From an uncultured Crocinitomix sp. (lineage in GTDB: Bacteria; Bacteroidota; Bacteroidia; Flavobacteriales_D; Crocinitomicaceae), in NCBI GenBank assembly GCA_905478225.1, contig CAJQHR010000012.1:1-64000 (forward strand): DNA of 64,000 bases, in the 5' to 3' direction. Numbering within the stretch: the first letter of the stretch is position 1; each line of letters starts with the position of its first letter. Under the pieces are notes generated by a model. It searched no databases. It was not told the DNA's origin and saw only the letters and a list, made by a program, of their open reading frames with translations. This document shows, piece after piece, positions 1 through 64,000 of the stretch. The translations under genes and the position numbers were made by a program.

Positions 1-207
1 CCCGACAGCTCTGTTCTGTTGGGAATTCTGTCACAAATTCAAGTATAGTCATTGTTTTTTTATTACAAATTAATGACAGCACTCCGTAATCTATTTACGT
101 TCTGGTATTATTGCGACGAATCAAAAACCAAAAAAACAAAAACTGCCACGCGGATCATACTAAATGTTTTGAAATAAACCCATAATTTTAAGATCAATTG
201 GTTTAGG

Positions 208-1520
208 CTATTTAGTTAGACCCAACTTCTTCATCAGCCCTTCAAACTCTTCATCCCCATCAGTTGGCAATCCCCAGCTAATTGCTCCCTCTACCGCATT
301 TTTTGCCTCGTCTTTTTCGTCAATAGCGTCGTATAATAAGGCTAAGACTCTATAAACATAGGGATTTCTGTTTTCGAGTTCTACTGACTTGAATGCATCA
401 AGAAAGGCATTTTCAAAATCCTTTAACTTATAATACGCATAGGCTCTATTACTATATGCGAATGCATCATTGGGTTCAAGGTTAATTACGCGTGTTAAAT
501 CCTCCACGGCTTTTTGATAATCTCCGTTTTGAAACCAAATGTAAGACGCCCGATTATTATAGGCGCCAATTAAAGTCGGGTCTAATTCAATCGCTTTACT
601 AAAATCAGATAAAGCGTTTTCCAAATCACCATTTTCAGCATAGTAGGTTCCACTGTCCGAATAATACTCTGGCAATTGTTTCTGGTCTCGGGTTTCATTG
701 ATTTTGCATGAGTGCAGAATCCATTTTTCCGAGGGCATAATAAGCAAGAGAACAATTATGATAGGCTTCTGCACCTGGTGTAAAACTATACGTTTTGATC
801 AAAAATTTTTTATAAGTATCAATTGCATAGCGAGCCACATCTTGTCGTAAATAATACAAGGCTTAAACCTCATATCGGGCATAGCCATCACTGCCCAATT
901 CTGTCGCTTTGTTTATGTCTTCAAGCGGCATCAAAATTAGCTGTTTCAATATAACAAACAGCGCGATTGATATAATAATAGTCATTATCCGGATTTTTCT
1001 CAATTATTTGGGTGATAACTGTTATTGCCACTTCGAATTCTTTTAAATTCAAGAGGGCATGCCTTTTACACTGTAGGCTTTCGTTATCATCACCATAAAT
1101 TTCAGAATGCTTCATTGCATCAGCATAGCTTCCCTGATAGTCATCCATCAAACGACGTGTTTGACTTCTTGCAATATAGCAAAGCGTTTTATCTGGATTG
1201 AGTTCGATACCTTTAGTGAAATCTTCAAGAGCCGCAGTTTCATTCTCGATATAATCGTATGTTAATCCCCTGTTCAAATAATAATTATCCTCCTGAGGAT
1301 CGGCATCAATGGCTTGAGTATAGAATGCTATACTTTTTTCAAATAACTCTAGACACTTCTTTCTATTGTCGTTTTCACAAGCTTTCACTGCTTTTATGGA
1401 ATATTCCTCTGCCTTCGAGGCATATTTTTCACCTTCATTAATTGCTTTTAAATCCTGTTGCGTAAAACAGCTAATGCTATAAGCAAATGTTACAATTAAT
1501 AAACCTACCCAATTTTTCAT
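208..1520 (-). pseudogene. Broken TPR-repeat protein (several frameshifts and a stop)
   Basis: Two open pieces (1520-921 and about 774-208) read as one tetratricopeptide-repeat protein. The first starts with a signal-peptide-like MKNWVGLLIVTFAYSISC and carries TPRs (AIDADPQEDNYYLNRGLTYD, ALEDFTKGIELNP). At 921-923 the frame meets TGA, yet the next frame continues as EDINKATELGSDGYARYEV, hits TAA at 863-865, then resumes in the same frame as ALYYLRQDVARYAIDTYKKF. Another shift near 700-720 joins the final TPR block (NGDLENALSDFSKAIELDP). Its ATG directly follows the purC stop with no gap, so it would be translated from the purC message. TPR proteins are scaffolds; no specific partner can be named. 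The N-terminus of the downstream open piece is probably read out of frame. I am confident it is one disrupted gene, less so whether by mutation or read error. Confidence 0.8.
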
Positions 1521-2465
1521 TTATACACTTTTTAAAAATTCTTTAACGTTCGCTTCTATCCTTGCATGAATATCGCTTAAATCAGCCTTTACAAAATTTT
1601 CGCCCGTAATTTTTTCGTATAATTCGATATAACGATTGCTTACAACTTCCACAAAATCATCTGGCATGTCAGGAATTGTTTGTCCGTCTAACCCTTGGAA
1701 ATTATTATCAATTAGCCATTCTCGAACAAACTCTTTCGAGAGTTGCTTTTGTTTTTCGCCAGCGACTTGTCTTTCAGCATAACCATCCGCATAAAAATAG
1801 CGAGATGAATCTGGTGTGTGAATTTCATCAATCAAATAAATTTCACCATTCTTTTTGCCAAACTCGTACTTAGTGTCCACTAAAATCAAATCACGTTCAG
1901 CTGCAATCTCAGTTCCGCGTTGAAATAATTCACGCGTGTATTTTTCCAATAAAATATAATCCGCCTCAGAAACAATGCCTTGCGCAATAATCTCTTCGCG
2001 CGATATATCTTCATCATGTCCTTCCTCCGCTTTAGTTGCAGGAGTAATGATTGGATTTTCAAACTTATCGTTTTCCTTTAACCCTTCTGGTAAAGTCACT
2101 CCACACAAAATTCTTCTACCCGCTTTATATTCACGAGCGGCATGTCCCGCCATATAACCACGAATAACCATTTCAATTTTAAACGGCTCACATTTGTGTC
2201 CCACAGCTACACTTGGATCTGGTGTGTCTACCAACCAGTTCTGCACAATATCTTCAGTCGCTTTTAAAAACTTTGCAGCAAGCTGATTCAACACTTGACC
2301 TTTATACGGAATTGCCTTTGGAAGAATATAATCAAATGCCGAGATGCGATCAGAAGCCACAATCACGATATGATCATCATTGATCGTGTAAACATCCCGA
2401 ACTTTACCATTATAAACGGCAGTTTGATTTGGGAATTCGAATTTTGAATCTTTTATTCCTTTCAT
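1521..2465 (-). CDS. purC: Phosphoribosylaminoimidazole-succinocarboxamide synthase (SAICAR synthetase)
   Basis: Catalyses the ATP-dependent joining of aspartate to CAIR in de novo purine synthesis, in the cytoplasm. The 314-residue product is full length for the longer PurC type and shows the family signatures in order: GKVRDVY near residue 20, SDRISAFD near 38-45, [12 protein letters not shown] near 102-113, DTKYEFG near 195 and [14 protein letters not shown] near 210. It begins with ATG, 33 bases after the phoH stop, and ends exactly where the TPR pseudogene starts, so phoH-purC-TPR look like one transcription unit. The phoH-purC pairing is common in Bacteroidota. No frameshift or missing motif was seen. 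Confidence 0.97.
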
Positions 2466-2498
2466 TTTCTTTAAATTTCTATGTTTTCAAGTCGATTA

Positions 2499-3434
2499 TT
2501 AATCTTCTTTAAATGCTTCAATTATTTTCTTAACTAATTTATGTCTTACCACATCACTCGTCGTTAATTCTACAATTTCAATTCCATCAACATCCTGTAA
2601 TCTGTTAATGGCGATACTTAAACCAGATTTTTGATTTCTCGGTAAATCAATTTGAGAAGGATCTCCCGTTACAATAAACTTGGCATTTTGTCCCATTCGG
2701 GTTAAAAACATCTTCATTTGATTAACGGTAGTGTTTTGTGCTTCATCTAAAATTACAAAAGCCTTATCCAAAGTTCGACCACGCATAAATGCGAGTGGCG
2801 CAATTTGAATTACACCCGTTTCAATGTATTCCACTACTTTTTCTGCAGGAACCATATCCCTTAAGCCATCAAATAGAGGTTGTAAATATGGATCAAGTTT
2901 TTCATTCATATCACCTGGTAAAAAACCCAGGTTTTCTCCAGCTTCAACCGCCGGTCGAGTTAATATAATCCTTTTTACTTCTTTATTCTTTAAAGCGCGC
3001 ACAGCCATGGCAACAGCCGTGTAGGTTTTCCCCGTACCTGCTGGTCCAATAGCAAATACCATATCATTTTCCATTGATGCTTTTACCAACTTACGTTGAT
3101 TGGCTGTTCGCGCTTTAATTAAATTACCGCCATTTCCGTGTACAATTGTGTCTCCAAAGTTTTGGAAAGGTATCGCCTCCGTCTCTTTTAGCATCAACGT
3201 TTCAATGTTGTTTTCCGACAAGGCATTGTATTCGTTAATGTGACTGGTTAATAGATCGAGCTTCTTCTCGAATTGCTCAATAACGTCTGATTCACCTACT
3301 ACTTTTATCGTGTTCCCGCGAGAAATAATTTTCAATTTTGGAAAATACGCACGAATAAGTTTTAGTTTTTGATCATTAATTCCGAATAAATCCATGGGAG
3401 ATATTCCGACAATTTCAATAGTTTTCTCTTGCAA
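2499..3434 (-). CDS. phoH: PhoH-family ATPase
   Basis: A cytoplasmic PhoH-like P-loop ATPase (YbeZ type), a family linked to RNA metabolism and ribosome-associated stress but whose exact role is unsettled. The 311-residue protein has a small N-terminal nucleic-acid-binding-like region (about 1-70), then Walker A GPAGTGKT at 130-137, the RPAVEAGE segment at 160-167 and Walker B VILDEAQ at 227-233, followed by TGDPSQIDLP, all family hallmarks. The only usable start is TTG at 3434; there is no in-frame ATG nearby and the N-terminus has normal length. It is first in the phoH-purC unit and diverges from the SAM-hydrolase gene across a 129-base spacer. Confidence 0.94.
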   Translation of the reverse strand: MQEKTIEIVGISPMDLFGINDQKLKLIRAYFPKLKIISRGNTIKVVGESDVIEQFEKKLDLLTSHINEYNALSENNIETLMLKETEAIPFQNFGDTIVHGNGGNLIKARTANQRKLVKASMENDMVFAIGPAGTGKTYTAVAMAVRALKNKEVKRIILTRPAVEAGENLGFLPGDMNEKLDPYLQPLFDGLRDMVPAEKVVEYIETGVIQIAPLAFMRGRTLDKAFVILDEAQNTTVNQMKMFLTRMGQNAKFIVTGDPSQIDLPRNQKSGLSIAINRLQDVDGIEIVELTTSDVVRHKLVKKIIEAFKED

Positions 3435-3483
3435 AATGTTAATTAATTATGGTGTATTAGACGTTTTTACTTAAAATTAAAAT

Positions 3484-3491
3484 TAATTTTG
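3484..3491 (+). promoter_or_regulatory. -7 promoter box (TAATTTTG) for the SAM-hydrolase operon
   Basis: An exact match to the Bacteroidota -7 consensus TAnnTTTG, 72 bases before the ATG at 3564, in the divergent spacer with phoH. No good upstream TTG partner at the usual spacing was seen, so this rests on the -7 box and position only. Confidence 0.4.
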
Positions 3492-3563
3492 AGTAAAATT
3501 AAAAATTTCTGTGTACAGAGTGGTGCTGAAAAGCAATTTCATGTATATAAAGAACGCATTAAG

Positions 3564-4430
3564 ATGCAAATAATTACGTTAACGACAGATTTGGGTTTGA
3601 AAGACCATTACGTCGCCTCTTTAAAAGGGCAATTGTATGCTTCTTCATCTGAAATTAATATTGTTGACGTTTCGCATAATATTCAACCATTTAATATTGC
3701 TCAAGCGGCATTTTTTGTAAATAATGTTATCCGCGATTTTCCGGAAGGAACAATTCATTTTATTGGAGTAGATGCTTTGCCGCAAATTAGTATCGGAAAT
3801 CCAGATTCAAATTTATACCCAATCGTTATGAAAATGGGAGGGCATTATTTTGTTGGATGTGATAATGGAATATTCTCTTTGTTAAATGGATATCGAAAAG
3901 CAGAGGAGATTGTGCGCATTGATGATTTCAGTTCAAAGTTTTCGCTCCGTTTTCCCACCAGATATATCTACATTCCGACAATACTCAAGCTTGCTGCTGG
4001 TGATAAGATGGGAGATTTTGGCGAACCTATCGATCACGTGAAAAAAGTGTTTACAACGCAGCCTATCTTAGAAAAAAATCTAATAAAAGGTTCTGTTATT
4101 CATGTCGATAAATACGGTAATGTAATTGTAAACATTACTGAAAAACTATTTAATGAAATAGGCAACGGAAATCCGTTCACGATATATTTTAAAAATTCTC
4201 AATATTTTATAGAGAATATTTCTAAGAATTATTATGAAGTGCCTACCGCAGAAAAATTAGCCTTATTTAATGAGTCCGGATTTTTGGAAATCGCCATTAA
4301 TAAAGGAGTGAGAGGTAATGGAGGAGGAGCAGGCTCATTATTAGGACTGCATGTTGGTGACACCATCCGAATGGAATTTCATCCAAAAGGATCGAAAGAC
4401 AATATTGATTCACTCTTTCCCACAGAATAA
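3564..4430 (+). CDS. S-adenosyl-L-methionine hydrolase (DUF62 / SAM hydroxide adenosyltransferase family)
   Basis: Members of this family split SAM with water to adenosine and methionine; relatives are the SAM-dependent fluorinases and chlorinases. The 288-residue form starting MQIITLTTDLG begins with the family's N-terminal strand and TTDLGLKDHYV active-site segment; DKYGNVIVNIT lies in the C-terminal domain, and RGNGGGAGSLLGLHVGD closes the fold. A longer open frame begins at TTG 3489, but the extra 25 residues do not fit the family and ATG 3564 starts exactly at the conserved first strand. It leads an operon with the next two genes (14-base gap, then a 4-base overlap). Placement opposite phoH-purC is a common Bacteroidota arrangement. 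Halogenase activity is not implied. Confidence 0.9.
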   Translation: MQIITLTTDLGLKDHYVASLKGQLYASSSEINIVDVSHNIQPFNIAQAAFFVNNVIRDFPEGTIHFIGVDALPQISIGNPDSNLYPIVMKMGGHYFVGCDNGIFSLLNGYRKAEEIVRIDDFSSKFSLRFPTRYIYIPTILKLAAGDKMGDFGEPIDHVKKVFTTQPILEKNLIKGSVIHVDKYGNVIVNITEKLFNEIGNGNPFTIYFKNSQYFIENISKNYYEVPTAEKLALFNESGFLEIAINKGVRGNGGGAGSLLGLHVGDTIRMEFHPKGSKDNIDSLFPTE

Positions 4431-4444
4431 GAAACAGTACTAAC

Positions 4445-4753
4445 ATGGCGATACGGCGAATTGTAAAAATGACGTTTAAAGCAGAATGCTGCGCAGATTT
4501 TGAAGCATACTTTAGTGAAATAAAAAATCAAGTAGGTAATCAACCAGGTTGTCATGGCGTTAAGTTGTTAAGGGATATTAAAGACTCAGGTGTGTACTTT
4601 ACTTATAGCATTTGGGATGATGAAACGGCTTTAAATGCCTACCGTTACACCCCGCTATTTGCCGTGGTGTGGCCAAAAGTAAAAGTCTGGTTCGCTTCAA
4701 AGCCAGAAGCTTGGAGTACAGAAATTAGTTTAGAATCAACGCAAGAAAAATGA
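4445..4753 (+). CDS. Antibiotic biosynthesis monooxygenase (ABM) fold protein
   Basis: A 102-residue protein with the dimeric alpha-beta ABM/ferredoxin-like fold pattern: an N-terminal strand (IRRIVKMTFK), a helix (FEAYFSEIKNQV), PGCHGVKLLRD as second strand and YFTYSIWDDETALNAYR as third strand plus helix. ABM proteins include quinol oxygenases, haem-degrading enzymes and many of unknown substrate, so only the fold can be assigned. It lacks the full haem-degrading signature that I could recognise. It sits 14 bases after the SAM-hydrolase gene and overlaps the next gene by ATGA, indicating translational coupling. Confidence 0.75.
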   Translation: MAIRRIVKMTFKAECCADFEAYFSEIKNQVGNQPGCHGVKLLRDIKDSGVYFTYSIWDDETALNAYRYTPLFAVVWPKVKVWFASKPEAWSTEISLESTQEK

Positions 4754-5313
4754 AAATTTTAATTACAGTTTTAAGTTTGCTTATTGGGGTGTGTTATGCC
4801 CAAGACTCAACTTTGGTGAATGTAATTGAAATGGATAAAGAAGATCAAAGGCGAATGGAATTTGCAGGAGTTTTTAAGAGCTCCATTAGTTTAGAGGGTG
4901 GCGGTAAATCCGGATTTGCTGGCTTGTCCTACGACTTATTGCTCTCGCGTAAATGGCGGATAGGATTTGGAGGCGGCTTTTGCGGGGCTGGAGCAGACGT
5001 AAAATTTTACCCATTTGGAGTAAAACGTGACAAGTTGGTTTTTAATGTTGGTGCAAGAGCAAACGCCTTTTTTCCTATAAACGGAACAAACTATATGTTT
5101 TACTCGGCGCCTCTCGGACTCTCTTTCTTTACTGTTAATCGCATAAATCTAGAATTAGATGCTGGTCCGCTGTTCAAACAGCCTTTCAATCAATCGGAAA
5201 CGCAATTGGGAATCGGAAACGACATTAATTGGGTTTGGTTCTCCCTAAAAGTGGGCTACCGATTTTCGTTTTATGCTATGAAACGCGCGCGAGCATTAGA
5301 TCGCTTAGATTAA
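4750..5313 (+). CDS. Secreted or outer-membrane hypothetical protein
   Basis: The 187-residue product starts with a clear signal peptide (MKILITVLSLLIGVCYA, cleavage before Q). The mature part alternates hydrophobic and polar residues with many glycines and aromatics (ISLEGGGKSGFAGLSYDLLL, WRIGFGGGFCGAGADVKFYP, KVGYRFSFYAMKRARALDR), a pattern suggesting a small beta-barrel in the outer membrane. I do not recognise a named family. It is the last gene of the SAM-hydrolase operon, overlapping the ABM gene by four bases. Function unknown. Confidence 0.75.
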   Translation: MKILITVLSLLIGVCYAQDSTLVNVIEMDKEDQRRMEFAGVFKSSISLEGGGKSGFAGLSYDLLLSRKWRIGFGGGFCGAGADVKFYPFGVKRDKLVFNVGARANAFFPINGTNYMFYSAPLGLSFFTVNRINLELDAGPLFKQPFNQSETQLGIGNDINWVWFSLKVGYRFSFYAMKRARALDRLD

Positions 5314-5433
5314 ACCGAATTATCGTTCAATTTCATAAAGTTTTGTCAAATTCTGATAAAAATCAGTTTTAATACGGGCTTTTTTGTTGCCAAATTTAGC
5401 CTTTTAACTGTTTTTAAACGTTTTTTTTCGCCC

Positions 5434-5441
5434 CATATTTG
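5434..5441 (+). promoter_or_regulatory. Probable -7 box (CATATTTG) for the small RNA
   Basis: Seven of eight positions match TAnnTTTG. It lies a few bases before the first structured part of the small RNA candidate and would place the start of transcription near 5447. The upstream element is only a T-rich run. Confidence 0.4.
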
Positions 5442-5446
5442 TATCT

Positions 5447-5578
5447 ATTAGATTTGACGCAGGGGGTTAGCTGAAAATCCCAAATAGAGTAGGCAAACGA
5501 TTTGTTTTATTTCTTTAAAACAGAAATCGGTTAACGATAAGCCGAGATGGAAGAGTAGGGCCATCTCGGCTTTTTTTG
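5447..5578 (+). ncRNA. Candidate structured small RNA of unknown family
   Basis: Between a promoter-like box and a strong terminator lies about 130 bases with no credible reading frame but clear secondary structure. A small GGG/CCC helix can form at about 5463-5481. A longer hairpin pairs CGATTTGTTTTA (5498-5509) with TAAAAC (5516-5521) and AAATCG (5524-5529), leaving a two-base AG bulge. Then follows an 11-bp perfect terminator stem (5540-5571) with a T run. I could not match it to 6S RNA, SRP RNA, tmRNA or a riboswitch I know. It may be a free-standing sRNA, or an attenuated leader for the lipoprotein gene starting at 5766. Confidence 0.5.
5540..5577 (+). terminator. Intrinsic terminator
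   Basis: AGCCGAGATGG at 5540-5550 pairs perfectly with CCATCTCGGCT at 5561-5571 around a 10-base loop and runs into seven Ts. It is the strongest terminator in the window and defines the 3' end of the small RNA candidate; it could also end the operon ending at 5313. Confidence 0.85.
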
Positions 5579-5765
5579 TTTTTATACTTTTTTAGTGTTG
5601 TGTGATTAAGAATTAGAGTAGAATCGCAAACCATGCTTAGCTTGGTTTCTTTGGATTGACTTAATATATGCGCATTCATATCAGAAAGGAGATTCGAATT
5701 GATGTAATCTTAATTTTAAGTTAACGCAGTAGGCTAAAAACTCACGGACATTTGAAAAGAAACAA

Positions 5766-7081
5766 ATGATAAACAGGACTTTATTAAAATTCGGATGCTA
5801 TGCGACACTATTATTAACTTTTAGTTGCGAAATAGAAGGTTGCACAGATCCGCATTAAATTATAACCCCGAAGCCACAGAAAATGATTGCTCCTGTTTCT
5901 ATGAAGAAATGTGGACAGAAGAAGTGATTGATGGCGTAACATACCTTGTTATAGATGACTATATAAGCGAAAGTGTTGTCTTGGATGCTGACGAAATGTG
6001 GTTGCTCTCAGGACCTACAGTTGTTGAAACGGGCGTCATATTAACCATCATGCCAGGAACAACGATTTATACAGACGGCTCAGAAGATATATTCCTATCC
6101 ATTTCTATGGGAGCGAAAATTGCTGCTTGCGGAACAGCAGAAGAACCAATTATGTTTACGCCAATGATTGATGATCCTGAACCGGGTTATTGGGGCGGTT
6201 TGGTTTTAAATGGTTTGGCGCCGATAAACAACGGACCTACTGCCTATGGAGAAAGCGGCACAGGGGCTGATGCTGGCGATAATTCTGGAAGCTTATGTTA
6301 TGTAAGAGTAGAATATGCAGGCAAAATGATTGGAACCGATAACGAAATGAATGCTTTTAGTTTTATAGCATGTGGTGCTCGAACAGAGTTGAATCATTTA
6401 CAGGCCTATATGTGTGTAGATGATGGTTTTGAATTTTTTGGTGGGCCTCATTCCGGTATGCTGTGGCAACAGGTTATGGTGATGATGGATTTGATTGGCA
6501 ACACGGTTGGGTTGGAAATGGACAATTCTGGCTTGTTGAGGCTGGAGGAATTACATCTCATAGAGGAAGGAATTGAGGGATATAACTTGAATCAAACAGA
6601 CGTAGAACTTCTTCCATATTCGGACCCTAAATTGGCAAATATCTCTGTAATAAATCTCAGTGAAAATAGTCATCATACGGGATTCTATTTGTCTTCTGAT
6701 ACCAAAGGAAGTTTCATGAATATGGTCATCCATGGTTTTCAAGATGAAGGCTGTCAAGTCACACGTAATTTGACGATTGAAAATATGGAGGCAGAAGAAT
6801 TAACCCTGACGCATTCAATTATTGATAATGCGAACCCTTTGTTATTCCAGGATAATGATTTTAATATCGTTGCTCCTTCGTTTTCATTTGCCAATGCAGC
6901 AAATAATAATACAGTGGCATCAGGTGGTTCTTCAGTTGGATTTTTATATGGCATATTTGGAACTACCACAACTGGAGCAGGTGACCCAACAACTCTGGAT
7001 CCTTGGTTTTTGCCAGCCAATTATATTGGTGCCGTTCCTGATGGAGATGATTGGACCGCCGGTTGGACGATACATCTTTAA
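5766..7081 (+). pseudogene. Frameshifted surface lipoprotein with beta-helix-like body
   Basis: ATG 5766 opens a lipoprotein signal (MINRTLLKFG...LLLTFSC) followed by EIEGCTDP. The frame then stops at TAA, while the shifted frame continues ALNYNPEATENDCSC, the usual continuation of the Bacteroidota motif GCTDPxALNYNPxAT; the lesion is at about 5850-5856. The body (about 400 residues) matches a Bacteroidota family with repeated blocks such as TIMPGTTIYTDG, YWGGLVLNG and YVRVEYAG. A G-run deletion near 6443-6446 moves AVATGYGDDGFDWQHGWVGN out of frame, and one extra G near 6563-6566 restores it before GIEGYN, so the open frame there encodes a wrong segment. Three lesions in one gene suggest decay. 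Proteins of this type are surface-exposed with unknown ligand. Confidence 0.8.
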
Positions 7082-7107
7082 CTATTTCTAAATCTTACTG
7101 CATAAAA

Positions 7108-7136
7108 AAAGCCGCGACATTCAATTTCGCGGCTTT
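7108..7136. terminator. Bidirectional terminator between the lipoprotein gene and ndk
   Basis: AAAGCCGCGA (7108-7117) pairs perfectly with TCGCGGCTTT (7127-7136). It is flanked by an A run on the left and T/A-rich sequence on the right, so it can act for the plus-strand gene and, on the other strand, for ndk. Confidence 0.8.
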
Positions 7137-7159
7137 ATAATTTTATCTGATTGGAAAAT

Positions 7160-7582
7160 CTATCCTACAACTTCTTCAGTTGAAAAATGGAAGTTAGATT
7201 CGATCTCAGCATTTTCATCTGAATCAGAACCATGAACTGCATTTTCTCCTTTTGAAGTAGCGTATGCTTTTCTAATTGTACCTTCAGCAGCCTCAGCTGG
7301 ATCAGTAGCTCCAATTAATGCACGGAAATCAGCAACTGCGTTTTCTTTTTCTAAAATCATTGCAACGATTGGTCCTCCTGACATATAATCAACCAATTCT
7401 CCGTAAAACGGACGTTCATTATGTACAGCATAAAACTCACCAGCAGCTTCTTTTGAAAGTTGTTTCAATTTCATTGCTTTAATTGTGAAACCAGCCTCAA
7501 TAATCATGTCGGTGATTTTCCCAGTGTATCCTTTAGCTACTGCCTCAGGTTTTATCATTGTAAATGTTCTATTTGTTGCCAT
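7160..7582 (-). CDS. ndk: Nucleoside diphosphate kinase
   Basis: Transfers the gamma-phosphate of ATP to nucleoside diphosphates through a phosphohistidine, keeping NTP and dNTP pools balanced in the cytoplasm. The 140-residue product has the usual length. It opens [18 protein letters not shown] with the conserved substrate-binding lysine, and the active-site histidine is His117 in NAVHGSDS. The start at 7582 was chosen over an open extension to 7618 because homologues begin at RTFTMIKP and because a TATCTTTG promoter box lies at 7605-7612, inside that extension. Monocistronic, with a shared hairpin terminator 24 bases past its stop. Confidence 0.97.
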
Positions 7583-7604
7583 TGCAATTGTTTTAAATTT
7601 TGGG

Positions 7605-7637
7605 CAAAGATACATCACTTTTTAAAACAAAAACAAA
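7605..7637 (-). promoter_or_regulatory. ndk promoter (TTTG-N21-TATCTTTG)
   Basis: On the minus strand TTTG (7637-7634) is followed after 21 bases by TATCTTTG (7612-7605), an exact match to the Bacteroidota -33/-7 promoter layout. Transcription would begin near 7599, about 17 bases before the ndk ATG. Confidence 0.7.
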
Positions 7638-7652
7638 TCTCAATGAATTAAA

Positions 7653-7672
7653 TTTTTAGTCTAGTCTAAAAA
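7653..7672. promoter_or_regulatory. Candidate DtxR/MntR-type operator
   Basis: An inverted repeat with 7-base arms, TTTTTAG (7653-7659) and CTAAAAA (7666-7672), around TCTAGT. Its TTTAG..CTAG..CTAAA core resembles DtxR-family boxes such as TTAGGCTAGCCTAA. It lies just upstream of a TACCTTTA -7-like box (7679-7686) that precedes an operon encoding a DtxR/MntR-type regulator, the right place for metal-dependent repression. Binding is inferred. Confidence 0.55.
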
Positions 7673-7705
7673 AATGATTACCTTTACATAAATAAATAAT
7701 TTTGT

Positions 7706-8464
7706 ATGGTTAAAATTGGCTTAGCATTAATGGTTTTTTTAATTACAGTTCAGGGCTTTGGACAGGATTTAGAAACCGATCGACCAGATCAAACTGAATC
7801 GAGTAATACTGTTCCGAAAGGCACATTACAAATTGAGTCTGGATTAGGGATTCAAATAGCGCAAAATGGTCTTACGGGATTGAATGATGGTTCCTTTGTG
7901 TTGCCAACCTCTTTGTTTCGGATAGCACTTGCGAACAAGTTTGAGTTGCGCGTTGTAAATACCTTGCGTTGCAATAGATCAGAAAACATCTTTTTTAACA
8001 CGGTTGGTAATTGGGAAATTGATGACCTGCAATTAGGATTTAAATGGAAATGGGTTGAAGGAGATGGCGCAAAGCCCCAAATTTCGTTAATGTCGCATGC
8101 AGTTTTACCAACAGGAAGCGGAAACGTTGACAATATGTACGGCATTGTGAATAAATTGTTGCTATCACATGATTTTAGCAACGGTTGGGGATTGGGTTAT
8201 AATTTTGGCTATGAATATTTAGGGATTGGTGATGGAAATTTGACGTATTCAATTTCTTTCGCAATGCCAATTACAGATAAACTCGGTACTTACATTGAAT
8301 CATACGGAGTTTATGAAAATATTGAGAATTTTGTGACCAATGCAGATGCAGGCATCACTTATTTATGGAAAGACAATATTCAATTGGATTATTCCTTCGG
8401 AATAGGAATCACGAATAGAATGAATTACCACGCCCTGGGTTTAAGTATCCGATTGCCTAAATAA
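7706..8464 (+). CDS. Outer-membrane transporter-like protein (MetA-pathway / phenol_MetA_deg type)
   Basis: A 252-residue exported protein: signal peptide ending at GFGQ, then the motif ETDRPDQTESSNTVPKG, the standard opening of a Bacteroidota family annotated as transporter or Phenol_MetA_deg-like. The rest is a run of amphipathic strands rich in aromatic residues and glycine, with a barrel-type ending (YHALGLSIRLPK). It begins the metal-uptake operon (3-base gap to the regulator gene), so it may help metals cross the outer membrane, but this is inference from position. The direct substrate cannot be read from the sequence. Confidence 0.75.
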   Translation: MVKIGLALMVFLITVQGFGQDLETDRPDQTESSNTVPKGTLQIESGLGIQIAQNGLTGLNDGSFVLPTSLFRIALANKFELRVVNTLRCNRSENIFFNTVGNWEIDDLQLGFKWKWVEGDGAKPQISLMSHAVLPTGSGNVDNMYGIVNKLLLSHDFSNGWGLGYNFGYEYLGIGDGNLTYSISFAMPITDKLGTYIESYGVYENIENFVTNADAGITYLWKDNIQLDYSFGIGITNRMNYHALGLSIRLPK

Positions 8465-8467
8465 ACC

Positions 8468-9145
8468 ATGAATAGACTCAGTCATAGCGAAGAAAATTAC
8501 TTGAAAGAAATCTTTCATTTATCGGGTTTAACTGATAAACGCGTTTCTACAAATAGTTTGGCTTCAAGGTTAAATTCAAAAGCATCTTCCATTACAGATA
8601 TGCTTCAGAAATTGTCAGACAAAAAGCTGGTGAAATATGTCAAATATAAGGGATGTGATTTAACGAAAGAAGGAGAGCGCATTGCCATTCAAATCATTCG
8701 TAAACACCGTTTATGGGAAACTTTTTTGGTCAGTAAATTGAGTTTTGGTTGGGAGGAAGTGCATGACGTTGCTGAACAATTAGAGCATATAGATTCTGCC
8801 AAATTAATTGATTCGCTTGATCGTTTTTTAAACTATCCCAAATTTGATCCACATGGCGACCCGATTCCAGATAAAGATGGAAACATAGTCTATCGAAAAT
8901 CAAAAATAAAATTAATAGATGCAGCTGTAAATTCGCGCGTTGAAATTGTTCGGGTAAATGAAGATTCATTAGCCTTATTGAAGTTTCTAGAGCGCCATGA
9001 ATTGACCTTAGGAATTGAATTATATGTATTAGAAAAATTTCCTTTTGATGATTCACTGTCAATTCGGATAGTGGGCGGTTCAGAAATCAACCTTTCAAAA
9101 AAAGTGACCGAAAGCATTGCAGTAAAATTCATTTCAAAAATATAA
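8468..9145 (+). CDS. DtxR/MntR-family metal-dependent transcriptional regulator
   Basis: A 225-residue repressor-type protein. Residues 1-75 form the winged helix (SEENYLKEIF, then SLASRLNSKASSITDMLQKL as the helix-turn-helix); 76-145 form the metal-binding and dimer domain; the C-terminus is FeoA/SH3-like. Metal ligands are recognisable: His80 in RKHRLWE, and Glu103, Glu106 and His107 in VAEQLEH. Glu at the position that is Cys102 in DtxR is the MntR-type pattern, pointing to Mn(II) rather than iron, though position 10 is Asn, unlike MntR Asp8. FDPHGDPIP follows as in related proteins. It lies within the uptake operon it probably controls, overlapping the next gene by one base. Confidence 0.9.
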   Translation: MNRLSHSEENYLKEIFHLSGLTDKRVSTNSLASRLNSKASSITDMLQKLSDKKLVKYVKYKGCDLTKEGERIAIQIIRKHRLWETFLVSKLSFGWEEVHDVAEQLEHIDSAKLIDSLDRFLNYPKFDPHGDPIPDKDGNIVYRKSKIKLIDAAVNSRVEIVRVNEDSLALLKFLERHELTLGIELYVLEKFPFDDSLSIRIVGGSEINLSKKVTESIAVKFISKI

Positions 9146-10059
9146 TGATGAAAAAAATAGCCGTATTTATTGTTCTAATAGTAATCGTTACTAGCTGCCG
9201 CTTAGAAGAAACAGAGCGCCGAGGACCATTGCACATTGTAACGACAACTGGCATAATCGAGGATGTGGTTGAGAATATTGTTGGAGATAGTGCAGAGGTA
9301 TCTACATTGATGGGCCCAGGTACAGATCCACACTTGTATAAACCAACCCCTGCGGATATAGAATTATTGGATGAAGCAGATATTATTATATCAAACGGCT
9401 TGCATTTAGAAGGCAAAATGGCTGATATGTTAGACAAATACAGTTCTGAAAAGCCTGTCATTAAAGTTTCTGATGGCATTGATAAAAAACAGATCATTAA
9501 ATCTGCCGACTTTGAGGATTCTTTTGATCCACATATTTGGTTTGACAGTGAAATTTGGATGTATGGAATGGAGCATGTGGCAAACGAATTGGCCCGAATA
9601 GATGAGGACACTGCTGGTTATTATTGGGGGAATTTCATAGCGTATAAAGCACAAGTAGAAGATTTAGATCAATTTGTTCGTTCGTCATTAGCAAGTATTT
9701 CAGATTCGGCAAGAGTTCTGATCACCTCACATGATGCGTTTTCGTACTTTGGAAAACGATATGGACTAGAAGTAAAGGGAATTCAAGGGGTCTCAACCTT
9801 GTCTGAAGTGGGTTTAAAAGACATTTCCAATATGGTAGATTTTGTAATTGAGCGTAAAATTAAATCGATCTTCATTGAAACATCAACTTCTGATAAAACA
9901 GCCCAATCCATTGTAGATGGAGCGAAGGACAAGGGCTACGATTTGGCGTTAGATGGACCGTTATTTTCTGACGCTCTAGGTGAACCCGATTCAGAAGGAG
10001 GAACATACATTGGCATGCTGAGAACAAATGTGAGGGTAATCGTGGAAGGATTAAAATAA
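9145..10059 (+). CDS. Metal ABC transporter substrate-binding lipoprotein (TroA/ZnuA family)
   Basis: Captures a divalent metal in the periplasm and delivers it to the permeases encoded downstream. The 304-residue protein has a lipoprotein signal with lipobox VTSC (Cys18). The four expected ligands are visible: His63 in GTDPHLYKP, His130 in FDPHIWFD, His196 in TSHDAFSYF and Asp276 in LFSDALG, i.e. the His3Asp set of TroA-type proteins. There is no long His-rich loop typical of dedicated zinc ZnuA. Metal choice between Mn and Zn stays open, with the MntR-like regulator favouring Mn. The ATG overlaps the regulator stop (TAATG). Confidence 0.92.
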   Translation: MMKKIAVFIVLIVIVTSCRLEETERRGPLHIVTTTGIIEDVVENIVGDSAEVSTLMGPGTDPHLYKPTPADIELLDEADIIISNGLHLEGKMADMLDKYSSEKPVIKVSDGIDKKQIIKSADFEDSFDPHIWFDSEIWMYGMEHVANELARIDEDTAGYYWGNFIAYKAQVEDLDQFVRSSLASISDSARVLITSHDAFSYFGKRYGLEVKGIQGVSTLSEVGLKDISNMVDFVIERKIKSIFIETSTSDKTAQSIVDGAKDKGYDLALDGPLFSDALGEPDSEGGTYIGMLRTNVRVIVEGLK

Positions 10060-10069
10060 GGGTTTGAAG

Positions 10070-10861
10070 ATGAAAGAAAAGTGCGCAATAGAAGTTCATA
10101 ATTTAACCATAACCTATGGTGGAGCTCCTGTTTTATGGGATGTAGATTTTGAATTACCTGCAGGTCAAATAATTGGCGTCATTGGACCGAATGGTTCGGG
10201 AAAAACGACACTGTTAAAAACCATAATGGGTTTACTAGAACCGTCTAGTGGTTACGTGAAAATATTCAATCAAGATTTATCAAAAATGCGAGAGCGAATC
10301 GCCTATGTGCCGCAAAGAGAAAGCGTTGACTGGGATTTTCCAGCCAGTGTTTTTGACGTTGTGATGATGGGTCGTTATCGAAAAAATAATTTATTCAAAC
10401 GGACCAATAAAATAGATGTAGAAATAGTTGAAGAGTGTATTGAAAAGGTAGGATTAACAGAATTTAGAGATCGACAAATTGCACAACTGTCCGGCGGGCA
10501 ACAACAGCGGGTGTTTATTGCAAGAGCCTTAGCTCAAAAAGCAGAAATATACTTAATGGATGAACCATTTGTTGGAGTGGATGCCGCCACCGAAAATTCA
10601 ATCCTAAATTTATTGGAAGAAATGCGAAACACGGGTAAAACCGTCCTTATTATTCATCATGATTTACAAACCGTGTCAGATTATTTTGACTATTTGGTAC
10701 TGTTGAATACGCGCCTAATTGCCAAGGGCACTCCGCAAGATGTATTAACTAAAGAAAACTTGACAAACGCCTATGGGGGACAATTAACCTTGTTGGCAAA
10801 AGTGGCGAACCTCATTAAAGAAAATCAATTTCCAATTCGTGAGAAGGATGTGGATCTTTGA
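10070..10861 (+). CDS. Metal ABC transporter ATP-binding protein
   Basis: The cytoplasmic ATPase that powers the metal importer. In the 263-residue protein all ABC motifs are intact: Walker A GPNGSGKTT at 39-47, Q-loop Gln82, signature LSGGQQ at 140-145, Walker B YLMDEP at 161-166 and the H-loop HHD near 197. It groups with the TroB/ZnuC/MntB type by its short length and the RESVDWDFPASVFDVVMMGRY segment. ATG 10070 is preferred over an open TTG six bases upstream. It lies 10 bases after the binding-protein gene. Confidence 0.95.
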   Translation: MKEKCAIEVHNLTITYGGAPVLWDVDFELPAGQIIGVIGPNGSGKTTLLKTIMGLLEPSSGYVKIFNQDLSKMRERIAYVPQRESVDWDFPASVFDVVMMGRYRKNNLFKRTNKIDVEIVEECIEKVGLTEFRDRQIAQLSGGQQQRVFIARALAQKAEIYLMDEPFVGVDAATENSILNLLEEMRNTGKTVLIIHHDLQTVSDYFDYLVLLNTRLIAKGTPQDVLTKENLTNAYGGQLTLLAKVANLIKENQFPIREKDVDL

Positions 10862-10917
10862 TTCAATGATAATATCAAATTCTAAATACTTCACCAAATA
10901 AACGAACTACAACCGCC

Positions 10918-12201
10918 TTGCAAACCTTCATAGACTTTATATCATTCAAAGACCCCAACGTTTTTTACGTGGTAATAGGTATGATTTGCATTAATTCTTC
11001 CTCGGCGCTAATTGGGAGTTTTGCTTATTTGCGCAAACGTTCGCTTATTGGAGATGCCGTGGCACATTCATTGTTGCCAGGTATTTGTTTGGGATTTATC
11101 ATGGCGGGAGAGAAGAATATGATTTACCTCTTTTTTGGGGCGTTCTTTACGGGGTGGCTTTCCACATATTTAGTGGATTATATCGTGAATCGATCTAAAA
11201 TAAAGCAAGATGCAGCTATTGGAATTGTTTTGTCCAGTTTTTTTGCATTGGGCATAGTATTGTTGACGTTTATTCAGAATGGTGTCTACACAGATCAAGG
11301 AGGCTTGAATCATTTTCTGTTTGGACAAGTGGCAGCCATTAATAAAGACGAACTCTTACTTTTTGCCGTTGTTTTGGCTGTAATTGTCCTCTCCATAATT
11401 GTTTTTTATCGCTCATTTATTATCGTTTCTTTCAATTCAGATTACGCCAAGTCCATTGGATTGCCGGTTAGATCAATTGAATTTTTAATGACTTCCTTAA
11501 CCGTATTAGCTATTGCAGCGGGAATTCAAGCGTTGGGTGTTGTATTAATTTCAGCACTAATAGTTACGCCTGCAGCTGCAGCTCGTTTTTGGACGCATAG
11601 CTTAGGACGCATGCTGGTAATCGCGGTTGTATTCTCTGTGTTTTCAGGTTTAGTGGGGGCTTATATATCTTATGCTAACTCACAAACTCCAACAGGACCA
11701 TGGGTCGTAATGATTCTATCTACCATTACCTTAATTTCTTTTATAGGTTCAACAAAACGCGGTATTTTGGCGCGGTATTTAAAAGCGCGGAATAATAAAT
11801 CCAAAATCTTATTAGAAAATATTCTCAAAGCCATTTATCATTATCACGAACGGCAAGACCGACAAAAAGAATTGAATTTATCTCTTGCTCCAGCAGAAAT
11901 ATTGAAAGTCCGGCGTTTTGATACGGCAGATTTGCGACATGGACTTAATCAATTAATTCGGAGAGGATTTATTGGGTACCGGGGTAATAATTATTACTTA
12001 ACAGAAGAAGGCATGACCGAGAGTAAACGAATTGTAAGACTCCACCGTTTATGGGAGCAATATTTATTAAAGCGCACGTCTATAGATGCCTTTCACGTGC
12101 ATTCAGGTGCTGAAGCCATTGAGCATATCCTATCTCCAGAAATTGAAAAAGAATTGGAGAAAGAACTCGGCATAAGTGGAATTCCAACAGAAGATTTTTA
12201 G
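10918..12201 (+). CDS. Metal ABC transporter permease fused to a DtxR-like domain
   Basis: Residues 1-285 are an ABC-3 family permease with about eight membrane spans and the conserved RSLIGDAVAHSLLPG and LIVTPAAAARFWT segments. Residues 296-427 form a cytoplasmic DtxR/MntR-like unit: winged helix from ENILKAIYHYHE to YYLTEEG, then RLHRLWEQYL and VHSGAEAIEH, keeping the likely metal ligands His376, Glu399, Glu402 and His403. This tail could sense cytoplasmic metal and gate the transporter, or bind DNA at the membrane; both are inference. The start is TTG 10918, since no in-frame ATG exists before residue 22 and the N-terminus matches relatives. A 57-base gap separates it from the ATPase gene; the next gene follows with no gap. 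Confidence 0.88.
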   Translation: MQTFIDFISFKDPNVFYVVIGMICINSSSALIGSFAYLRKRSLIGDAVAHSLLPGICLGFIMAGEKNMIYLFFGAFFTGWLSTYLVDYIVNRSKIKQDAAIGIVLSSFFALGIVLLTFIQNGVYTDQGGLNHFLFGQVAAINKDELLLFAVVLAVIVLSIIVFYRSFIIVSFNSDYAKSIGLPVRSIEFLMTSLTVLAIAAGIQALGVVLISALIVTPAAAARFWTHSLGRMLVIAVVFSVFSGLVGAYISYANSQTPTGPWVVMILSTITLISFIGSTKRGILARYLKARNNKSKILLENILKAIYHYHERQDRQKELNLSLAPAEILKVRRFDTADLRHGLNQLIRRGFIGYRGNNYYLTEEGMTESKRIVRLHRLWEQYLLKRTSIDAFHVHSGAEAIEHILSPEIEKELEKELGISGIPTEDF

Positions 12202-13083
12202 ATGAGCGATTTTTGGATCATATTAACCGCATCAATCGTAGCTATAAACGCTGGTTTATTAGGTTGTTTTTTATTGTTGCGTAAAATGGCAATGGTTGGT
12301 GATGCAATTTCACATGCCGTATTACCAGGAATTGTAATCGCCTATTACTTTAGTGGTGATAAAACATCCGGTCTTTTATTATTGGGTGCTACATTAACCG
12401 GAGTGCTTGCCTCATTTATAATTGATTTTTTGTCACGTAAAGCTAAAATTCAAGGAGATGCATCAATTGGAATAACCTATACGCTCTTGTTCGCATTAGG
12501 AATGATTATGATTTCAACCTGGATGCAAGGCAATGTGGATATTGATATGGAATGTGTGCTCTATGGCGATATCGCCTTAATTCACATGGATAAAATTATA
12601 GTCGACGGGAATTTATATTTAGGACCTCGCGCATTTTTTGTTGAAATCATAGCCTTTGCAATTATTGGATTCAGTTTATTGTTTGGATTTAAAGGATTTA
12701 AACTATTAGCGTTCAATATTGATTATGCCCGTTCACTCGGTATTAATACAGGGAAATGGCATTATGCGCTAATGACTTTGGTTTCGTTAACCACAGTTGT
12801 CGCTTTTGAGGTTGTTGGAGCGGTTTTGGTCGTGGGCTTTTTGATTATTCCACCCGCTACGGCTCAATTGGTTTCTACCAAGCTAAAAGTGATGCTTTTA
12901 CTCACTTGCATTTTTGGAATCTCGGCAGTGATATTGGGTTATTACTTAGCCATATGGTGGAACGTAAGTATCACAGGTGCCATGGTCATGGTTTCTGGAA
13001 TCATCTTTTTCGGTGTGTTAATCGGACAACGTATCCTAAAATCCAACAAGCAAAACGTTGAATTTGCTGAGGGTCAATTTTAA
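12202..13083 (+). CDS. Metal ABC transporter permease (second subunit)
   Basis: A 293-residue ABC-3 family permease with about eight hydrophobic spans and the conserved MAMVGDAISHAVLPGIVIAY and GFLIIPPATAQL segments. It lacks the DtxR-like tail of its partner. Two different permeases in one operon fit a TroC/TroD-type heterodimer, the layout of Mn/Fe/Zn importers, rather than the ZnuB homodimer. It starts directly after the partner's stop codon and ends the operon; no strong terminator was found in the 165 bases before the convergent SurA-like gene. Confidence 0.92.
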   Translation: MSDFWIILTASIVAINAGLLGCFLLLRKMAMVGDAISHAVLPGIVIAYYFSGDKTSGLLLLGATLTGVLASFIIDFLSRKAKIQGDASIGITYTLLFALGMIMISTWMQGNVDIDMECVLYGDIALIHMDKIIVDGNLYLGPRAFFVEIIAFAIIGFSLLFGFKGFKLLAFNIDYARSLGINTGKWHYALMTLVSLTTVVAFEVVGAVLVVGFLIIPPATAQLVSTKLKVMLLLTCIFGISAVILGYYLAIWWNVSITGAMVMVSGIIFFGVLIGQRILKSNKQNVEFAEGQF

Positions 13084-13248
13084 TATTCTATTCGGTTTTT
13101 GACACACGGCCTATTGGAAGCATGGACAATGCGATCTAGTGCTTCAAATAAGTTTCAGCAATAAAAATCACCTCTTTTTTTGCTTCCACTTGATTTTCGT
13201 CACGCTGACAGCTGCGGCCACATTGCTCATCAAATTTTGTTTTAGTAA

Positions 13249-14652
13249 TTAACTCGCACTTCGAATCCAGCTGTACTTGAACTTACAACCCTTCAAATAG
13301 TTTTTGTCAATTTGAACGTAATTACCTGAAATTTTAGATTCAATCCAAGCATCAATAACCATTTGCCTTTTTTCGTTTAAAGCCGCCATTTCAATTAATT
13401 GTCGATCAGTTTTTAAACTGGCAATATGTGGCTCAGACTTTGCAATAAGTTTCACAATTCTAATTCCTTGTTTTTGTTCTTGATAGTTGTCATATAAAGA
13501 AGGGGTAGAGAACTTGTTCACACTCATTCGCTCAATAATTCGTGACATTTGAGGATCAATCTCATTAATATTTTGAATGTCCCATAAATAATCTCCTGAA
13601 TAAGGGTTCACAATTTGACCCCCATTAAATTTCGAGTTTTCATCATCACTAAATCGTCGTGCCGCTTCTTCGAAGCTAAGGTCTCCTTTTGTAATAGCGC
13701 TGTGTACACTGTCAATTGTAGTTGCGGCTTTTACCAAAGCCTGGTCGCTTACAGAAGGTGCAATTAAAATATGGCGGCAATGGAAATTATCTCCTTTACG
13801 CTCTAATAACTGAATGATGTGATAGCCATATTGCGTTTCTATTACCTCAGAAATTTCGTTTGGTTCTAAGTTAAACAAGGCACTTTCAAATTCAGGAACC
13901 ATTGTTCCTCTCGATTGCCAGCCTAAGTCACCACCGCTAATTCTACTTCCAGGATCCTCTGTGTAAAGTGTGGCAGCAGTTGAAAAGCGTTGTTTTCCAC
14001 TTTCTATTTCGCTTTTGATTTGAGCCAATTGCTTAAATGCAATTTCTTTGTCCTTTTGTGTGATAATCGGGTACATTACAATATGCGCCACCGTCACTTT
14101 CGAGTTGATATAAGGGATGCTATCTTTCGGTAATTTTTTAAAGAATTTTTCAACTTCACTCGGCGTAATTTTCACATTTTGCGTAATGGTTCTTTTCATC
14201 TCATCTGCTAAAAGTCTTTTCTTAATCATTTCAAAGAACTCGGCTTTTATCTTAGCAACAGATTTTCCATAAAACTCTTCCAACTTCTCTATACTCCCAA
14301 TTTGACCAGCAATATAACGGATTCTTTCTTCCATTTCGCGATTCACATCTACATCTTCTACAGTCACACTATCAATTTTGGCTTGGTTCACCAATAATTT
14401 TTCGTACAAGAACTCTTCTAGTATAGCGCAATCAGAATCCTTATCACCCTCAACACCACTTTGCAATAATTGAAGTCGTTGTTGTTGAATATCTGACAAT
14501 AAAATAATTTCATCTCCAATTTGAGCAACGATTTTATCAATCACCTTTGCTTCATTTCCTACTTGAGCGAAAATCGCGCTAGATCCTACTAATAGAAACC
14601 CCAATAAAAGCATTGCTTTGCTGTTAATAAATAGTGACGTTACCGTTCTCAT
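13249..14652 (-). CDS. SurA-like periplasmic peptidyl-prolyl isomerase/chaperone
   Basis: A periplasmic folding factor for outer-membrane proteins. From the chosen start the product is 467 residues: signal peptide MRTVTSLFINSKAMLLLGFL...IFAQ, a SurA N-domain (KVIDKIVAQIGDEIILLSDI onward), then two parvulin (rotamase) domains, the first around VTVAHIVMYP...GGDLGWQSRGTMVPEFE...YGYHIIQL and the second, more divergent, around CRHILIAPSVSDQ...GGQIVNP. The open frame extends to 14688, but ATG 14652 gives a normal positively charged signal-peptide start; ATG 14613 would lack it. The chosen start overlaps the upstream lipoprotein gene by 29 bases, so the two are probably coupled. Confidence 0.88.
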   Translation of the reverse strand: MRTVTSLFINSKAMLLLGFLLVGSSAIFAQVGNEAKVIDKIVAQIGDEIILLSDIQQQRLQLLQSGVEGDKDSDCAILEEFLYEKLLVNQAKIDSVTVEDVDVNREMEERIRYIAGQIGSIEKLEEFYGKSVAKIKAEFFEMIKKRLLADEMKRTITQNVKITPSEVEKFFKKLPKDSIPYINSKVTVAHIVMYPIITQKDKEIAFKQLAQIKSEIESGKQRFSTAATLYTEDPGSRISGGDLGWQSRGTMVPEFESALFNLEPNEISEVIETQYGYHIIQLLERKGDNFHCRHILIAPSVSDQALVKAATTIDSVHSAITKGDLSFEEAARRFSDDENSKFNGGQIVNPYSGDYLWDIQNINEIDPQMSRIIERMSVNKFSTPSLYDNYQEQKQGIRIVKLIAKSEPHIASLKTDRQLIEMAALNEKRQMVIDAWIESKISGNYVQIDKNYLKGCKFKYSWIRSAS

Positions 14653-15493
14653 ATGCATTTTTAATAATATCATTCTTAATCTTCTCACGCAAATTCTTAA
14701 TCCTTAAATTAATAATTCGTGCTTTAATATTTTCACGCTCAAAACTAATAGGCGAGGTGCTGTTCTTTAATTTATAATCTAATATGTTTAAAAAGTAGTA
14801 AAAGCCACTCTCTTCAAAACGAATTTTTGATCGTTTAAGTATAAATCGATCCTTGTTAATATCATGCAAAGGTATCTCTTTTAAGAGATCATCAAAGTAG
14901 ATCCAGCTTTCATAATCATAATAAAAATTAGAAGCATACATTTTTGCATAAATATCAATGGTTTCAATGTCTTCATCTTTTCTCAATTTATAGGCCGATC
15001 CTATTTTATCAATATCAGGCGCATCCAAGGGGATTTTCAAATAAAGTACCTGAACTAAATAATCATTGAGTTGAAAATCATCTTGATGATCTGCATAATA
15101 CTTCTCAATCTCTGTTGAACTTACGCTTGTATCCAATTCTGCTTCAATCCGTTGATTTTCTAACTGGTTGATCAATAAATCATTTCTAAACTCTTCAATG
15201 CGACGATCAATAGATCCCATGTCCATGTTTTCATCTTGCTCTGCCTCGTTCACTAAAATTCTTTCTGCTACCCATTCATCAACATAGCGTGAAACAACTT
15301 CCGCACTGTCTAATTGTGAATAAGCTAAAAAGGAGACATCTGCTGCATGTAATTCGCTTTCACCAACTTTGGCGAGCAACCTCCCTTTGTCAACGCTTCC
15401 TCCGCACGAGGCGCTGCTTATGATCAATATGAGCAACAGTCCCCTTGATTTAAGGAAATAAGTTGGTTTTAATATCTTTCTTAAGTTGCGCAT
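14624..15493 (-). CDS. SurA N-domain-like lipoprotein without a rotamase domain
   Basis: A 289-residue protein with a lipoprotein signal (LLILIISSASC, Cys30). The mature part opens LLAKVGESELHAADVSFLAY, resembling the start of SurA/PpiD-type chaperones, and continues as a helical, charged domain. No parvulin core motif (GGDLG or GYHIIKL type) is present, so isomerase activity is unlikely and a chaperone or accessory role is inferred. It lies between two SurA/PpiC genes and overlaps the downstream one. An exact TACATTTG promoter box (15516-15523) sits 23 bases upstream. Confidence 0.75.
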   Translation of the reverse strand: MRNLRKILKPTYFLKSRGLLLILIISSASCGGSVDKGRLLAKVGESELHAADVSFLAYSQLDSAEVVSRYVDEWVAERILVNEAEQDENMDMGSIDRRIEEFRNDLLINQLENQRIEAELDTSVSSTEIEKYYADHQDDFQLNDYLVQVLYLKIPLDAPDIDKIGSAYKLRKDEDIETIDIYAKMYASNFYYDYESWIYFDDLLKEIPLHDINKDRFILKRSKIRFEESGFYYFLNILDYKLKNSTSPISFERENIKARIINLRIKNLREKIKNDIIKNAYENGNVTIY

Positions 15494-15515
15494 TCGCAGT
15501 TAACAGGCTCAGTTA

Positions 15516-15523
15516 CAAATGTA
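15516..15523 (-). promoter_or_regulatory. -7 box (TACATTTG) for the SurA-like pair
   Basis: Exact TAnnTTTG match on the minus strand, between the terminator at 15531-15571 and the lipoprotein start at 15493, giving a leader of about 16 bases. Confidence 0.5.
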
Positions 15524-15530
15524 GTCATAA

Positions 15531-15571
15531 AAAAAACCAACCCTTCGCTTTGCTTATAGAGTTGGTTTTTT
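15531..15571 (-). terminator. Terminator after the large PpiC gene
   Basis: AAAAAACCAAC (15531-15541) pairs with GTTGGTTTTTT (15561-15571) around a 19-base loop; read on the minus strand the stem ends in a T run. It lies 19 bases beyond the stop of the 15590-17662 gene. Confidence 0.75.
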
Positions 15572-15589
15572 ATTTAACAATAATTAGGT

Positions 15590-17662
15590 TTATTCACCAC
15601 CCAGGCCGTAAAGCGCCGTTTCGTGAACTTTGATTGTATATTTTTTACGCAGTGCTTCTAACCACTCTTTTTCTAATTGATTTTGGTAAGCAGCAGTCAC
15701 TAATCCACGTGCTTCTGAAAATTCACGACCTCTTGGTGCCATGGTTTCTTCCACATCAAACACATAGTATACGCCTGCATTTTTGTAAGGTTTATTTAAA
15801 CCATTATTAAAAGATTTAAGTTTATATCTTGTATGTTTTGCTTTTTTAACCTGCTCTTTATATTTCTGCTGTGTTGCTTCATCTGAGTCGTCAGAAATTT
15901 TAGGAATTACTTTTAATGGTTTTCTTACTTTAAAAGCTTCGGTAGTCTCTGAATTGTAAACCTGGTTACGCACTTTTGCATTCAATTCCGAATCCTGATT
16001 TAACTCTTCAATAATTTGCTTCGACTCTGCACCAGCTTTAATCATTTTAACAATTGCCTTTGCCGTTTTTTTATCTTTAGCCGTGTATAAATCACCTTTA
16101 TAGCGAGTGTCATAGGTAAAGTCAGCTTTGTGTGCCTCATAGTAATTTTTGATTCCGGTCGTGTCTTTAGACGCTTTTTTCCAAATTTCGTCTTGCATAA
16201 TTTCGAATACTAATATTCCATCTGCATATTCTTGAATTAATGATTTGAATTCAGGATATTTTCTTTCCAATTGGCTGTCTTCATATTTCACAACCCATTC
16301 CTTCACCATGTCGTTGTAATGATCTTCAACCAGCATCTGTTTGTCAACACGACGGATTTTAGATTGGTGACTAAGAATGTAATCTTCCAATTCTTTTAAA
16401 GTCGCTGAATTCTCTTTGAAATCGAATAAAGCATCATCCTCATGCGCTCTGTTCGCCATTCCTTTCCAAGCTCCTAAGTAAATTTCATCACCCATTGTAT
16501 TATAGATATATGGCAATACTTTTTGGCCATAACTTTTAAAGTTATACTGCTTTTTCAAATCTTCGATAAAAGCTGCCTTTGTGGTTTCCGCGCGCATATC
16601 ACGTTCAACTCTCAATTTCAATTCACGTTGCAATTTTTCGTATGTAAGAACTGGGATAATCTGAATTCTTTTAATAATATGGTATCCGAAAATCGTTTTT
16701 ACCGGTTTTGAATATTCCCCATCATTTGCAATAGCAAATGCTGCTTTTTCAAATTCAGGAACCATGCGCTGTTTTGCTCCAGAACCGAATAGAGGCAAAA
16801 CCCCACCTTTGGCTTTAGAGGATTGGTCGTCTGAATATTTAGCAGCTAAATCCTCAAATTTCTCTCCTGCTTCCAATAGATCATATATTTCATTAATTTT
16901 TTTCTCGGCTTTCATCTTATCCTCATCTGCAGCTTTTTCATCTGCTAAAATCAGAATATGAGCCGTTTCAATCATTCCTTGAGCGGGACGATTGTCAATT
17001 ACCTTAATTAAGTGGTATCCAAAACGAGTTCGAACTGGCATAGTTATTTCTCCAACAGGGGTTTTAAATGCTGCGTCTTCAAAAGGATAAACCATTTGCA
17101 AGGCTGAGAAATAACCTAAATCGCCACCATTTGATGCAACTGATGGATCTTCAGATCCACCTTTTCCTTTTGCAACCTCTTCAAATGATTTGCCATTCAA
17201 AATTAGGCGACGTAAAGCCATTGCACGAGAATATGCCTCAGCCGTATCAGCTGGACTTGGATCTGTTTTTAAACGAATTAAAATATGACTTGCCCTAACT
17301 TCGTTTGCTGTTCTATCATAGGCCTCTTTAACCAACTCTTCATTTTTAGTTTTATCCGTCATATAAGGCAATGAAAGCTGCTTACGGTATTGCGCCAATT
17401 CACTTACAAGACGAGGAATAGTATCATATTGCAAGGTTTGCGCTTCCTTAACTTTCAATTTATAATTGATGAACAACTCCATATAATCCGCTAATGAATC
17501 TTTAACAAAAGAAGGCTCGTCGTTATTTTTTGAATAAATGTATAGAAACTCGGATGCACGAATGTTATCTCCATCAATTGTAAGCACTATAGGGTCTAAT
17601 TCTTGTGCAATTGATCCTAGTGATAATACAAGTCCAATTAATAATAATTGTAATTTTTTCAT
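15590..17662 (-). CDS. Large periplasmic PpiC-type peptidyl-prolyl isomerase
   Basis: A 690-residue exported isomerase/chaperone. Signal peptide MKKLQLLLIGLVLSLGSIAQ, an N-terminal helical region with LTIDGDNIRASEFLYIYSKN, then two consecutive parvulin domains: one from ASHILIRLK to FGYHLIKVID (about 135-240) and one from TAHILILADEK to FGYHIIKRI (about 245-345), both with intact GG(D/V)L and FGYH(L/I)IK cores. The long C-terminal half is charged and helical, without a recognised motif. The open frame continues upstream into guaB, but ATG 17662 starts the signal peptide exactly and avoids the overlap. It lies 55 bases after the guaB stop, so read-through from guaB is possible. Confidence 0.92.
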   Translation of the reverse strand: MKKLQLLLIGLVLSLGSIAQELDPIVLTIDGDNIRASEFLYIYSKNNDEPSFVKDSLADYMELFINYKLKVKEAQTLQYDTIPRLVSELAQYRKQLSLPYMTDKTKNEELVKEAYDRTANEVRASHILIRLKTDPSPADTAEAYSRAMALRRLILNGKSFEEVAKGKGGSEDPSVASNGGDLGYFSALQMVYPFEDAAFKTPVGEITMPVRTRFGYHLIKVIDNRPAQGMIETAHILILADEKAADEDKMKAEKKINEIYDLLEAGEKFEDLAAKYSDDQSSKAKGGVLPLFGSGAKQRMVPEFEKAAFAIANDGEYSKPVKTIFGYHIIKRIQIIPVLTYEKLQRELKLRVERDMRAETTKAAFIEDLKKQYNFKSYGQKVLPYIYNTMGDEIYLGAWKGMANRAHEDDALFDFKENSATLKELEDYILSHQSKIRRVDKQMLVEDHYNDMVKEWVVKYEDSQLERKYPEFKSLIQEYADGILVFEIMQDEIWKKASKDTTGIKNYYEAHKADFTYDTRYKGDLYTAKDKKTAKAIVKMIKAGAESKQIIEELNQDSELNAKVRNQVYNSETTEAFKVRKPLKVIPKISDDSDEATQQKYKEQVKKAKHTRYKLKSFNNGLNKPYKNAGVYYVFDVEETMAPRGREFSEARGLVTAAYQNQLEKEWLEALRKKYTIKVHETALYGLGGE

Positions 17663-17717
17663 TTTCGTTTCATTTTTTGTTTTTTGACTATGTTTCACGT
17701 CTATAGTCCTTGACGTA

Positions 17718-19190
17718 TTATTTCTTACTATAGTTTGGTGCTTCTCTCGTAATAGCAATATCATGTGGGTGACTTTCTAGCACTCCAGCCGATGATATTC
17801 TCACAAATGGGGCTCCTTTTAAGTTTTCAATATCAGCTGCACCACAATAACCCATACCTGCTCTAAGGCCTCCAATAATTTGGTGCATAACCTCATCTAA
17901 ATTACCTTTATAGGGTACTCGGCCAGAAATTCCTTCTGGCACTAATTTTTTCACATCATCTTCAACATCTTGGAAGTAACGATCTTTGGATCCTTGCTGC
18001 ATGGCTTCAACTGATCCCATGCCTCTATAGGCTTTAAATTTTCTTCCTTGGTAGATGATTGTCTCTCCTGGAGACTCTTTAACACCTGCAAACATGGAGC
18101 CAACCATAATTGAGTCTGCTCCAGCGGCAATGGCTTTTACGAAATCTCCTGTGTATCTAATTCCTCCATCTGCAATTACTGGAACACCTGTCCCTTCTAG
18201 TGCAATGGCTACTTCGTTTACTGCTGAAAGCTGAGGTACACCAACCCCGGCAATAATTCTAGTGGTGCAAATTGATCCTGGGCCAATTCCAACCTTTACC
18301 GCATCTGCGCCAGCTTCAACTAAAAATTTAGCTGCTTCTGCTGTGGCAATATTACCTGCAATTACATCAAGATTTGGAAATTTTTCTTTTACAATTCTTA
18401 ATTTGTCAACAAAGCTTTTTGTATGTCCGTGTGCGGTATCTATAACAATAGTATCAACACCAGCATCAACCAAGGCGCTCACTCGCTCTAGCGTATCGTG
18501 GGTGACACCCACAGCTGCTGCAACGCGTAAACGTCCAAATTGATCTTTGCATGAATTCGGATGTTCCTTGACTTTAATAATATCTTTGTAGGTAATTAAT
18601 CCTAATAATCTGTTGTCTTTAGAAACTACAGGAAGCTTTTCGATTTTATGTTTTTGTAAAATTTGTTCGGCTTGTTCTAAACTTGTTCCTTCTGCGGTTG
18701 TCATAATATCCTTCGAGGTCATTACGTCAATAACGGGTTTATTCGCGTCCTTTTCAAAACGTAAATCTCGGTTCGTAATTATTCCTTTCAAGATTCTGTT
18801 TGAGTCAATAATTGGAATTCCTCCAATTTTGTTTTCCTGCATCAAACGCAGCGCATCTCCAATCGTAGCATCAAGTTCTAAGGTAATCGGATCTAAAATC
18901 ATTCCGCTTTCAGAGCGCTTTACTTTACGCACCTCTAACGCCTGCTGTGCAATGGACATGTTTTTATGTACCACACCAATTCCTCCTTGTTGTGCAATGG
19001 CAACTGCCAAGGCCGACTCAGTAACTGTATCCATAGCTGCAGATACAATGGGGGTATTTAACGTAATATTTCTTGTTAATTTGGTTCGAAGTTGAACTTC
19101 TCTCGGTAAAATTTCAGAATATCTTGGGACAAGTAAAACGTCATCATAGGTTAAACCTTCTTTGACATTATTTATATCAGCTACCGCCAT
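17718..19190 (-). CDS. guaB: IMP dehydrogenase
   Basis: Oxidises IMP to XMP with NAD, the committed step to guanine nucleotides. The 490-residue protein is full length: N-terminal barrel segment ([18 protein letters not shown]), a CBS-domain pair at about 95-205, then the second half of the barrel with the catalytic loop [18 protein letters not shown], Cys308 forming the thioimidate, and the flap region [10 protein letters not shown]...[11 protein letters not shown]. Start ATG 19190 matches the family N-terminus. An exact TACCTTTG box upstream supports its own promoter. It is followed by the large PpiC gene. Confidence 0.98.
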
Positions 19191-19222
19191 AGAATTAAAT
19201 TTATTTCATTTATAAATTCCCG

Positions 19223-19230
19223 CAAAGGTA
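19223..19230 (-). promoter_or_regulatory. guaB -7 box (TACCTTTG)
   Basis: Exact match to TAnnTTTG on the minus strand; transcription would begin near 19217, about 27 bases before the guaB ATG. Confidence 0.6.
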
Positions 19231-19508
19231 ATAAAAATGAATTTGATTGCTGTCATTATCAACTTAATCTTAACCAATTATTAACAATTTGAGCTGAAAA
19301 CTAATTTCTTAGCACTTATTTTATGGATATCAGTCGGCTGTTGCTCGAAAATTTGTCACGCTTTTAAGGATTTGGATTAGAATTCGTACTTGAGTTCATG
19401 TTTTGATTTTAGTGGATTTCTACAAAAGAAGTACGTAACTGCTTAATTTATGTTAAATAGTTTTGAAACTTAAGGCATTATCTTGATATTTGTAGAGGTA
19501 GATAACAC
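19231..19508. other. Divergent intergenic region, no gene seen
   Basis: AT-rich spacer between guaB and the plus-strand gene at 19509. Apart from the guaB box and a GATATTTG near-match about 15 bases before 19509, I see no open frame, hairpin or repeat. Confidence 0.6.
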
Positions 19509-20150
19509 ATGAAGAAATTATTAGTCATATTTTTATTTGCGCTTAGTTCTGCAAGTTATGGGCAGGGCAGGACTCAACAAGCGAATGATTCGTTACTCTA
19601 CATTCAATTAACTGGAATTGTAATTACAGACAGCTTATATCGCGTGCCGTTTACACGTGTTGGCGATATCAATACGAGACGCGGAACGTTGGCTGATTTT
19701 TATGGTTATTTTGCCTTGGTTGTTCATCCAGGTGATACAGTTCAGTTTTCGTGTTTAGGCTATAAACGTAAGTCATACGTGGTTCCAGATACAACCACAG
19801 CAAAGTCTATATCCTTAGTACAATTAATGACCGAAGACACGATTTTAATGGATCCTGTTGATGTTTATCCATGGCCTTCGCGTGAGCAATTTGCAAACGC
19901 ATTCGTAAACATGGATATTCCTGATGATGATTTAAGAAGAGCGCAAAAACGACTATCACCTCAAGAAATGGCTTTTGTTGGTGCATTATTAACTGCTGAT
20001 GGCAGTTCATCATACAGCGCTTATCGTGTGCAACAGCAGCAAGAGTTTTATACAAGAGGTCAGTCACCTGTCAACAATTTATTGAACCCGGCGGCTTGGA
20101 GTGACTTTATAAAAGGAATTGGAACGGGGCGTTATCAGCTCAGCCATTAA
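19509..20150 (+). CDS. Secreted protein with carboxypeptidase-regulatory-like domain
   Basis: A 213-residue exported protein: signal peptide MKKLLVIFLFALSSASYG then a CarboxypepD_reg-like beta-sandwich (LTGIVITDSLYRVPFTRV, GTLADFYGYFALVVHPGDTV, FSCLGYKRKSYVVPDT), a module often found in Bacteroidota envelope proteins. The C-terminal 80 residues hold a conserved-looking helical segment (YPWPSREQFANAFVNMDIPD, LSPQEMAFVGALLTADG). Similar short proteins occur across the phylum with no assigned role. It overlaps the convergent HSDR_N gene by 11 bases. Confidence 0.78.
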   Translation: MKKLLVIFLFALSSASYGQGRTQQANDSLLYIQLTGIVITDSLYRVPFTRVGDINTRRGTLADFYGYFALVVHPGDTVQFSCLGYKRKSYVVPDTTTAKSISLVQLMTEDTILMDPVDVYPWPSREQFANAFVNMDIPDDDLRRAQKRLSPQEMAFVGALLTADGSSSYSAYRVQQQQEFYTRGQSPVNNLLNPAAWSDFIKGIGTGRYQLSH

Positions 20151-20595
20151 GTTCTTCTATTTGGTTATATGCAGGAATTTCTTGCAAATACGAAATCGTG
20201 CCTTTATCAGAATTAATCAACGCGCAATAATGCTCTAACCCATTGGATAGAATCAGTAACTTTGCTTTTAAGACATTGGCATATTTAGCAATTTGATAAA
20301 AAGTATCTTCCGTAATCTTAATTTTTGGAGCCTTGCATTCTACAATAACTTGACAATTGCTATTTCCGTCAAATACAGCAATGTCACACCTTTTGTTTAA
20401 ATTATTGTAAACTACCTTATACTCTGAAACCATTCTCCCTTCTGGGAAATTGAGTTGATCTATCAAAAAGGAAATGAAATTTTGTCGTACCCATTCTTCT
20501 GGCGTACATTTTAAATATTTCTTTCGCAATCGGTCCCAAATCTGACCATCTTTGATCTGGATTTCAGCTTTCGGAAGATTAAGGTCTGGAAACAT
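20140..20595 (-). CDS. HSDR_N-like protein (type I restriction R-subunit N-terminal fold)
   Basis: A 151-residue stand-alone protein resembling the N-terminal nuclease domain of HsdR. The PD-(D/E)xK core is visible: Asp71 in RCDIAVFD and Glu86/Lys88 in VIVECKAP, after a helical EEWVRQNFISFLIDQLNFP segment. No helicase domain and no hsdM or hsdS genes are nearby, so it is not a restriction system as it stands; this solo form is widespread in Bacteroidota. A nuclease role is possible but unproven. It is convergent with the 19509 gene and divergent from recF. Confidence 0.85.
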   Translation of the reverse strand: MFPDLNLPKAEIQIKDGQIWDRLRKKYLKCTPEEWVRQNFISFLIDQLNFPEGRMVSEYKVVYNNLNKRCDIAVFDGNSNCQVIVECKAPKIKITEDTFYQIAKYANVLKAKLLILSNGLEHYCALINSDKGTISYLQEIPAYNQIEELNG

Positions 20596-20649
20596 AGTTC
20601 AAAATTAATTGAAAAAAGCGTTCCGATAGTATTTTCTAAAGGTTATTTA

Positions 20650-20657
20650 TATCTTTG
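20650..20657 (+). promoter_or_regulatory. recF -7 box (TATCTTTG)
   Basis: Exact TAnnTTTG match 50 bases before the recF ATG in the spacer with the divergent HSDR_N gene. Confidence 0.5.
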
Positions 20658-20707
20658 AAAACACGTTGAACACACGTCGTTTTTTCAACGTTAATTGAAA
20701 AATATTA

Positions 20708-21811
20708 ATGCACTTAAAAACGCTTGCCCTCGTCAACTTTAAAAATTACGTAGATGCCTCAATCGAATTGTCGGCAGATATTAATGTGTTTATTGGTGAA
20801 AATGGAGCTGGTAAGACCAATATTCTTGACGCAGTACATTTTTTATCATTTTGTCGTTCATTTTTAAACCCAATCGATCGCCAAAGTATTAAGCTCAATG
20901 AGAAATTTTTTCTTTTGCAAGGCACCTATTTTAAAGACGAAAAAGACATTGCCATTACCTGTTCAATTAAAGAGGGGAAAAAGAAAACGGTAAAACGGAA
21001 TAAAAAAGAATACGAAAAACTTTCTGACCACATTGGGCGTTTTCCAGCAGTTGTTATTTCACCATACGACACGAATTTAATAATAGAAGGAAGCGAAACT
21101 CGGCGGAAATTTATTGACAGCATCATTTCACAATTTGATCGAAATTATTTAGAAACGTTGATTCGTTACAATAAGGTACTGCAGCAACGCAACGCTTTAT
21201 TGAAGCAGTTTCAGGAACTCAGGATATTTGACGCGGAGAGCATAGAAGTGTGGAATATTCAATTAGTAAGTTTGGGGGAGGTTATCTATAAAAAGCGGAA
21301 AGATTTTTTGGCTGATTTCATTCCTATTTTTCAGAAGTTTTTTAATGTCATTGCCAATCATAAAGAGGAAATTGACATCTCTTATAAGTCTCAGTTAGAA
21401 ACAGAGTCTTTTGCGGAAGCCTTAGGAAAAAGTTCCAGAAAGGATAATGCCATGGGGTATACTACAGTCGGAGTTCACAAAGACGATTTGGTTTTCTTAA
21501 TTCATGAGCAACCCATTAAAAAATTTGGTTCACAAGGGCAACAAAAATCATTTTTAATTGCTTTAAAGTTGGCACAGTTCGAAATAGTCAGTAATTTGCT
21601 AAAAACGAAACCAATTTTGTTGTTGGATGATGTTTTTGATAAATTAGATCATGACCGAGTATCGCATTTAATGCAATTGATATCGCAACATCTTTTTGGA
21701 CAAGTATTTATATCAGATACAGATAAAGATCGAATTGAAAAGGTTTTTAAAGACATAGACATTGATCGTAAATTATTTAAAGTAGAAGGAGGAACAGTTG
21801 AAAAAGGGTAG
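20708..21811 (+). CDS. recF: DNA replication and repair protein RecF
   Basis: An SMC-like ATPase that helps load RecA at single-strand gaps. The 367-residue product is of normal length, with Walker A GENGAGKT at 30-37, the RecF N-terminal pattern LKTLALVNFKNY, the signature-like segment KKFGSQGQQKSFLIALKLAQ, and Walker B LLLDDVFDKLD followed by the D-loop. ATG 20708 fits the family start. The DUF721 gene overlaps its end by 14 bases, a recurrent partnership. No dnaA or dnaN is nearby, so this is not the classic origin cluster. Confidence 0.96.
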   Translation: MHLKTLALVNFKNYVDASIELSADINVFIGENGAGKTNILDAVHFLSFCRSFLNPIDRQSIKLNEKFFLLQGTYFKDEKDIAITCSIKEGKKKTVKRNKKEYEKLSDHIGRFPAVVISPYDTNLIIEGSETRRKFIDSIISQFDRNYLETLIRYNKVLQQRNALLKQFQELRIFDAESIEVWNIQLVSLGEVIYKKRKDFLADFIPIFQKFFNVIANHKEEIDISYKSQLETESFAEALGKSSRKDNAMGYTTVGVHKDDLVFLIHEQPIKKFGSQGQQKSFLIALKLAQFEIVSNLLKTKPILLLDDVFDKLDHDRVSHLMQLISQHLFGQVFISDTDKDRIEKVFKDIDIDRKLFKVEGGTVEKG

Positions 21812-22100
21812 AAATCATCAAGACGGAATACAAATAAAGGAAGCGCTAGATGGCTATTTCAAGGCATTGGGTATTGACGAAAAGGTGCATGAAACAAGTG
21901 TTTTGTCAAAATGGGAAGAGCTGATGGGGGAAGCCGTTTCAAAACGGACTGAAAATAGATACATTAAGAATAAGGTTTTACACTTGCAAATTAGTTCAGC
22001 AGTGATGCGAGATGAATTGCAACATGACAAGCAAGCGATAATTGAAAAAGTAAATGCTGCAGCAGGTTGTAAATTAATCAATGATATTTATTTGCGTTGA
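21798..22100 (+). CDS. DUF721 (DciA-related) protein
   Basis: A 100-residue protein with the DUF721 pattern: IKEALDGYFKALGIDEKV, VLSKWEELMGEAVSKRTE, and the strand-helix segment KVLHLQISSAVMRDELQHDK. DUF721 includes DciA, which loads the replicative helicase in bacteria lacking DnaC-type loaders; this short form would be the core domain alone. The start is TTG 21798, supported by a near-perfect Shine-Dalgarno (GGAGGA) seven bases upstream inside recF, unusual for this phylum. Coupling to recF suggests a replication or repair role, which is inference. Confidence 0.85.
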   Translation: MKKGRNHQDGIQIKEALDGYFKALGIDEKVHETSVLSKWEELMGEAVSKRTENRYIKNKVLHLQISSAVMRDELQHDKQAIIEKVNAAAGCKLINDIYLR

Positions 22101-22176
22101 GTGGTGTGAGTGTAACGATAAATTTTTAACTTGTCAGTCAAATCAAAAACAGCAATAACTATAAATCAGAATTAAG

Positions 22177-22431
22177 ATGAAAAAGACAATTTTAGGAATA
22201 GGGATGATTATTGGCCTTGTGTCTTGCGGGGGATTCACTGAAGAGCAAGGGAAAGCGGCTGAGGCTATGTGTGAATGTTTGGAAAGCGACCCGTTTGGAG
22301 ACTTCGATATTAATTTTTTCGAATGTGATGCACAATTGAGAAATTCATATGGAACAGAAACTTTTGAAGAAGGCTCTTGGGTAGAAGCTTTAGAAGAGAA
22401 GTGTCCAGATGTTGCTGAGAAAATGGAATAA
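22177..22431 (+). CDS. Small lipoprotein, function unknown
   Basis: An 84-residue protein with a lipoprotein signal (MKKTILGIGMIIGLVSC, Cys17) and an acidic mature part with five further cysteines after the lipobox (AMCECLESDPFGDF, FFECDAQLR, EEKCPDV). Short acidic cysteine-containing lipoproteins of this kind are frequent in Flavobacteriales and uncharacterised. It lies 76 bases after the DUF721 gene and is followed by a hairpin shared with the convergent cyclophilin gene. Confidence 0.75.
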   Translation: MKKTILGIGMIIGLVSCGGFTEEQGKAAEAMCECLESDPFGDFDINFFECDAQLRNSYGTETFEEGSWVEALEEKCPDVAEKME

Positions 22432-22446
22432 TTAAAAAATTGATAT

Positions 22447-22504
22447 AAAAAAAGTCCAAATAAGTACACTGAGATTCTCAAAATGTACTATTTGTACTTT
22501 TTTT
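22447..22504. terminator. Bidirectional terminator
   Basis: Imperfect long hairpin: AAAGT (22451-22455) with ACTTT (22496-22500), CAAAT with ATTTG, and AGTACA (22463-22468) with TGTACT (22484-22489), flanked by A and T runs. It separates the small lipoprotein gene from the convergent cyclophilin gene. Confidence 0.75.
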
Positions 22505-22532
22505 ATGCGCTAAACTCTCTAGTAAGAGTTGT

Positions 22533-22961
22533 TTAGTCTTCAATTACGATAGACTCAATTAAATCTCTTTCTCTGATATCATCAACCACATCAACACCTT
22601 CAATCACTTTACCAAAGCAAGTATGGTTTCCATCTAAATGTGCTGTATTTGTTCTACTGTGACAAACAAAAAATTGTGATCCACCTGTATTTCTGCCAGC
22701 ATGCGCCATAGATAATACACCTCTATCGTGATATTGGTTATCAGCGGTTACTTCGCAATCGATTGTGTAACCAGGTCCACCTGCACCTGTACCTTGTGGA
22801 CATCCACCTTGTATTACAAAATCAGGAAGTACACGGTGCCATATAAGACCATTGTAAAATCCATCTTTCGCTAATTTTGCAAAATTGCCTGTTGCGATAG
22901 GAGTCGCATCATATAATTCTGCGATCATTACTCCTTTATTTGTTGTTATAGTTGCCTTCAT
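22533..22961 (-). CDS. Cyclophilin-type peptidyl-prolyl isomerase
   Basis: A 142-residue cytoplasmic cyclophilin (no signal peptide), PpiB class. Catalytic and binding residues are present: Arg in WHRVLPDFVIQGG, the GPGYTIDCE loop, the SMAHAGRNTGGSQFFVCHS block with the conserved Gln-Phe-Phe, and HLDGNHTCFGKVIEG. It accelerates Xaa-Pro isomerisation in folding proteins. Monocistronic, with an exact TAGTTTTG box 41 bases upstream and the shared terminator downstream. Confidence 0.96.
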   Translation of the reverse strand: MKATITTNKGVMIAELYDATPIATGNFAKLAKDGFYNGLIWHRVLPDFVIQGGCPQGTGAGGPGYTIDCEVTADNQYHDRGVLSMAHAGRNTGGSQFFVCHSRTNTAHLDGNHTCFGKVIEGVDVVDDIRERDLIESIVIED

Positions 22962-23001
22962 TTTAATAATTTTAATTCTTTCGGTTATTTCCTTGAACTT
23001 G

Positions 23002-23009
23002 CAAAACTA
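23002..23009 (-). promoter_or_regulatory. -7 box (TAGTTTTG) for the cyclophilin gene
   Basis: Exact TAnnTTTG on the minus strand; predicted start near 22996 gives a leader of about 35 bases. Confidence 0.5.
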
Positions 23010-23107
23010 ATAAACTGTTTTGATCCAAACAAGGTTCGCTCAATTTCCCCTTATTCTTATGGATTAATTTGATATATTCGCACAAAACTAACTTTAAAAT
23101 TAAAAAG

Positions 23108-23544
23108 ATGGAAGATTATAATGAAGTACTAGAAACCGAAGAAACGCATCCAACAGGTGTACCTGATGCCGTTAAAGTATTGGCTATTATTCGTTATATA
23201 GGACATGGTTTTCTAATCATAATTTTTCTGATTTAATGGCTTTTTTCGCAATAGCTTCTGGATCAAATGTAGCGCGAATTATGGGCTCGCAGGTAGATGG
23301 TTTCATGACGATACTTATTGTCGTTTTTCTTTTATTTATTGGCTTTTCAGTGATTTCAATTATTGGAGCTGCCAAAATGCATAAAGGCAAAAAAATCGGA
23401 TTTGTGTTGTTCGCCATTGGCAGTGGCCTTTTAGGACTTTTATTTTTATTAGGCGCGGCTCAACAAATGTCAAATTTGATTTTAGGTTTAATAACATTAG
23501 GCCTTGTTGTCGGCTTTGCAACACAATTGAAGCACTTGAGATAG
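23108..23544 (+). pseudogene. Frameshifted small four-span membrane protein
   Basis: ATG 23108 opens MEDYNEVLETEETHPTGVPD then VKVLAIIRYIGHGFLIIIFLI and stops at TAA (23234-23236). The other frame continues LMAFFAIASGSNVARI, further spans, GAAKMHKGKKIGFVLFAIGSG and ends ATQLKHLR. Joined, they give a four-span protein of about 145 residues, the same architecture as the intact neighbour at 23713 (GVAKMKKGNKRGLLYYLIGNG). The lesion lies near the T runs at 23222-23234, so a read error is possible. Function unknown. Confidence 0.7.
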
Positions 23545-23624
23545 AGGGGCAGTTCAATAATAAATATTTAATGTTCACTATGCAATGGGCTGCCCTGAGC
23601 ATTTTTAGAAAGGTTCAATTTTGA

Positions 23625-23690
23625 ATAATTGCTGTCCTAGGATTAGTTTTTATTGCAATATTTGCGAGTCAATTAAAACATTTAAACTAA
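23625..23690 (+). pseudogene. Remnant of a third copy of the membrane-protein family
   Basis: A 21-codon open stretch, IAVLGLVFIAIFASQLKHLN then stop, closely matches the end of the preceding gene (LGLVVGFATQLKHLR). Nothing coding is visible before it, so it looks like the 3' scrap of a tandem duplicate. Confidence 0.55.
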
Positions 23691-23712
23691 TTTTCTCTAA
23701 AAGAAGGTGATT

Positions 23713-24123
23713 ATGAGTGCACAACCTAAAAAGTCCAAAGCATTTAGTACTATTTCTGTTCTTAGTTATATTGGAAATTCAATTTGTGCCTTACTCGCAA
23801 TGATATTATTAATTGCCAGTATTTCAAACGGAACTAACTTGTCAAAATCTGGAAGTTTTGATGCCTTATTCGGAAGTTTAATGGGCGTTATGGCTGTTAT
23901 GGCTGTTTTGGTTATTGTGATGTGCTACCTCTGTATTATGGGAGTAGCAAAAATGAAGAAGGGAAATAAACGCGGTTTACTTTATTACTTGATAGGCAAT
24001 GGTTTGTGGGTCGTGCTATTAATTTATGCAGGGCGTGAAGGGAGTTTGGTTTATTTGTCATCAGCATTAATTTCCATTGGATTTACCGGGTTTTATGCCA
24101 TGATGTTGCCTAAGTTGAGCTAA
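23713..24123 (+). CDS. Small integral membrane protein
   Basis: A 136-residue protein with four predicted membrane spans (VLSYIGNSICALLAMILLIA; LMGVMAVMAVLVIVMCYLCI; LLYYLIGNGLWVVLLIYA; YLSSALISIGFTGFYAM) and a basic cytoplasmic loop GVAKMKKGNKRG between spans 2 and 3. The start is ATG 23713 rather than GTG 23707 because AGAAGG lies six bases before it. It is the only intact copy of a small tandem family (broken copy at 23108, scrap at 23625). No functional family recognised. Confidence 0.75.
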   Translation: MSAQPKKSKAFSTISVLSYIGNSICALLAMILLIASISNGTNLSKSGSFDALFGSLMGVMAVMAVLVIVMCYLCIMGVAKMKKGNKRGLLYYLIGNGLWVVLLIYAGREGSLVYLSSALISIGFTGFYAMMLPKLS

Positions 24124-24200
24124 CAAAAAGGATTCGTTTTTGAATGCGTGTTGTCACAAATAATTAGGGGCTAATTCGTTCGATATGGAATCATTATCCT

Positions 24201-24208
24201 TATTTTTG
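24201..24208 (+). promoter_or_regulatory. -7 box (TATTTTTG) abutting the bshC start
   Basis: Exact TAnnTTTG ending only four bases before the bshC ATG. If used, the mRNA would be leaderless or nearly so. Confidence 0.4.
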
Positions 24209-24212
24209 CACT

Positions 24213-25802
24213 ATGATTCAAGATCAATTTTCATTTTCAGAATTCAGTTTTTCATCTACTATTATTAGAGATTTGGTTGAAAACAAGGCTGAAATTGCCG
24301 AGTTCTTACCCCACTTTTTTTCACTATCTGAAATCAGTGAACAAACAAAACGAAAGGAGTTTTCTCAGCGCCAACGCTTGAAATTAGTCGAAGCATTAGA
24401 GATTCAAAATCGAAATTTGGATTTATCTGAGTTGAGTCAAGCCAATATCAATAAACTAAAGGATAGAACTACATATACCATAACCACAGGACATCAATTA
24501 AACTTATTGACAGGTCCATTGTACTCTATTTATAAGGTGGCGCAAATTATTTCATTGAGCCGCGCAATGAACGAACGTGATCCTTCCAATTCTTACGTTC
24601 CTGTTTTTTGGATGGCGACTGAGGATCACGATTTTGAAGAAATCAATCACATTCATCTTTTTGGAAATAAAATAGCTTGGGATAAAGTTGGACAAGAAAA
24701 TAGAATCGTTGGAGAAATTGAGCCTATCGATATAAATGCGTTTACAGATCCGATAGATGAAAAATACCGTGATGAACATCTAAAAGAAATTCTAGCGCAA
24801 TTTACCAGCGTCTATAAACAAAGCAAAAATTTAGCTGATGCCACGCGCACTATAATGAACAAGCTCTTTGCAGATTACGGCCTCGTAATAATTGATGGCA
24901 ATGACGCCAGCTTAAAGCAAGCTTTTGTTCCAACAGCAATTCGAGAAATAAATGAAGGCCTCGTGCAGTCAGCGGTAAATGCTACAAATGAAAAATTAGC
25001 GGAAGCCGGGTATCACAATCAAGTTTTTGTGCGGGAATGTAATTTGTTTTATATAAACGCAGATGGCGTGCGCCAGCGGATTAGTAAGAATGGTGCAACA
25101 TTTCAAATTGACGACCGGGACTTTACCGCTGATGAGCTGGTTAAAATGGTCGAAAACAGTCCGAAGCAGTTTTCACCAAACGCCTTACTAAGACCTGTTT
25201 ATCAAGAGTTGATATTGCCAAACTTAGCCTATATTGGCGGCGGTGGTGAAATTGCCTATTGGCTTCAATTAAATGCTGTATTTAAATCATTGGACCTTAC
25301 TTTTCCGCTCTTACGTGTGCGTGATTCTATTTTACTCTTAAAAGAAAAAGAAATTTCAGAACTGGAAAATTTAAAATTAACTGTGCCCGATTTAAAGCGA
25401 GATTTACATGATTTGGTTAAAGATATCGCCTTAGAAGAGGTTAAGCTTGAAATTGAATTAAATGGAGAGATAGACCAGTTGAAAACAATTAAGGCGCATT
25501 TAATTGAAAAAGCTGAATCCATTAATAAAGGATTGGTTGGAATGATAGAAGCCGAGTTTTCTAAAATGGAAAAGTCCATTGAACGGATTGAATCAAAACT
25601 CATCAAAGCAGAAAAAGCTAAACATGAGGTGAAAGCGAATAAAATTAAAAAACTGCAATCCAAAATATATCCAAACGGAGGTTTTCAAGAACGATTCGAG
25701 AACTTTATCCCTTATATTTTAAACGATAATCAATTTATTTCAAAAATTGTAGATAATTTAACCGCACAAGACCATCCTCTAATTCGTGTCTTGGAAATTT
25801 AA
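24213..25802 (+). CDS. bshC: Putative cysteine ligase BshC (bacillithiol synthesis)
   Basis: BshC adds cysteine to glucosaminyl-malate to complete bacillithiol, a low-molecular-weight thiol of Firmicutes and many Bacteroidota. The 529-residue length and the blocks YTITTGHQLNLLTGPLYSIYK, VFWMATEDHDFEEINH and LRPVYQELILPNLAYIGGGGE are family hallmarks. The C-terminal third is a coiled coil (about 380-490), then FQERFENFIPY. No bshA or bshB is in the window, as expected since these genes are usually scattered. Start ATG 24213 fits the family N-terminus. The phosphorylase gene follows after five bases. Confidence 0.95.
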   Translation: MIQDQFSFSEFSFSSTIIRDLVENKAEIAEFLPHFFSLSEISEQTKRKEFSQRQRLKLVEALEIQNRNLDLSELSQANINKLKDRTTYTITTGHQLNLLTGPLYSIYKVAQIISLSRAMNERDPSNSYVPVFWMATEDHDFEEINHIHLFGNKIAWDKVGQENRIVGEIEPIDINAFTDPIDEKYRDEHLKEILAQFTSVYKQSKNLADATRTIMNKLFADYGLVIIDGNDASLKQAFVPTAIREINEGLVQSAVNATNEKLAEAGYHNQVFVRECNLFYINADGVRQRISKNGATFQIDDRDFTADELVKMVENSPKQFSPNALLRPVYQELILPNLAYIGGGGEIAYWLQLNAVFKSLDLTFPLLRVRDSILLLKEKEISELENLKLTVPDLKRDLHDLVKDIALEEVKLEIELNGEIDQLKTIKAHLIEKAESINKGLVGMIEAEFSKMEKSIERIESKLIKAEKAKHEVKANKIKKLQSKIYPNGGFQERFENFIPYILNDNQFISKIVDNLTAQDHPLIRVLEI

Positions 25803-25807
25803 AACCT

Positions 25808-26680
25808 ATGAAAACATTTGCACCGTCAGAACTAACGCTGAATGAAGCTGGAAAAATTTATCATTTAAACATTGCAGCAGAAGATGTTGCTGATACGGTT
25901 ATACTAGTTGGTGATCCTGATCGTGTAAAATTTGTAGGCACCTTTTTTGACTCGATAAGATTTGAAACTCAAAATCGCGAATTTTGCACTTTAACCGGAA
26001 GCTTTAACGGCAAAGATTTGACCGTAATGTCTACGGGGATTGGAACCGACAATATCGACATTGTACTCAATGAATTAGACGCGGTAGTTAACATAGACTT
26101 AATGACAAGGACTGAAAGAGCAGAGCAAAAATCACTTGATTTAGTGAGGATCGGCACCTGCGGTGCGCTTCACGCTGATATTGAACCAGGAGCGCATATT
26201 ATTTCTAAATACGCTATTGGCTTGGACGGTATGGCCCATTTTTACGAAATGCCCTACACAGATGATGAGAAGAATGCGTTAACGAGCTTTTATAATACAG
26301 TCAATTGGAACTCAAAACTCAATCCTCCTTACATTAAAAAAAGTAATGACAGACTACGTGAATTGCTTAAAGAAGGCATGGAAGAAGGTATAACAACTAC
26401 CGCAAATGGTTTTTACGGACCGCAAGGACGCGCTATTCGAATTCCACTTAGTTTGCCAGATTTTAAAGAGGATTTGCGTCAATTTAATTGGCAAGGTATC
26501 CGTGCTACAAATCTTGAAATGGAAACATCAGGATTATACGCACTTGCAGACGCACTGGGGCATAATGCCGTTACAGTGTGTTTGGTTTTAGCCAACCGAT
26601 ACAGCAATAAGTTTGAGCCAAATTACAAGGATAAAATGGCGGAATTAATACGACTTATACTGGATAGATTAACAAAATAG
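25808..26680 (+). CDS. Nucleoside phosphorylase (uridine phosphorylase-like)
   Basis: A PNP/UDP-family phosphorylase, 290 residues. Visible features are the phosphate-binding strand VILVGDPDRVKFVG, the segment MSTGIGTDNIDIVLNEL, RIGTCGALHADIEPGAHI, and the nucleoside-binding block TNLEMETSGLYALADALGH with the conserved Glu-Met-Glu. It splits a nucleoside with phosphate to base and ribose-1-phosphate for salvage. The exact base (uridine against purine) cannot be fixed. It follows bshC by five bases and is likely co-transcribed. Confidence 0.9.
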   Translation: MKTFAPSELTLNEAGKIYHLNIAAEDVADTVILVGDPDRVKFVGTFFDSIRFETQNREFCTLTGSFNGKDLTVMSTGIGTDNIDIVLNELDAVVNIDLMTRTERAEQKSLDLVRIGTCGALHADIEPGAHIISKYAIGLDGMAHFYEMPYTDDEKNALTSFYNTVNWNSKLNPPYIKKSNDRLRELLKEGMEEGITTTANGFYGPQGRAIRIPLSLPDFKEDLRQFNWQGIRATNLEMETSGLYALADALGHNAVTVCLVLANRYSNKFEPNYKDKMAELIRLILDRLTK

Positions 26681-26728
26681 CGTTAAAAAGATTTTGCTAA
26701 CCAGCGGGTTATGCGGGTTCTTCTAACA

Positions 26729-26736
26729 TACCTTTG
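26729..26736 (+). promoter_or_regulatory. -7 box (TACCTTTG) abutting the SirB1-like gene
   Basis: Exact TAnnTTTG ending five bases before the GTG start at 26742, suggesting a leaderless transcript if functional. Confidence 0.4.
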
Positions 26737-26741
26737 ATTCG

Positions 26742-27635
26742 GTGAAATTTGTAGATCAAAATCAGCATACCAAGGTGTCGTCGCTAATTCAATTAGCAGA
26801 GGATCCAGATCCGGATGTATTCCATCACGTTAAACGTGAATTGGTAAGCATGGGTGATGGAGTAGTGGATACGTTGGAACGTAGCTATAGTAATCATGAT
26901 ACGGATGCGGATCACCGTGAGCGCATCTTTGAAATAATTCGACAAATTCAAGTCAATGAAATAAAGTCCGATCTTGAAAAATGGCGGGCGTCATCCAATC
27001 GTGATTTGTTGAAAGGGTCCTTGATCATTAGTCAGTTTCAATTTCCAAATGTCGATCATGTAAAAGTTGATGCGGAGTTAGAAAAAATCAAACAAATGGT
27101 TTGGTTGGAGATTAATGAAGAACATACGGCTTTTGAAATTGTCAAAATATTCAATCACGTTTTATTTGATTTGTGCGGTTTTCAGTCAAGCGAAAACAAT
27201 TTTTATACACCACAAAATTCCTTCATCAATACGGTATTAGAATCTAAAAAAGGAAATCAATTAAGCTTGTCTATTTTATATTCTGTTATTGCACAGAAGT
27301 TGCAAATACCTATTTACGGAATTGACCTCCCAAATCAGTTTGTATTAGGGTTTATGGATGAATTCTCTACCTTAAAAATGTTGGGATTAGATCAAGATGA
27401 GCGAAATATATTGTTTTATATAAACCCATTTAGTAAAGGCCGTATTTTCGATCAAAACGAAATTCAAAATTACCTTCGCAGCTTAAACTTACCTCAAAAA
27501 GACAATTATTTTGAGCCATGCAGCAATTCTGAAATCTTAAAAAGAATGATCGGTAACTTGTCTTATGCCTATCAAAAGGTGGGTGAAACCCAAAAAGTTA
27601 AAGATTTGAAGGAGATTAGCTTGATTTTGGGGTAA
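26742..27635 (+). CDS. SirB1/transglutaminase-like family protein
   Basis: A 297-residue protein with an N-terminal helical region (about 1-90) and the SirB1-type transglutaminase-like core: FEIVKIFNHVLFDLCGFQ, NSFINTVLESKKGNQLSLSI, VIAQKLQIPIYGIDLPNQFV and FYINPFSKGRIF. This family shares the papain-like fold, but the catalytic Cys is replaced here by Ser/Leu in NQLSLSILY, so enzymatic activity is doubtful. The start is GTG 26742; the N-terminus then fits relatives. Role unknown. Confidence 0.85.
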   Translation: MKFVDQNQHTKVSSLIQLAEDPDPDVFHHVKRELVSMGDGVVDTLERSYSNHDTDADHRERIFEIIRQIQVNEIKSDLEKWRASSNRDLLKGSLIISQFQFPNVDHVKVDAELEKIKQMVWLEINEEHTAFEIVKIFNHVLFDLCGFQSSENNFYTPQNSFINTVLESKKGNQLSLSILYSVIAQKLQIPIYGIDLPNQFVLGFMDEFSTLKMLGLDQDERNILFYINPFSKGRIFDQNEIQNYLRSLNLPQKDNYFEPCSNSEILKRMIGNLSYAYQKVGETQKVKDLKEISLILG

Positions 27636-27660
27636 TAATTCCCGATTTCATTCGCTCAAT

Positions 27661-27882
27661 TTAAATTCCATCTGCATATTTAAAGCTTGGGGACGTGATG
27701 TTACCTGTGGGAGTTGTTTTAGCAATCACTGTGTCATCATCTCTTGCACCGACGGATTTATAGGGAACAAAATGCATATAGCCATCATCCAATGCGATAC
27801 AGGGGTAATGCAGTTGCCAATACATGTATCGTTTTTCATCAAAGCCATAATCCTGATTGCAATATTCATCAAAGGTGATCAC
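27661..27882 (-). pseudogene. Possible fragment of a larger protein
   Basis: A 73-codon open frame from GTG 27882 whose product (FDEYCNQDYGFDEKRYMYWQ and HFVPYKSVGARDDDTVIAKT) has a normal, non-shadow amino-acid mix but no recognisable domain, no signal peptide and no good start signal; TGA lies directly before it in frame. It reads like the C-terminal scrap of a lost gene. It could also be a genuine small protein. Confidence 0.35.
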
Positions 27883-28165
27883 TCAGCGCGACCAGTTCGC
27901 ATGACTTTTCAATTTAAACTATAAATTAGGGCTGTTGAACGATAAAAAAGTTCCGCTGAGTTTTACCGATAAATTATTAAAATTCGTTATTAGATTTTGT
28001 TTAGGGTTAACCTTCAGTCCAATATTGCAAAATTTTTTGAGAATAGAGCCGTGCTAGATCATTACTATTAAGGATAAATTGAAAATTCAACTTATACACT
28101 GTTCATTTCCAATTGAGTAAGAAATCGTCATAAATCAATTATCTTCGTAAAAACGACTACGAGCT
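27883..28165. other. Non-coding spacer in the decay zone
   Basis: AT-rich, stop codons in all frames, no hairpin or promoter box that stands out. It lies between the fragment at 27661 and the WG-repeat pseudogene. Confidence 0.5.
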
Positions 28166-29082
28166 ATGAAAATTCTATGTCTTTCTTCTCCCTATTTGCA
28201 CTGACACTTTTCGCTCAATCGGCATTCAAACAAAATGGTAAATATGAAGTGAAGGATGACTCTGAAAACACTGTCGTTGAGCCAATCTATAAAAAGATCG
28301 AATCCATTTACCGAGACAACCCCTATGTTTTTAAGGGTTTTAAGGACGGAGCATGGTATTTATTAACAAATGCGGAAATGGTTGAATTGTAAGCGTACGA
28401 AAGTATAGAATATCTAATAGATGAGATGGAAGTCGTAATTTGCAAACGTCGAGGCTATTTTGACATGTTTTCAATGGAAACGTTCGATTTTATTGTTCGT
28501 GATGCAAAGGCAGATGAAGTGAATTATTATGGAGAGTTACGTGATAGTCTTTTGGAGATTACAGTTGAAAAAAAAAGAGGGGTTTACGATTTAAATGTGG
28601 ATGACTATTTGATTTTCCCCGAATATGATCAAATAGTTGTTAACTATGAAGTGGATATTAACCTTCCTTTTATCGGATACAAAAAGAAAATAAAGACAAG
28701 CGCGGTTATTGGCGCACATGGAGAGGTTATTCATGATAACATCCGCTTTAAAATTTCAGCTGTAACTTTTTATAATTCAACGCATACTGGATTAACGCTC
28801 TATTCGGATCAAATGAAGGAGGGTTATTTGAATCTTGAACAGGAATTCGTAATCCCACCATGGTATGATTTCGTAATGGTTGATCCTAACGAGCCTAATT
28901 TTATAAATATTGTTTCTGAAAAAGGAGAGGGATTTTATTGGAAAGATAGACTCATTTTAGAACCAATTTATGATGCCGTGCGTCCAACAGAGCATTTGGA
29001 CTATGCAGGAGAAGCAAACCTCGAAAATGTCTGGTATTACGTGGAACATTCTGGTAAATTAATTTTGAAGAATACAAAATGA
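28166..29082 (+). pseudogene. WG-repeat-like exported protein with frameshift and in-frame stop
   Basis: ATG 28166 starts MKILCLS, then a one-base shift near 28185-28190 moves the rest of the signal peptide (FSLFALTLFAQ) into another frame. That frame runs through GKYEVKDDSENTVVEPIYKK to TAA at 28390-28392 and continues in the same frame as AYESIEYLIDEMEVVICKRR to 29082. Repeats of the form Gxx..D..xx.PxYDxI (YLIFPEYDQIVV, FVIPPWYDFVMV, LILEPIYDAVRP) mark it as WG-like. Two independent lesions make it a likely pseudogene. Function of the intact family is unknown. Confidence 0.75.
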
Positions 29083-29127
29083 TTTACGGAATGCGGTTTG
29101 TTATTAGTTGACTCTAAAATCAAAGAA

Positions 29128-29354
29128 ATGAAACAAGTCATTGTAATCCTGTTACTTATAATAGGGGTCATAGTTTTCACCTTAGCCTCTTTTTTCCTTT
29201 ATCATACGATACAATTTTACAATTATAGCGATTTAGACTATGTAGGCAGAGACGCACGGGGTTTTCAACAGGGTTTGCGGTAATAACAACATTCTTGTAT
29301 ATAACTTCGCTTCCTTTGATATTGATACCGTTATTATGGTTTCGTCAAATATAA
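29128..29354 (+). pseudogene. Small two-span membrane protein broken by a frameshift
   Basis: ATG 29128 gives MKQVIVILLLIIGVIVFTLA...LDYVGRDARGF and ends at 29283. In another frame the sequence continues as FAVITTFLYITSLPLILIPL then LWFRQI and stop (29352-29354), a second membrane span. The shift lies at the GGGGTTTT run (29258-29264). Joined, they would form a protein of about 75 residues with two spans. No family recognised. Confidence 0.55.
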
Positions 29355-29381
29355 AAAGCACCACTTAAATAAATGATGATT

Positions 29382-29400
29382 TTAGAGCGAGACGAGACTC
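29382..29400. repeat. Partial copy of the tRNA-Gly 3' end
   Basis: TAGAGCGAGACGAGACTC repeats the bases at 29480-29500 (tRNA acceptor/T-arm side plus flank) except for a two-base deletion. The copy lies about 100 bases beyond the 3' end of the tRNA. It may be the scar of an integration event or of a lost tandem tRNA. Confidence 0.55.
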
Positions 29401-29447
29401 CCTTCGATCAACTCAGTATAAACTTTTCGTTTGACTTTCTCCCACAA

Positions 29448-29478
29448 AAAAAGAGCTAACCTTTAGGCTAACTCTTTT
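29448..29478 (-). terminator. Terminator of tRNA-Gly
   Basis: On the minus strand GAGTTAGCC pairs with GGTTAGCTC (two G-U pairs) around a TAAA loop, then a T run. It begins a few bases past the tRNA 3' end. Confidence 0.75.
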
Positions 29479-29483
29479 CTTAG

Positions 29484-29556
29484 AGCGAGAGACGAGACTC
29501 AAACTCGCGACCCTCAGCTTGGAAGGCTGACGCTCTATCAACTGAGCTACTCTCGC
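29484..29556 (-). tRNA. tRNA-Gly (anticodon TCC)
   Basis: Complete 73-base cloverleaf: acceptor GCGAGAG/CTCTCGC with discriminator T, D-arm GCTC/GAGC, anticodon stem TCAGC/GCTGA with loop CTTCCAA (anticodon TCC, decoding GGA and GGG), and T-arm GCGAG/CTCGT with loop TTTGAGT. The 3' CCA is not encoded and must be added by the CCA-adding enzyme. Followed by a terminator hairpin. Confidence 0.95.
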
Positions 29557-29725
29557 TTTTTTGTCATGATAAATCCTTGTTGACAAGTGAACAAATATTG
29601 TTCGGGACAAAGATATATTAATTATTGAAAATACAATCGATTTTTAAGCGAATGTCCTAATTTTTTAATTCCTTTGTTTTACAACTTATTAATGAGTAGC
29701 ATACCGAATGGCACAAGGATATATT

Positions 29726-30166
29726 ATGGAGAATTTTAGACAACTTTTAATCGAAACCTATCAACAAACCAATCAATATGGAAAAATGTTAGGAATGGAG
29801 TTGACCCAATTTGATCAAGAAGGAATTGAATACAAACTAACTGTTAAGCCAGAGCATTTGGCGACACCTACCACGGCACATGGTGGATTGGTTGCAGGTT
29901 ATATGGATGGTGTACTTGGCCTTGCGGCATTATATGTTTCTTCAGAAAATTCGAATTTAGTTTCTACCGTAGAATTTAAGATCAACTATATTTCTCCCGT
30001 TCGAATTGGAGATGTTTTAATAGGTCGCGGAAAATCAATTTCGTCTGGTAAACGAATTATCGTTACGGAAGGCAAAATTTTTCAGGAAAGCACGGGTGAT
30101 TTAGTCGCAATTGCTACGGGTACATTCAATGCTTATCCATACCAAAAAGCGGGAATGAGCTTTTAG
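29726..30166 (+). CDS. PaaI-type hotdog thioesterase
   Basis: A 146-residue single hotdog domain. The family signature HGGLVAGYMDGVLGLAAL (about 55-72) carries the conserved HGG and the acidic residue of the active-site helix; VEFKINYISPVRIGDVLIGR is the second signature. Such enzymes hydrolyse acyl- or aryl-CoA thioesters; the substrate cannot be told. Two starts are possible: ATG 29708 and ATG 29726. The second has AAGGA eight bases before it and was chosen with modest confidence. Confidence 0.85.
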   Translation: MENFRQLLIETYQQTNQYGKMLGMELTQFDQEGIEYKLTVKPEHLATPTTAHGGLVAGYMDGVLGLAALYVSSENSNLVSTVEFKINYISPVRIGDVLIGRGKSISSGKRIIVTEGKIFQESTGDLVAIATGTFNAYPYQKAGMSF

Positions 30167-30243
30167 ATTAAGAACGTAATTCGCCGCGTTCAAAAGATGC
30201 AAATCCTTTTTGAAAAACTACGCGGTGCATCACATAAAATATT

Positions 30244-30251
30244 TAACTTTG
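30244..30251 (+). promoter_or_regulatory. -7 box (TAACTTTG) for the aminotransferase gene
   Basis: Exact TAnnTTTG match; the start would be near 30258, giving a leader of about 15 bases before ATG 30273. Confidence 0.55.
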
Positions 30252-30272
30252 CAAAACATTAAATCGGTAACT

Positions 30273-31466
30273 ATGATCCAAATTTCTGAAAGAGTTAAAA
30301 ACCTTGCAGAGTCAGCTACTATAGCTATGGCCGCAAAAAGCAGAGAACTAAAATTGGCAGGTAAGGATATTATTTCATTAAGCCTTGGAGAACCCGATTT
30401 TAACACACCTGATTTTATTAAAGTAGCAGCCAAACAAGCTATTGACGATAATTTCTCGAAATACATGCCTGTTCCAGGTTATTTAGATTTACGACAATCA
30501 ATCTCTGAAAAGTTTAAGCGCGACAATGATTTGGATTATGCTCCTGATCAAATTGTGGTTTCAACTGGAGCGAAACAAAGTTTGATTAACGCTATTTTAA
30601 GTTTGGTGAATGAAGGAGATGAAGTAATTGTCCCGGCACCGTATTGGGTAACTTACGTGGAACAAGTGAGAATGGCAGGTGGTGTTCCTGTAATCATTGA
30701 AACATCTATCGATAATGATTTCAAAATTACTGGCGCACAATTGAAGGCCGCTTTAACGGATAAATCTAAGTTGATGATTTTTAGTAATCCATGTAATCCA
30801 ACAGGATCGGTTTATTCAAAAGATGAATTGGCTGATGTAGCACGAGTAGTTGCTGAAACGGAGAATTTTTATGTGATTTCGGATGAAATTTACGAACACA
30901 TAGTCTTCAATCAAAAGAATGTAAGTTTTGCCGGTTTACCTGGAGTTTATGATAAAACAATAACGGTAAACGGAGTTTCTAAAGCCTTTGCCATGACAGG
31001 TTGGCGCGTTGGTTATATTGGCGCACCAAAAGCTATTGCAGCAGCTTGTGGTAAAATACAAGGTCAATATACTTCGGGTACAGGATCGATTAGTCAAAGG
31101 GCTACGAAAAAAGCCGTGGAAACTGATCCAGCCGAATTAAAATTTATGGTTGATGCTTTTAAAAGTCGGCGCGACTTAGTGTTAAGACTTTTAGGAGATA
31201 TTGATGGCGTGAAGATTAATGTGCCAGAAGGCGCTTTTTATGTCTTCCCAGATATTTCAAGCTTTTTTGGAAAATCTGTACACGGCAGAACAATAAATGA
31301 TGCCAATGATATGTCACTATATTTATTGGATGAGGCCTTGGTGGCCCTAGTCACTGGTGACGCTTTTGGCGATCCAAATTGTATTCGACTATCGTATGCA
31401 ACCTCAGAAGATATTTTGACGGAAGCCATTGCCCGCATTAAAAAAACACTTGATAATTTGAGCTAA
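30273..31466 (+). CDS. Class I/II PLP aminotransferase (aspartate aminotransferase type)
   Basis: A 397-residue fold-type I aminotransferase, subgroup I-gamma like aspartate/prephenate aminotransferases. Visible features: the N-terminal SLGEPDFNTPDF, STGAKQSLINAIL phosphate-binding loop, NPCNPTGSVYS, DEIYEHIVF, and the Schiff-base lysine in NGVSKAFAMTGWRVGYIGAP. It interconverts amino acids and 2-oxo acids, most likely aspartate. The open frame continues to 30210, but ATG 30273 starts at the family N-terminus and follows a promoter box. It overlaps the next gene by one base. Confidence 0.93.
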   Translation: MIQISERVKNLAESATIAMAAKSRELKLAGKDIISLSLGEPDFNTPDFIKVAAKQAIDDNFSKYMPVPGYLDLRQSISEKFKRDNDLDYAPDQIVVSTGAKQSLINAILSLVNEGDEVIVPAPYWVTYVEQVRMAGGVPVIIETSIDNDFKITGAQLKAALTDKSKLMIFSNPCNPTGSVYSKDELADVARVVAETENFYVISDEIYEHIVFNQKNVSFAGLPGVYDKTITVNGVSKAFAMTGWRVGYIGAPKAIAAACGKIQGQYTSGTGSISQRATKKAVETDPAELKFMVDAFKSRRDLVLRLLGDIDGVKINVPEGAFYVFPDISSFFGKSVHGRTINDANDMSLYLLDEALVALVTGDAFGDPNCIRLSYATSEDILTEAIARIKKTLDNLS

Positions 31467-32449
31467 TGATTGATTTAAGAAATACGTTTGAAGCATTTGC
31501 CAACAAAAAAATTATTGTTGTAGGAGATGTGATGATTGATACCTATTTAAATGGTTCAGTGAATCGAATTTCTCCAGAAGCACCCGTGCCAATTGTTCAA
31601 TTCAAATCGAGAGAACACCGCCTAGGCGGCGCTGCAAACGTAGCCTTAAATATTAAAGCTTTGGGTGCGCAACCTTTCATTTGTTCCGTAGTTGGGAAGG
31701 ATGAGGAAGGTGTTTTATTTCAGCGTCTTATAGCAGAGAATAACCTGTCTGAATGGGGTGTTTTATCAAGTGATGATCGTGTTACAACTGTTAAAACTCG
31801 AGTGATTGGAAATAATCAACAATTATTACGTGTTGATAATGAGCGCAGAGATCCGATCAATTCGTTAACGGAGTTTGCATTAATTGAGCGGGTGAAAAAA
31901 GTGGCATTAAAAGAAAATGTAGATGCCATTATTTTTGAAGATTATAATAAAGGAATATTAACCGCAAACGTTATTCAAAGCATCATTGAATTTGCGAATG
32001 AAAATGAAATAATTACAACGGTTGATCCTAAAAAGGAGAACTTTTTTGCCTATTCAAATGTTACTTTATTTAAACCAAACTTAAAAGAGTTTAAGGAAGG
32101 GCTAGGAGTACATTTTGAAATGGAGGAGAAAGAGGCATTTGTGACTGCAGTGAATGAATTACAGGAACGAATTTCACCTCAATATACATTTATAACCTTA
32201 TCAGAGCATGGGGTATATATGGGGAATGCAGGGGAGCATCATTTTATTCCGGCGCATGTTCGAGTTATAGCAGATGTGTCTGGTGCTGGTGATACGGTGA
32301 TAAGTGTAGCAACCTTGTGTTTAACCTGTGGTTTGTCAGCTAAGAATGTAGCTGAAATTGCAAACTTGGCCGGTGGATTGGTTTGTGAAAAAATTGGAGT
32401 AACAACAGTAGATAAGGAATTGTTGATGAGTGAAGTTTTAGCATTATAA
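31466..32449 (+). CDS. PfkB-family sugar kinase (HldE/RfaE1 kinase-domain type)
   Basis: A 327-residue carbohydrate kinase resembling the N-terminal domain of HldE, which phosphorylates D-glycero-D-manno-heptose-7-phosphate in LPS core heptose synthesis. The block VVGDVMIDTYLNGSVNRISPE is the diagnostic N-terminal signature, followed by RLGGAANVALNI and the C-terminal PfkB motif VSGAGDTVISVA with the catalytic Asp. The nucleotidyltransferase half of E. coli HldE is absent, so it is a separate kinase. It is coupled to the aminotransferase gene (TAATG). Substrate assignment is by family only. Confidence 0.88.
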   Translation: MIDLRNTFEAFANKKIIVVGDVMIDTYLNGSVNRISPEAPVPIVQFKSREHRLGGAANVALNIKALGAQPFICSVVGKDEEGVLFQRLIAENNLSEWGVLSSDDRVTTVKTRVIGNNQQLLRVDNERRDPINSLTEFALIERVKKVALKENVDAIIFEDYNKGILTANVIQSIIEFANENEIITTVDPKKENFFAYSNVTLFKPNLKEFKEGLGVHFEMEEKEAFVTAVNELQERISPQYTFITLSEHGVYMGNAGEHHFIPAHVRVIADVSGAGDTVISVATLCLTCGLSAKNVAEIANLAGGLVCEKIGVTTVDKELLMSEVLAL

Positions 32450-32477
32450 AACGAGTAAACCATAAATACGAAAAGTT

Positions 32478-33206
32478 TTGGGTACAAAAGTAAAGCCGTA
32501 TAACAAGGCTAATGCGTCAAAAAAAGAAGAAGTAGAAGAAATGTTCGATAACATTTCAGGAAAATACGATTTTCTGAATCATTTTTTATCGCTCGGTATT
32601 GACAAACTATGGCGAAAAAAAGCCATTAAAATCTTAAAGGAATTTCAACCAAAAGTCATTATGGATATGGCAACAGGTACGGGTGACTTCGCCGTTGAGG
32701 CGCTGAAATTAAACCCTGAACGGGTAGTTGGTGTTGATATTTCAAATGGAATGTTGGAAGTAGGGCGAAAAAAAATGAGAAAAAAAGGAGTGGAACAAAT
32801 CGTGGAAATGGTGCAAGGCGACTCTGAAAATCTGACATTTGAAGACGCCACGTTTGACGCATTTACCGTTGGTTTTGGTGTGCGAAATTTCCAAAATTTA
32901 GATGCCGGACTAACTGAAATGTTGCGCGTTTTAAAACCAGGAGGAATAGGGCTTATCCTTGAATTTTCAAAGCCTAAAAAATTTCCGGTAAAACAATATT
33001 TTAAATTTCATTCGAAATACATTATACCAACAATAGGTAAAGCAATTTCAAAAGACAAAGCTGCTTATAAATACTTACCTGAGTCCGTTGCAGCATTTCC
33101 AGAAGGACAAGCTTTCATGAATATTATGTCGGATGTAGGGTATAATAATGTCAAATCTAAAATAGTGGGTGGAGGAATTGCCACAATTTATTACGGAGTC
33201 AAATAA
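32478..33206 (+). CDS. ubiE: Demethylmenaquinone methyltransferase (UbiE/MenG)
   Basis: Methylates demethylmenaquinone with SAM in menaquinone synthesis, at the membrane face. The 242-residue protein has the UbiE N-terminus (VEEMFDNISGKYDFLNHFLS), SAM motif I (VIMDMATGTGDFAVEAL), VGVDISNGMLEVGR, the ubiE/COQ5 signature GFGVRNFQNLDAGLTEM, and RVLKPGG. The start is TTG 32478, giving the expected 20-residue lead before EEMFDNI. Bacteroidota use menaquinone, so the MenG role is likelier than ubiquinone synthesis. It is followed by porT, a conserved neighbour. Confidence 0.94.
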   Translation: MGTKVKPYNKANASKKEEVEEMFDNISGKYDFLNHFLSLGIDKLWRKKAIKILKEFQPKVIMDMATGTGDFAVEALKLNPERVVGVDISNGMLEVGRKKMRKKGVEQIVEMVQGDSENLTFEDATFDAFTVGFGVRNFQNLDAGLTEMLRVLKPGGIGLILEFSKPKKFPVKQYFKFHSKYIIPTIGKAISKDKAAYKYLPESVAAFPEGQAFMNIMSDVGYNNVKSKIVGGGIATIYYGVK

Positions 33207-33276
33207 ACCATGTAACTTTATCCGCCCTATGTTTTATACGTTAGGTATGGAATTTGTGGAATAAAATCAGAAATTT

Positions 33277-33284
33277 TACGTTTG
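33277..33284 (+). promoter_or_regulatory. -7 box (TACGTTTG) abutting porT
   Basis: Exact TAnnTTTG ending seven bases before the porT GTG, so the transcript would have almost no leader. Confidence 0.45.
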
Positions 33285-33291
33285 ATAAAAA

Positions 33292-34005
33292 GTGAAAGTG
33301 AAAATTAGATTAATTTGGTTAGTATCGTTACTGTTGTTTGCTCAGGGTTTGAGCGCTCAGCGCTATGGTAAAAACTATCCGAATTTTGAACATAAAAAAT
33401 TCCATTTTGGAACAGCATTGGGCGGAAATAGTACAACATATCGCTACGTTTTAAAAACTAATTTCTCTCAATTTGATTCTGTATATCAGGTTGGTTTAAA
33501 CGCTGGACCTGGATTTGCAATTCATTTGCCGCTGATTTCTTGGAATATTCACTCAACATTTCACTTGCGCACTATACCTTCTCTTACTTTTCATGATACC
33601 GAATTTTCTTATTCCTACTGGAGAGGTGGCGAGCGAAAAACGATATCCACACGAACGCAACCTACATTGTTAAACTTCCCTATCCTTTTAAAAGCGAATA
33701 CCAAACGGATAAATAATTTTGCTGCTTATGCCTTAACTGGGCTTTCTTATAGTTATGATTTAGCCAGTCAGGAAGATGTACAGCAATCAACAACTGAACC
33801 AATTGTAAAACTAAAAAAACACGACTTCGCATATCATGTCGGTGGTGGGTTTGATTTCTATTTACCGTATTTTAAATTCGGAATTGAAATTAAATTGACG
33901 AATGGAATGAAAAATTTGCTAATTCAGGATGACACCTTCTTTGCAGCACCTTTGGAAAGTTTAAAATCACAAACTTGGTGGTTTTCTATTACTTTTGAAG
34001 GATAG
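33292..34005 (+). CDS. porT: PorT-like protein (type IX secretion)
   Basis: PorT is an outer-membrane beta-barrel component of the Bacteroidota type IX secretion system. The 237-residue protein has a signal peptide (LIWLVSLLLFAQGLSAQ) and the family pattern NYPNFEHKKFHFGTALGGNS, a hydrophobic-aromatic barrel with FAYHVGGGFDFYLPYFKFGIE, and a closing strand WWFSITFEG. The start is GTG 33292 (a second GTG lies six bases later). The ubiE-porT order is common in Flavobacteriia. It shows that the T9SS-tagged proteins elsewhere in the window have a cognate exporter in the same genome. Confidence 0.88.
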   Translation: MKVKIRLIWLVSLLLFAQGLSAQRYGKNYPNFEHKKFHFGTALGGNSTTYRYVLKTNFSQFDSVYQVGLNAGPGFAIHLPLISWNIHSTFHLRTIPSLTFHDTEFSYSYWRGGERKTISTRTQPTLLNFPILLKANTKRINNFAAYALTGLSYSYDLASQEDVQQSTTEPIVKLKKHDFAYHVGGGFDFYLPYFKFGIEIKLTNGMKNLLIQDDTFFAAPLESLKSQTWWFSITFEG

Positions 34006-35556
34006 ATGATAAAAACAATTGATTTAAGAATTCCTTCTAACTTCATAAACAATGAAGATTATATCCATTCTCGGATTGCCGAGGAGTTAGATATCAGAAT
34101 TGATGATGTAACGCATTTAGAGTTATTAAAACGATCAATTGACGCGCGAAAGAAATCAATAAAATACAACTTACGCTACGCTGTTTACATTGGGGAGGAT
34201 TTTCAAGCTCCTGATGGCTATTTTACTCCACAAGATGTTTCTTCAGCTCCCGAAGTGGCAATTATCGGATCTGGTCCAGCCGGATTATTTGCAGCATTAA
34301 ATGCAATTGAAAATAAGCTTAAGCCTATCATTTTTGAGCGCGGAAAAGATGTGCGTGCAAGAAGAAGGGATTTGGCAAAAATTCACAAAGAACATTTGGT
34401 AGATCAAGATTCAAATTATTGTTTTGGCGAGGGTGGAGCAGGTACTTATTCAGATGGTAAATTATATACCCGTTCTAAAAAACGAGGTAATCTGAAAAAA
34501 GTATTAGAATGGTTTGTTCATTTTGGCGCAGATAAAAACATTTTGGTTGATGCCCATCCGCATATTGGGACAAATAAATTGCCTAAGATCATTCAAGCCA
34601 TCCGTGAGGAGATTATAAAGTGTGGTGGCGAAGTTCGATTCGGTGAAAAACTGACAGATGTTAAAATTGAAGCAGAAAAATTTACAGCCTTGCAAATTAA
34701 TGACGCTACCTGGCATAGTTTTAATCGCGTCATCCTTGCAACGGGCCATTCGGCACGAGATATTTTTGAAATACTACACAAACGCCAAGTGGCTATGGAG
34801 GCCAAACCTTTTGCAATTGGTGTAAGAATTGAACATGCGCAGGATTTGATAGATGAAATTCAATATCATGGACAATTAAGTGGTGAAGATTTGCCACCAG
34901 CTTCTTACTCACTTGTAGCGCAAGTGGAAGGGATGGGAGTTTATTCTTTTTGTATGTGTCCGGGCGGAATTATAGCGCCGTGCGCGACTAAACAATCTGA
35001 AGTCGTCACCAATGGTTGGTCGCCTTCTAAACGGAATAATCCCTATGCAAATTCTGGAATTGTAGTTCAGGTAGAACCGAAAGATTTCCCAAACTATTCT
35101 CCAAACGATCCATTTGTTGCGCTTAATTTTCAACGTCAAGTAGAGCGTGATTGTTGGGTGGCTGCGGGTAAAACCCAGGCAGTTCCAGCACAGCGATTAA
35201 TGGATTTCATCAATCAAAAGGTTTCGAGCAATTTACCCGAAACCTCTTACCAACCAGGTTTGGTTTCAGTTGATTTGAACCAAGTATTGCCAGAAATGAT
35301 TGCCAAACGACTGCGAAAGGCGTTTTTCGAATTTGGTAAAAAAATGAATGGTTTTTTAACGAACGCGGCTGTTCTTCATGCACCTGAATCGCGGACCTCT
35401 TCTCCAATAAAAATTCCACGAAATACAGAAACCCTCCAACATCCTAATGCAAAAGGACTCTACCCTTGTGGTGAAGGCGCAGGTTACGCTGGTGGAATCA
35501 TATCCGCTGCCATTGATGGCATGCGTTGTATTGATATGATTTCAGTCGAAAATTAG
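34006..35556 (+). CDS. FAD-dependent dehydrogenase-like protein (COG2509 type)
   Basis: A 516-residue flavoprotein. Residues about 1-75 form a small N-terminal domain (LRIPSNF..., ITHLELLKRSIDARKK); then the FAD-binding Rossmann motif VAIIGSGPAGLFAALNAIE at about 82-100, the ERG acid loop and CFGEGGAGTYSDGKLYTRSK. Later VILATGHSARDIFEIL and the C-terminal FAD motif GLYPCGEGAGYAGGIISAA are present. Members of this conserved family have no settled substrate. It starts directly after the porT stop codon. Confidence 0.88.
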   Translation: MIKTIDLRIPSNFINNEDYIHSRIAEELDIRIDDVTHLELLKRSIDARKKSIKYNLRYAVYIGEDFQAPDGYFTPQDVSSAPEVAIIGSGPAGLFAALNAIENKLKPIIFERGKDVRARRRDLAKIHKEHLVDQDSNYCFGEGGAGTYSDGKLYTRSKKRGNLKKVLEWFVHFGADKNILVDAHPHIGTNKLPKIIQAIREEIIKCGGEVRFGEKLTDVKIEAEKFTALQINDATWHSFNRVILATGHSARDIFEILHKRQVAMEAKPFAIGVRIEHAQDLIDEIQYHGQLSGEDLPPASYSLVAQVEGMGVYSFCMCPGGIIAPCATKQSEVVTNGWSPSKRNNPYANSGIVVQVEPKDFPNYSPNDPFVALNFQRQVERDCWVAAGKTQAVPAQRLMDFINQKVSSNLPETSYQPGLVSVDLNQVLPEMIAKRLRKAFFEFGKKMNGFLTNAAVLHAPESRTSSPIKIPRNTETLQHPNAKGLYPCGEGAGYAGGIISAAIDGMRCIDMISVEN

Positions 35557-35686
35557 GAGCAATTCACTACATCCATAGCTCTCATTTTCTCACACTCAAG
35601 TTAACCCGATCTTGCTCGACTGATATTCGTCATATTTTTTCTCAATTCATTTTAATAATTTCAGAAGATTAAATAAACACTTTTGA

Positions 35687-36214
35687 ATGCCTTTCAATAA
35701 AAAGGAACATAAAAATTTAATAGAAATACGCCCTCGGTTTAGGTTGATCACAACTTTTGAAATTCCAGAGGTCCTTAAGATATTGCAAGACAGCATCCGA
35801 TTGGATGATACTGTGGTTGGGAAACAAGTGCACGATATATTCTACTTAGATATTCCCATTAATAATCGGCATTACTGGTCTCCTGAGTTAAGAGTTTCAT
35901 TAGAAAAGAATGAGGCAGGTGAGGGGACATTTATTCGCTGTGTCATTGGACCTCGACATAGCGTATGGTTGATGTTTATTTTCATTTGTGGCTTTTTAAG
36001 TGTTATGACATTATTCGGAGGAATGTACGGCTTGGCGCAATGGAATTTAGGTCACGGATCTGGATGGTTATGGTGTTTCCCAATAGCATTTGTACTTATT
36101 ATGGGGGTATACATCATTGCAAAGTTAGGCCAACGCACTGGTCGAGATCAAATGCTTCCCTTGATTAGCGTTTTATATAATGCGCTTGGAGATCATATTA
36201 CGGAAAGAAAGTAA
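35687..36214 (+). CDS. Two-span membrane protein, function unknown
   Basis: A 175-residue protein with a soluble N-terminal half (LIEIRPRFRLITTFEIPEVL, HYWSPELRVSLEKNEAGEG) and two membrane spans (about 87-113, SVWLMFIFICGFLSVMTLFG, and about 124-145, WLWCFPIAFVLIMGVYIIAK). No known family recognised. ATG 35687 gives an intact frame. It precedes the DUF6794-like gene by 64 bases. Confidence 0.7.
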   Translation: MPFNKKEHKNLIEIRPRFRLITTFEIPEVLKILQDSIRLDDTVVGKQVHDIFYLDIPINNRHYWSPELRVSLEKNEAGEGTFIRCVIGPRHSVWLMFIFICGFLSVMTLFGGMYGLAQWNLGHGSGWLWCFPIAFVLIMGVYIIAKLGQRTGRDQMLPLISVLYNALGDHITERK

Positions 36215-36278
36215 CCTTTTTCGTATTCATACATTATTGGATAGAAATTGTATCTTCACAATTAAAATAATTTTAAGA

Positions 36279-36884
36279 ATGCGAAAAGTTTTTATAACAC
36301 TGCTATTTACAATGCTGCCAGTGGTATATGGCTTAAGTTTGGATACCTTATATACAAATCCAAACTATCCGCCAATTGTCTATAGTAAAACGGAATACAA
36401 ATTTTATAAATACACAGCAAAGTACATTCCTGAAAATCTTTTTCACGCATTTAAAATTCTAGGTTCAAACGATTCTCATATTATTGAGCGTTTTAAAAGA
36501 CGTCCAGTAGAAGCCGTAATCAACAAAGGAATCTATTATCCTAGTTCAAGACTGCGCAAAGAATTTTGTTTAGAAGGATATTCAGATTTTGTAATTGGAT
36601 TTCATAAAATGGGAATCTATTATCCAAAAGCAATGGAAACTTTCATTTTGCTTTCCTTTCATCAATATTTAAATCAAGATAAAATTGAATGGTCGCATAA
36701 TAAATCACTTTCTTTAGAAGGACAAAATAAATCGAATCGATTTTGGAAAAAAAGAAAGCGCAAATTGTTTAAACGAGGAGATGTTCGTATAAAGGATCCC
36801 AAACGCAAAAATAAAAAGAAGAAAAGCGAAAGCCCGAGTCAAAATCCTGACCCAAGGAATTTTGAAGAATACGAAGGGAAATAA
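36279..36884 (+). CDS. DUF6794-like exported protein
   Basis: A 201-residue protein with a signal-like N-terminus (MRKVFITLLFTMLPVVYGLS). The central part, IPENLFHAFKILGS, then FCLEGYSDFVIGFHKMGIYY and FILLSFHQYLNQDKIEW, matches the layout of DUF6794, an uncharacterised domain. The C-terminus is strongly basic (KRKRKLFKRGDVRI, KRKNKKKK). ATG 36279 was chosen over an open frame that extends into the preceding gene. Function unknown. Confidence 0.7.
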   Translation: MRKVFITLLFTMLPVVYGLSLDTLYTNPNYPPIVYSKTEYKFYKYTAKYIPENLFHAFKILGSNDSHIIERFKRRPVEAVINKGIYYPSSRLRKEFCLEGYSDFVIGFHKMGIYYPKAMETFILLSFHQYLNQDKIEWSHNKSLSLEGQNKSNRFWKKRKRKLFKRGDVRIKDPKRKNKKKKSESPSQNPDPRNFEEYEGK

Positions 36885-36902
36885 ATGATTGAATTGAGGT
36901 TA

Positions 36903-37403
36903 TTAAGCTAAATACGCTATCTCATTGTCCCCCAATTCAACAACAATATTGTCTTGTAAAGTTGTAGAAATATTTAATCCAACAAAATCTGCTTGAACAG
37001 GAAACCTCCGGTGAGTTCTGTTTACCAATGTAGCTATCTTTAATACATTTAGTTTATTGTCCAAGATTCTACGAACTGCATGAATCATAGTTCTGCCCGA
37101 GTTAATAACATCATCAAAAATAATGACCGTCCGTTCAGATAAATCGCTATCATCAATAGAAAGTTTAACTGCTTCGTCCAAAGGATTGTCTTTATTTACC
37201 GTCACTTCAAATAAGCGGACATCTTGATCTGATATTTTGGATAAGAGACTCACCATGCGTTCGGCTAAAAGAAAACCATTTCCAGAGATTCCGCCAACGA
37301 ACAAAACCTCCTCTTCAAAGGTGTTTTCATAAATTTCAAAAGCAATGCGCTCAATTTTTTGCTGAATTTGCCTTTGATCTAATACCATTGATTTATCGTT
37401 CAT
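36903..37403 (-). CDS. PyrR-like phosphoribosyltransferase
   Basis: A 166-residue type I phosphoribosyltransferase with the PRPP loop VIIFDDVINSGRT (about 90-102) and the PPi loop region FVGGISGNGFLLAERM. It resembles PyrR, an RNA-binding regulator of pyrimidine genes with uracil phosphoribosyltransferase activity. It is divergent from carB, the first enzyme of pyrimidine synthesis, and has its own TATCTTTG box. That position makes a role in pyrimidine control plausible, but I see no PyrR-type leader hairpin before carB. Confidence 0.82.
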   Translation of the reverse strand: MNDKSMVLDQRQIQQKIERIAFEIYENTFEEEVLFVGGISGNGFLLAERMVSLLSKISDQDVRLFEVTVNKDNPLDEAVKLSIDDSDLSERTVIIFDDVINSGRTMIHAVRRILDNKLNVLKIATLVNRTHRRFPVQADFVGLNISTTLQDNIVVELGDNEIAYLA

Positions 37404-37441
37404 GTCATCTGATTTTAAATGTGCTAATTTTAATGGTGATC

Positions 37442-37449
37442 CAAAGATA
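37442..37449 (-). promoter_or_regulatory. -7 box (TATCTTTG) for the PyrR-like gene
   Basis: Exact TAnnTTTG on the minus strand, 39 bases before the ATG at 37403. Confidence 0.55.
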
Positions 37450-37585
37450 GGTGTTTTCTCATTTCGATAAACTCGCTTTGGCGTTTTATTTAAAGAAATA
37501 CTACCAAGTTAGCACCATAAATTCAAATGATGAAATTATGTGAATAACATTCAAATATTGTTAATCAATTGTAGAATATTCTGCG

Positions 37586-37593
37586 TAATTTTG
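37586..37593 (+). promoter_or_regulatory. carB -7 box (TAATTTTG)
   Basis: Exact TAnnTTTG match; start near 37600, leaving a leader of about 23 bases before the carB ATG, too short for an attenuator. Confidence 0.55.
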
Positions 37594-37622
37594 ACCGCAA
37601 TTTAACTGCAAATATTCTAAGT

Positions 37623-40439
37623 ATGCCGAAAGATAATAGTATTAAATCCATCCTAATTATAGGCAGTGGTCCCATTGTAATTGGACAAGCTTGCGAGTTT
37701 GATTATTCTGGATCACAAGCAGCCAGATCGTTACGAGAAGAAGGGATTGAAGTAACCTTAATAAACAGCAATCCGGCAACGATCATGACGGATCCGGTAA
37801 TGGCCGATCATATATATCTTAAACCATTAGAGGTTGAGTCTATTCGAGAGATACTTGCAGCGCACGATATTGACGCCGTGCTCCCTACAATGGGTGGACA
37901 AACGGCTTTAAACCTCGCCATTAAATGTGACGAGCAAGGCATTTGGGAAGAGTTTGGTGTAAGAATAATTGGTGTAGATATTGACGCCATTGAAATTACA
38001 GAGAATAGAGAGGCATTTAGAGATTTAATGTTAGAGATTGACGTACCAATGGCACCTCAATCTTCTGCAAAGTCTTTCCTTGAAGGAAAAGGAATTGCGC
38101 AGGAATATGGTTTTCCATTATGTATTCGAGCATCTTATACACTTGGTGGTGCAGGTGCGGCAATTGTATACGAAGAAAGTGAATTTGATAAATTATTGAC
38201 CAGAGGTTTACATCTTTCTCCTATTCACGAGGTGATGATTGATAAAGCCTTAATGGGATGGAAAGAATATGAGTTAGAGTTATTGAGAGATGCGAATGAT
38301 AATGTGGTTATTGTTTGTTCAATTGAGAACTTTGATCCAATGGGAATTCATACAGGTGACTCTATCACTGTGGCGCCTGCAATGACATTATCTGATACAA
38401 CATTTCAGACAATGCGTGACATGGCCATTAAAATGATGCGAAAAATTGGAAACTTTGCCGGTGGTTGTAATGTGCAATTTGCTGTTAGTCCGGATGCCAA
38501 TGAAGATATTATTGCAATTGAGATTAATCCACGTGTATCAAGATCATCTGCCTTAGCCTCTAAAGCAACGGGTTATCCTATTGCAAAAATTGCTGCTAAG
38601 TTGGCAATTGGTTATCATTTAGATGAATTAAAAAATCAAATTACGAAAACAACTTCGGCTTTATTTGAGCCAACGTTGGATTATGTAATTGTGAAAATAC
38701 CGCGTTGGAACTTTGCTAAGTTTGATGGAGCGAATGATAAATTAGGACTTCAAATGAAGTCGGTTGGTGAGGTCATGGCGATTGGACGCAGTTTCCAGGA
38801 AGCGCTTCAAAAAGCATGTCAGTCCTTAGAAATTGGCAGAAATGGTTTGGGGGCAGATGGGCGTGAATTGACAGATCAAAATAAAATTCTTCAAAGCTTA
38901 GAACATCCAAGTTGGGATCGGCTTTTCCATATTTATGATGCCATAAAATTGGGAATTCCTTTCAAAACAATTAAAGAGAAAACGAAAATTGACAATTGGT
39001 TTTTAAGACAAATTGAAGAGTTAACCTTTTTAGAAAAGGAAATTGAACGTCACTCCATTTCGACGATATCAAAAGATCTTTTGTTTGAAGCCAAACAAAA
39101 AGGATATGCAGATAGACAAGTGGCACATCTTTTAAGATGTTTAGAGTCTGAGGTTTATACCAAACGGGATGAATTTGGAATTAGCCGTGTTTATAAATTG
39201 GTGGATACCTGTGCGGCAGAGTTCGGAGCGGAAACGCCCTACTACTATTCAACCTTTGAGTATGAAAACGAATCGGTAGTAACCGATAAACCAAAAATTG
39301 TGGTTTTAGGTTCTGGCCCCAATCGAATTGGTCAAGGAATTGAGTTTGATTATTCATGTGTTCACGGAGTGCTAGCAGCGCAGGAGTGCGGTTACGAAAC
39401 GGTTATGATTAACTGTAATCCAGAAACGGTATCTACAGATTTTGATACGGCAGATAAACTTTATTTTGAGCCGGTTTTCTGGGAGCATATTTATGACATT
39501 ATTCGCCATGAAAAACCTGTTGGTGTAATTGTGCAATTGGGCGGACAAACGGCGCTTAAATTGGCAGAAAAACTAGAACGCTACGGTATCAGAGTTGTTG
39601 GAACATCATGGGATGCGCTTGATTTGGCCGAAGATCGAGGGCGTTTTTCTAATCTGTTGAAAGAATATGAAATTCCTTATCCTGAATTTGGAGTGGTAGA
39701 GAGTGCAGAACAGGCTTTGGAATTATCTGATGAATTAGGTTTCCCATTGCTGGTGCGTCCTTCTTATGTTTTGGGAGGTCAAAAAATGAAAATCGTTATC
39801 AATAAGGAAGATTTAGAACATCATGTTGTAGATATCTTAAACGAATTACCAAACAATCAAATTTTATTGGATCATTTCTTGGGTGGATCAATTGAAGCGG
39901 AAGCTGATGCCATTTGTGACGGAGAAAACGTTTATATAATTGGAATTATGCAACATATTGAACCTGCAGGTATTCACTCTGGAGATTCATATGCTTTATT
40001 ACCGCCGTATAACCTAGGTGACCTGGTAATGGATCAAATTGTTGACATTACAAATAAAATTGCCGTAGCCTTGCGAACGGTGGGTCTAATCAACATTCAA
40101 TTCGCTATTAAGGATGATAAGGTATACGTGATTGAAGCGAATCCAAGAGCATCTAGAACTGTTCCATTTATAGCTAAGGCTTATCGCGAACCTTATGTGA
40201 ATTATGCTACTATGGTTATGTTAGGTGAAAAGAAAGTAACTGACTTCGATTTTAAACCGCATAAAGAAGGGTACGCCATTAAAGTTCCAGTTTTCTCGTT
40301 TGATAAATTTCCAAATGTGAATAAAGAATTAGGGCCAGAGATGAAATCAACAGGAGAAGGAATTCGATTTATCAAAAATTTGAAAGATCCTTATTTCCAA
40401 AAGATTTATAGTGAAAGAAACCTTTATTTGAGTAAATAA
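37623..40439 (+). CDS. carB: Carbamoyl-phosphate synthase large subunit, lacking the allosteric domain
   Basis: Makes carbamoyl phosphate from bicarbonate, ATP and glutamine-derived ammonia for pyrimidines and arginine. The 938-residue protein has both ATP-grasp halves: IIGSGPIVIGQACEFDYSGS near the start, ASYTLGGAGAAIV near 175, then the second synthetase unit from LGSGPNRIGQGIEFDYSC (about 563) with RPSYVLGGQKMKIV and EANPRASRTVPFIAKA. It stops after FIKNLKDPYFQKIYSERNL, where E. coli CarB (1073 residues) continues with an MGS-like allosteric domain of about 135 residues. Bacteroidota CarB is normally short, so this is not a truncation. The small carA subunit is not in the window. Confidence 0.96.
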   Translation: MPKDNSIKSILIIGSGPIVIGQACEFDYSGSQAARSLREEGIEVTLINSNPATIMTDPVMADHIYLKPLEVESIREILAAHDIDAVLPTMGGQTALNLAIKCDEQGIWEEFGVRIIGVDIDAIEITENREAFRDLMLEIDVPMAPQSSAKSFLEGKGIAQEYGFPLCIRASYTLGGAGAAIVYEESEFDKLLTRGLHLSPIHEVMIDKALMGWKEYELELLRDANDNVVIVCSIENFDPMGIHTGDSITVAPAMTLSDTTFQTMRDMAIKMMRKIGNFAGGCNVQFAVSPDANEDIIAIEINPRVSRSSALASKATGYPIAKIAAKLAIGYHLDELKNQITKTTSALFEPTLDYVIVKIPRWNFAKFDGANDKLGLQMKSVGEVMAIGRSFQEALQKACQSLEIGRNGLGADGRELTDQNKILQSLEHPSWDRLFHIYDAIKLGIPFKTIKEKTKIDNWFLRQIEELTFLEKEIERHSISTISKDLLFEAKQKGYADRQVAHLLRCLESEVYTKRDEFGISRVYKLVDTCAAEFGAETPYYYSTFEYENESVVTDKPKIVVLGSGPNRIGQGIEFDYSCVHGVLAAQECGYETVMINCNPETVSTDFDTADKLYFEPVFWEHIYDIIRHEKPVGVIVQLGGQTALKLAEKLERYGIRVVGTSWDALDLAEDRGRFSNLLKEYEIPYPEFGVVESAEQALELSDELGFPLLVRPSYVLGGQKMKIVINKEDLEHHVVDILNELPNNQILLDHFLGGSIEAEADAICDGENVYIIGIMQHIEPAGIHSGDSYALLPPYNLGDLVMDQIVDITNKIAVALRTVGLINIQFAIKDDKVYVIEANPRASRTVPFIAKAYREPYVNYATMVMLGEKKVTDFDFKPHKEGYAIKVPVFSFDKFPNVNKELGPEMKSTGEGIRFIKNLKDPYFQKIYSERNLYLSK

Positions 40440-40702
40440 TGATCTTACTCAGCGCATCAGGTTTATTTAGGACGCTACTCATTATAGCAGTGGTATTCGT
40501 CCTGTTGCGTGTAATTGGGCGTTTCATGATTGCCAAACGCAACATTGATGAACACAATCAAGCTGCGCGTGATCGTAATGCTGAGGAAGAACTGAAGAGA
40601 AAGGCAGCTGAGAATTATGGTAAAACAACCATTTCTAAAGTGAGTAAGTACAAGAAAAGTGATGGTAATTTTGTTGATTTTGAAGAAATTAAAGACGATT
40701 AG
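40439..40702 (+). CDS. DUF4834 family membrane protein
   Basis: An 87-residue protein with one membrane span (FRTLLIIAVVFVLLRVIGRF) and a charged cytoplasmic tail (AARDRNAEEELKRKAAENYG) ending KYKKSDGNFVDFEEIKDD, the DUF4834 pattern. The family is typical of Flavobacteriia, often before yfhO-like genes as here. It overlaps the carB stop by one base (TAATG). Function unknown. Confidence 0.85.
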   Translation: MILLSASGLFRTLLIIAVVFVLLRVIGRFMIAKRNIDEHNQAARDRNAEEELKRKAAENYGKTTISKVSKYKKSDGNFVDFEEIKDD

Positions 40703-40923
40703 TTCAACTTTATCTTTTTAAATTTTGTCAGCTTGAGGTTCATGGAATTCAGAAATACATTATCGTCAATTTATTCTGTTAATTCTCCTGAATTAATAGC
40801 GCTAGAACACATCTGATTTCGATAAAAAATCCTATTTTAGCATCAGCTTTTTTCGAGGCAAATAAAGTACATATTTGTGTTGGAATAAAATTGAACCAGA
40901 CGATTAAATCAAAACGATAGAAG

Positions 40924-43900
40924 ATGAATTTGAAATATAGAATCTTTAAAAAATCAAATCTTTGGCATTTAGGTGCCATTTTGTTGTTTATCACCATAGC
41001 ATGTGCCTATTTTTCACCGGCATTAAAAGGATACTCTTTGAAACAGGGAGATATTGTTCGTTTTGTTGGAATGTCGCGTGAGGTGCAGGATTATAGAATG
41101 AATGATGGTGAACAAATCTTGTGGACAAATTCTATGTTCTCTGGAATGCCAACTACTCAAATTTCAATGCTGTATGAAGGTACTTGGTTGAACACGGTTA
41201 TCACTAAAATTGTGCGATTTGGTTTGCCAGCGCCTATTTTCTTTATGTTTGTCTACTTTTTCAGTTTTTACATATTAGCGCTAAGTCTCCGAATTAAACC
41301 CTATCTCGGGATCATTGGATCCCTTGCCTTTGGTCTATCATCCTATTTTATTGTAATTCTGGAGGCTGGGCATAATTCCAAGGCCGCCGCAATTGGTTTG
41401 GCACCGCTCATGATAGCTGGATTTATAATGGCCTATCGTTTTAAAAATTGGATTCTAGGCGTAGCACTTTCATCTATTTTTATGATGATTGAACTCGGGG
41501 CAAATCATATTCAAATTACATATTACATGGCGCTTATTTTGGTGCTATTGGGTGTTGTTGAACTGGTGAGGCATATTAAAGAAGACAAATTACCGAAGTT
41601 TTTCAAAGTCACGGGCTTGCTAGCAGTTGGTTATGTTTTTGCATTGATGGTCAATTATGGAAACCTGTTTGGAACTATCGATTATGCTGAACAAACGATT
41701 CGTGGAGGCACTGAATTAACCATTAATCCTGACGGTACTGCTAATGATAGCATTACAACTGGTGGGTTAGATCGGGAGTATGTGACTATCTGGAGTTTCG
41801 GTCATGGCGAAACATTTAATATGATTGTGCCAAATTTTAAAGGCGGAGAAACACAACGTATTGGTACGAATGAAGCCAATGAAGAGATCCTTGATGAGGT
41901 GGACGACCGATTTAAGCAAAATGTAGCGCAGAGTAATCAATATTGGGGAGATCAACCAATTGTTTCAGGACCAGTTTATATCGGTATCATAGTGATGTTC
42001 TTAGCCTTTTTAGGATTGGTTTATGTCAAGGATAAATACAAATGGGCCTTGCTCTCTATAACCTTGTTAACTATAATGTTGAGTTGGGGCAGTAATTATG
42101 TCTCGGCATTTGTGCTTTTCCCTATTCTATTGTACAATGTTAATATGTTCTTAGATGAGAAAAAACAACTTATTTTTTCAGCAATTAATACCTTAATCTT
42201 ATTTTTTGCAATGGCAAACGGAGGCGCTATTATGTCTTCTAGTTTAACAGATTTCTTCTTGGATTATATGCCGGGCTATGATAAGTTTAGAGCCGTAACA
42301 ATCATCTTAGTGGTGGCCGAATTATGTGTGCCTTTGTTAGGAATTCTGTTCTTACAGCGGGTCATTAAATATCGTCAGGAGATTGAGAATAAGATGATAG
42401 GGTTTTACGTCGTTACAGGTGTTTTTGGAGTGCTTTTATTGTTGTTTTATATGCAGCCAACGCTTTTTAATACCTTCCTTAGTGCAGGTGAAAATGCCAG
42501 CATTGCTAGTATTGCAGATTCGGAAGTTAAAAGGTATTTAGAGATTTATGATGCTTTAGAACTAGCCCGCCAAGAGATTTTTAAACAAGATGTTTTACGC
42601 TCGCTCGGCTTTTTTGTATTGGGCGCTGGTCTTATCTTCTCTTTCATCCGTTTTGGTTATTCCAAATATATTTTTGGTGCAGGTTTAGCGCTTTTCATTT
42701 TATTAGATTTAATGTTAATCGATTTCCGTTATGTTAATAATGACGGTCGCGGAAAGAATTATGATATGTGGGTGGAAAGCTATGAAATGCGTTATCCGTT
42801 TGCTGCAGGTGATGGAGAAAAGCAAATCCTTGCGCTTGAAAGTCAAATAAATCCTCAGATCACAGTTAAGATAGACTCCGCATTAAATGTTTTAAATGCA
42901 CAAATGAAGGATGAGGATGATGTCAGTGCTCGTGAAAAACAAGTAAGACGCGACTTCTTAACTTTCCGTGTAATGAACAGGAATACAAACTTTAGAGTTT
43001 ATGAGGAAGGTAATCACTATAACAGTTCTTACGCTTCATACTTTAACAAGTCAATTGGAGGTTATCATGGTGCGAAGCTTGGAAGATATCAAGACCTAAT
43101 AGCTTTCCATATCATGCAAAATAACCCAGCTGTTATTGACATGTTAAATACCAAATATTATTTGCGACCAATTCCAGGACCTACAGGTCAAATTGCGAAT
43201 ACTACGCTAACAAAGGTGAATCCGAATGCCATGGGTAATGCGTGGTTTGCTAAGGATATTCAAGTTGTTGAAAACGCGAATGAGGAAATTTTAGCATTGA
43301 ACTCTTATTACGGAACTACAATCTCACAAAAGAATGATGCGCGAGTCTTCGTAAATGGTGTTGAGATACAATCTGCAAACGTAGTTGGAAACGAAGCAAT
43401 TAGTCTACAACTACCCGGGATGGAGGAGCCGCAGCGGGTTACAGATATTCCATTTGCAGCTGCTGCAGACCAACCGCTGGCATTGGTAGCTGATTCAACT
43501 GGTGTGCAATGGATGTATGATTCTGCTCCAGATTCTGTCTTCTACAAAGTGCTTAGTTTAAAGTCTAGTGGACGAGTAGGTTGGGATCCAAATCAAACCA
43601 CTATTGTTGACAACGATTTTACTGGAAATATGTCTGCAACGCGATACTCTGGAAATGGTAACATTACCATGACCGATTATCATCCAGATAAAATTTCTTA
43701 TAAATCATCTTCGAACGAAACACAATTAGCCGTATTTTCTGAAATCTATTACGAAGGTGGATGGACAGCTTATGTGGATGAAAAGGAAGTTCCAATTTCC
43801 CGTGTGAATTACGTGTTGCGTGCTATTGAAGTTCCGGCTGGCGAGCATAACATCAGAATGGAATTTGCGTTAGAATCGTATGAAAAAGCTTCTTCAATCG

Positions 43901-44019
43901 CTACAATCGGTTCAATTGCGATTATTTTGCTTTTATTGTTTGGGGTTTATTTGGAGACAAAGCGAGAAGGTGAGATTGAAGAATTAGACACTGATATTTC
44001 AAATGAGTTCGACGACTAA
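40924..44019 (+). CDS. YfhO-family membrane protein (putative glycosyltransferase)
   Basis: A 1031-residue polytopic protein. The first two thirds hold a dozen or more hydrophobic spans starting at HLGAILLFITIACAYFSPAL, with the YfhO-type block QGDIVRFVGMSREVQDYR...LWTNSMFSGMPTTQI and a large outer loop. The C-terminal third is soluble and beta-rich and ends with a membrane span (ASSIATIGSIAIILLLLFG) and an acidic tail. YfhO proteins in Gram-positives glycosylate teichoic acids with lipid-linked sugars; the Bacteroidota role is untested. It overlaps the glycosyltransferase gene by 17 bases. Confidence 0.9.
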   Translation: MNLKYRIFKKSNLWHLGAILLFITIACAYFSPALKGYSLKQGDIVRFVGMSREVQDYRMNDGEQILWTNSMFSGMPTTQISMLYEGTWLNTVITKIVRFGLPAPIFFMFVYFFSFYILALSLRIKPYLGIIGSLAFGLSSYFIVILEAGHNSKAAAIGLAPLMIAGFIMAYRFKNWILGVALSSIFMMIELGANHIQITYYMALILVLLGVVELVRHIKEDKLPKFFKVTGLLAVGYVFALMVNYGNLFGTIDYAEQTIRGGTELTINPDGTANDSITTGGLDREYVTIWSFGHGETFNMIVPNFKGGETQRIGTNEANEEILDEVDDRFKQNVAQSNQYWGDQPIVSGPVYIGIIVMFLAFLGLVYVKDKYKWALLSITLLTIMLSWGSNYVSAFVLFPILLYNVNMFLDEKKQLIFSAINTLILFFAMANGGAIMSSSLTDFFLDYMPGYDKFRAVTIILVVAELCVPLLGILFLQRVIKYRQEIENKMIGFYVVTGVFGVLLLLFYMQPTLFNTFLSAGENASIASIADSEVKRYLEIYDALELARQEIFKQDVLRSLGFFVLGAGLIFSFIRFGYSKYIFGAGLALFILLDLMLIDFRYVNNDGRGKNYDMWVESYEMRYPFAAGDGEKQILALESQINPQITVKIDSALNVLNAQMKDEDDVSAREKQVRRDFLTFRVMNRNTNFRVYEEGNHYNSSYASYFNKSIGGYHGAKLGRYQDLIAFHIMQNNPAVIDMLNTKYYLRPIPGPTGQIANTTLTKVNPNAMGNAWFAKDIQVVENANEEILALNSYYGTTISQKNDARVFVNGVEIQSANVVGNEAISLQLPGMEEPQRVTDIPFAAAADQPLALVADSTGVQWMYDSAPDSVFYKVLSLKSSGRVGWDPNQTTIVDNDFTGNMSATRYSGNGNITMTDYHPDKISYKSSSNETQLAVFSEIYYEGGWTAYVDEKEVPISRVNYVLRAIEVPAGEHNIRMEFALESYEKASSIATIGSIAIILLLLFGVYLETKREGEIEELDTDISNEFDD

Positions 44020-45310
44020 GCAAGGAAAACGTGTATTAATAATTAGCTATTATTGGCCCCCAAGCGGAGGAGCTGGGGTACATAGATGGCTGAAAATATC
44101 AAAGTATTTAGCCGAGAACAATCAATGTTACGTCTATACACCCGCAAATCCTGACTTCGCATTAAAAGATGAAAGCTTATTAACGAAAGTCTCGCCCAAA
44201 ATTAAAGTACTGAAGCGTAAAATATTTGAACCCTACTTCGTCTATCGGGCTTTTGTTAAAAAATCGGATAAAGGACAGGTCAACCAACCTTCTTCTGTTG
44301 ATGCTTCTAAAAGTCCAATAAAACAGCTAGGTAAATGGGCTAGGGGAAATATGTTTATTCCAGACCCGCGCGTGTTTTGGGTAAAACCATCTTATCGTTA
44401 TCTTAAAAAGGTAATTAAGGATGAAAATATTGACGTGGTCATAAGTACTGGGCCGCCGCACAGCATCCACCTTATTGGTTTAAAACTAAAAAAACACTTT
44501 GGTGATAAGATCAATTGGATTGCAGATTTCCGGGACCCTTGGACGGACATTGACTTTTATGACATGTTAAGTGTTGGCAAAAGGGCAGATGAAAAAAATC
44601 AGCGATTAGAGAAAGAAGTTGTGACAAAGAGTGATACTGTTGTCACAATCAGTAGCAGTTGGGATGGGAGTTTTGCAGAAATGGATCAAGACCGCCGCAA
44701 AGTGATAAGCAATGGTTTCGATAGTGCCGATTATAAAGAAACGCACGTGAAAGATAATCCGCATTTCACCATTACGCATTTAGGCTCTATCAATGCTGAT
44801 AGAAATCCAGAAGCTTTATGGATTGCGTTGAGTAATTTGTGCAAAGAAAAGGACGATTTCAAAACGAATTTACGCGTGCGATTGGTTGGAAATGTGCATG
44901 AAGATGTCAAAAAATCGGTTGAGAAATATGGTTTGAATAATCGAGTAACATTAGTTCCCAATATGCCGCATAAAGAGGCCATTGAGCAATTATATGACAG
45001 CTCGATTTCTCTCTTATTGTTGAATAACGCAAAGAATATAGATGGGATTGTTCCTGGGAAGATGTTTGAGTATATGGGAGTAGGAAACCCAATTTTGGCC
45101 ATTGGAAAATTGGATGGAGATGCTGGGAATATCATTGCTGAAAATAAACTAGGGGCCATCACCAATTTTGGAGATTCACAAACCGCGCAAAAAGTTGTCG
45201 CTGAGTTTTACGATTCATACCTCAATAATAAACTGACCAGATTTAGTAAAGAAAAGTTGGAGAAATTTTCAATAAAAAAAATTAGTGAATCATTTGAGGC
45301 TATTTTTTAG
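44003..45310 (+). CDS. Family 4-like glycosyltransferase
   Basis: A 435-residue GT-B enzyme without signal peptide. The N-terminal domain begins KRVLIISYYWPPSGGAGVHRW, contains ISTGPPHSIHLIGLKLK and IADFRDPWTDIDFY; the C-terminal nucleotide-sugar domain has ITHLGSINADRNPEALW and NIDGIVPGKMFEYMGVGNPI with the EX7E-like glutamate. It likely transfers a sugar in surface-polysaccharide assembly; donor and acceptor are unknown. Translationally overlapped with the yfhO-like gene, suggesting a shared pathway. Confidence 0.9.
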   Translation: MSSTTKQGKRVLIISYYWPPSGGAGVHRWLKISKYLAENNQCYVYTPANPDFALKDESLLTKVSPKIKVLKRKIFEPYFVYRAFVKKSDKGQVNQPSSVDASKSPIKQLGKWARGNMFIPDPRVFWVKPSYRYLKKVIKDENIDVVISTGPPHSIHLIGLKLKKHFGDKINWIADFRDPWTDIDFYDMLSVGKRADEKNQRLEKEVVTKSDTVVTISSSWDGSFAEMDQDRRKVISNGFDSADYKETHVKDNPHFTITHLGSINADRNPEALWIALSNLCKEKDDFKTNLRVRLVGNVHEDVKKSVEKYGLNNRVTLVPNMPHKEAIEQLYDSSISLLLLNNAKNIDGIVPGKMFEYMGVGNPILAIGKLDGDAGNIIAENKLGAITNFGDSQTAQKVVAEFYDSYLNNKLTRFSKEKLEKFSIKKISESFEAIF

Positions 45311-45449
45311 CAGAATCGGGACTTGACTTCTAACTGATGATCGTATGTAATCTAGACCCTCCTGCATTCAGCTAGTTTCAGAATATTTTGATTCACTATT
45401 GGTATTGGCAATAATATAAAGCAATTTGTGAATGCTCAATCGAATTGAT

Positions 45450-45457
45450 TAATTTTG
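45450..45457 (+). promoter_or_regulatory. -7 box (TAATTTTG) for the PKD/CHU_C protein gene
   Basis: Exact TAnnTTTG, 20 bases before the GTG start at 45478. Confidence 0.5.
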
Positions 45458-45477
45458 TCGCGTATCCTTAACTTATT

Positions 45478-48400
45478 GTGATCAAAGATGTAAACAACAT
45501 ATCAATTTCAGCGCTAAGGCATTCACTCAAAAGCTTTTTAGGTGCAGTCCTAGTTGCATGTAGTATTTTTTACGCCAATTCCTCATGGTCTCAAACTTAT
45601 ATGCGTGGCCTTGGAACCCCAGCGGCGAATGAAGGTTCAAGTTCTCTAATAATGGGCCCCTCAGGAGATTATTATATGGGCGGTTATTCTGATAATAAAG
45701 GGATGGTTTCAAGAGTTTCTCCAGATGGAGAAGTGATTTGGATGAAAACGATAGATTTTGGTCCCGACCCTGACTATTTAATGAATTTAAGATTAACTAC
45801 TGATAATTTTATTATTGGTTGCGGAAATTCTCGCACCGGCGGAGGGGATAATGATTATGGTTTTGTCTTTAAAATTGATTTATCGGGCACCGTATTGTGG
45901 AAGCGCAAATTTGTTTGTGATGACCTTTATCTTTGGGCAAATGCAATAACCGAATCGTCAAATGGTAATTATAGAGCAATAGGCAGCTTTAAGAACACGA
46001 GACAAGATAATTATGTCATTGAATATGATGCGGGTACTGGTGCTGTGGTTTGGGATTCAATCTATGCAAAAACGATTGATAATAGTGTTGATGAAAGTTT
46101 TTTAGACGTCGTTTCACACCCTACAAATAATGCGGACTATGTATGTGGTAGATTTCAGTTAGGTGGGGGGATGGGGACTTATCGTCCTAGTTTAACCAGA
46201 ATTAATGAGGACGGTTCTTTTGCCTGGAGTAAAACCTACATCTATAATGTTTCACCCGCTGGTGGGCGCTATTACGCTTTTAGTGTTGATAAACATGAGG
46301 ATTCTTTAGTGATGGGGCTTTTATGCAGAGATGGAGGAACAGCACCGCCTTTTGAAACTGGGCTTATCAAAACAGATTTGGATGGGGATATTAGCTGGGC
46401 AAAATTATATACAAGCCCAGGAAATGATATCCGCAGTTATAATATGATTGCCTTTGCGGATGGTTATTTGATTGGCGGATGGGTTGAAGCTGCGGATAAA
46501 GCTCTTTTTTTAATTCGCACAAATTCCTCGGGTGACGTCATTTGGTCAAAACAATATAGCGTTGGAGGGACGGAGGATGTAATTGTTGCCAGCTCAAACA
46601 CACGTATCGTAGTTGACGGTACTTATGTCGTAACGGTAGGTAGAACGGATGCTTTTGGAGCTACTTTTGATGCTTTTTTAGTTAAAGCTGATTTGGCAAC
46701 GGGTGAATTGATGGATGGAAGTTGTTTTGAAGATTTGCCAATCGTAACTACTGTCCTTCCTAGTTTTCAAGAAGACTATCCAATGGTTGTAGAACGTTTG
46801 CCAATAACGGTAACTGATCCTGCAATGCCGGAAGTTGACATTGATATTGACGATTCTGGTTTATTGGTTGAAGCCGCAACTGACACAGCAGTTGGGGGCG
46901 ATACGTTAATAATTTGTGATGGAGAAATGGTTGATCTTTTAGCAGATTGGGACCCTTCGCTTGATTTTTTGTGGAGCACTGGTGAAACCACCAATGAAAT
47001 TACAGTGACAGAATCAGGAACTTATTGGGTTAATGTTATGGTGGGGGGAGATTGTGTAGTTTTTTCAGATACCGTTACAATTATTTTAGATGATGCGTTT
47101 TTTGATTTAGGACCTGATTTGACCATTTGTGATGGGGCAGATGTCTTGCTTGATCCTGGCTTTTTTGATGGCGCCACCTATGAATGGCAAGATGGAAGTA
47201 CAGATCAAACGTTTTTAGCAGGTGCTGACGGTTTGTATTGGGTAACAGTGGATGCTGAGTTTTGTAGTCATACGGACAGTATAAATGTGCTTTTTGATGT
47301 TTTGGAAGTGGATTTGGGTGCAGATACTTCACTATGTGAAGGTGAGCTGCTGGTTTTGGATGCGGAAAATCCTGGAGCTACTTACGAATGGAATGACGGA
47401 AGTACGGATCAAACTTTAACCGTTACTGAATCGGGAAGCTATTGGGTATTGGTTGATAATGGGATTTGCGAAAATCCAGATACAATTGATGTTACTTATT
47501 CATCTGTCTTGGTTGATTTAGGAGATGATACAACATTATGTGCTGCGGCTAGTCTTTTATTAGATGCTGGACCTGGATTTTCTTATTTGTGGAATGATGG
47601 AGCAACAACGCAAACAATTACAGTAACAATAGCAGACACTTATTCGGTTACAATAACAGATGGGGTTTGCTCATCTTTTGATGAGATTGAAGTGGACTTT
47701 TCTACACCAGTGTGTAATTTTGACGGAAATCCGCTTAATGGTTGTCTGGCACTTACTGTGAATTTCAGCGATTTATCCGTTGCAGATGGGGGCACAATTA
47801 CAAGTTGGTATTGGTCATTTGGAGATGGAAGTATTTCAACAGACCCTAATCCGATTCATACTTACACAACCGCCGGAACATTTGATGTTTCGCTCACCAT
47901 TACCACGAGTAATGGATGCACGGCTTCGCAAACTTTTGTAGATTATATTAGCGCAAGTGATGGTGCAATTGCTGGTTTCACAATCTCGTCAGATTTTATC
48001 AGTACCGAAACCGTGGTTAATTTCACGAATACTTCTTTGAATTCAACAAGTTGGGCTTGGTACTTTGGAGATGGAGCCGAATCTAATAATGCAAACCCTG
48101 AACATGTCTTTAATGGACCGGGTGAATATGTAGTCACATTAATTGCCTTTAATGAAAATGGATGTCATGATACCATCACCAAAACAATAATTGTTAAGGA
48201 GGATATTTTCATCTACATTCCAAATGTATTCACACCAGACGGAGATGATTTTAACGAGATTTGGAAACCTTATATTTATGGAATTGATGTGTATGATTTC
48301 CACTTGGTATTATTTAATCGTTGGGGTGAAATAATATGGGAAAGCTACAATTCTGGTGCAGGTTGGAATGGAACTTACGGAGGCGCCTTAGTTCAAGATG

Positions 48401-48486
48401 GTGTATATGTTTGGACCATTGAATATGGCGACAAATGGACAGACGAACGTAAGACGATAACAGGACATTTGACGTTTCTAAAATAG
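45478..48486 (+). CDS. Secreted PKD-domain protein with T9SS type B sorting domain
   Basis: A 1002-residue exported protein. After a long signal peptide (to about residue 39, SSWSQ) comes a propeller-like domain of about 400 residues with repeats of the type GDxxWxKxY (GEVIWMKTIDFG, GTVLWKRKFVCD, GDISWAKLYTSP, GDVIWSKQYSVG). Then four Ig-like repeats with xWxxGSTDQT and TESGxYWV motifs (about 475-745), two PKD domains (YWSFGDGSISTDPNPIHTYT; WAWYFGDGAESNNANPEHVF), and the CHU_C / gliding-motility-type C-terminus (NVFTPDGDDFNEIW, FNRWGEIIWES, GWNGTYGG, DGVYVWTIEY, ITGHLTFLK). This tail directs T9SS export and surface attachment. Start is GTG. Ligand unknown; probably adhesion or a surface matrix. 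Confidence 0.92.
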   Translation: MIKDVNNISISALRHSLKSFLGAVLVACSIFYANSSWSQTYMRGLGTPAANEGSSSLIMGPSGDYYMGGYSDNKGMVSRVSPDGEVIWMKTIDFGPDPDYLMNLRLTTDNFIIGCGNSRTGGGDNDYGFVFKIDLSGTVLWKRKFVCDDLYLWANAITESSNGNYRAIGSFKNTRQDNYVIEYDAGTGAVVWDSIYAKTIDNSVDESFLDVVSHPTNNADYVCGRFQLGGGMGTYRPSLTRINEDGSFAWSKTYIYNVSPAGGRYYAFSVDKHEDSLVMGLLCRDGGTAPPFETGLIKTDLDGDISWAKLYTSPGNDIRSYNMIAFADGYLIGGWVEAADKALFLIRTNSSGDVIWSKQYSVGGTEDVIVASSNTRIVVDGTYVVTVGRTDAFGATFDAFLVKADLATGELMDGSCFEDLPIVTTVLPSFQEDYPMVVERLPITVTDPAMPEVDIDIDDSGLLVEAATDTAVGGDTLIICDGEMVDLLADWDPSLDFLWSTGETTNEITVTESGTYWVNVMVGGDCVVFSDTVTIILDDAFFDLGPDLTICDGADVLLDPGFFDGATYEWQDGSTDQTFLAGADGLYWVTVDAEFCSHTDSINVLFDVLEVDLGADTSLCEGELLVLDAENPGATYEWNDGSTDQTLTVTESGSYWVLVDNGICENPDTIDVTYSSVLVDLGDDTTLCAAASLLLDAGPGFSYLWNDGATTQTITVTIADTYSVTITDGVCSSFDEIEVDFSTPVCNFDGNPLNGCLALTVNFSDLSVADGGTITSWYWSFGDGSISTDPNPIHTYTTAGTFDVSLTITTSNGCTASQTFVDYISASDGAIAGFTISSDFISTETVVNFTNTSLNSTSWAWYFGDGAESNNANPEHVFNGPGEYVVTLIAFNENGCHDTITKTIIVKEDIFIYIPNVFTPDGDDFNEIWKPYIYGIDVYDFHLVLFNRWGEIIWESYNSGAGWNGTYGGALVQDGVYVWTIEYGDKWTDERKTITGHLTFLK

Positions 48487-48489
48487 TCC

Positions 48490-49188
48490 CTATAATTTCT
48501 CGATTATAAGCTTTTCGTTAACTGTAGAAAATTTGAATTTTGCTTTGAAGTCTGCGTCACCAAAATATTCATCAATTGCAGTTTTACATCCCGACCAAGC
48601 AAAATAATCATCAATTATCATTACGCCACCATTTGCTAAATTGGGCTCAATAGCATCAAGGGAGGTCATTACAGAAGAATACCAGTCGCAATCAATATGA
48701 GCAAATGCGACAGGTTCATCAATTTTTAAAGTATCCTCATACAAACCTTGAATAAGGTGGATATTATCTTTTTCTTCAGTTAAACCAAAATCAGCAAGGG
48801 TTTTTGTGACTTTGCCTATTAGATCTTTCTCATAACCATAGTATAAATCATTTTTTATACCTGTAGATTCCCCTTTTGTAATTTTATCATAACGTTCATG
48901 AACATCACCACCATCCTCATCAGATGGGGGTGGAATCATTCCGAAAACATCATAAACGTTCAGTTTTCGTTCTTGATTTTTGCTTAAACCCATTAAAACT
49001 GTACTACCACCCAATGCGCATCCTGTTTCAACAAATACGCCTTTTACCTTCTTTTTTTCCACCTGCTTAATTACTTTCGAAATATTCAAAAGAGCTGCTT
49101 GTGATAAGAACGTAAGATTTTTTTGCTTTATTTTTCTAATATCTGCATTTACAGCGTTTATTAGAATGTCTTTAATTGGTAGTTTCAT
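48490..49188 (-). CDS. TylF-like SAM-dependent O-methyltransferase
   Basis: A 232-residue methyltransferase of the TylF/macrocin O-methyltransferase family. Features: SAM motif FVETGCALGGSTVLMGLS (about 50-67), the metal/catalytic acidic block AFAHIDCDWYSSVMTSLDAI and GGVMIIDDYFAWSGCKTAI, in the expected order. Such enzymes methylate hydroxyls of sugars or sugar-like acceptors, fitting its place at the edge of a surface-glycan gene group. It has its own TATATTTG box and lies convergent with the PKD protein gene, three bases apart. Confidence 0.88.
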   Translation of the reverse strand: MKLPIKDILINAVNADIRKIKQKNLTFLSQAALLNISKVIKQVEKKKVKGVFVETGCALGGSTVLMGLSKNQERKLNVYDVFGMIPPPSDEDGGDVHERYDKITKGESTGIKNDLYYGYEKDLIGKVTKTLADFGLTEEKDNIHLIQGLYEDTLKIDEPVAFAHIDCDWYSSVMTSLDAIEPNLANGGVMIIDDYFAWSGCKTAIDEYFGDADFKAKFKFSTVNEKLIIEKL

Positions 49189-49207
49189 TTGGTAAATTTT
49201 CTGATTG

Positions 49208-49215
49208 CAAATATA
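49208..49215 (-). promoter_or_regulatory. -7 box (TATATTTG) for the TylF-like gene
   Basis: Exact TAnnTTTG on the minus strand, 19 bases before the ATG; the same 8-mer precedes the next two genes of this group. Confidence 0.6.
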
Positions 49216-49262
49216 TTCAATTAAAACATTGAATTATGCAGATGAGGCTTTTTATACATTTT

Positions 49263-50873
49263 CTAGAAGGCAGTTAAAGACAATTCGCCCACCATTGATA
49301 AAGGATTGTCAATGTCATATACAACTGCGAATTGATAGAACCCATTTAATTTGGGTTTAAATTCTTCTTCTAGAAAATTATTAGCTGTCCAATTTGTTTT
49401 CATAAACAATTCTACTCGTGAAGCATAGCGATAAAGAATAACCGTCCTTTCGGTATTTTCTTTTGGCAAGTTTACCTGATAGGTTTCTCCCGCGTTAAGC
49501 TTCATTGTGTCTGCAATAAAATAGGACAGAAAAGGGAGGTTCGATTCATAAACATTGCGGAATTTAAAATCACTATAATCTCCCTTTTTTTTCTTATTGT
49601 ATTCTATCGAAAGCAAATAGTTATCTAAATTACATGAGTCCGTATAAATTGTGTATCGGTCGGCATATTCGCGTTGAATCGAAGGGATTTCTGCATAGGT
49701 ACCATTTTGTTTTTTATAGACAATTACTTCTTTAACATCCTCGCTTTTATAGACCTCGAACTGCACATAATTGAAACTGCCCATTTTATTTAGGCTGTCT
49801 GGCTGATCAAATCGTATAAAGTGTAGTTTAGAGGTTTTACCTTCCTTTAATTCTTTATTAGCCGAAATATGTTTTAGTTTTTTATAAGGATGTATAAGAA
49901 TACAACCTGAATTAACGGGTTTCAAAACTTCAACGGGGCATTGGTGATATCCATCCTTATTTTGTTCTGAAGGCACACATAATTCTAAATCCCTTAGTTT
50001 ATACATTTTAGACTTGTTCTTCATCTTTTTACCGTACACCATCATTCCCCAAATTCGCATTTGATGATCAAAGATTGGATCATGATAAATAGCATACAAT
50101 TGCTTCATTTGATGGAATTGATACCGCAAATAAAGGTTGCTAATTTTTCGCGATTTACGATTGTAGTAGGACCACTCTGGCGTATCATATAAGGCTAAAC
50201 TATTGACCATTCCTAAATAAACTTGATCGAGCATATCATGTGCTACTTCATCCTTTGTAAAATAATCGCAATACTCTTTTAAGCCAATAAAGCCATTCAG
50301 CGAACCATTTAGCACTCCAGGTGAATTTCTGGAGTTGGGATATTCCTCAATCCACTTAAATCCTTCTTTTGTGATTGAAATAGTTCCACCATCTTCCTGA
50401 GGAGAAATGAGAACATACACAATTTTTTTAATAATGGGTAGAATAGAATCATCATGTGTGAGATCATGATAGCGCAATAAGAAACTGGTCGCATATCCTT
50501 GCGTCATTCCTGAATACCACGGCGCTTTCATGTCTTTATACTTAAAGTCGTAAGGTAAGCCAATACCTTTATCATTTATTATGGCATCTACCTTAGAGGT
50601 GTCTTTGAAGAACTTCACTTGATTTATGCACTCAAAATAGTAGCTGCTATCGCGGGTTTCTATAAAGGAATAATAGGCAAGTATCCCATATTGAGCAATA
50701 ACTAAGGGGTTATACACTTTTTTGGTTTTCATGATTCCCTCTTTATCAAAGGTTCTCATTTTCCTAAACCCACTAATTGTAACTCGGTCAGTTAAACAAG
50801 TATATTCAACAAAGTCTGTAGCCCAAATATTAAAGGCAAAAAGTAGAGAGAGTAAGGTGAATCGTTTTTTCAT
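49263..50873 (-). CDS. D-glucuronyl C5-epimerase C-terminal-like protein
   Basis: A 536-residue exported protein (signal peptide MKKRFTLLSLLFAFNIWA). Residues about 45-280 match the C5-epimerase C-terminal alpha/alpha-barrel: PLVIAQYGILAYYSF, LPYDFKYKDMKAPWYSGMTQ with the conserved WYSGMTQGYA block, PQEDGGTISI, IEEYPNSRNSPGVLNGSLNG. In animals the family turns glucuronate into iduronate in heparan sulfate; bacterial members act on uronate-containing glycans or are untested. The last 200 residues are beta-rich and unassigned. Periplasmic placement with pyruvyl transferase and flippase genes suggests exopolysaccharide tailoring. Confidence 0.85.
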   Translation of the reverse strand: MKKRFTLLSLLFAFNIWATDFVEYTCLTDRVTISGFRKMRTFDKEGIMKTKKVYNPLVIAQYGILAYYSFIETRDSSYYFECINQVKFFKDTSKVDAIINDKGIGLPYDFKYKDMKAPWYSGMTQGYATSFLLRYHDLTHDDSILPIIKKIVYVLISPQEDGGTISITKEGFKWIEEYPNSRNSPGVLNGSLNGFIGLKEYCDYFTKDEVAHDMLDQVYLGMVNSLALYDTPEWSYYNRKSRKISNLYLRYQFHQMKQLYAIYHDPIFDHQMRIWGMMVYGKKMKNKSKMYKLRDLELCVPSEQNKDGYHQCPVEVLKPVNSGCILIHPYKKLKHISANKELKEGKTSKLHFIRFDQPDSLNKMGSFNYVQFEVYKSEDVKEVIVYKKQNGTYAEIPSIQREYADRYTIYTDSCNLDNYLLSIEYNKKKKGDYSDFKFRNVYESNLPFLSYFIADTMKLNAGETYQVNLPKENTERTVILYRYASRVELFMKTNWTANNFLEEEFKPKLNGFYQFAVVYDIDNPLSMVGELSLTAF

Positions 50874-50894
50874 GTACTATATTGGGTAATACTT

Positions 50895-50902
50895 CAAATA
50901 TA
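50895..50902 (-). promoter_or_regulatory. -7 box (TATATTTG) for the epimerase-like gene
   Basis: Exact TAnnTTTG on the minus strand, 21 bases before the ATG at 50873. Confidence 0.6.
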
Positions 50903-50915
50903 TGCGTTTGGTTGC

Positions 50916-52079
50916 TTATTCAGATGTTAAATTTTCTGTTTCGAATCTTTTAAAATCGGATTCAACTTCAAGAGCTGTTTGTGGAATTTTGGATTTTAAG
51001 TGTTCACAAATCTTTTCTTGATTCATTAAAAAAACTTGAAAAGTGGTCATTGCTGATTCAATGGATTCATTATAGTCAATTGAATATTCGGCTAAATCGA
51101 GATAATTGTAGCATTCTTTTCCTTTCACCTCATAACTAATATTTAGTGCCGGAATCCCTCTGGTTAGGGCAGTAATACACATGTGTAGCCGAGTTCCAAT
51201 CACAAGTTCATAATTCCCTAATAATTCATAGAATTCATGAAAATTGTAATAATCTGCCAGCACGTTTACCTTTGATTGATAGGTTTCTTCTAATTCAGAT
51301 TTAATTTCTGCAGCCACTAACGCATCATTTTTATAAAAGGAAAGACCTTGACAGGTAGACAAAAAATCAACTTCATAACCTTCGTCAATAGCCAAACGTG
51401 CTAGGGCGGCAATCATTTTCTTAAAAGCTTCAACACTTCGGTTATCATCTTCCCATTTTCGAACGGAAATGGCAATTTTTTTAGAGGTCGTTCTTTCAGC
51501 GGGCTGATACCCTAATAAAAATCCGGCATCTTTTGTCTGAAAATATTTATTTGTTGGAATTTTAAGTGACTCCATCACCTGATTTGAAAAGGCATCTCTA
51601 ATTAATACAAAGTCAATTGATTTGACCATTAATTTTTTAAAGAAGAGGCTGTCTTTCTCATTCAGAGGACCAACAGATTGTGCATAAATGGCTGTTTTTT
51701 TTCCAAATCGTTTGGCAACTTTAAAAATGGACAGACTACTTTTAATGGAATAATACGAATTAACATAGCCACCTGGCGCACCAATAATTATGTCAGCCTT
51801 TCGGTAATCACGGCTCAAAAGGAATAAGAAAGGTAAAAGAAATGGCTTCAGCCAGGGCAGTTTTCGAAATAAAAAACCTTGGGCAAGCTCAGGTATAAAG
51901 GGCATTTCTGGATATTCTTTAACAACCGTATCGTAGTTGTAAGCTGCAATTTTTACAGAATATCCATTTTCCAACAGAATCCGATAAAGCGATAAAAATA
52001 GCGCAACATCTCCATTGTTGAGTGGAACAACATTATTAATAATAATTTTTTGTGAAGCCTTCTTTTTATTCTCTCCCAT
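50916..52079 (-). CDS. Polysaccharide pyruvyl transferase family protein
   Basis: A 387-residue protein of the family that adds pyruvate ketals to sugars of exopolysaccharides (CsaB/WcaK-like). Seen: N-terminal KIIINNVVPLNNGDVALFLS, IIIGAPGGYVNSYYSIKS, IYAQSVGPLNEKDSLFFKKL, DFVLIRDAFSNQVM, and the C-terminal VIGTRLHMCITALTRGIPALNISYE with the conserved RxHxxI motif. The open frame extends to TTG 52118, but a TATATTTG box at 52116-52123 covers that codon, so ATG 52079 is the right start. Divergent from the glycosyltransferase gene. Confidence 0.88.
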   Translation of the reverse strand: MGENKKKASQKIIINNVVPLNNGDVALFLSLYRILLENGYSVKIAAYNYDTVVKEYPEMPFIPELAQGFLFRKLPWLKPFLLPFLFLLSRDYRKADIIIGAPGGYVNSYYSIKSSLSIFKVAKRFGKKTAIYAQSVGPLNEKDSLFFKKLMVKSIDFVLIRDAFSNQVMESLKIPTNKYFQTKDAGFLLGYQPAERTTSKKIAISVRKWEDDNRSVEAFKKMIAALARLAIDEGYEVDFLSTCQGLSFYKNDALVAAEIKSELEETYQSKVNVLADYYNFHEFYELLGNYELVIGTRLHMCITALTRGIPALNISYEVKGKECYNYLDLAEYSIDYNESIESAMTTFQVFLMNQEKICEHLKSKIPQTALEVESDFKRFETENLTSE

Positions 52080-52115
52080 TCTAACTAGAACCGTATCGGA
52101 TATTGCAATTGATGC

Positions 52116-52123
52116 CAAATATA
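52116..52123 (-). promoter_or_regulatory. -7 box (TATATTTG) for the pyruvyl transferase gene
   Basis: Exact TAnnTTTG on the minus strand; it overlaps the upstream TTG and so decides that translation begins at ATG 52079. Confidence 0.6.
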
Positions 52124-52203
52124 GAAATAATTAAAGATTCTTTAATCCGCCCAATTTTATTAGTAAAATTTGGTTAGTTTCGTGTTGTTGATTGAAATTA
52201 TTG

Positions 52204-53253
52204 ATGAGTCACTCAGAGGAAAAACGGGATAAAATATTAATGGTCTTTGTGCTTTGTGCGACCTTTGCCAAACGGGATGTGAAAATTTTGGAGGAAAAGT
52301 ATGAAGTCGTTTCATATCGATTTAATACATCCAGCAAATATTTACTACCAATCGCATTTATAAAGCAATTTTTTTATCTCCTTTTTAATATGCGTAAGTA
52401 TACCGCAATAATCACGCAATCGTCTGGTTATCTTTCTTATCTGCCGTCCGTTTTTAGTCGAATTTTTAAAAAACGTTTGGTCATTATTGCAATTGGAACA
52501 GATTGTGCTAGATTACCTGAAATCAACTATGGGTCGCACGATAAAACTCTAATAGCTTGGTTTACACGCTATACTTTCAATCATTCAGACCTCATTTTGC
52601 CAGTTCATAAATCATTAACGGAAAGCACTTACACTTACATGGATGTAAAATATCCAGCGCAAGGAATAAGGGCTTTTTGTCCTAAAATTAAAACGCCAAT
52701 TATTGAAATGGTGAACGGTTACGATACTGTGAAGTGGAAGCTAAAACAATTGGATCGTAAACCGAACACTTTTCTAACTGTAACATTTGCTGTAGATAGG
52801 GTAGGTTATTATCGTAAAGGTATTGATACAATAATAACGGCAGCAAAAGCGTTTCCCTATTATGAGTTCACGGTTGTGGGTAAAGTCAATTTAATGGAGG
52901 AATGTCCAGCAAATATTACACTAATTTCTAATGTTCCTCAAGAAGAATTGCTAGAAATTTATAATTCACATACCTATTATATGCAGCTTTCAATGTTTGA
53001 AGGTTTTCCAAACGCCTTGTGTGAAGCTATGTTGTGTGGATGCATCCCAATTGGGAGTGATGTTGCCGCTATCCCTGATATTATTGATGATTGTGGGTAT
53101 GTTTTAACGAAAAAAACACCCGAACATATTGTGGATTTATTTGGAAACCTTAATCGTGAGATTAATCCAGAAAATGTAAGAAATAGAATTAAAGATAATT
53201 TTCCACTCGAACGCAGAGCAAAAGAATTTCTTGATCATATGAGTACGGATTAA
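52204..53253 (+). CDS. Glycosyltransferase (GT-B, Glycos_transf_1 type)
   Basis: A 349-residue GT-B enzyme. The N-domain carries KILMVFVLCATFAKRDVKIL and IIAIGTDCARLPEINYGS; the C-domain has FAVDRVGYYRKGIDTIITAA and FTVVGKVN, then QLSMFEGFPNALCEAMLCGCIPIGSDVAAIPDI split across the EX7E-type donor-binding motif (Glu in MFEGFPN and in LCEAML). Donor and acceptor unknown. An alternative TTG start lies 12 bases upstream. It is followed 11 bases later by the flippase gene and probably builds the repeat unit that the flippase exports. Confidence 0.9.
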   Translation: MSHSEEKRDKILMVFVLCATFAKRDVKILEEKYEVVSYRFNTSSKYLLPIAFIKQFFYLLFNMRKYTAIITQSSGYLSYLPSVFSRIFKKRLVIIAIGTDCARLPEINYGSHDKTLIAWFTRYTFNHSDLILPVHKSLTESTYTYMDVKYPAQGIRAFCPKIKTPIIEMVNGYDTVKWKLKQLDRKPNTFLTVTFAVDRVGYYRKGIDTIITAAKAFPYYEFTVVGKVNLMEECPANITLISNVPQEELLEIYNSHTYYMQLSMFEGFPNALCEAMLCGCIPIGSDVAAIPDIIDDCGYVLTKKTPEHIVDLFGNLNREINPENVRNRIKDNFPLERRAKEFLDHMSTD

Positions 53254-53264
53254 GAAAAGGTATA

Positions 53265-54743
53265 ATGGGAGTCATTCAGAAACAAGCCATTCGAACAACA
53301 GCCATCACTTTTATAGGGATCGGGGTTGGTTTGCTTTCTAATATCATTAAACCCTTGGTTTTATCGAAGGAGCAATTAGGTGCGATTGGCTTATTGGATA
53401 CGACCTCGCAGTTATTCGCGACCATATTCTGTTTGGGGTTTCCTCAAATTTCTTTCCGCATGTTTCCTTTGTTCAGAAATGAAAAGAAAGGTCATTCGGG
53501 TTATTTTCTATTCGGTATCTTTTTGTCACTAGTAGGAATCGTTTTTGCAGAACTGTCCTTTTTCCTTACCGAAAGTTGGGTTTTAGGAGATGATCCGAAT
53601 TCAGCCGCAATTCGAATGATAGCGCATTTTATTATTCCAATGATCTTCTTTAGAATCTTGTTTAAAAACCTAGATATCTATATGAGTATGATGATGAATT
53701 CAGTATTGGGTTCGTTCTTAGAAGCCTTTTTGTTAAAGTTCGTCATCTTTATCGGATTCGTTATTTTTTGGTTAGACTGGATTGATTATGAGAACTTTGT
53801 CTATATCTATGTTGCGGCATTCATTCTACCAGGCCTAATTATTGTCATTTTTTCATTCATTAAGTCTAGTCCTCTAGTGATGCCCAAAAAAGCCTTGTTT
53901 GAAAATGATAAAAGAAAGGATATGATCCGTTATGGTTCATATGGAGTCTTTGCATCACTTGCCAGCATACTCGTGCTTTCAATTGATCAACTTATGATTA
54001 ATGGTATGCTTGGAACGGAGGCAACAGGTGGATATACGCTCATGTTTTTTGCAGGCTCATTAGTTGGTATTCCAGCAAGGGGTGTCCGCCGAATTTCCTA
54101 TCCCGTTTTAGCAGAATCTTGGAAAAAAAATGATTTAGATAATATTGCAAATGTCTATAAGCGAAGTGTGCAAAGTCATGCCGTGGTGGGGGTGTTTTTG
54201 TTTGTAATGGGATGGGCATTAATTGGCCCTGCTCTTTCTTTAGACGCCCGATATATGGAATACGCCAGCGGTGTTTTTGTCTATTTCTTTATAGGTCTTG
54301 CTCAATTAATTGATATGATGTCAGGTGTGAATGCTGAAATTTTGGCCACCTCTGCAAAGTATAAATTGAATGTCTATTTCAATTTAGGCTTAGCGGGGTT
54401 ATTGGTTTTGTTCAACCTCTTTTTTATCGAGGAATGGGGAATCACTGGAGCAGCAGCAGCATCTGCCTTGGCAATGCTAATTGTGAATGGAGTGCGTTGG
54501 TTTTACCTCAAGCGAAAATATGACCTACAACCTTTTAGCTTGGACGTTGTTAAGGTATTATTGATAGGAGGTGTGCTACTTTGTTTAGTTTCGTTTATTA
54601 CGATTCCGCTTGGCGCAATACCATTGTTGCTGGTGTACTTCTTCTCTATCACCATTGTTTATTGGGGAATAATTTTCCGATTAAATCTGTCGGAAGATAT
54701 TAAAGAGTGGGTTTTGAAAATGAAGCGGAAATTTTTCGGTTAA
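53265..54743 (+). CDS. Oligosaccharide flippase (Wzx/MATE-like)
   Basis: A 492-residue membrane protein with about twelve to fourteen spans and the pattern of polysaccharide-export flippases: RTTAITFIGIGVGLLSNIIK at the start, IRYGSYGVFASLASILVLSI mid-protein, then IDQLMINGMLGTEATGGYTL and LFNLFFIEEWGITGAAAASA. It would move lipid-linked glycan repeats across the inner membrane. AAAAGG lies six bases before ATG 53265. Its place between glycosyltransferase, pyruvyl transferase and epimerase-like genes supports a surface-glycan locus, although no polymerase is evident. Confidence 0.88.
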   Translation: MGVIQKQAIRTTAITFIGIGVGLLSNIIKPLVLSKEQLGAIGLLDTTSQLFATIFCLGFPQISFRMFPLFRNEKKGHSGYFLFGIFLSLVGIVFAELSFFLTESWVLGDDPNSAAIRMIAHFIIPMIFFRILFKNLDIYMSMMMNSVLGSFLEAFLLKFVIFIGFVIFWLDWIDYENFVYIYVAAFILPGLIIVIFSFIKSSPLVMPKKALFENDKRKDMIRYGSYGVFASLASILVLSIDQLMINGMLGTEATGGYTLMFFAGSLVGIPARGVRRISYPVLAESWKKNDLDNIANVYKRSVQSHAVVGVFLFVMGWALIGPALSLDARYMEYASGVFVYFFIGLAQLIDMMSGVNAEILATSAKYKLNVYFNLGLAGLLVLFNLFFIEEWGITGAAAASALAMLIVNGVRWFYLKRKYDLQPFSLDVVKVLLIGGVLLCLVSFITIPLGAIPLLLVYFFSITIVYWGIIFRLNLSEDIKEWVLKMKRKFFG

Positions 54744-54748
54744 ATAAC

Positions 54749-55807
54749 CTAATCTTTTTTCTTCTTCTTTTTGCCGCCTTCTTCCTCTTTCTCTTCACCT
54801 TCTTCCTCCTCAGTTCCATTAGCTTCTGCCTCTTTAGCTTTTCTTATCTCTTCAATGCGCTCTGGTGACATCACTTCGCCGCCAAACTCATCATAATACA
54901 TTTCATACGTTTTTACGCCTTTCTTGTAGGTGGCGCGGTACTTAATGGTGTTCTTTTCATTGTCGTAAAACTCTTCAAATTCACCGTTTCGTTGGTCATT
55001 TTTATAGGTCTCTTTTGTCCACATTTTTCCAGTAGCATAAAATCGTTTGAAATTGCCCTCACGCGATCCGTTTTCGTGATTTTCGTTGTAGAATAAAATT
55101 CCTTTTTTGTAATAATAAGAAGAAGGACCATTTTTTTCACCACGGACATATTCTTGCTCAGACTCTACTTTACCATCTTCAAAATAGGTAATGTACTTGC
55201 CGTCCCATTTTCCGTTTTTGTATTCCACTTCTTTTTTTAGAGACTGGTTACGGTAATACTCTTGCTTTTTTCCGTGCAAGGCGTTGTCTTTATACACTTC
55301 AATTTTATAGATGGTGGAATCTGGAAAGTAAAAACGTTGCTCTCCTTGTGCTAGCCCCATTTCATAATTTTTTTCCCATTTTAAACTTCCGTCGTCTCTG
55401 TAATATTTCCAAAGTCCATCTTCCTTCCCATATCCTAAGGCATCATGACTAGTAATAAGGTTAATCATCCCATTTTCATAATAAATCGTATCAACCCCAG
55501 TCAAATAGCCGTTGGCATAGTCCAAATGCATTTTTAATATGCCGTTATTATAACAGACTTTGCAATCTCCCGTGAATGGTTTTCCAGTTTTTGAATGGAA
55601 AATGATTTCAACATCTCTCCCTTCAATCTGTCTGAAATCAGAATAAACATAGCCACTGCAATCTGGCACCATTAATAAGTCCCTACATTTTTTTAAGTAT
55701 TTCGGTGTTGGGGCAGGAGTTTCTGTTTGAGTTTCACCATCCGTTTCGGTTTGTCCAAAAAGGAAACCTACTGATAATAATAGTGCTGTAAAAAATGCAA
55801 TTTTCAT
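54749..55807 (-). CDS. MORN-repeat exported protein
   Basis: A 352-residue protein: signal peptide MKIAFFTALLLSVGFLFG, a Thr/Pro/Glu-rich linker, then about nine MORN_2/YwqK-type repeats between residues 85 and 305 (NGILKMHLDYANGYLTGVDT, ENGMINLI, DGSLKWEKNYEMGLAQGEQR, GKVESEQEYVRGEKNGPSSY, ATGKMWTKETYKNDQRNGEF). The C-terminal tail is extremely charged: an acidic EEEEGEEKEEE stretch followed by a lysine run. Such repeats often form extended beta-solenoids; database labels of a YwqK antitoxin are not supported by any toxin gene here. Convergent with the flippase gene, five bases apart. Confidence 0.85.
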   Translation of the reverse strand: MKIAFFTALLLSVGFLFGQTETDGETQTETPAPTPKYLKKCRDLLMVPDCSGYVYSDFRQIEGRDVEIIFHSKTGKPFTGDCKVCYNNGILKMHLDYANGYLTGVDTIYYENGMINLITSHDALGYGKEDGLWKYYRDDGSLKWEKNYEMGLAQGEQRFYFPDSTIYKIEVYKDNALHGKKQEYYRNQSLKKEVEYKNGKWDGKYITYFEDGKVESEQEYVRGEKNGPSSYYYKKGILFYNENHENGSREGNFKRFYATGKMWTKETYKNDQRNGEFEEFYDNEKNTIKYRATYKKGVKTYEMYYDEFGGEVMSPERIEEIRKAKEAEANGTEEEEGEEKEEEGGKKKKKKD

Positions 55808-55890
55808 GTAATGTGTCTTTTTTTTGAAATCTGGTTTGAAGATAACAATAATATGTAGGCAATTATTATGCCCAATTCAAATTATTTGTG

Positions 55891-56105
55891 TCATTTGGGA
55901 GTCTGTTCACCCTTATAGATAATTTTAATGTCGGCCAGTTCGGTAAAATAATAGTCTGCATAGATATAAATATGATTGAATAGGGCGTTTACTTATGCTG
56001 CTATAGAGAATAATGGAAGGATCGGCATCAACGTAAAAATAGCTGCCTCTTAATAATGGGATAAGGATTAGAAAATGCCCGATTTGTTAATGGATTATTT
56101 TCATA
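55891..56105 (-). pseudogene. Remnant of a lost gene
   Basis: In a gap without long open frames the minus strand still reads, with frame changes, as protein: YENNPLTNRAFSNPY, then RGSYFYVDADPSIILYSSIS and, in a further frame, IYIYADYYFTELADIKIIYK followed by GEQTPK and TGA at 55893-55891. The amino-acid mix is like the neighbouring accessory genes and not like chance translation. No family recognised. The rest of 55808-56165 holds nothing I can identify. Confidence 0.45.
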
Positions 56106-56165
56106 TTTAATAGATAAAGGGGGGGCAACGCCTTCTATTCTAATAGCTTAGTGTTATCTGAGCGT

Positions 56166-57230
56166 CTAGTTCTCCTCTAAGCCAATATTTATTAGTTCAA
56201 TAGCGTTATTTTCTATGAGTCTATAAAAAATATTTTGCCTTTCATTATATTGATCTAATGCGACATTCAAATCTTTGAAAGTGATTTTACCGGATTCCTT
56301 ATCTAAAATGTACACTCCATTTTTTGAGCTGATGATTAAATGGCCATTATAAAATATGCGACAATCTGAAGCGGCCTCAAAATAGCCATCTATTTCGTAT
56401 TCTGAGAATTTGATCTTTTTCGTAATTTCAACTGCTGAAACATCATAAATCAAAATGTAACTGGTGTCAGCCTCAAAGATTTGCTCGGCTCTGTCTTCTT
56501 CATCTAAATCTTCCTCGCGTGGGTCATAAAGATAGGCGATTGTGTTTTCGTCAATCCAACATAAAGCTCTGTCCCAATAATAACTCATGATTGAAAAATC
56601 CGCATCATTTGATTTTTCAGGTTCGGCAATTGAATTGGTCATCCATTCATTCAAATCAATAAATTTTAATACTGAAACGGGGTGCCAAACCCAACCGCTA
56701 CTTAATATCCATTTGTTTGAAGGTGAAACATGTAATTCACTGTAGAAATAATCTAAATAGCCGGGCGCTTCATATTTATTGGTCTCTCTGTAAGTAATAT
56801 TCTTTTCTTCTTTGAAATCATAGATGTCAATATGATTCCAATCACTTGCATGAACTAAATAATCTTGGTCATTCACATGAACGAACTTAATGGGAAAACT
56901 TGAGTTTTCAATCTGGTAATCTTTTCTATCAAGATTTAGAACGACCTCTTTTAAGTTTAAATCATAAATATAGCCGTACTGCCCAATTACGTTTACGATT
57001 GAAATCATGGTGTCATTCGCAGATAATTGCAATGAAAGTGATTTGCTAAAATCAATTCTATCTAATTTTAACTGAGATATTTGATTGACTTTTTGAGTTA
57101 GTGTGTTGATTTCTATCAAAGCATGATCTTGGCATAAAGCAAAGATGATATTTTTATTTAGATTCGATTGTACAATGGCCAGCGTTGGACTTGGATAGTT
57201 GATTTTTATGATATTACGCTTGATAGTCAT
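56166..57230 (-). CDS. Hypothetical beta-propeller-like protein
   Basis: A 354-residue protein without signal peptide. It shows repeated short blocks resembling propeller blades: IVQSNLNKNIIFALCQDHAL, LSANDTMISIVNVIGQYGYI, VNDQDYLVHASDWNHIDIYD, VSPSNKWILSSGWVWHPVSV, WIDENTIAYLYDP and YNGHLIISSKNGVYILDKES. The Ser-x-Asp/Asn and WI/YI spacing suggests six or seven WD40-like blades, but no canonical WD pairs are seen. Possibly a cytoplasmic read-out or binding protein; function unknown. Confidence 0.65.
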   Translation of the reverse strand: MTIKRNIIKINYPSPTLAIVQSNLNKNIIFALCQDHALIEINTLTQKVNQISQLKLDRIDFSKSLSLQLSANDTMISIVNVIGQYGYIYDLNLKEVVLNLDRKDYQIENSSFPIKFVHVNDQDYLVHASDWNHIDIYDFKEEKNITYRETNKYEAPGYLDYFYSELHVSPSNKWILSSGWVWHPVSVLKFIDLNEWMTNSIAEPEKSNDADFSIMSYYWDRALCWIDENTIAYLYDPREEDLDEEDRAEQIFEADTSYILIYDVSAVEITKKIKFSEYEIDGYFEAASDCRIFYNGHLIISSKNGVYILDKESGKITFKDLNVALDQYNERQNIFYRLIENNAIELINIGLEEN

Positions 57231-57335
57231 TTTGAGTTTAGACAGGTTTTATGCGAAAACTGGATGGTCTATCACAGTCTGCAGCATTAGGCAAATATAG
57301 GGATTTGTATAACGTCACATCTTGTGCCATTTCAA

Positions 57336-57980
57336 CTAATTTAACCTTTCACTTTCAATATTAATCACCCGATCATTAAATTCAGCATCTAGTGAAATAA
57401 AACTGCTATCCTGAAATGATTGAATAATTGTTGAATCCTCAATCCAAAAGAAAACTTCATCTTCAAGAACTGTATGTCCAATAGGTGAGTAAATATATGC
57501 ACGGTCACGGGCATTGTAAATTTCATTGAAGTCTTCGAAAGATTCATAAAGGTCAAAAGAAAAATAGTTCTGGTCTTGATTAAGTGCTCTAGAACAGGGT
57601 ACTTCACAAGGCACACCAGAAAGGTCCATTTTATTTAGGGATATACTGTTCATAAAATGGTCGGTGATATTGGTGTCATTATTCGTCAACGCAGAATTTG
57701 CAGTGATTGACAGGATAGAATCATATGCCGCATAGCAAGAAGCACCGTCTTTGCTCAGTGGAAGTTCATCAACAGTGTAGGTTTCTGTTTTAAATCGCAG
57801 TAATATACCAAGCGTAGGATCTCCTTTTTCAAAGTAGTCTATTTTAGTCGCATAATAATTCCCAATATTGCTGCTTGATACCAACCACATTTTACCACCA
57901 ATAATTCTGAATTGATAGGGGGCTCGTTCACATGACCCCATTAAAACAAGAAATAGAATCGAATAAATAAAAAGTTTCAT
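57336..57980 (-). CDS. Hypothetical lipoprotein
   Basis: A 214-residue protein with a lipoprotein signal (MKLFIYSILFLVLMGSC, Cys17). The mature part (YQFRIIGGKMWLVSSSNIGN, VPCEVPCSRALNQDQNYFSF, DLYESFEDFNEIYNARDRAY) holds an internal Cys pair but no domain I recognise. ATG 57980 is preferred to an in-frame ATG six bases upstream because it begins the charged n-region. Neighbours are also accessory genes. Function unknown. Confidence 0.68.
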   Translation of the reverse strand: MKLFIYSILFLVLMGSCERAPYQFRIIGGKMWLVSSSNIGNYYATKIDYFEKGDPTLGILLRFKTETYTVDELPLSKDGASCYAAYDSILSITANSALTNNDTNITDHFMNSISLNKMDLSGVPCEVPCSRALNQDQNYFSFDLYESFEDFNEIYNARDRAYIYSPIGHTVLEDEVFFWIEDSTIIQSFQDSSFISLDAEFNDRVINIESERLN

Positions 57981-58061
57981 ATGCATGAGGACGATTACAC
58001 CACAGACTGAATGAAAATTAGATCGTATAAAACGATTGGAATAAAGATATGAATTATAAAG

Positions 58062-58457
58062 TTAAACCTTATGCGCTTCCAAAACGGTTAAAATCTTTTT
58101 AGGAATTGCAATCGTTTTATTGGTGGAATAGTCAAAGGATACAACAATAGATTCGCCGTAGGCTTTTAAATTGTTCTTTCCATCCAAAACGGAGTAAGTG
58201 AGCGTAAAGCTTCTCGATCCGATATGATTACACGAAACTTCAACGCGAATCTCATCTTCAATAAATGTGGGGATATTATACTCAATTGTGTTTTTCTTAA
58301 GTATTAGCCCATCCTTCTTCCAATCCCAATCATTACCTAATCCTTTCATGAAAAAGCCAATTCTGGCAGATTCAAAATAGTTGAGGTAAGCGGCGTTGTG
58401 CACATGGCCACCCATATCAAAATCGCTAAAGCGCAATTGAATTTTGGTTGAGATCAT
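58062..58457 (-). CDS. Acyl-CoA thioesterase (4HBT hotdog family)
   Basis: A 131-residue hotdog protein of the YbgC/4HBT type: the active-site segment FSDFDMGGHVHNAAYLNYFESARIG (shown in family terms as DxxGHVxNxxYLxYFExAR) has the usual Asp and His, then IEYNIPTFIEDEIRVEVSC and RSFTLTYSVLDG. It hydrolyses acyl-CoA thioesters of unknown chain type. Its ATG overlaps the stop codon of the larger upstream gene (58454) by four bases, so the two are translationally coupled, an odd pairing with a sugar-nucleotide enzyme. Confidence 0.85.
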   Translation of the reverse strand: MISTKIQLRFSDFDMGGHVHNAAYLNYFESARIGFFMKGLGNDWDWKKDGLILKKNTIEYNIPTFIEDEIRVEVSCNHIGSRSFTLTYSVLDGKNNLKAYGESIVVSFDYSTNKTIAIPKKILTVLEAHKV

Positions 58458-60331
58458 TTGTCAAGTTTTTCGAAAACAGAATTATTGCTGATGAATTCAG
58501 GCACAATATCCTTCATTTTTCGCACAATATCATTGTTGTTTTGTTCATCAAAAAGTCCAGTTAAGAGCACAATGTCCGCAGAAATTTCTTCAAAATTATA
58601 ATCGCGTACTTTGGCAATTAGTATTTGTGGGTGATGCGTTTCCTTCGTATTCTCTTCGTTGGTCAATAATTCTTCGTACAATTTTTCTCCAGGGCGTAGT
58701 CCTGTAATTTTTATTTCAATGTCTTTGTTCAGTTCAAGTCCACTTAGCTTCACCATTTTCTTTGCCAAATCATAAATGCGGAGGGATTGGCCCATATCAA
58801 AAACAAAAATCTCGCCTCCCTTACCCATTGATTCTGCCTCTAATACTAATTGGCAAGCTTCTGGAATGGTCATGAAAAATCGTGTAATCCGCTTATCCGT
58901 TACGGTTAAAGGACCACCGTTTTCAATTTGTTTTTTAAAGAGCGGAATAACTGAACCATTAGAACCTAGTACATTTCCAAAACGTGTCGTAATAAATTTA
59001 GTTTTCCCCAATTGATTGGCTGACTGTGCGTAGATCTCAGCAATTCTTTTTGAGCAGCCCATGACATTGGTTGGGTTCACGGCTTTGTCCGTAGAAATCA
59101 ACACAAAACGCTCTACATCATATTTTAAAGACAAGTCCACCAAGTTTTTGCTCCCTAGCACATTTGTAATTATCGCTTCAGAAGGATTGTTCTCCATGAG
59201 CGGCACATGTTTATATGCGGCGGCATGGAAGATATAATCAGGTTTTAATGTTTTAAAAACGTTCTCTAATCGCTCATAATTCCGAATATCTCCTATTACG
59301 GTTTCTGTCAAGTGTAAAAGTCGTTTTTCCTTTAATTCAACTTGCAAATTGTATAAAGGAGACTCGGCTTGGTCGAGTAGAATGATTTTCTCGGGTGAGT
59401 ATTGAACAAGCTGCCGTACAATTTCACTGCCAATACTACCGGCGGCACCCGTAACTAAGATGGTTTTTTGATTAAACTCATCTGATAAACGTTCTGGATC
59501 AAGTTTAATGGAATCGCGGCCCAATAAATCTTCAATGTGAATTTTCTTAATTTGTTTCGAAGTAAATTCTCCGTTAATCCAATCAGTAGGTGAGGGTACA
59601 TTTAAAATCTCGACATTATTAGCCAAGCAAATATCTATGACTTGGCGTTTTTTTGCTTTGTCTGGATTCTTTATGGCAACAATGAGCTTTTTAATCTTTT
59701 CTTTTTTTATAATATGGTCTAGGGTTGAGGTGTGAAAGATTTTTAACCCCTCTAGTGTTTTACCCAATTGTTTTTTATTGTCATCAACAAAACAAACTAT
59801 TTTACCGTCTAAGCCAGACTCCTTTTCAATGGTATGTTTTGTGATAAGCCCGTAAATCCCAGATCCATAAATTATGGTTGGAATCATTTCCTTCGTTCGT
59901 TTGATTCCTTCCATGTAAATCAATTTAATTGCGAATCGAGTCACCAGTAAAAAGAAAATACAGACAAAATATTCCGCCATTATAATGGACGTTGGAAATA
60001 AGAAGTGACTGTCGTACCAGACGTATTTAATTGCTGAAACCACTACCATAATACCTGTTCCTAAGGTAACCGAGAGGGCAATTTTCTTAATGTCCTCAGT
60101 GCTCGTATGCCTTACAATTCCGCGGTAGGTTTTAAAAATTAAAAAACTACCACCACGAATTATGATGTAAATTGGGAGTCCAATTTTAAAAATGGTAAGT
60201 TCCTCATCTATAGGTAAATCGGTGGAATCGAATCGAATTAAATAGGCCACCAACAATGCAAGAACACTAATGAAGATATCAACTCCAAAAATGATCCATC
60301 TTGGTGTATTCTGTTTAGGTAAGGGTATCAA
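58454..60331 (-). CDS. Membrane-bound NDP-sugar 4,6-dehydratase (WbpM/FlaA1/CapD type)
   Basis: A 625-residue protein: four N-terminal membrane spans (about 12-33, 48-66, 88-105, 112-135), a CoA-binding-like Rossmann domain (about 148-260, IIYGSGIYG, FVDDNKK), then an SDR dehydratase with TGAAGSIGSEIVRQL at 294-308, HAAAYKHVPLMENNPSEAI, and the catalytic ISTDKAVNPTNVMGCSKRIAE in which the usual YxxxK tyrosine is Met, as in WbpM-type enzymes. These make UDP-4-keto-6-deoxy-GlcNAc, a precursor of rare sugars such as QuiNAc, FucNAc and bacillosamine. It supports the surface-glycan theme. Confidence 0.94.
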   Translation of the reverse strand: MIPLPKQNTPRWIIFGVDIFISVLALLVAYLIRFDSTDLPIDEELTIFKIGLPIYIIIRGGSFLIFKTYRGIVRHTSTEDIKKIALSVTLGTGIMVVVSAIKYVWYDSHFLFPTSIIMAEYFVCIFFLLVTRFAIKLIYMEGIKRTKEMIPTIIYGSGIYGLITKHTIEKESGLDGKIVCFVDDNKKQLGKTLEGLKIFHTSTLDHIIKKEKIKKLIVAIKNPDKAKKRQVIDICLANNVEILNVPSPTDWINGEFTSKQIKKIHIEDLLGRDSIKLDPERLSDEFNQKTILVTGAAGSIGSEIVRQLVQYSPEKIILLDQAESPLYNLQVELKEKRLLHLTETVIGDIRNYERLENVFKTLKPDYIFHAAAYKHVPLMENNPSEAIITNVLGSKNLVDLSLKYDVERFVLISTDKAVNPTNVMGCSKRIAEIYAQSANQLGKTKFITTRFGNVLGSNGSVIPLFKKQIENGGPLTVTDKRITRFFMTIPEACQLVLEAESMGKGGEIFVFDMGQSLRIYDLAKKMVKLSGLELNKDIEIKITGLRPGEKLYEELLTNEENTKETHHPQILIAKVRDYNFEEISADIVLLTGLFDEQNNNDIVRKMKDIVPEFISNNSVFEKLDK

Positions 60332-60392
60332 AATGCTTTAATTCAATGTTAACCTAACTTATAATACGCAAATAAACGAAAAAGGATAGGTT

Positions 60393-61364
60393 TTAATTGA
60401 CTTTATTAATCTTTAAAGCATGTGCCACATCATCTGAAGTAATTTTAATAAGATAAATACCTGTTGGATAGCTAGATAAATCAATGTCAAAATTATGGGC
60501 GTCGTGTCCAATTCTTCCCGCATAAATTGTGTTCAGTTTTTTTCCTTCAAGATTAAATAGTTCTATCGCATAATAACCAGGTTCGTTGGTGCTCACTTTT
60601 AAGGTAGAAAAATCAGTTGACGGATTCGGGTAGGCCAATGCTTGGATCGTTTTGGTTTCAATGGCAGGAGGCAATGTTTCAATTTTGACCGTATCAGCTA
60701 AATAATCATTGAAACGAGGTGGTGCTTCAAATTTACCTTTAATGTATTCTATCGGATCTAGAATTTGATCTGGAATAGCATTATGAGTTGTATCCTCTGT
60801 TGGTATTTGACAATTCGTTCCTTCAATGTCATCAAAATCGTCAAATTCAATTGCCGGTTCTCCTAACCACATTATTTCTGGTTCATTATAATCAATATCT
60901 CCTTTAACAAATGCACTTGGTTCAATGTTATTCGCTTGGATGCTTGTTGAATCAATAAGTGTAGTGTCCGAATTCGTTTGTAATGAATCCTTAATTACTA
61001 ACGTCGTTTGATTTTCATTAAGTGCATTCAACATTAATTCTTGTGCATTAGAATTTTCACAACCTGTAAACAAAGTCAAACCAAAAGCGATCATACATGC
61101 CCACAAAAATTTACTTTGAAATGTTTTGGTCGATTGATTTTCCCAAATTTGGTATGTTCGCGATAAATCAGATAATTGAGATTTTTTGAAACGCCCGCAA
61201 ATGTGTTTACCAATTTTCGCTTTTAACGTTTCTTTAACCTCTTCTGGATTTTTATTGCTGAAATCAATTACATCAATGGCACAAGTTTGGCAAAACGCAC
61301 CACGTTGTGCTGGAGACATTTCTCCCCAATTTTCGTTACATGGCTTTGGAATATTAACTCTCAT
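60393..61364 (-). CDS. Four-cysteine N-terminal domain protein with T9SS type A sorting tail
   Basis: A 323-residue protein with no N-terminal signal peptide. Residues 1-65 hold the module PKPCNENWGEMSPAQRGAFC plus QTC and a later ICGRF, with Cys9, Cys25, Cys28 and Cys56 and the VIDF motif, a likely zinc site. One hydrophobic span (about 86-103) follows, ending in a lipobox-like FTGC, then a disordered acidic linker and a T9SS type A domain from about 242 (AYPNPSTD, AIELFNLEGKKL, DLSSYPTGIYLIKI). The layout means a small cytoplasmic metal-binding head and an exported C-terminus. It is paired with the 61496 paralogue. Function unknown. Confidence 0.82.
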   Translation of the reverse strand: MRVNIPKPCNENWGEMSPAQRGAFCQTCAIDVIDFSNKNPEEVKETLKAKIGKHICGRFKKSQLSDLSRTYQIWENQSTKTFQSKFLWACMIAFGLTLFTGCENSNAQELMLNALNENQTTLVIKDSLQTNSDTTLIDSTSIQANNIEPSAFVKGDIDYNEPEIMWLGEPAIEFDDFDDIEGTNCQIPTEDTTHNAIPDQILDPIEYIKGKFEAPPRFNDYLADTVKIETLPPAIETKTIQALAYPNPSTDFSTLKVSTNEPGYYAIELFNLEGKKLNTIYAGRIGHDAHNFDIDLSSYPTGIYLIKITSDDVAHALKINKVN

Positions 61365-61495
61365 AACTGTTGTTTTTTACTTGTACAGTTTAAAATGAAT
61401 AGGGTTCATTCTTTCGTTTATCATAAAAGATATTGAGATAGAAGATGAGCCGAATCATTGAAGAGACAAAAAAAATATGTTTTCAGTCATATTTA

Positions 61496-62005
61496 CTAGC
61501 TCAAATAACCTGACAAACCCAACCAAGGTTGAATTATGTCTGGACCAATCCAAAATATCACTGAGTCTAACGGTGTTGTATTAGATATTGAATCCAAATC
61601 CCTTGTAATAACCTCAACTTCTAGTATTTCTTCAAATTCAATATTAGAATCCTTGGCATCAGTTAACTCTTCGATCCGGTTCGGTTGTATTAAGGTGTCC
61701 TGTGTATGACCCTTTAATTGAAATACAAATAGAAACGTAAAAAGAAAAGCGACACGCAGCTGTTTTTTCAGAGATTTTGAACTGAACCATTCCATAAAGT
61801 TCATTTCATCAATTTGACTTTGTAAAATCCGAACGCAAGGGTTATTGCGACTGGCAATTTCGGTCTTAATTTCCACGGCGGGTGTTTGAAATAGATCGAT
61901 TACTTCTTTCTTACATTGATCACAAAATGCACCTTGCTCTGTTGTTGACATACTATTCCAATCTGCCGAACATGGCTCAGGAATTTTGAAATATTCAGGA
62001 TTCAT
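61496..62005 (-). CDS. Paralogue with the same four-cysteine N-terminal domain
   Basis: A 169-residue protein. Its head (IPEPCSADWNSMSTTEQGAF, then CDQC and KEVIDLF) carries Cys12, Cys28, Cys31 and Cys57 with nearly the same spacing as the neighbour (C-x15-C-x2-C-x25 against x27-C). A hydrophobic span follows at about 84-98 (RVAFLFTFLFVFQLKGHTQ), then an acidic tail that ends without a T9SS domain. It appears to be a shorter version of the 60393 gene, in the same direction and 131 bases upstream. Function unknown. Confidence 0.8.
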   Translation of the reverse strand: MNPEYFKIPEPCSADWNSMSTTEQGAFCDQCKKEVIDLFQTPAVEIKTEIASRNNPCVRILQSQIDEMNFMEWFSSKSLKKQLRVAFLFTFLFVFQLKGHTQDTLIQPNRIEELTDAKDSNIEFEEILEVEVITRDLDSISNTTPLDSVIFWIGPDIIQPWLGLSGYLS

Positions 62006-62224
62006 ACCTTGAAATAATGAAAAATGTTAGGATCTAAAGCAATGAAAAGTACTAGAATGAGTGAACAGGTCGTTTCAATGAGGGAACGTTAATTCAGTTT
62101 TAAATTAACAACGTGCAATTTGCAAAGTTCAATTAATTAGCAGAATGACTAATAGCCAATAAACAACAGGTCTTAGTTTTGCGTCAAATCGCAATTGCAA
62201 ATTGAACAATTGATGATATAAAAA

Positions 62225-62872
62225 TCAAAGATTTTTTAAATCATCAATTGTATTCGCCGGATTTTCAGATTTAAAAACGAAACTACCAGCAACTAAAGCA
62301 TCTGCCCCAGCTTCAACTAATCGCGCCCCACTTTCAGTGTTTACACCGCCGTCAATTTCAATTAAAGTAGCTGCTCCCTTTTCGGTGATGAGCGCTTTTA
62401 ATTTCCGCGTTTTTTCAATTGCCGCCTCGATAAAACTTTGACCGCCAAAGCCAGGATTAACCGACATGATTAAAACCAAATCTAAATCATAAATGACTTC
62501 TTCTAAAACAGCAACAGGCGTGTGCGGATTTAATGCAACGCCAGCTTTCATGCCTTCCGCTTTAATGGCCTGAATTGTGCGGTGAAGATGTGTGCATGCT
62601 TCATAATGAACCGTCAAATAATCAGCACCTGCGGCTTTAAATGCCGAGATATATTGATCTGGATTAACAATCATTAGATGAACGTCTAATGGTTTGGTGG
62701 CGTGTTTTGCTACTGCCTTAACAGAAGGCAAACCGAATGATATATTTGGTACGAAACTTCCGTCCATCACATCAACGTGAAACCAATCGGCTGTACTGTT
62801 GTTAATCATTTCAACTTCGCTTTGTAGGTTGGCAAAATCGCTTGCTAATAATGATGGTGATATAATTGGCAT
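62225..62872 (-). CDS. rpe: Ribulose-phosphate 3-epimerase
   Basis: Interconverts ribulose-5-phosphate and xylulose-5-phosphate in the pentose phosphate pathway. The 215-residue product is standard: SPSLLASDFANL with the catalytic region, HVDVMDGSFVPNISFGLP (metal-binding His and the catalytic Asp), DVHLMI, LTVHYEA, MSVNPGFGGQSFI and EIDGGVN, then AGSFVFKS. The open frame extends eight residues upstream, but homologues start at MPIISPSLLASDF, so ATG 62872 is used. It is separated from the serA-like gene by a repeat-bearing spacer. Confidence 0.97.
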   Translation of the reverse strand: MPIISPSLLASDFANLQSEVEMINNSTADWFHVDVMDGSFVPNISFGLPSVKAVAKHATKPLDVHLMIVNPDQYISAFKAAGADYLTVHYEACTHLHRTIQAIKAEGMKAGVALNPHTPVAVLEEVIYDLDLVLIMSVNPGFGGQSFIEAAIEKTRKLKALITEKGAATLIEIDGGVNTESGARLVEAGADALVAGSFVFKSENPANTIDDLKNL

Positions 62873-62888
62873 TTTTATAGATTTTAGA

Positions 62889-62980
62889 CTGCTCACTAAG
62901 TTCGCTATTAGACCGTTCTCAGCCTACCATTTGTGGGCTGCTCACTATTAGATTGGTCGCTTCGCTTCCTGTTAGATTGC
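62889..62980. repeat. Short interspersed repeat cluster
   Basis: CTGCTCACTA occurs at 62889-62898 and 62938-62947 (49 bases apart), with TATTAGA/TTAGATTG variants at 62906, 62946 and 62971 and a TTCGCTATTAG / TCGCTTCGCTTCC motif between them. It is non-coding, in the spacer between serA-like and rpe genes, and looks like partly decayed intergenic repeats. Confidence 0.5.
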
Positions 62981-63097
62981 GTGCTTGTTTTATTTAAATT
63001 ATTCTGTCAATTTCAATTTATGGCGAATAACATTCTCAAAATACGCCAAACTTATTTAATATGCACTTTTGCAGTTTTAAAGCTCGGTGAGTGCAAT

Positions 63098-63130
63098 TAA
63101 AGCTCACTGAGGTTCTCGAAGTGCGCTTTA
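63098..63130. repeat. Intergenic palindrome, possible serA terminator
   Basis: TAAAGCTCACT (63098-63108) pairs with AGTGCGCTTTA (63120-63130), one mismatch in 11, and the inner GAG/CTC extends it. It begins three bases after the serA stop on the minus strand. A related AAAGCTCGGTGAG copy lies just beyond (63079-63091). It may be a repeat element that also ends transcription. Confidence 0.5.
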
Positions 63131-63132
63131 GT

Positions 63133-64000
63133 TTATTTCAATAAATCAGCAATTTGTTCCGCCAATTCTAATCCGATTCTAGTCTGTGCCTCAGTAGTTG
63201 CCGCGCCAATATGTGGCGTTGAAGCAATTTTCTCATTTACTAACAAATCTTTTCTTGGATTTGGCTCGTTCTCAAAAACATCTAATCCGGCTGCTCTGAT
63301 TTTACCAAAGGCTAATCCTCTTAGCAAGGCGTCTTCATCAATAACACCACCTCTTGCAGCATTTACGATAATAACGCCGTCTTTCATTTTTGAAATTAAG
63401 TCATCATTGATTACGGCTGCACCATTACTTTGTTTTGGCACGTGTAAAGAGATGTAATCCAATTCTCCAATAATCTCTGCCAAGTCATTCGTTGGTGTAA
63501 GAGTCACGTTTAAAGCGGCAGCGCCGTTTATTGACAATGGAATTTGAACAGGATTTAGCTGCATGTCAATCGCGCGTACATTCATTCCAACTCCTAAAGC
63601 ATAAGATGCTAATGATTGCCCTATTCTACCAAACCCAACAATTCCAATAGTTTTACCACGCAATTCTTGTCCTTTACCGTATTTTTTCTTTAACACTTTA
63701 AACTGTGTGTCACCGGAATCAGGCATTTGGTTGTATGCGTCGTGTAACGACCTAGAAAGGGCAAATAAATTACCCATTACCATTTCAGCTACTGATTGTG
63801 AAGATGCGCCAGGTGTATTGATGACATGCAATCCTTTTGAGCGCGCATATTCAACATCAATATTATCCATACCAACACCACCACGTCCAATTAGTTTTAA
63901 ACCAGGGCAAGAATCAACAACTTCCGCGCGAACAGTTGTCGCACTTCTTACCAAAACGCCGACATAATTCTCTTCGTTTATAGTCTCAATTAATTGATCT
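63133..64000 (-). CDS. serA: D-3-phosphoglycerate dehydrogenase-like protein, 5' end outside window
   Basis: Open to the right edge; 288 residues visible, lacking perhaps 30-40 at the N-terminus. A D-2-hydroxyacid dehydrogenase: VRSATTVRAEVVDSCPGLKL, GRGGVGMDNIDVEYARSKGL, NAD-binding TIGIVGFGRIGQSLASYALG, catalytic Arg in NAARGGVIDEDALL, Glu in DVFENEP, and His in STPHIGAATTEAQ. No C-terminal ACT domain, as in the short SerA type. The first step of serine synthesis is the best reading, but other 2-hydroxyacids are possible. Ends just before a palindrome. Confidence 0.85.
   Translation of the reverse strand, partial: DQLIETINEENYVGVLVRSATTVRAEVVDSCPGLKLIGRGGVGMDNIDVEYARSKGLHVINTPGASSQSVAEMVMGNLFALSRSLHDAYNQMPDSGDTQFKVLKKKYGKGQELRGKTIGIVGFGRIGQSLASYALGVGMNVRAIDMQLNPVQIPLSINGAAALNVTLTPTNDLAEIIGELDYISLHVPKQSNGAAVINDDLISKMKDGVIIVNAARGGVIDEDALLRGLAFGKIRAAGLDVFENEPNPRKDLLVNEKIASTPHIGAATTEAQTRIGLELAEQIADLLK

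What the first reader, a model, noticed from the sequence alone, without database searches (positions are those of the whole stretch)
5434..5578. Unassigned structured small RNA with its own promoter box and strong terminator
Seen: a TAnnTTTG-like box, a small GGG/CCC helix, a bulged 12-bp hairpin (5498-5529) and a perfect 11-bp terminator with a T run, with no reading frame in between. I cannot match it to a known RNA family. It may be a regulatory sRNA or an attenuated leader for the lipoprotein gene at 5766.
Basis: partly seen in the sequence, partly recalled or inferred. Interest (0 to 1): 0.62.

Follow-up and report, generated by a model that had tools for sequence, protein, structure and literature searches.

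The report
Free-standing small RNA with DUF805b pseudoknot
The spot holds a real, conserved small RNA gene of Crocinitomix bacteria whose front third is a small RNA knot (Rfam DUF805b) that elsewhere sits a fixed distance before start codons, so it probably soaks up whatever factor reads that knot.

Summary
Window 5434-5578 holds a promoter box, a small G/C helix, a bulged 12-bp hairpin and a perfect 11-bp terminator, with no conserved reading frame. It is not wholly unassigned: 5461-5495 matches Rfam RF02914 (DUF805b), 35.0 bits against a gathering score of 35.6, and two orthologues exceed the cut-off. The whole RNA recurs in 7 of 9 genomes of the same genus (Crocinitomix, Crocinitomicaceae) and in none of the other 231 genomes searched in the family. 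All helices are kept with compensatory changes. In the five relatives where it can be seen, the next gene is convergent, so this is a stand-alone sRNA and not a leader of the lipoprotein at 5766. Two further results bear on mechanism. In 116 DUF805b sites the loop before GAAAA pairs with the bases after GAGUA (109/116 versus 52 in shuffles), making the element an H-type pseudoknot. In 103 of 109 ordinary DUF805b leaders the AUG lies 18-29 nt after GAGUA (control 2%); the sRNA has none there. It instead repeats GAGUAGG in its invariant terminator loop. Best reading: a decoy sRNA for the unknown factor that reads DUF805b leaders. The decoy step is inferred, not shown.

The parts
5408..5415 (+). 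conserved upstream promoter block CTGTTTTT (about -33 region)
   Evidence: invariant in all 7 orthologues
5434..5441 (+). -7 box CATATTTG (TAnnTTTG type), probable promoter of the sRNA
   Evidence: ATTTG invariant in 7 orthologues; TAnnTTTG is the flavobacterial sigma-A -7 box (PMC9723704)
5449..5456 (+). second possible -7 box TAGATTTG, perfect here, TAGATTTA in most relatives
5461..5495 (+). DUF805b element (RF02914), H-type pseudoknot: P1 5462-5465/5478-5481, GAAAA 5473-5477, P2 5470-5472/5492-5494, GAGUA 5487-5491
   Evidence: cmscan 35.0 bits, E 2.9e-8; pseudoknot covariation in 116 sites
5498..5529 (+). middle bulged hairpin, 6+6 bp
   Evidence: kept with different sequence in G089, G071, G011
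5540..5577 (+). intrinsic terminator, 11-bp stem 5540-5550/5561-5571, loop AAGAGUAGGG 5551-5560 with a second GAGUAGG (5553-5559), T run
   Evidence: GAGUAGG in the loop invariant in 7 of 7 orthologues
5456..5578 (+). stretch covered by covariance model R1, most of the sRNA transcript (start about 5445-5460)
   Evidence: R1 hits 95.7-148.7 bits in 7 congeneric genomes

Best explanation
A stand-alone trans-acting sRNA of about 120-130 nt, specific to the genus Crocinitomix. It carries a complete DUF805b pseudoknot at its 5' end, a spacer hairpin, and a terminator hairpin that displays a second GAGUAGG in its loop. In ordinary mRNAs the same pseudoknot sits about 24 nt before the AUG of genes for exported proteins, lipoproteins, GG-leader peptides, proteorhodopsin and others. 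Proposed mechanism: the sRNA is a decoy that binds, without being translated, the factor (an RNA-binding protein or part of the initiation machinery) that recognises DUF805b, and so tunes all DUF805b leaders together when it is made. Shown: the structure, the orthology, independence from neighbouring genes, the pseudoknot by covariation, the fixed AUG spacing of leaders, and the lack of an AUG in the sRNA. Inferred: that it is transcribed, that a factor exists, and that it is titrated.
For: DUF805b match at 5461-5495 and above the cut-off in two orthologues, 40.0 and 38.3 bits. Full-length orthologues in 7 of 9 congeners. P1 and pseudoknot kept by compensatory change within the sRNA: GCU:AGC, GCU:GGC, GUC:GAC. 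The terminator module is the best conserved in the divergent orthologues (25-28 of 30 identical against 21-34 of 45 for the middle hairpin), and GAGUAGG in its loop is invariant. No ORF starts near the pseudoknot in any of the 7 copies, whereas 103 of 109 other DUF805b sites have an AUG 18-29 nt downstream (control 10 of 436). Downstream genes in relatives are convergent. Three large-genome congeners hold 19-21 DUF805b hits each, a regulon that a decoy could serve.
Against: No binding factor is known. G071 keeps the sRNA, with a compensated pseudoknot, although no other DUF805b copy above 20 bits was found in that 94%-complete genome, and the window's own genome has only three or so leaders. 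CsrB-type decoys usually carry many more than two sites. In the terminator loop GAGUAGG lacks the pseudoknot context. No transcript data.
Confidence: 0.5

Rival explanations
1. A classical base-pairing sRNA: it pairs with target mRNAs through the terminator loop or other single-stranded parts, and the DUF805b pseudoknot only protects the 5' end or helps binding to a chaperone.
For: The terminator stem-loop is conserved in sequence as well as in structure. Rfp18, a structured flavobacterial sRNA, is thought to act by pairing through a stem-loop (PMC9723704).
Against: A duplex test of the sRNA and of its terminator loop against DUF805b leaders of the same genomes gave no consistent excess over shuffles; other targets were not tested. 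The repeat of exactly the DUF805b heptamer in the loop is unexplained.
Confidence: 0.24
2. DUF805b is a small-molecule aptamer (riboswitch) and the sRNA is a ligand-responsive regulatory RNA, as with riboswitch-controlled sRNAs such as Rli55 or EutX.
For: Compact 35-nt H-type pseudoknot with invariant GAAAA and AGAGUA, the size of known small aptamers; upstream of many dispersed genes.
Against: The led genes share no metabolic pathway: lipoproteins, lanthipeptides, proteorhodopsin, DUF805. No alternative fold competing with the terminator was evident.
Confidence: 0.15
3. Cis-acting attenuated leader of the lipoprotein gene at 5766.
For: The gene is on the same strand 190 nt downstream.
Against: The gene is absent beside the orthologues in G047, G060, G071, G011 and G089, where the next gene is convergent. 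It is frame-broken here, and the terminator shows no competing antiterminator.
Confidence: 0.04
4. A decayed DUF805b leader left without its gene, with a chance terminator.
For: A DUF805b leader with a broken ORF exists elsewhere (L040).
Against: Orthologous in 7 species with compensatory changes, a conserved promoter and an invariant terminator loop.
Confidence: 0.03

Closest known systems
DUF805b RNA (Rfam RF02914, clan CL00115)
   Same: 5' third: P1, GAAAA, AGAGUAGG tail; just under the gathering score in the window, over it in two orthologues.
   Different: DUF805b is filed as cis-regulatory and here precedes genes at a fixed spacing; this copy has no gene and ends in its own terminator with a second GAGUAGG.
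CsrB/CsrC and RsmY/RsmZ decoy sRNAs (own knowledge)
   Same: Free RNA carrying more than one copy of the motif found in regulated leaders.
   Different: Two motif copies only, different motif, no CsrA-type partner identified.
Riboswitch-containing sRNAs Rli55/EutX (own knowledge)
   Same: A cis-regulatory RNA element joined to a trans-acting sRNA body that could sequester a factor.
   Different: No ligand, no known sequestered protein, different element and hosts.
Rfp18 of Flavobacterium (PMC9723704)
   Same: Structured, conserved flavobacterial sRNA.
   Different: Reported as conserved across the genus Flavobacterium and thought to act by base pairing; sequence relation not tested here, and R1 has no hit in the other genomes of the order that were sampled.

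Membership tests
DUF805b (RF02914) | score at or above the gathering cut-off 35.6 bits | tested here: not met
   window 35.0 bits; orthologues L052 40.0 and L047 38.3 meet it, L050 30.6 and L051 24.7 do not
DUF805b (RF02914) | P1 helix, GAAAA, AGAGUAGG tail | tested here: met
   alignment; parsed
DUF805b (RF02914) | position upstream of a coding sequence (cis-regulatory type) | tested here: not met
   no ORF at the usual 18-29 nt in any of the 7 copies; terminator instead
CsrB-type decoy sRNA | several copies of the motif of the regulated leaders in a non-coding RNA | tested here: met
   two GAGUAGG, one within a full DUF805b
CsrB-type decoy sRNA | binds and titrates a regulatory protein | not testable with these tools
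   needs pull-down or genetics
6S RNA / 6S-Flavo | match to the Rfam models | tested here: not met
   no 6S family in the scans at gathering or at E up to 5
trpB ncRNA motif (RF04312) | gathering score 59 bits | tested here: not met
   24.1 bits, E 0.43
transcription attenuator leader | conserved same-strand gene behind the terminator | tested here: not met
   convergent gene behind it in five relatives

The most novel reading that the evidence does not exclude
DUF805b is a pseudoknot translation-initiation element used in Flavobacteriales, whose ribosomes ignore Shine-Dalgarno sequences: it docks a ribosome-associated or initiation factor at a fixed ~24 nt from the AUG of a dispersed regulon (exported proteins, lanthipeptides, proteorhodopsin), and this sRNA is the dedicated trans-acting titrator of that factor.
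Probability: 0.2. Interest if true: 0.85.

Novelty: new variant of a known kind. Interest (0 to 1): 0.56.

Why it matters
DUF805b has no function that I could find in the papers held. A free-standing copy of a cis-regulatory element points to a shared trans factor, and so makes the function testable by pull-down with a natural bait. The pseudoknot and the fixed spacing to the AUG suggest control of translation initiation in a phylum whose ribosomes do not use Shine-Dalgarno pairing (PMC9976891), in front of genes such as proteorhodopsin and lanthipeptide precursors.

Tried and rejected
A pattern scan for the terminator loop over GTDB contigs was too loose; its hits were mostly chance, apart from Crocinitomix records that gave the genus name. 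Weak R1 hits outside the genus were DUF805b leaders, unrelated terminators or coding sequence. The attenuator idea was rejected by synteny. Pairing of the sRNA with DUF805b leaders was not consistently better than shuffles. A promoter-box enrichment directly upstream of DUF805b leaders was weak, so the claim that leaders in general start at the pseudoknot was dropped. A loose pattern search for missed DUF805b copies in congeners was swamped by chance. The invariant AUG-NNN-GAG-UAG in the terminator (3-codon ORF) is better explained by the GAGUAGG repeat. Searches for a paper on DUF805b found nothing useful, and the original description (10.1093/nar/gkx699) is not held. The covariance-fitted alignment A2 misplaced the inserted base of G011 and G071, so pairs were counted on explicit sequences instead.

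Full report
OBSERVATION. The described parts are all in the sequence. On the + strand: a TAnnTTTG-type box CATATTTG at 5434-5441; a second box TAGATTTG at 5449-5456; helix P1 5462-5465/5478-5481; a bulged hairpin 5498-5503/5524-5529 plus 5504-5509/5516-5521; an 11-bp terminator 5540-5550/5561-5571 with a ten-base loop and a T run. No ORF of 60 aa or more covers it. The RNA folds at -37.3 kcal/mol against -25.4 for dinucleotide shuffles, z -3.66, none of 200 as good.

FAMILY. The whole window gives only a tRNA at Rfam gathering level, but a permissive scan of 5300-5800 finds RF02914, DUF805b, at 5461-5495 with 35.0 bits (cut-off 35.6), E 2.9e-8. Orthologues score 40.0, 38.3, 30.6 and 24.7.

ORTHOLOGUES. 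A DNA search of relatives found full-length copies in G047, G060 and G097 (93-94%) and in G089, G071 and G011 (73-79%). A covariance model of the seven (R1) searched over 240 genomes of the family gives seven strong hits (95.7-148.7 bits), all in the window's own genus (7 of 9 genomes; the two without it are G031 and the 84%-complete G081); the next best hits have E 1.6e-4 or worse and are leaders, other terminators or coding sequence. In 199 genomes of the order only the two sampled congeners that carry it ring at E 0.001. Contigs of G071 and G097 have the same lengths and matches as public records named Crocinitomix, so the genus is Crocinitomix, family Crocinitomicaceae, Flavobacteriales.

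STRUCTURE KEPT BY COMPENSATION. The middle hairpin is CGAUUU/AAAUCG plus GUUUUA/UAAAAC here, CGAU/AUCG plus CGUUU/AAACG in G089, CGAU/AUCG plus GUUU/AAAC in G071, and GCUGUA/UACAGC plus GAUUUUAA/UUAAAAUC in G011; all pairs form. The terminator changes G-C to A-U at its foot in G011. Between the window and the divergent orthologues the terminator module is 25-28 of 30 identical, the DUF805b module 25-28 of 35-36, and the middle hairpin 21-34 of 45. The loop heptamer GAGUAGG is invariant in all seven. It is the same heptamer as in the DUF805b tail of the window copy.

INDEPENDENCE. Upstream, the promoter block CTGTTTTT (5408-5415) and ATTTG (5437-5441) are invariant in the seven. Downstream, the gene is convergent in G047, G060, G071 and G011 (ndk, in G060 with a 97-aa ORF before it) and in G089 (a glycosyltransferase-like ORF), and G097 ends at a contig edge. 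The window's ndk at 7160-7618 shows the same neighbourhood with the lipoprotein inserted between. The RNA is therefore not a leader of the lipoprotein.

WHAT DUF805b LOOKS LIKE ELSEWHERE. RF02914 hits occur in 116 of 150 genomes of the family, up to 21 per genome, and in 89 of 199 of the order at E 1e-4. I parsed 116 sites from loci in hand. The last three loop bases before GAAAA pair with the three bases after GAGUA: at the variable position 109 of 116 form standard pairs (UA 54, GC 37, CG 6, AU 5, GU 5, UG 2) against a shuffle mean of 52 and maximum of 68 in 2000 shuffles. The Rfam model as printed by cmscan shows only P1, so its score cannot create this correlation; whether the original authors drew the pseudoknot I could not check. 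The element is thus an H-type pseudoknot. Within the sRNA orthologues the same pairs are GCU:GGC (window, G089, G011), GCU:AGC (G047, G060, G097) and GUC:GAC (G071).

FIXED SPACING. In the 109 sites outside the sRNA, the first AUG opening a frame of 30 codons or more lies 18-29 nt after GAGUA in 103 (median 24). Anchors shifted upstream in the same sequences give 10 of 436. Of the exceptions looked at, two have a broken or shorter frame with an AUG near the usual place. By a simple heuristic about half of the led proteins have a signal peptide or lipobox, and some 15 are short GG-leader peptides. Single examples were confirmed as DUF805, bacteriorhodopsin-like (Pfam) and class I lanthipeptide (NCBIfam). 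In G089 (L028) the element stands before each of a row of near-identical small peptide genes. The sRNA copies are the exception: seven of seven have no such ORF.

MECHANISM. The sRNA is a DUF805b leader from which the gene has been replaced by a spacer hairpin and a terminator that shows the key heptamer again. The simplest reading is a decoy for the factor that reads the element. The fixed distance to the AUG suggests that this factor acts in translation initiation; ribosomes of this phylum do not use Shine-Dalgarno pairing (PMC9976891). This step is inference. Against it: G071 keeps the sRNA while no other DUF805b above 20 bits was found there, and only two motif copies are present. Direct pairing with leaders was tested and is inconclusive.

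VERDICT. A real, genus-restricted sRNA gene; a new variant built on a known but functionally unknown cis-element. Structure and independence are well supported, the decoy mechanism moderately, and expression is untested.

Noticed in passing
window 5766-7081: The lipoprotein ORF is frame-broken: MINRTLL...SCEIEGCTDPH then stop, continued in another frame as ALNYNPEA... (probably four bases lost, or an assembly error).
   Followed up: partly
window 5720-5748: GTTAACGCAGTAGGCTAAAAACTC resembles a decayed copy of the DUF805b 5' half just before the broken lipoprotein gene.
   Followed up: no
L014 396-428, 959-998, 1300-1331 (own contig C24): Three DUF805b elements in a row, before two small lipoproteins and a 40-aa membrane ORF.
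   Followed up: partly
L028 (G089 C111): DUF805b before each of six neighbouring small peptide genes, five of them near-identical with a GGG leader end and the sixth longer, followed by what looks like a DUF692-type gene (not tested); a repeated RiPP-like array.
   Followed up: partly
L019, L020, L045, L276, L277: Flavobacterial proteorhodopsin genes carry a DUF805b leader in several genera.
   Followed up: partly
window 5548-5559 and orthologues: The terminator loop reads AUG-NNN-GAG-UAG (MEE, MDE, MGE) in all seven orthologues; probably a by-product of GAGUAGG.
   Followed up: partly
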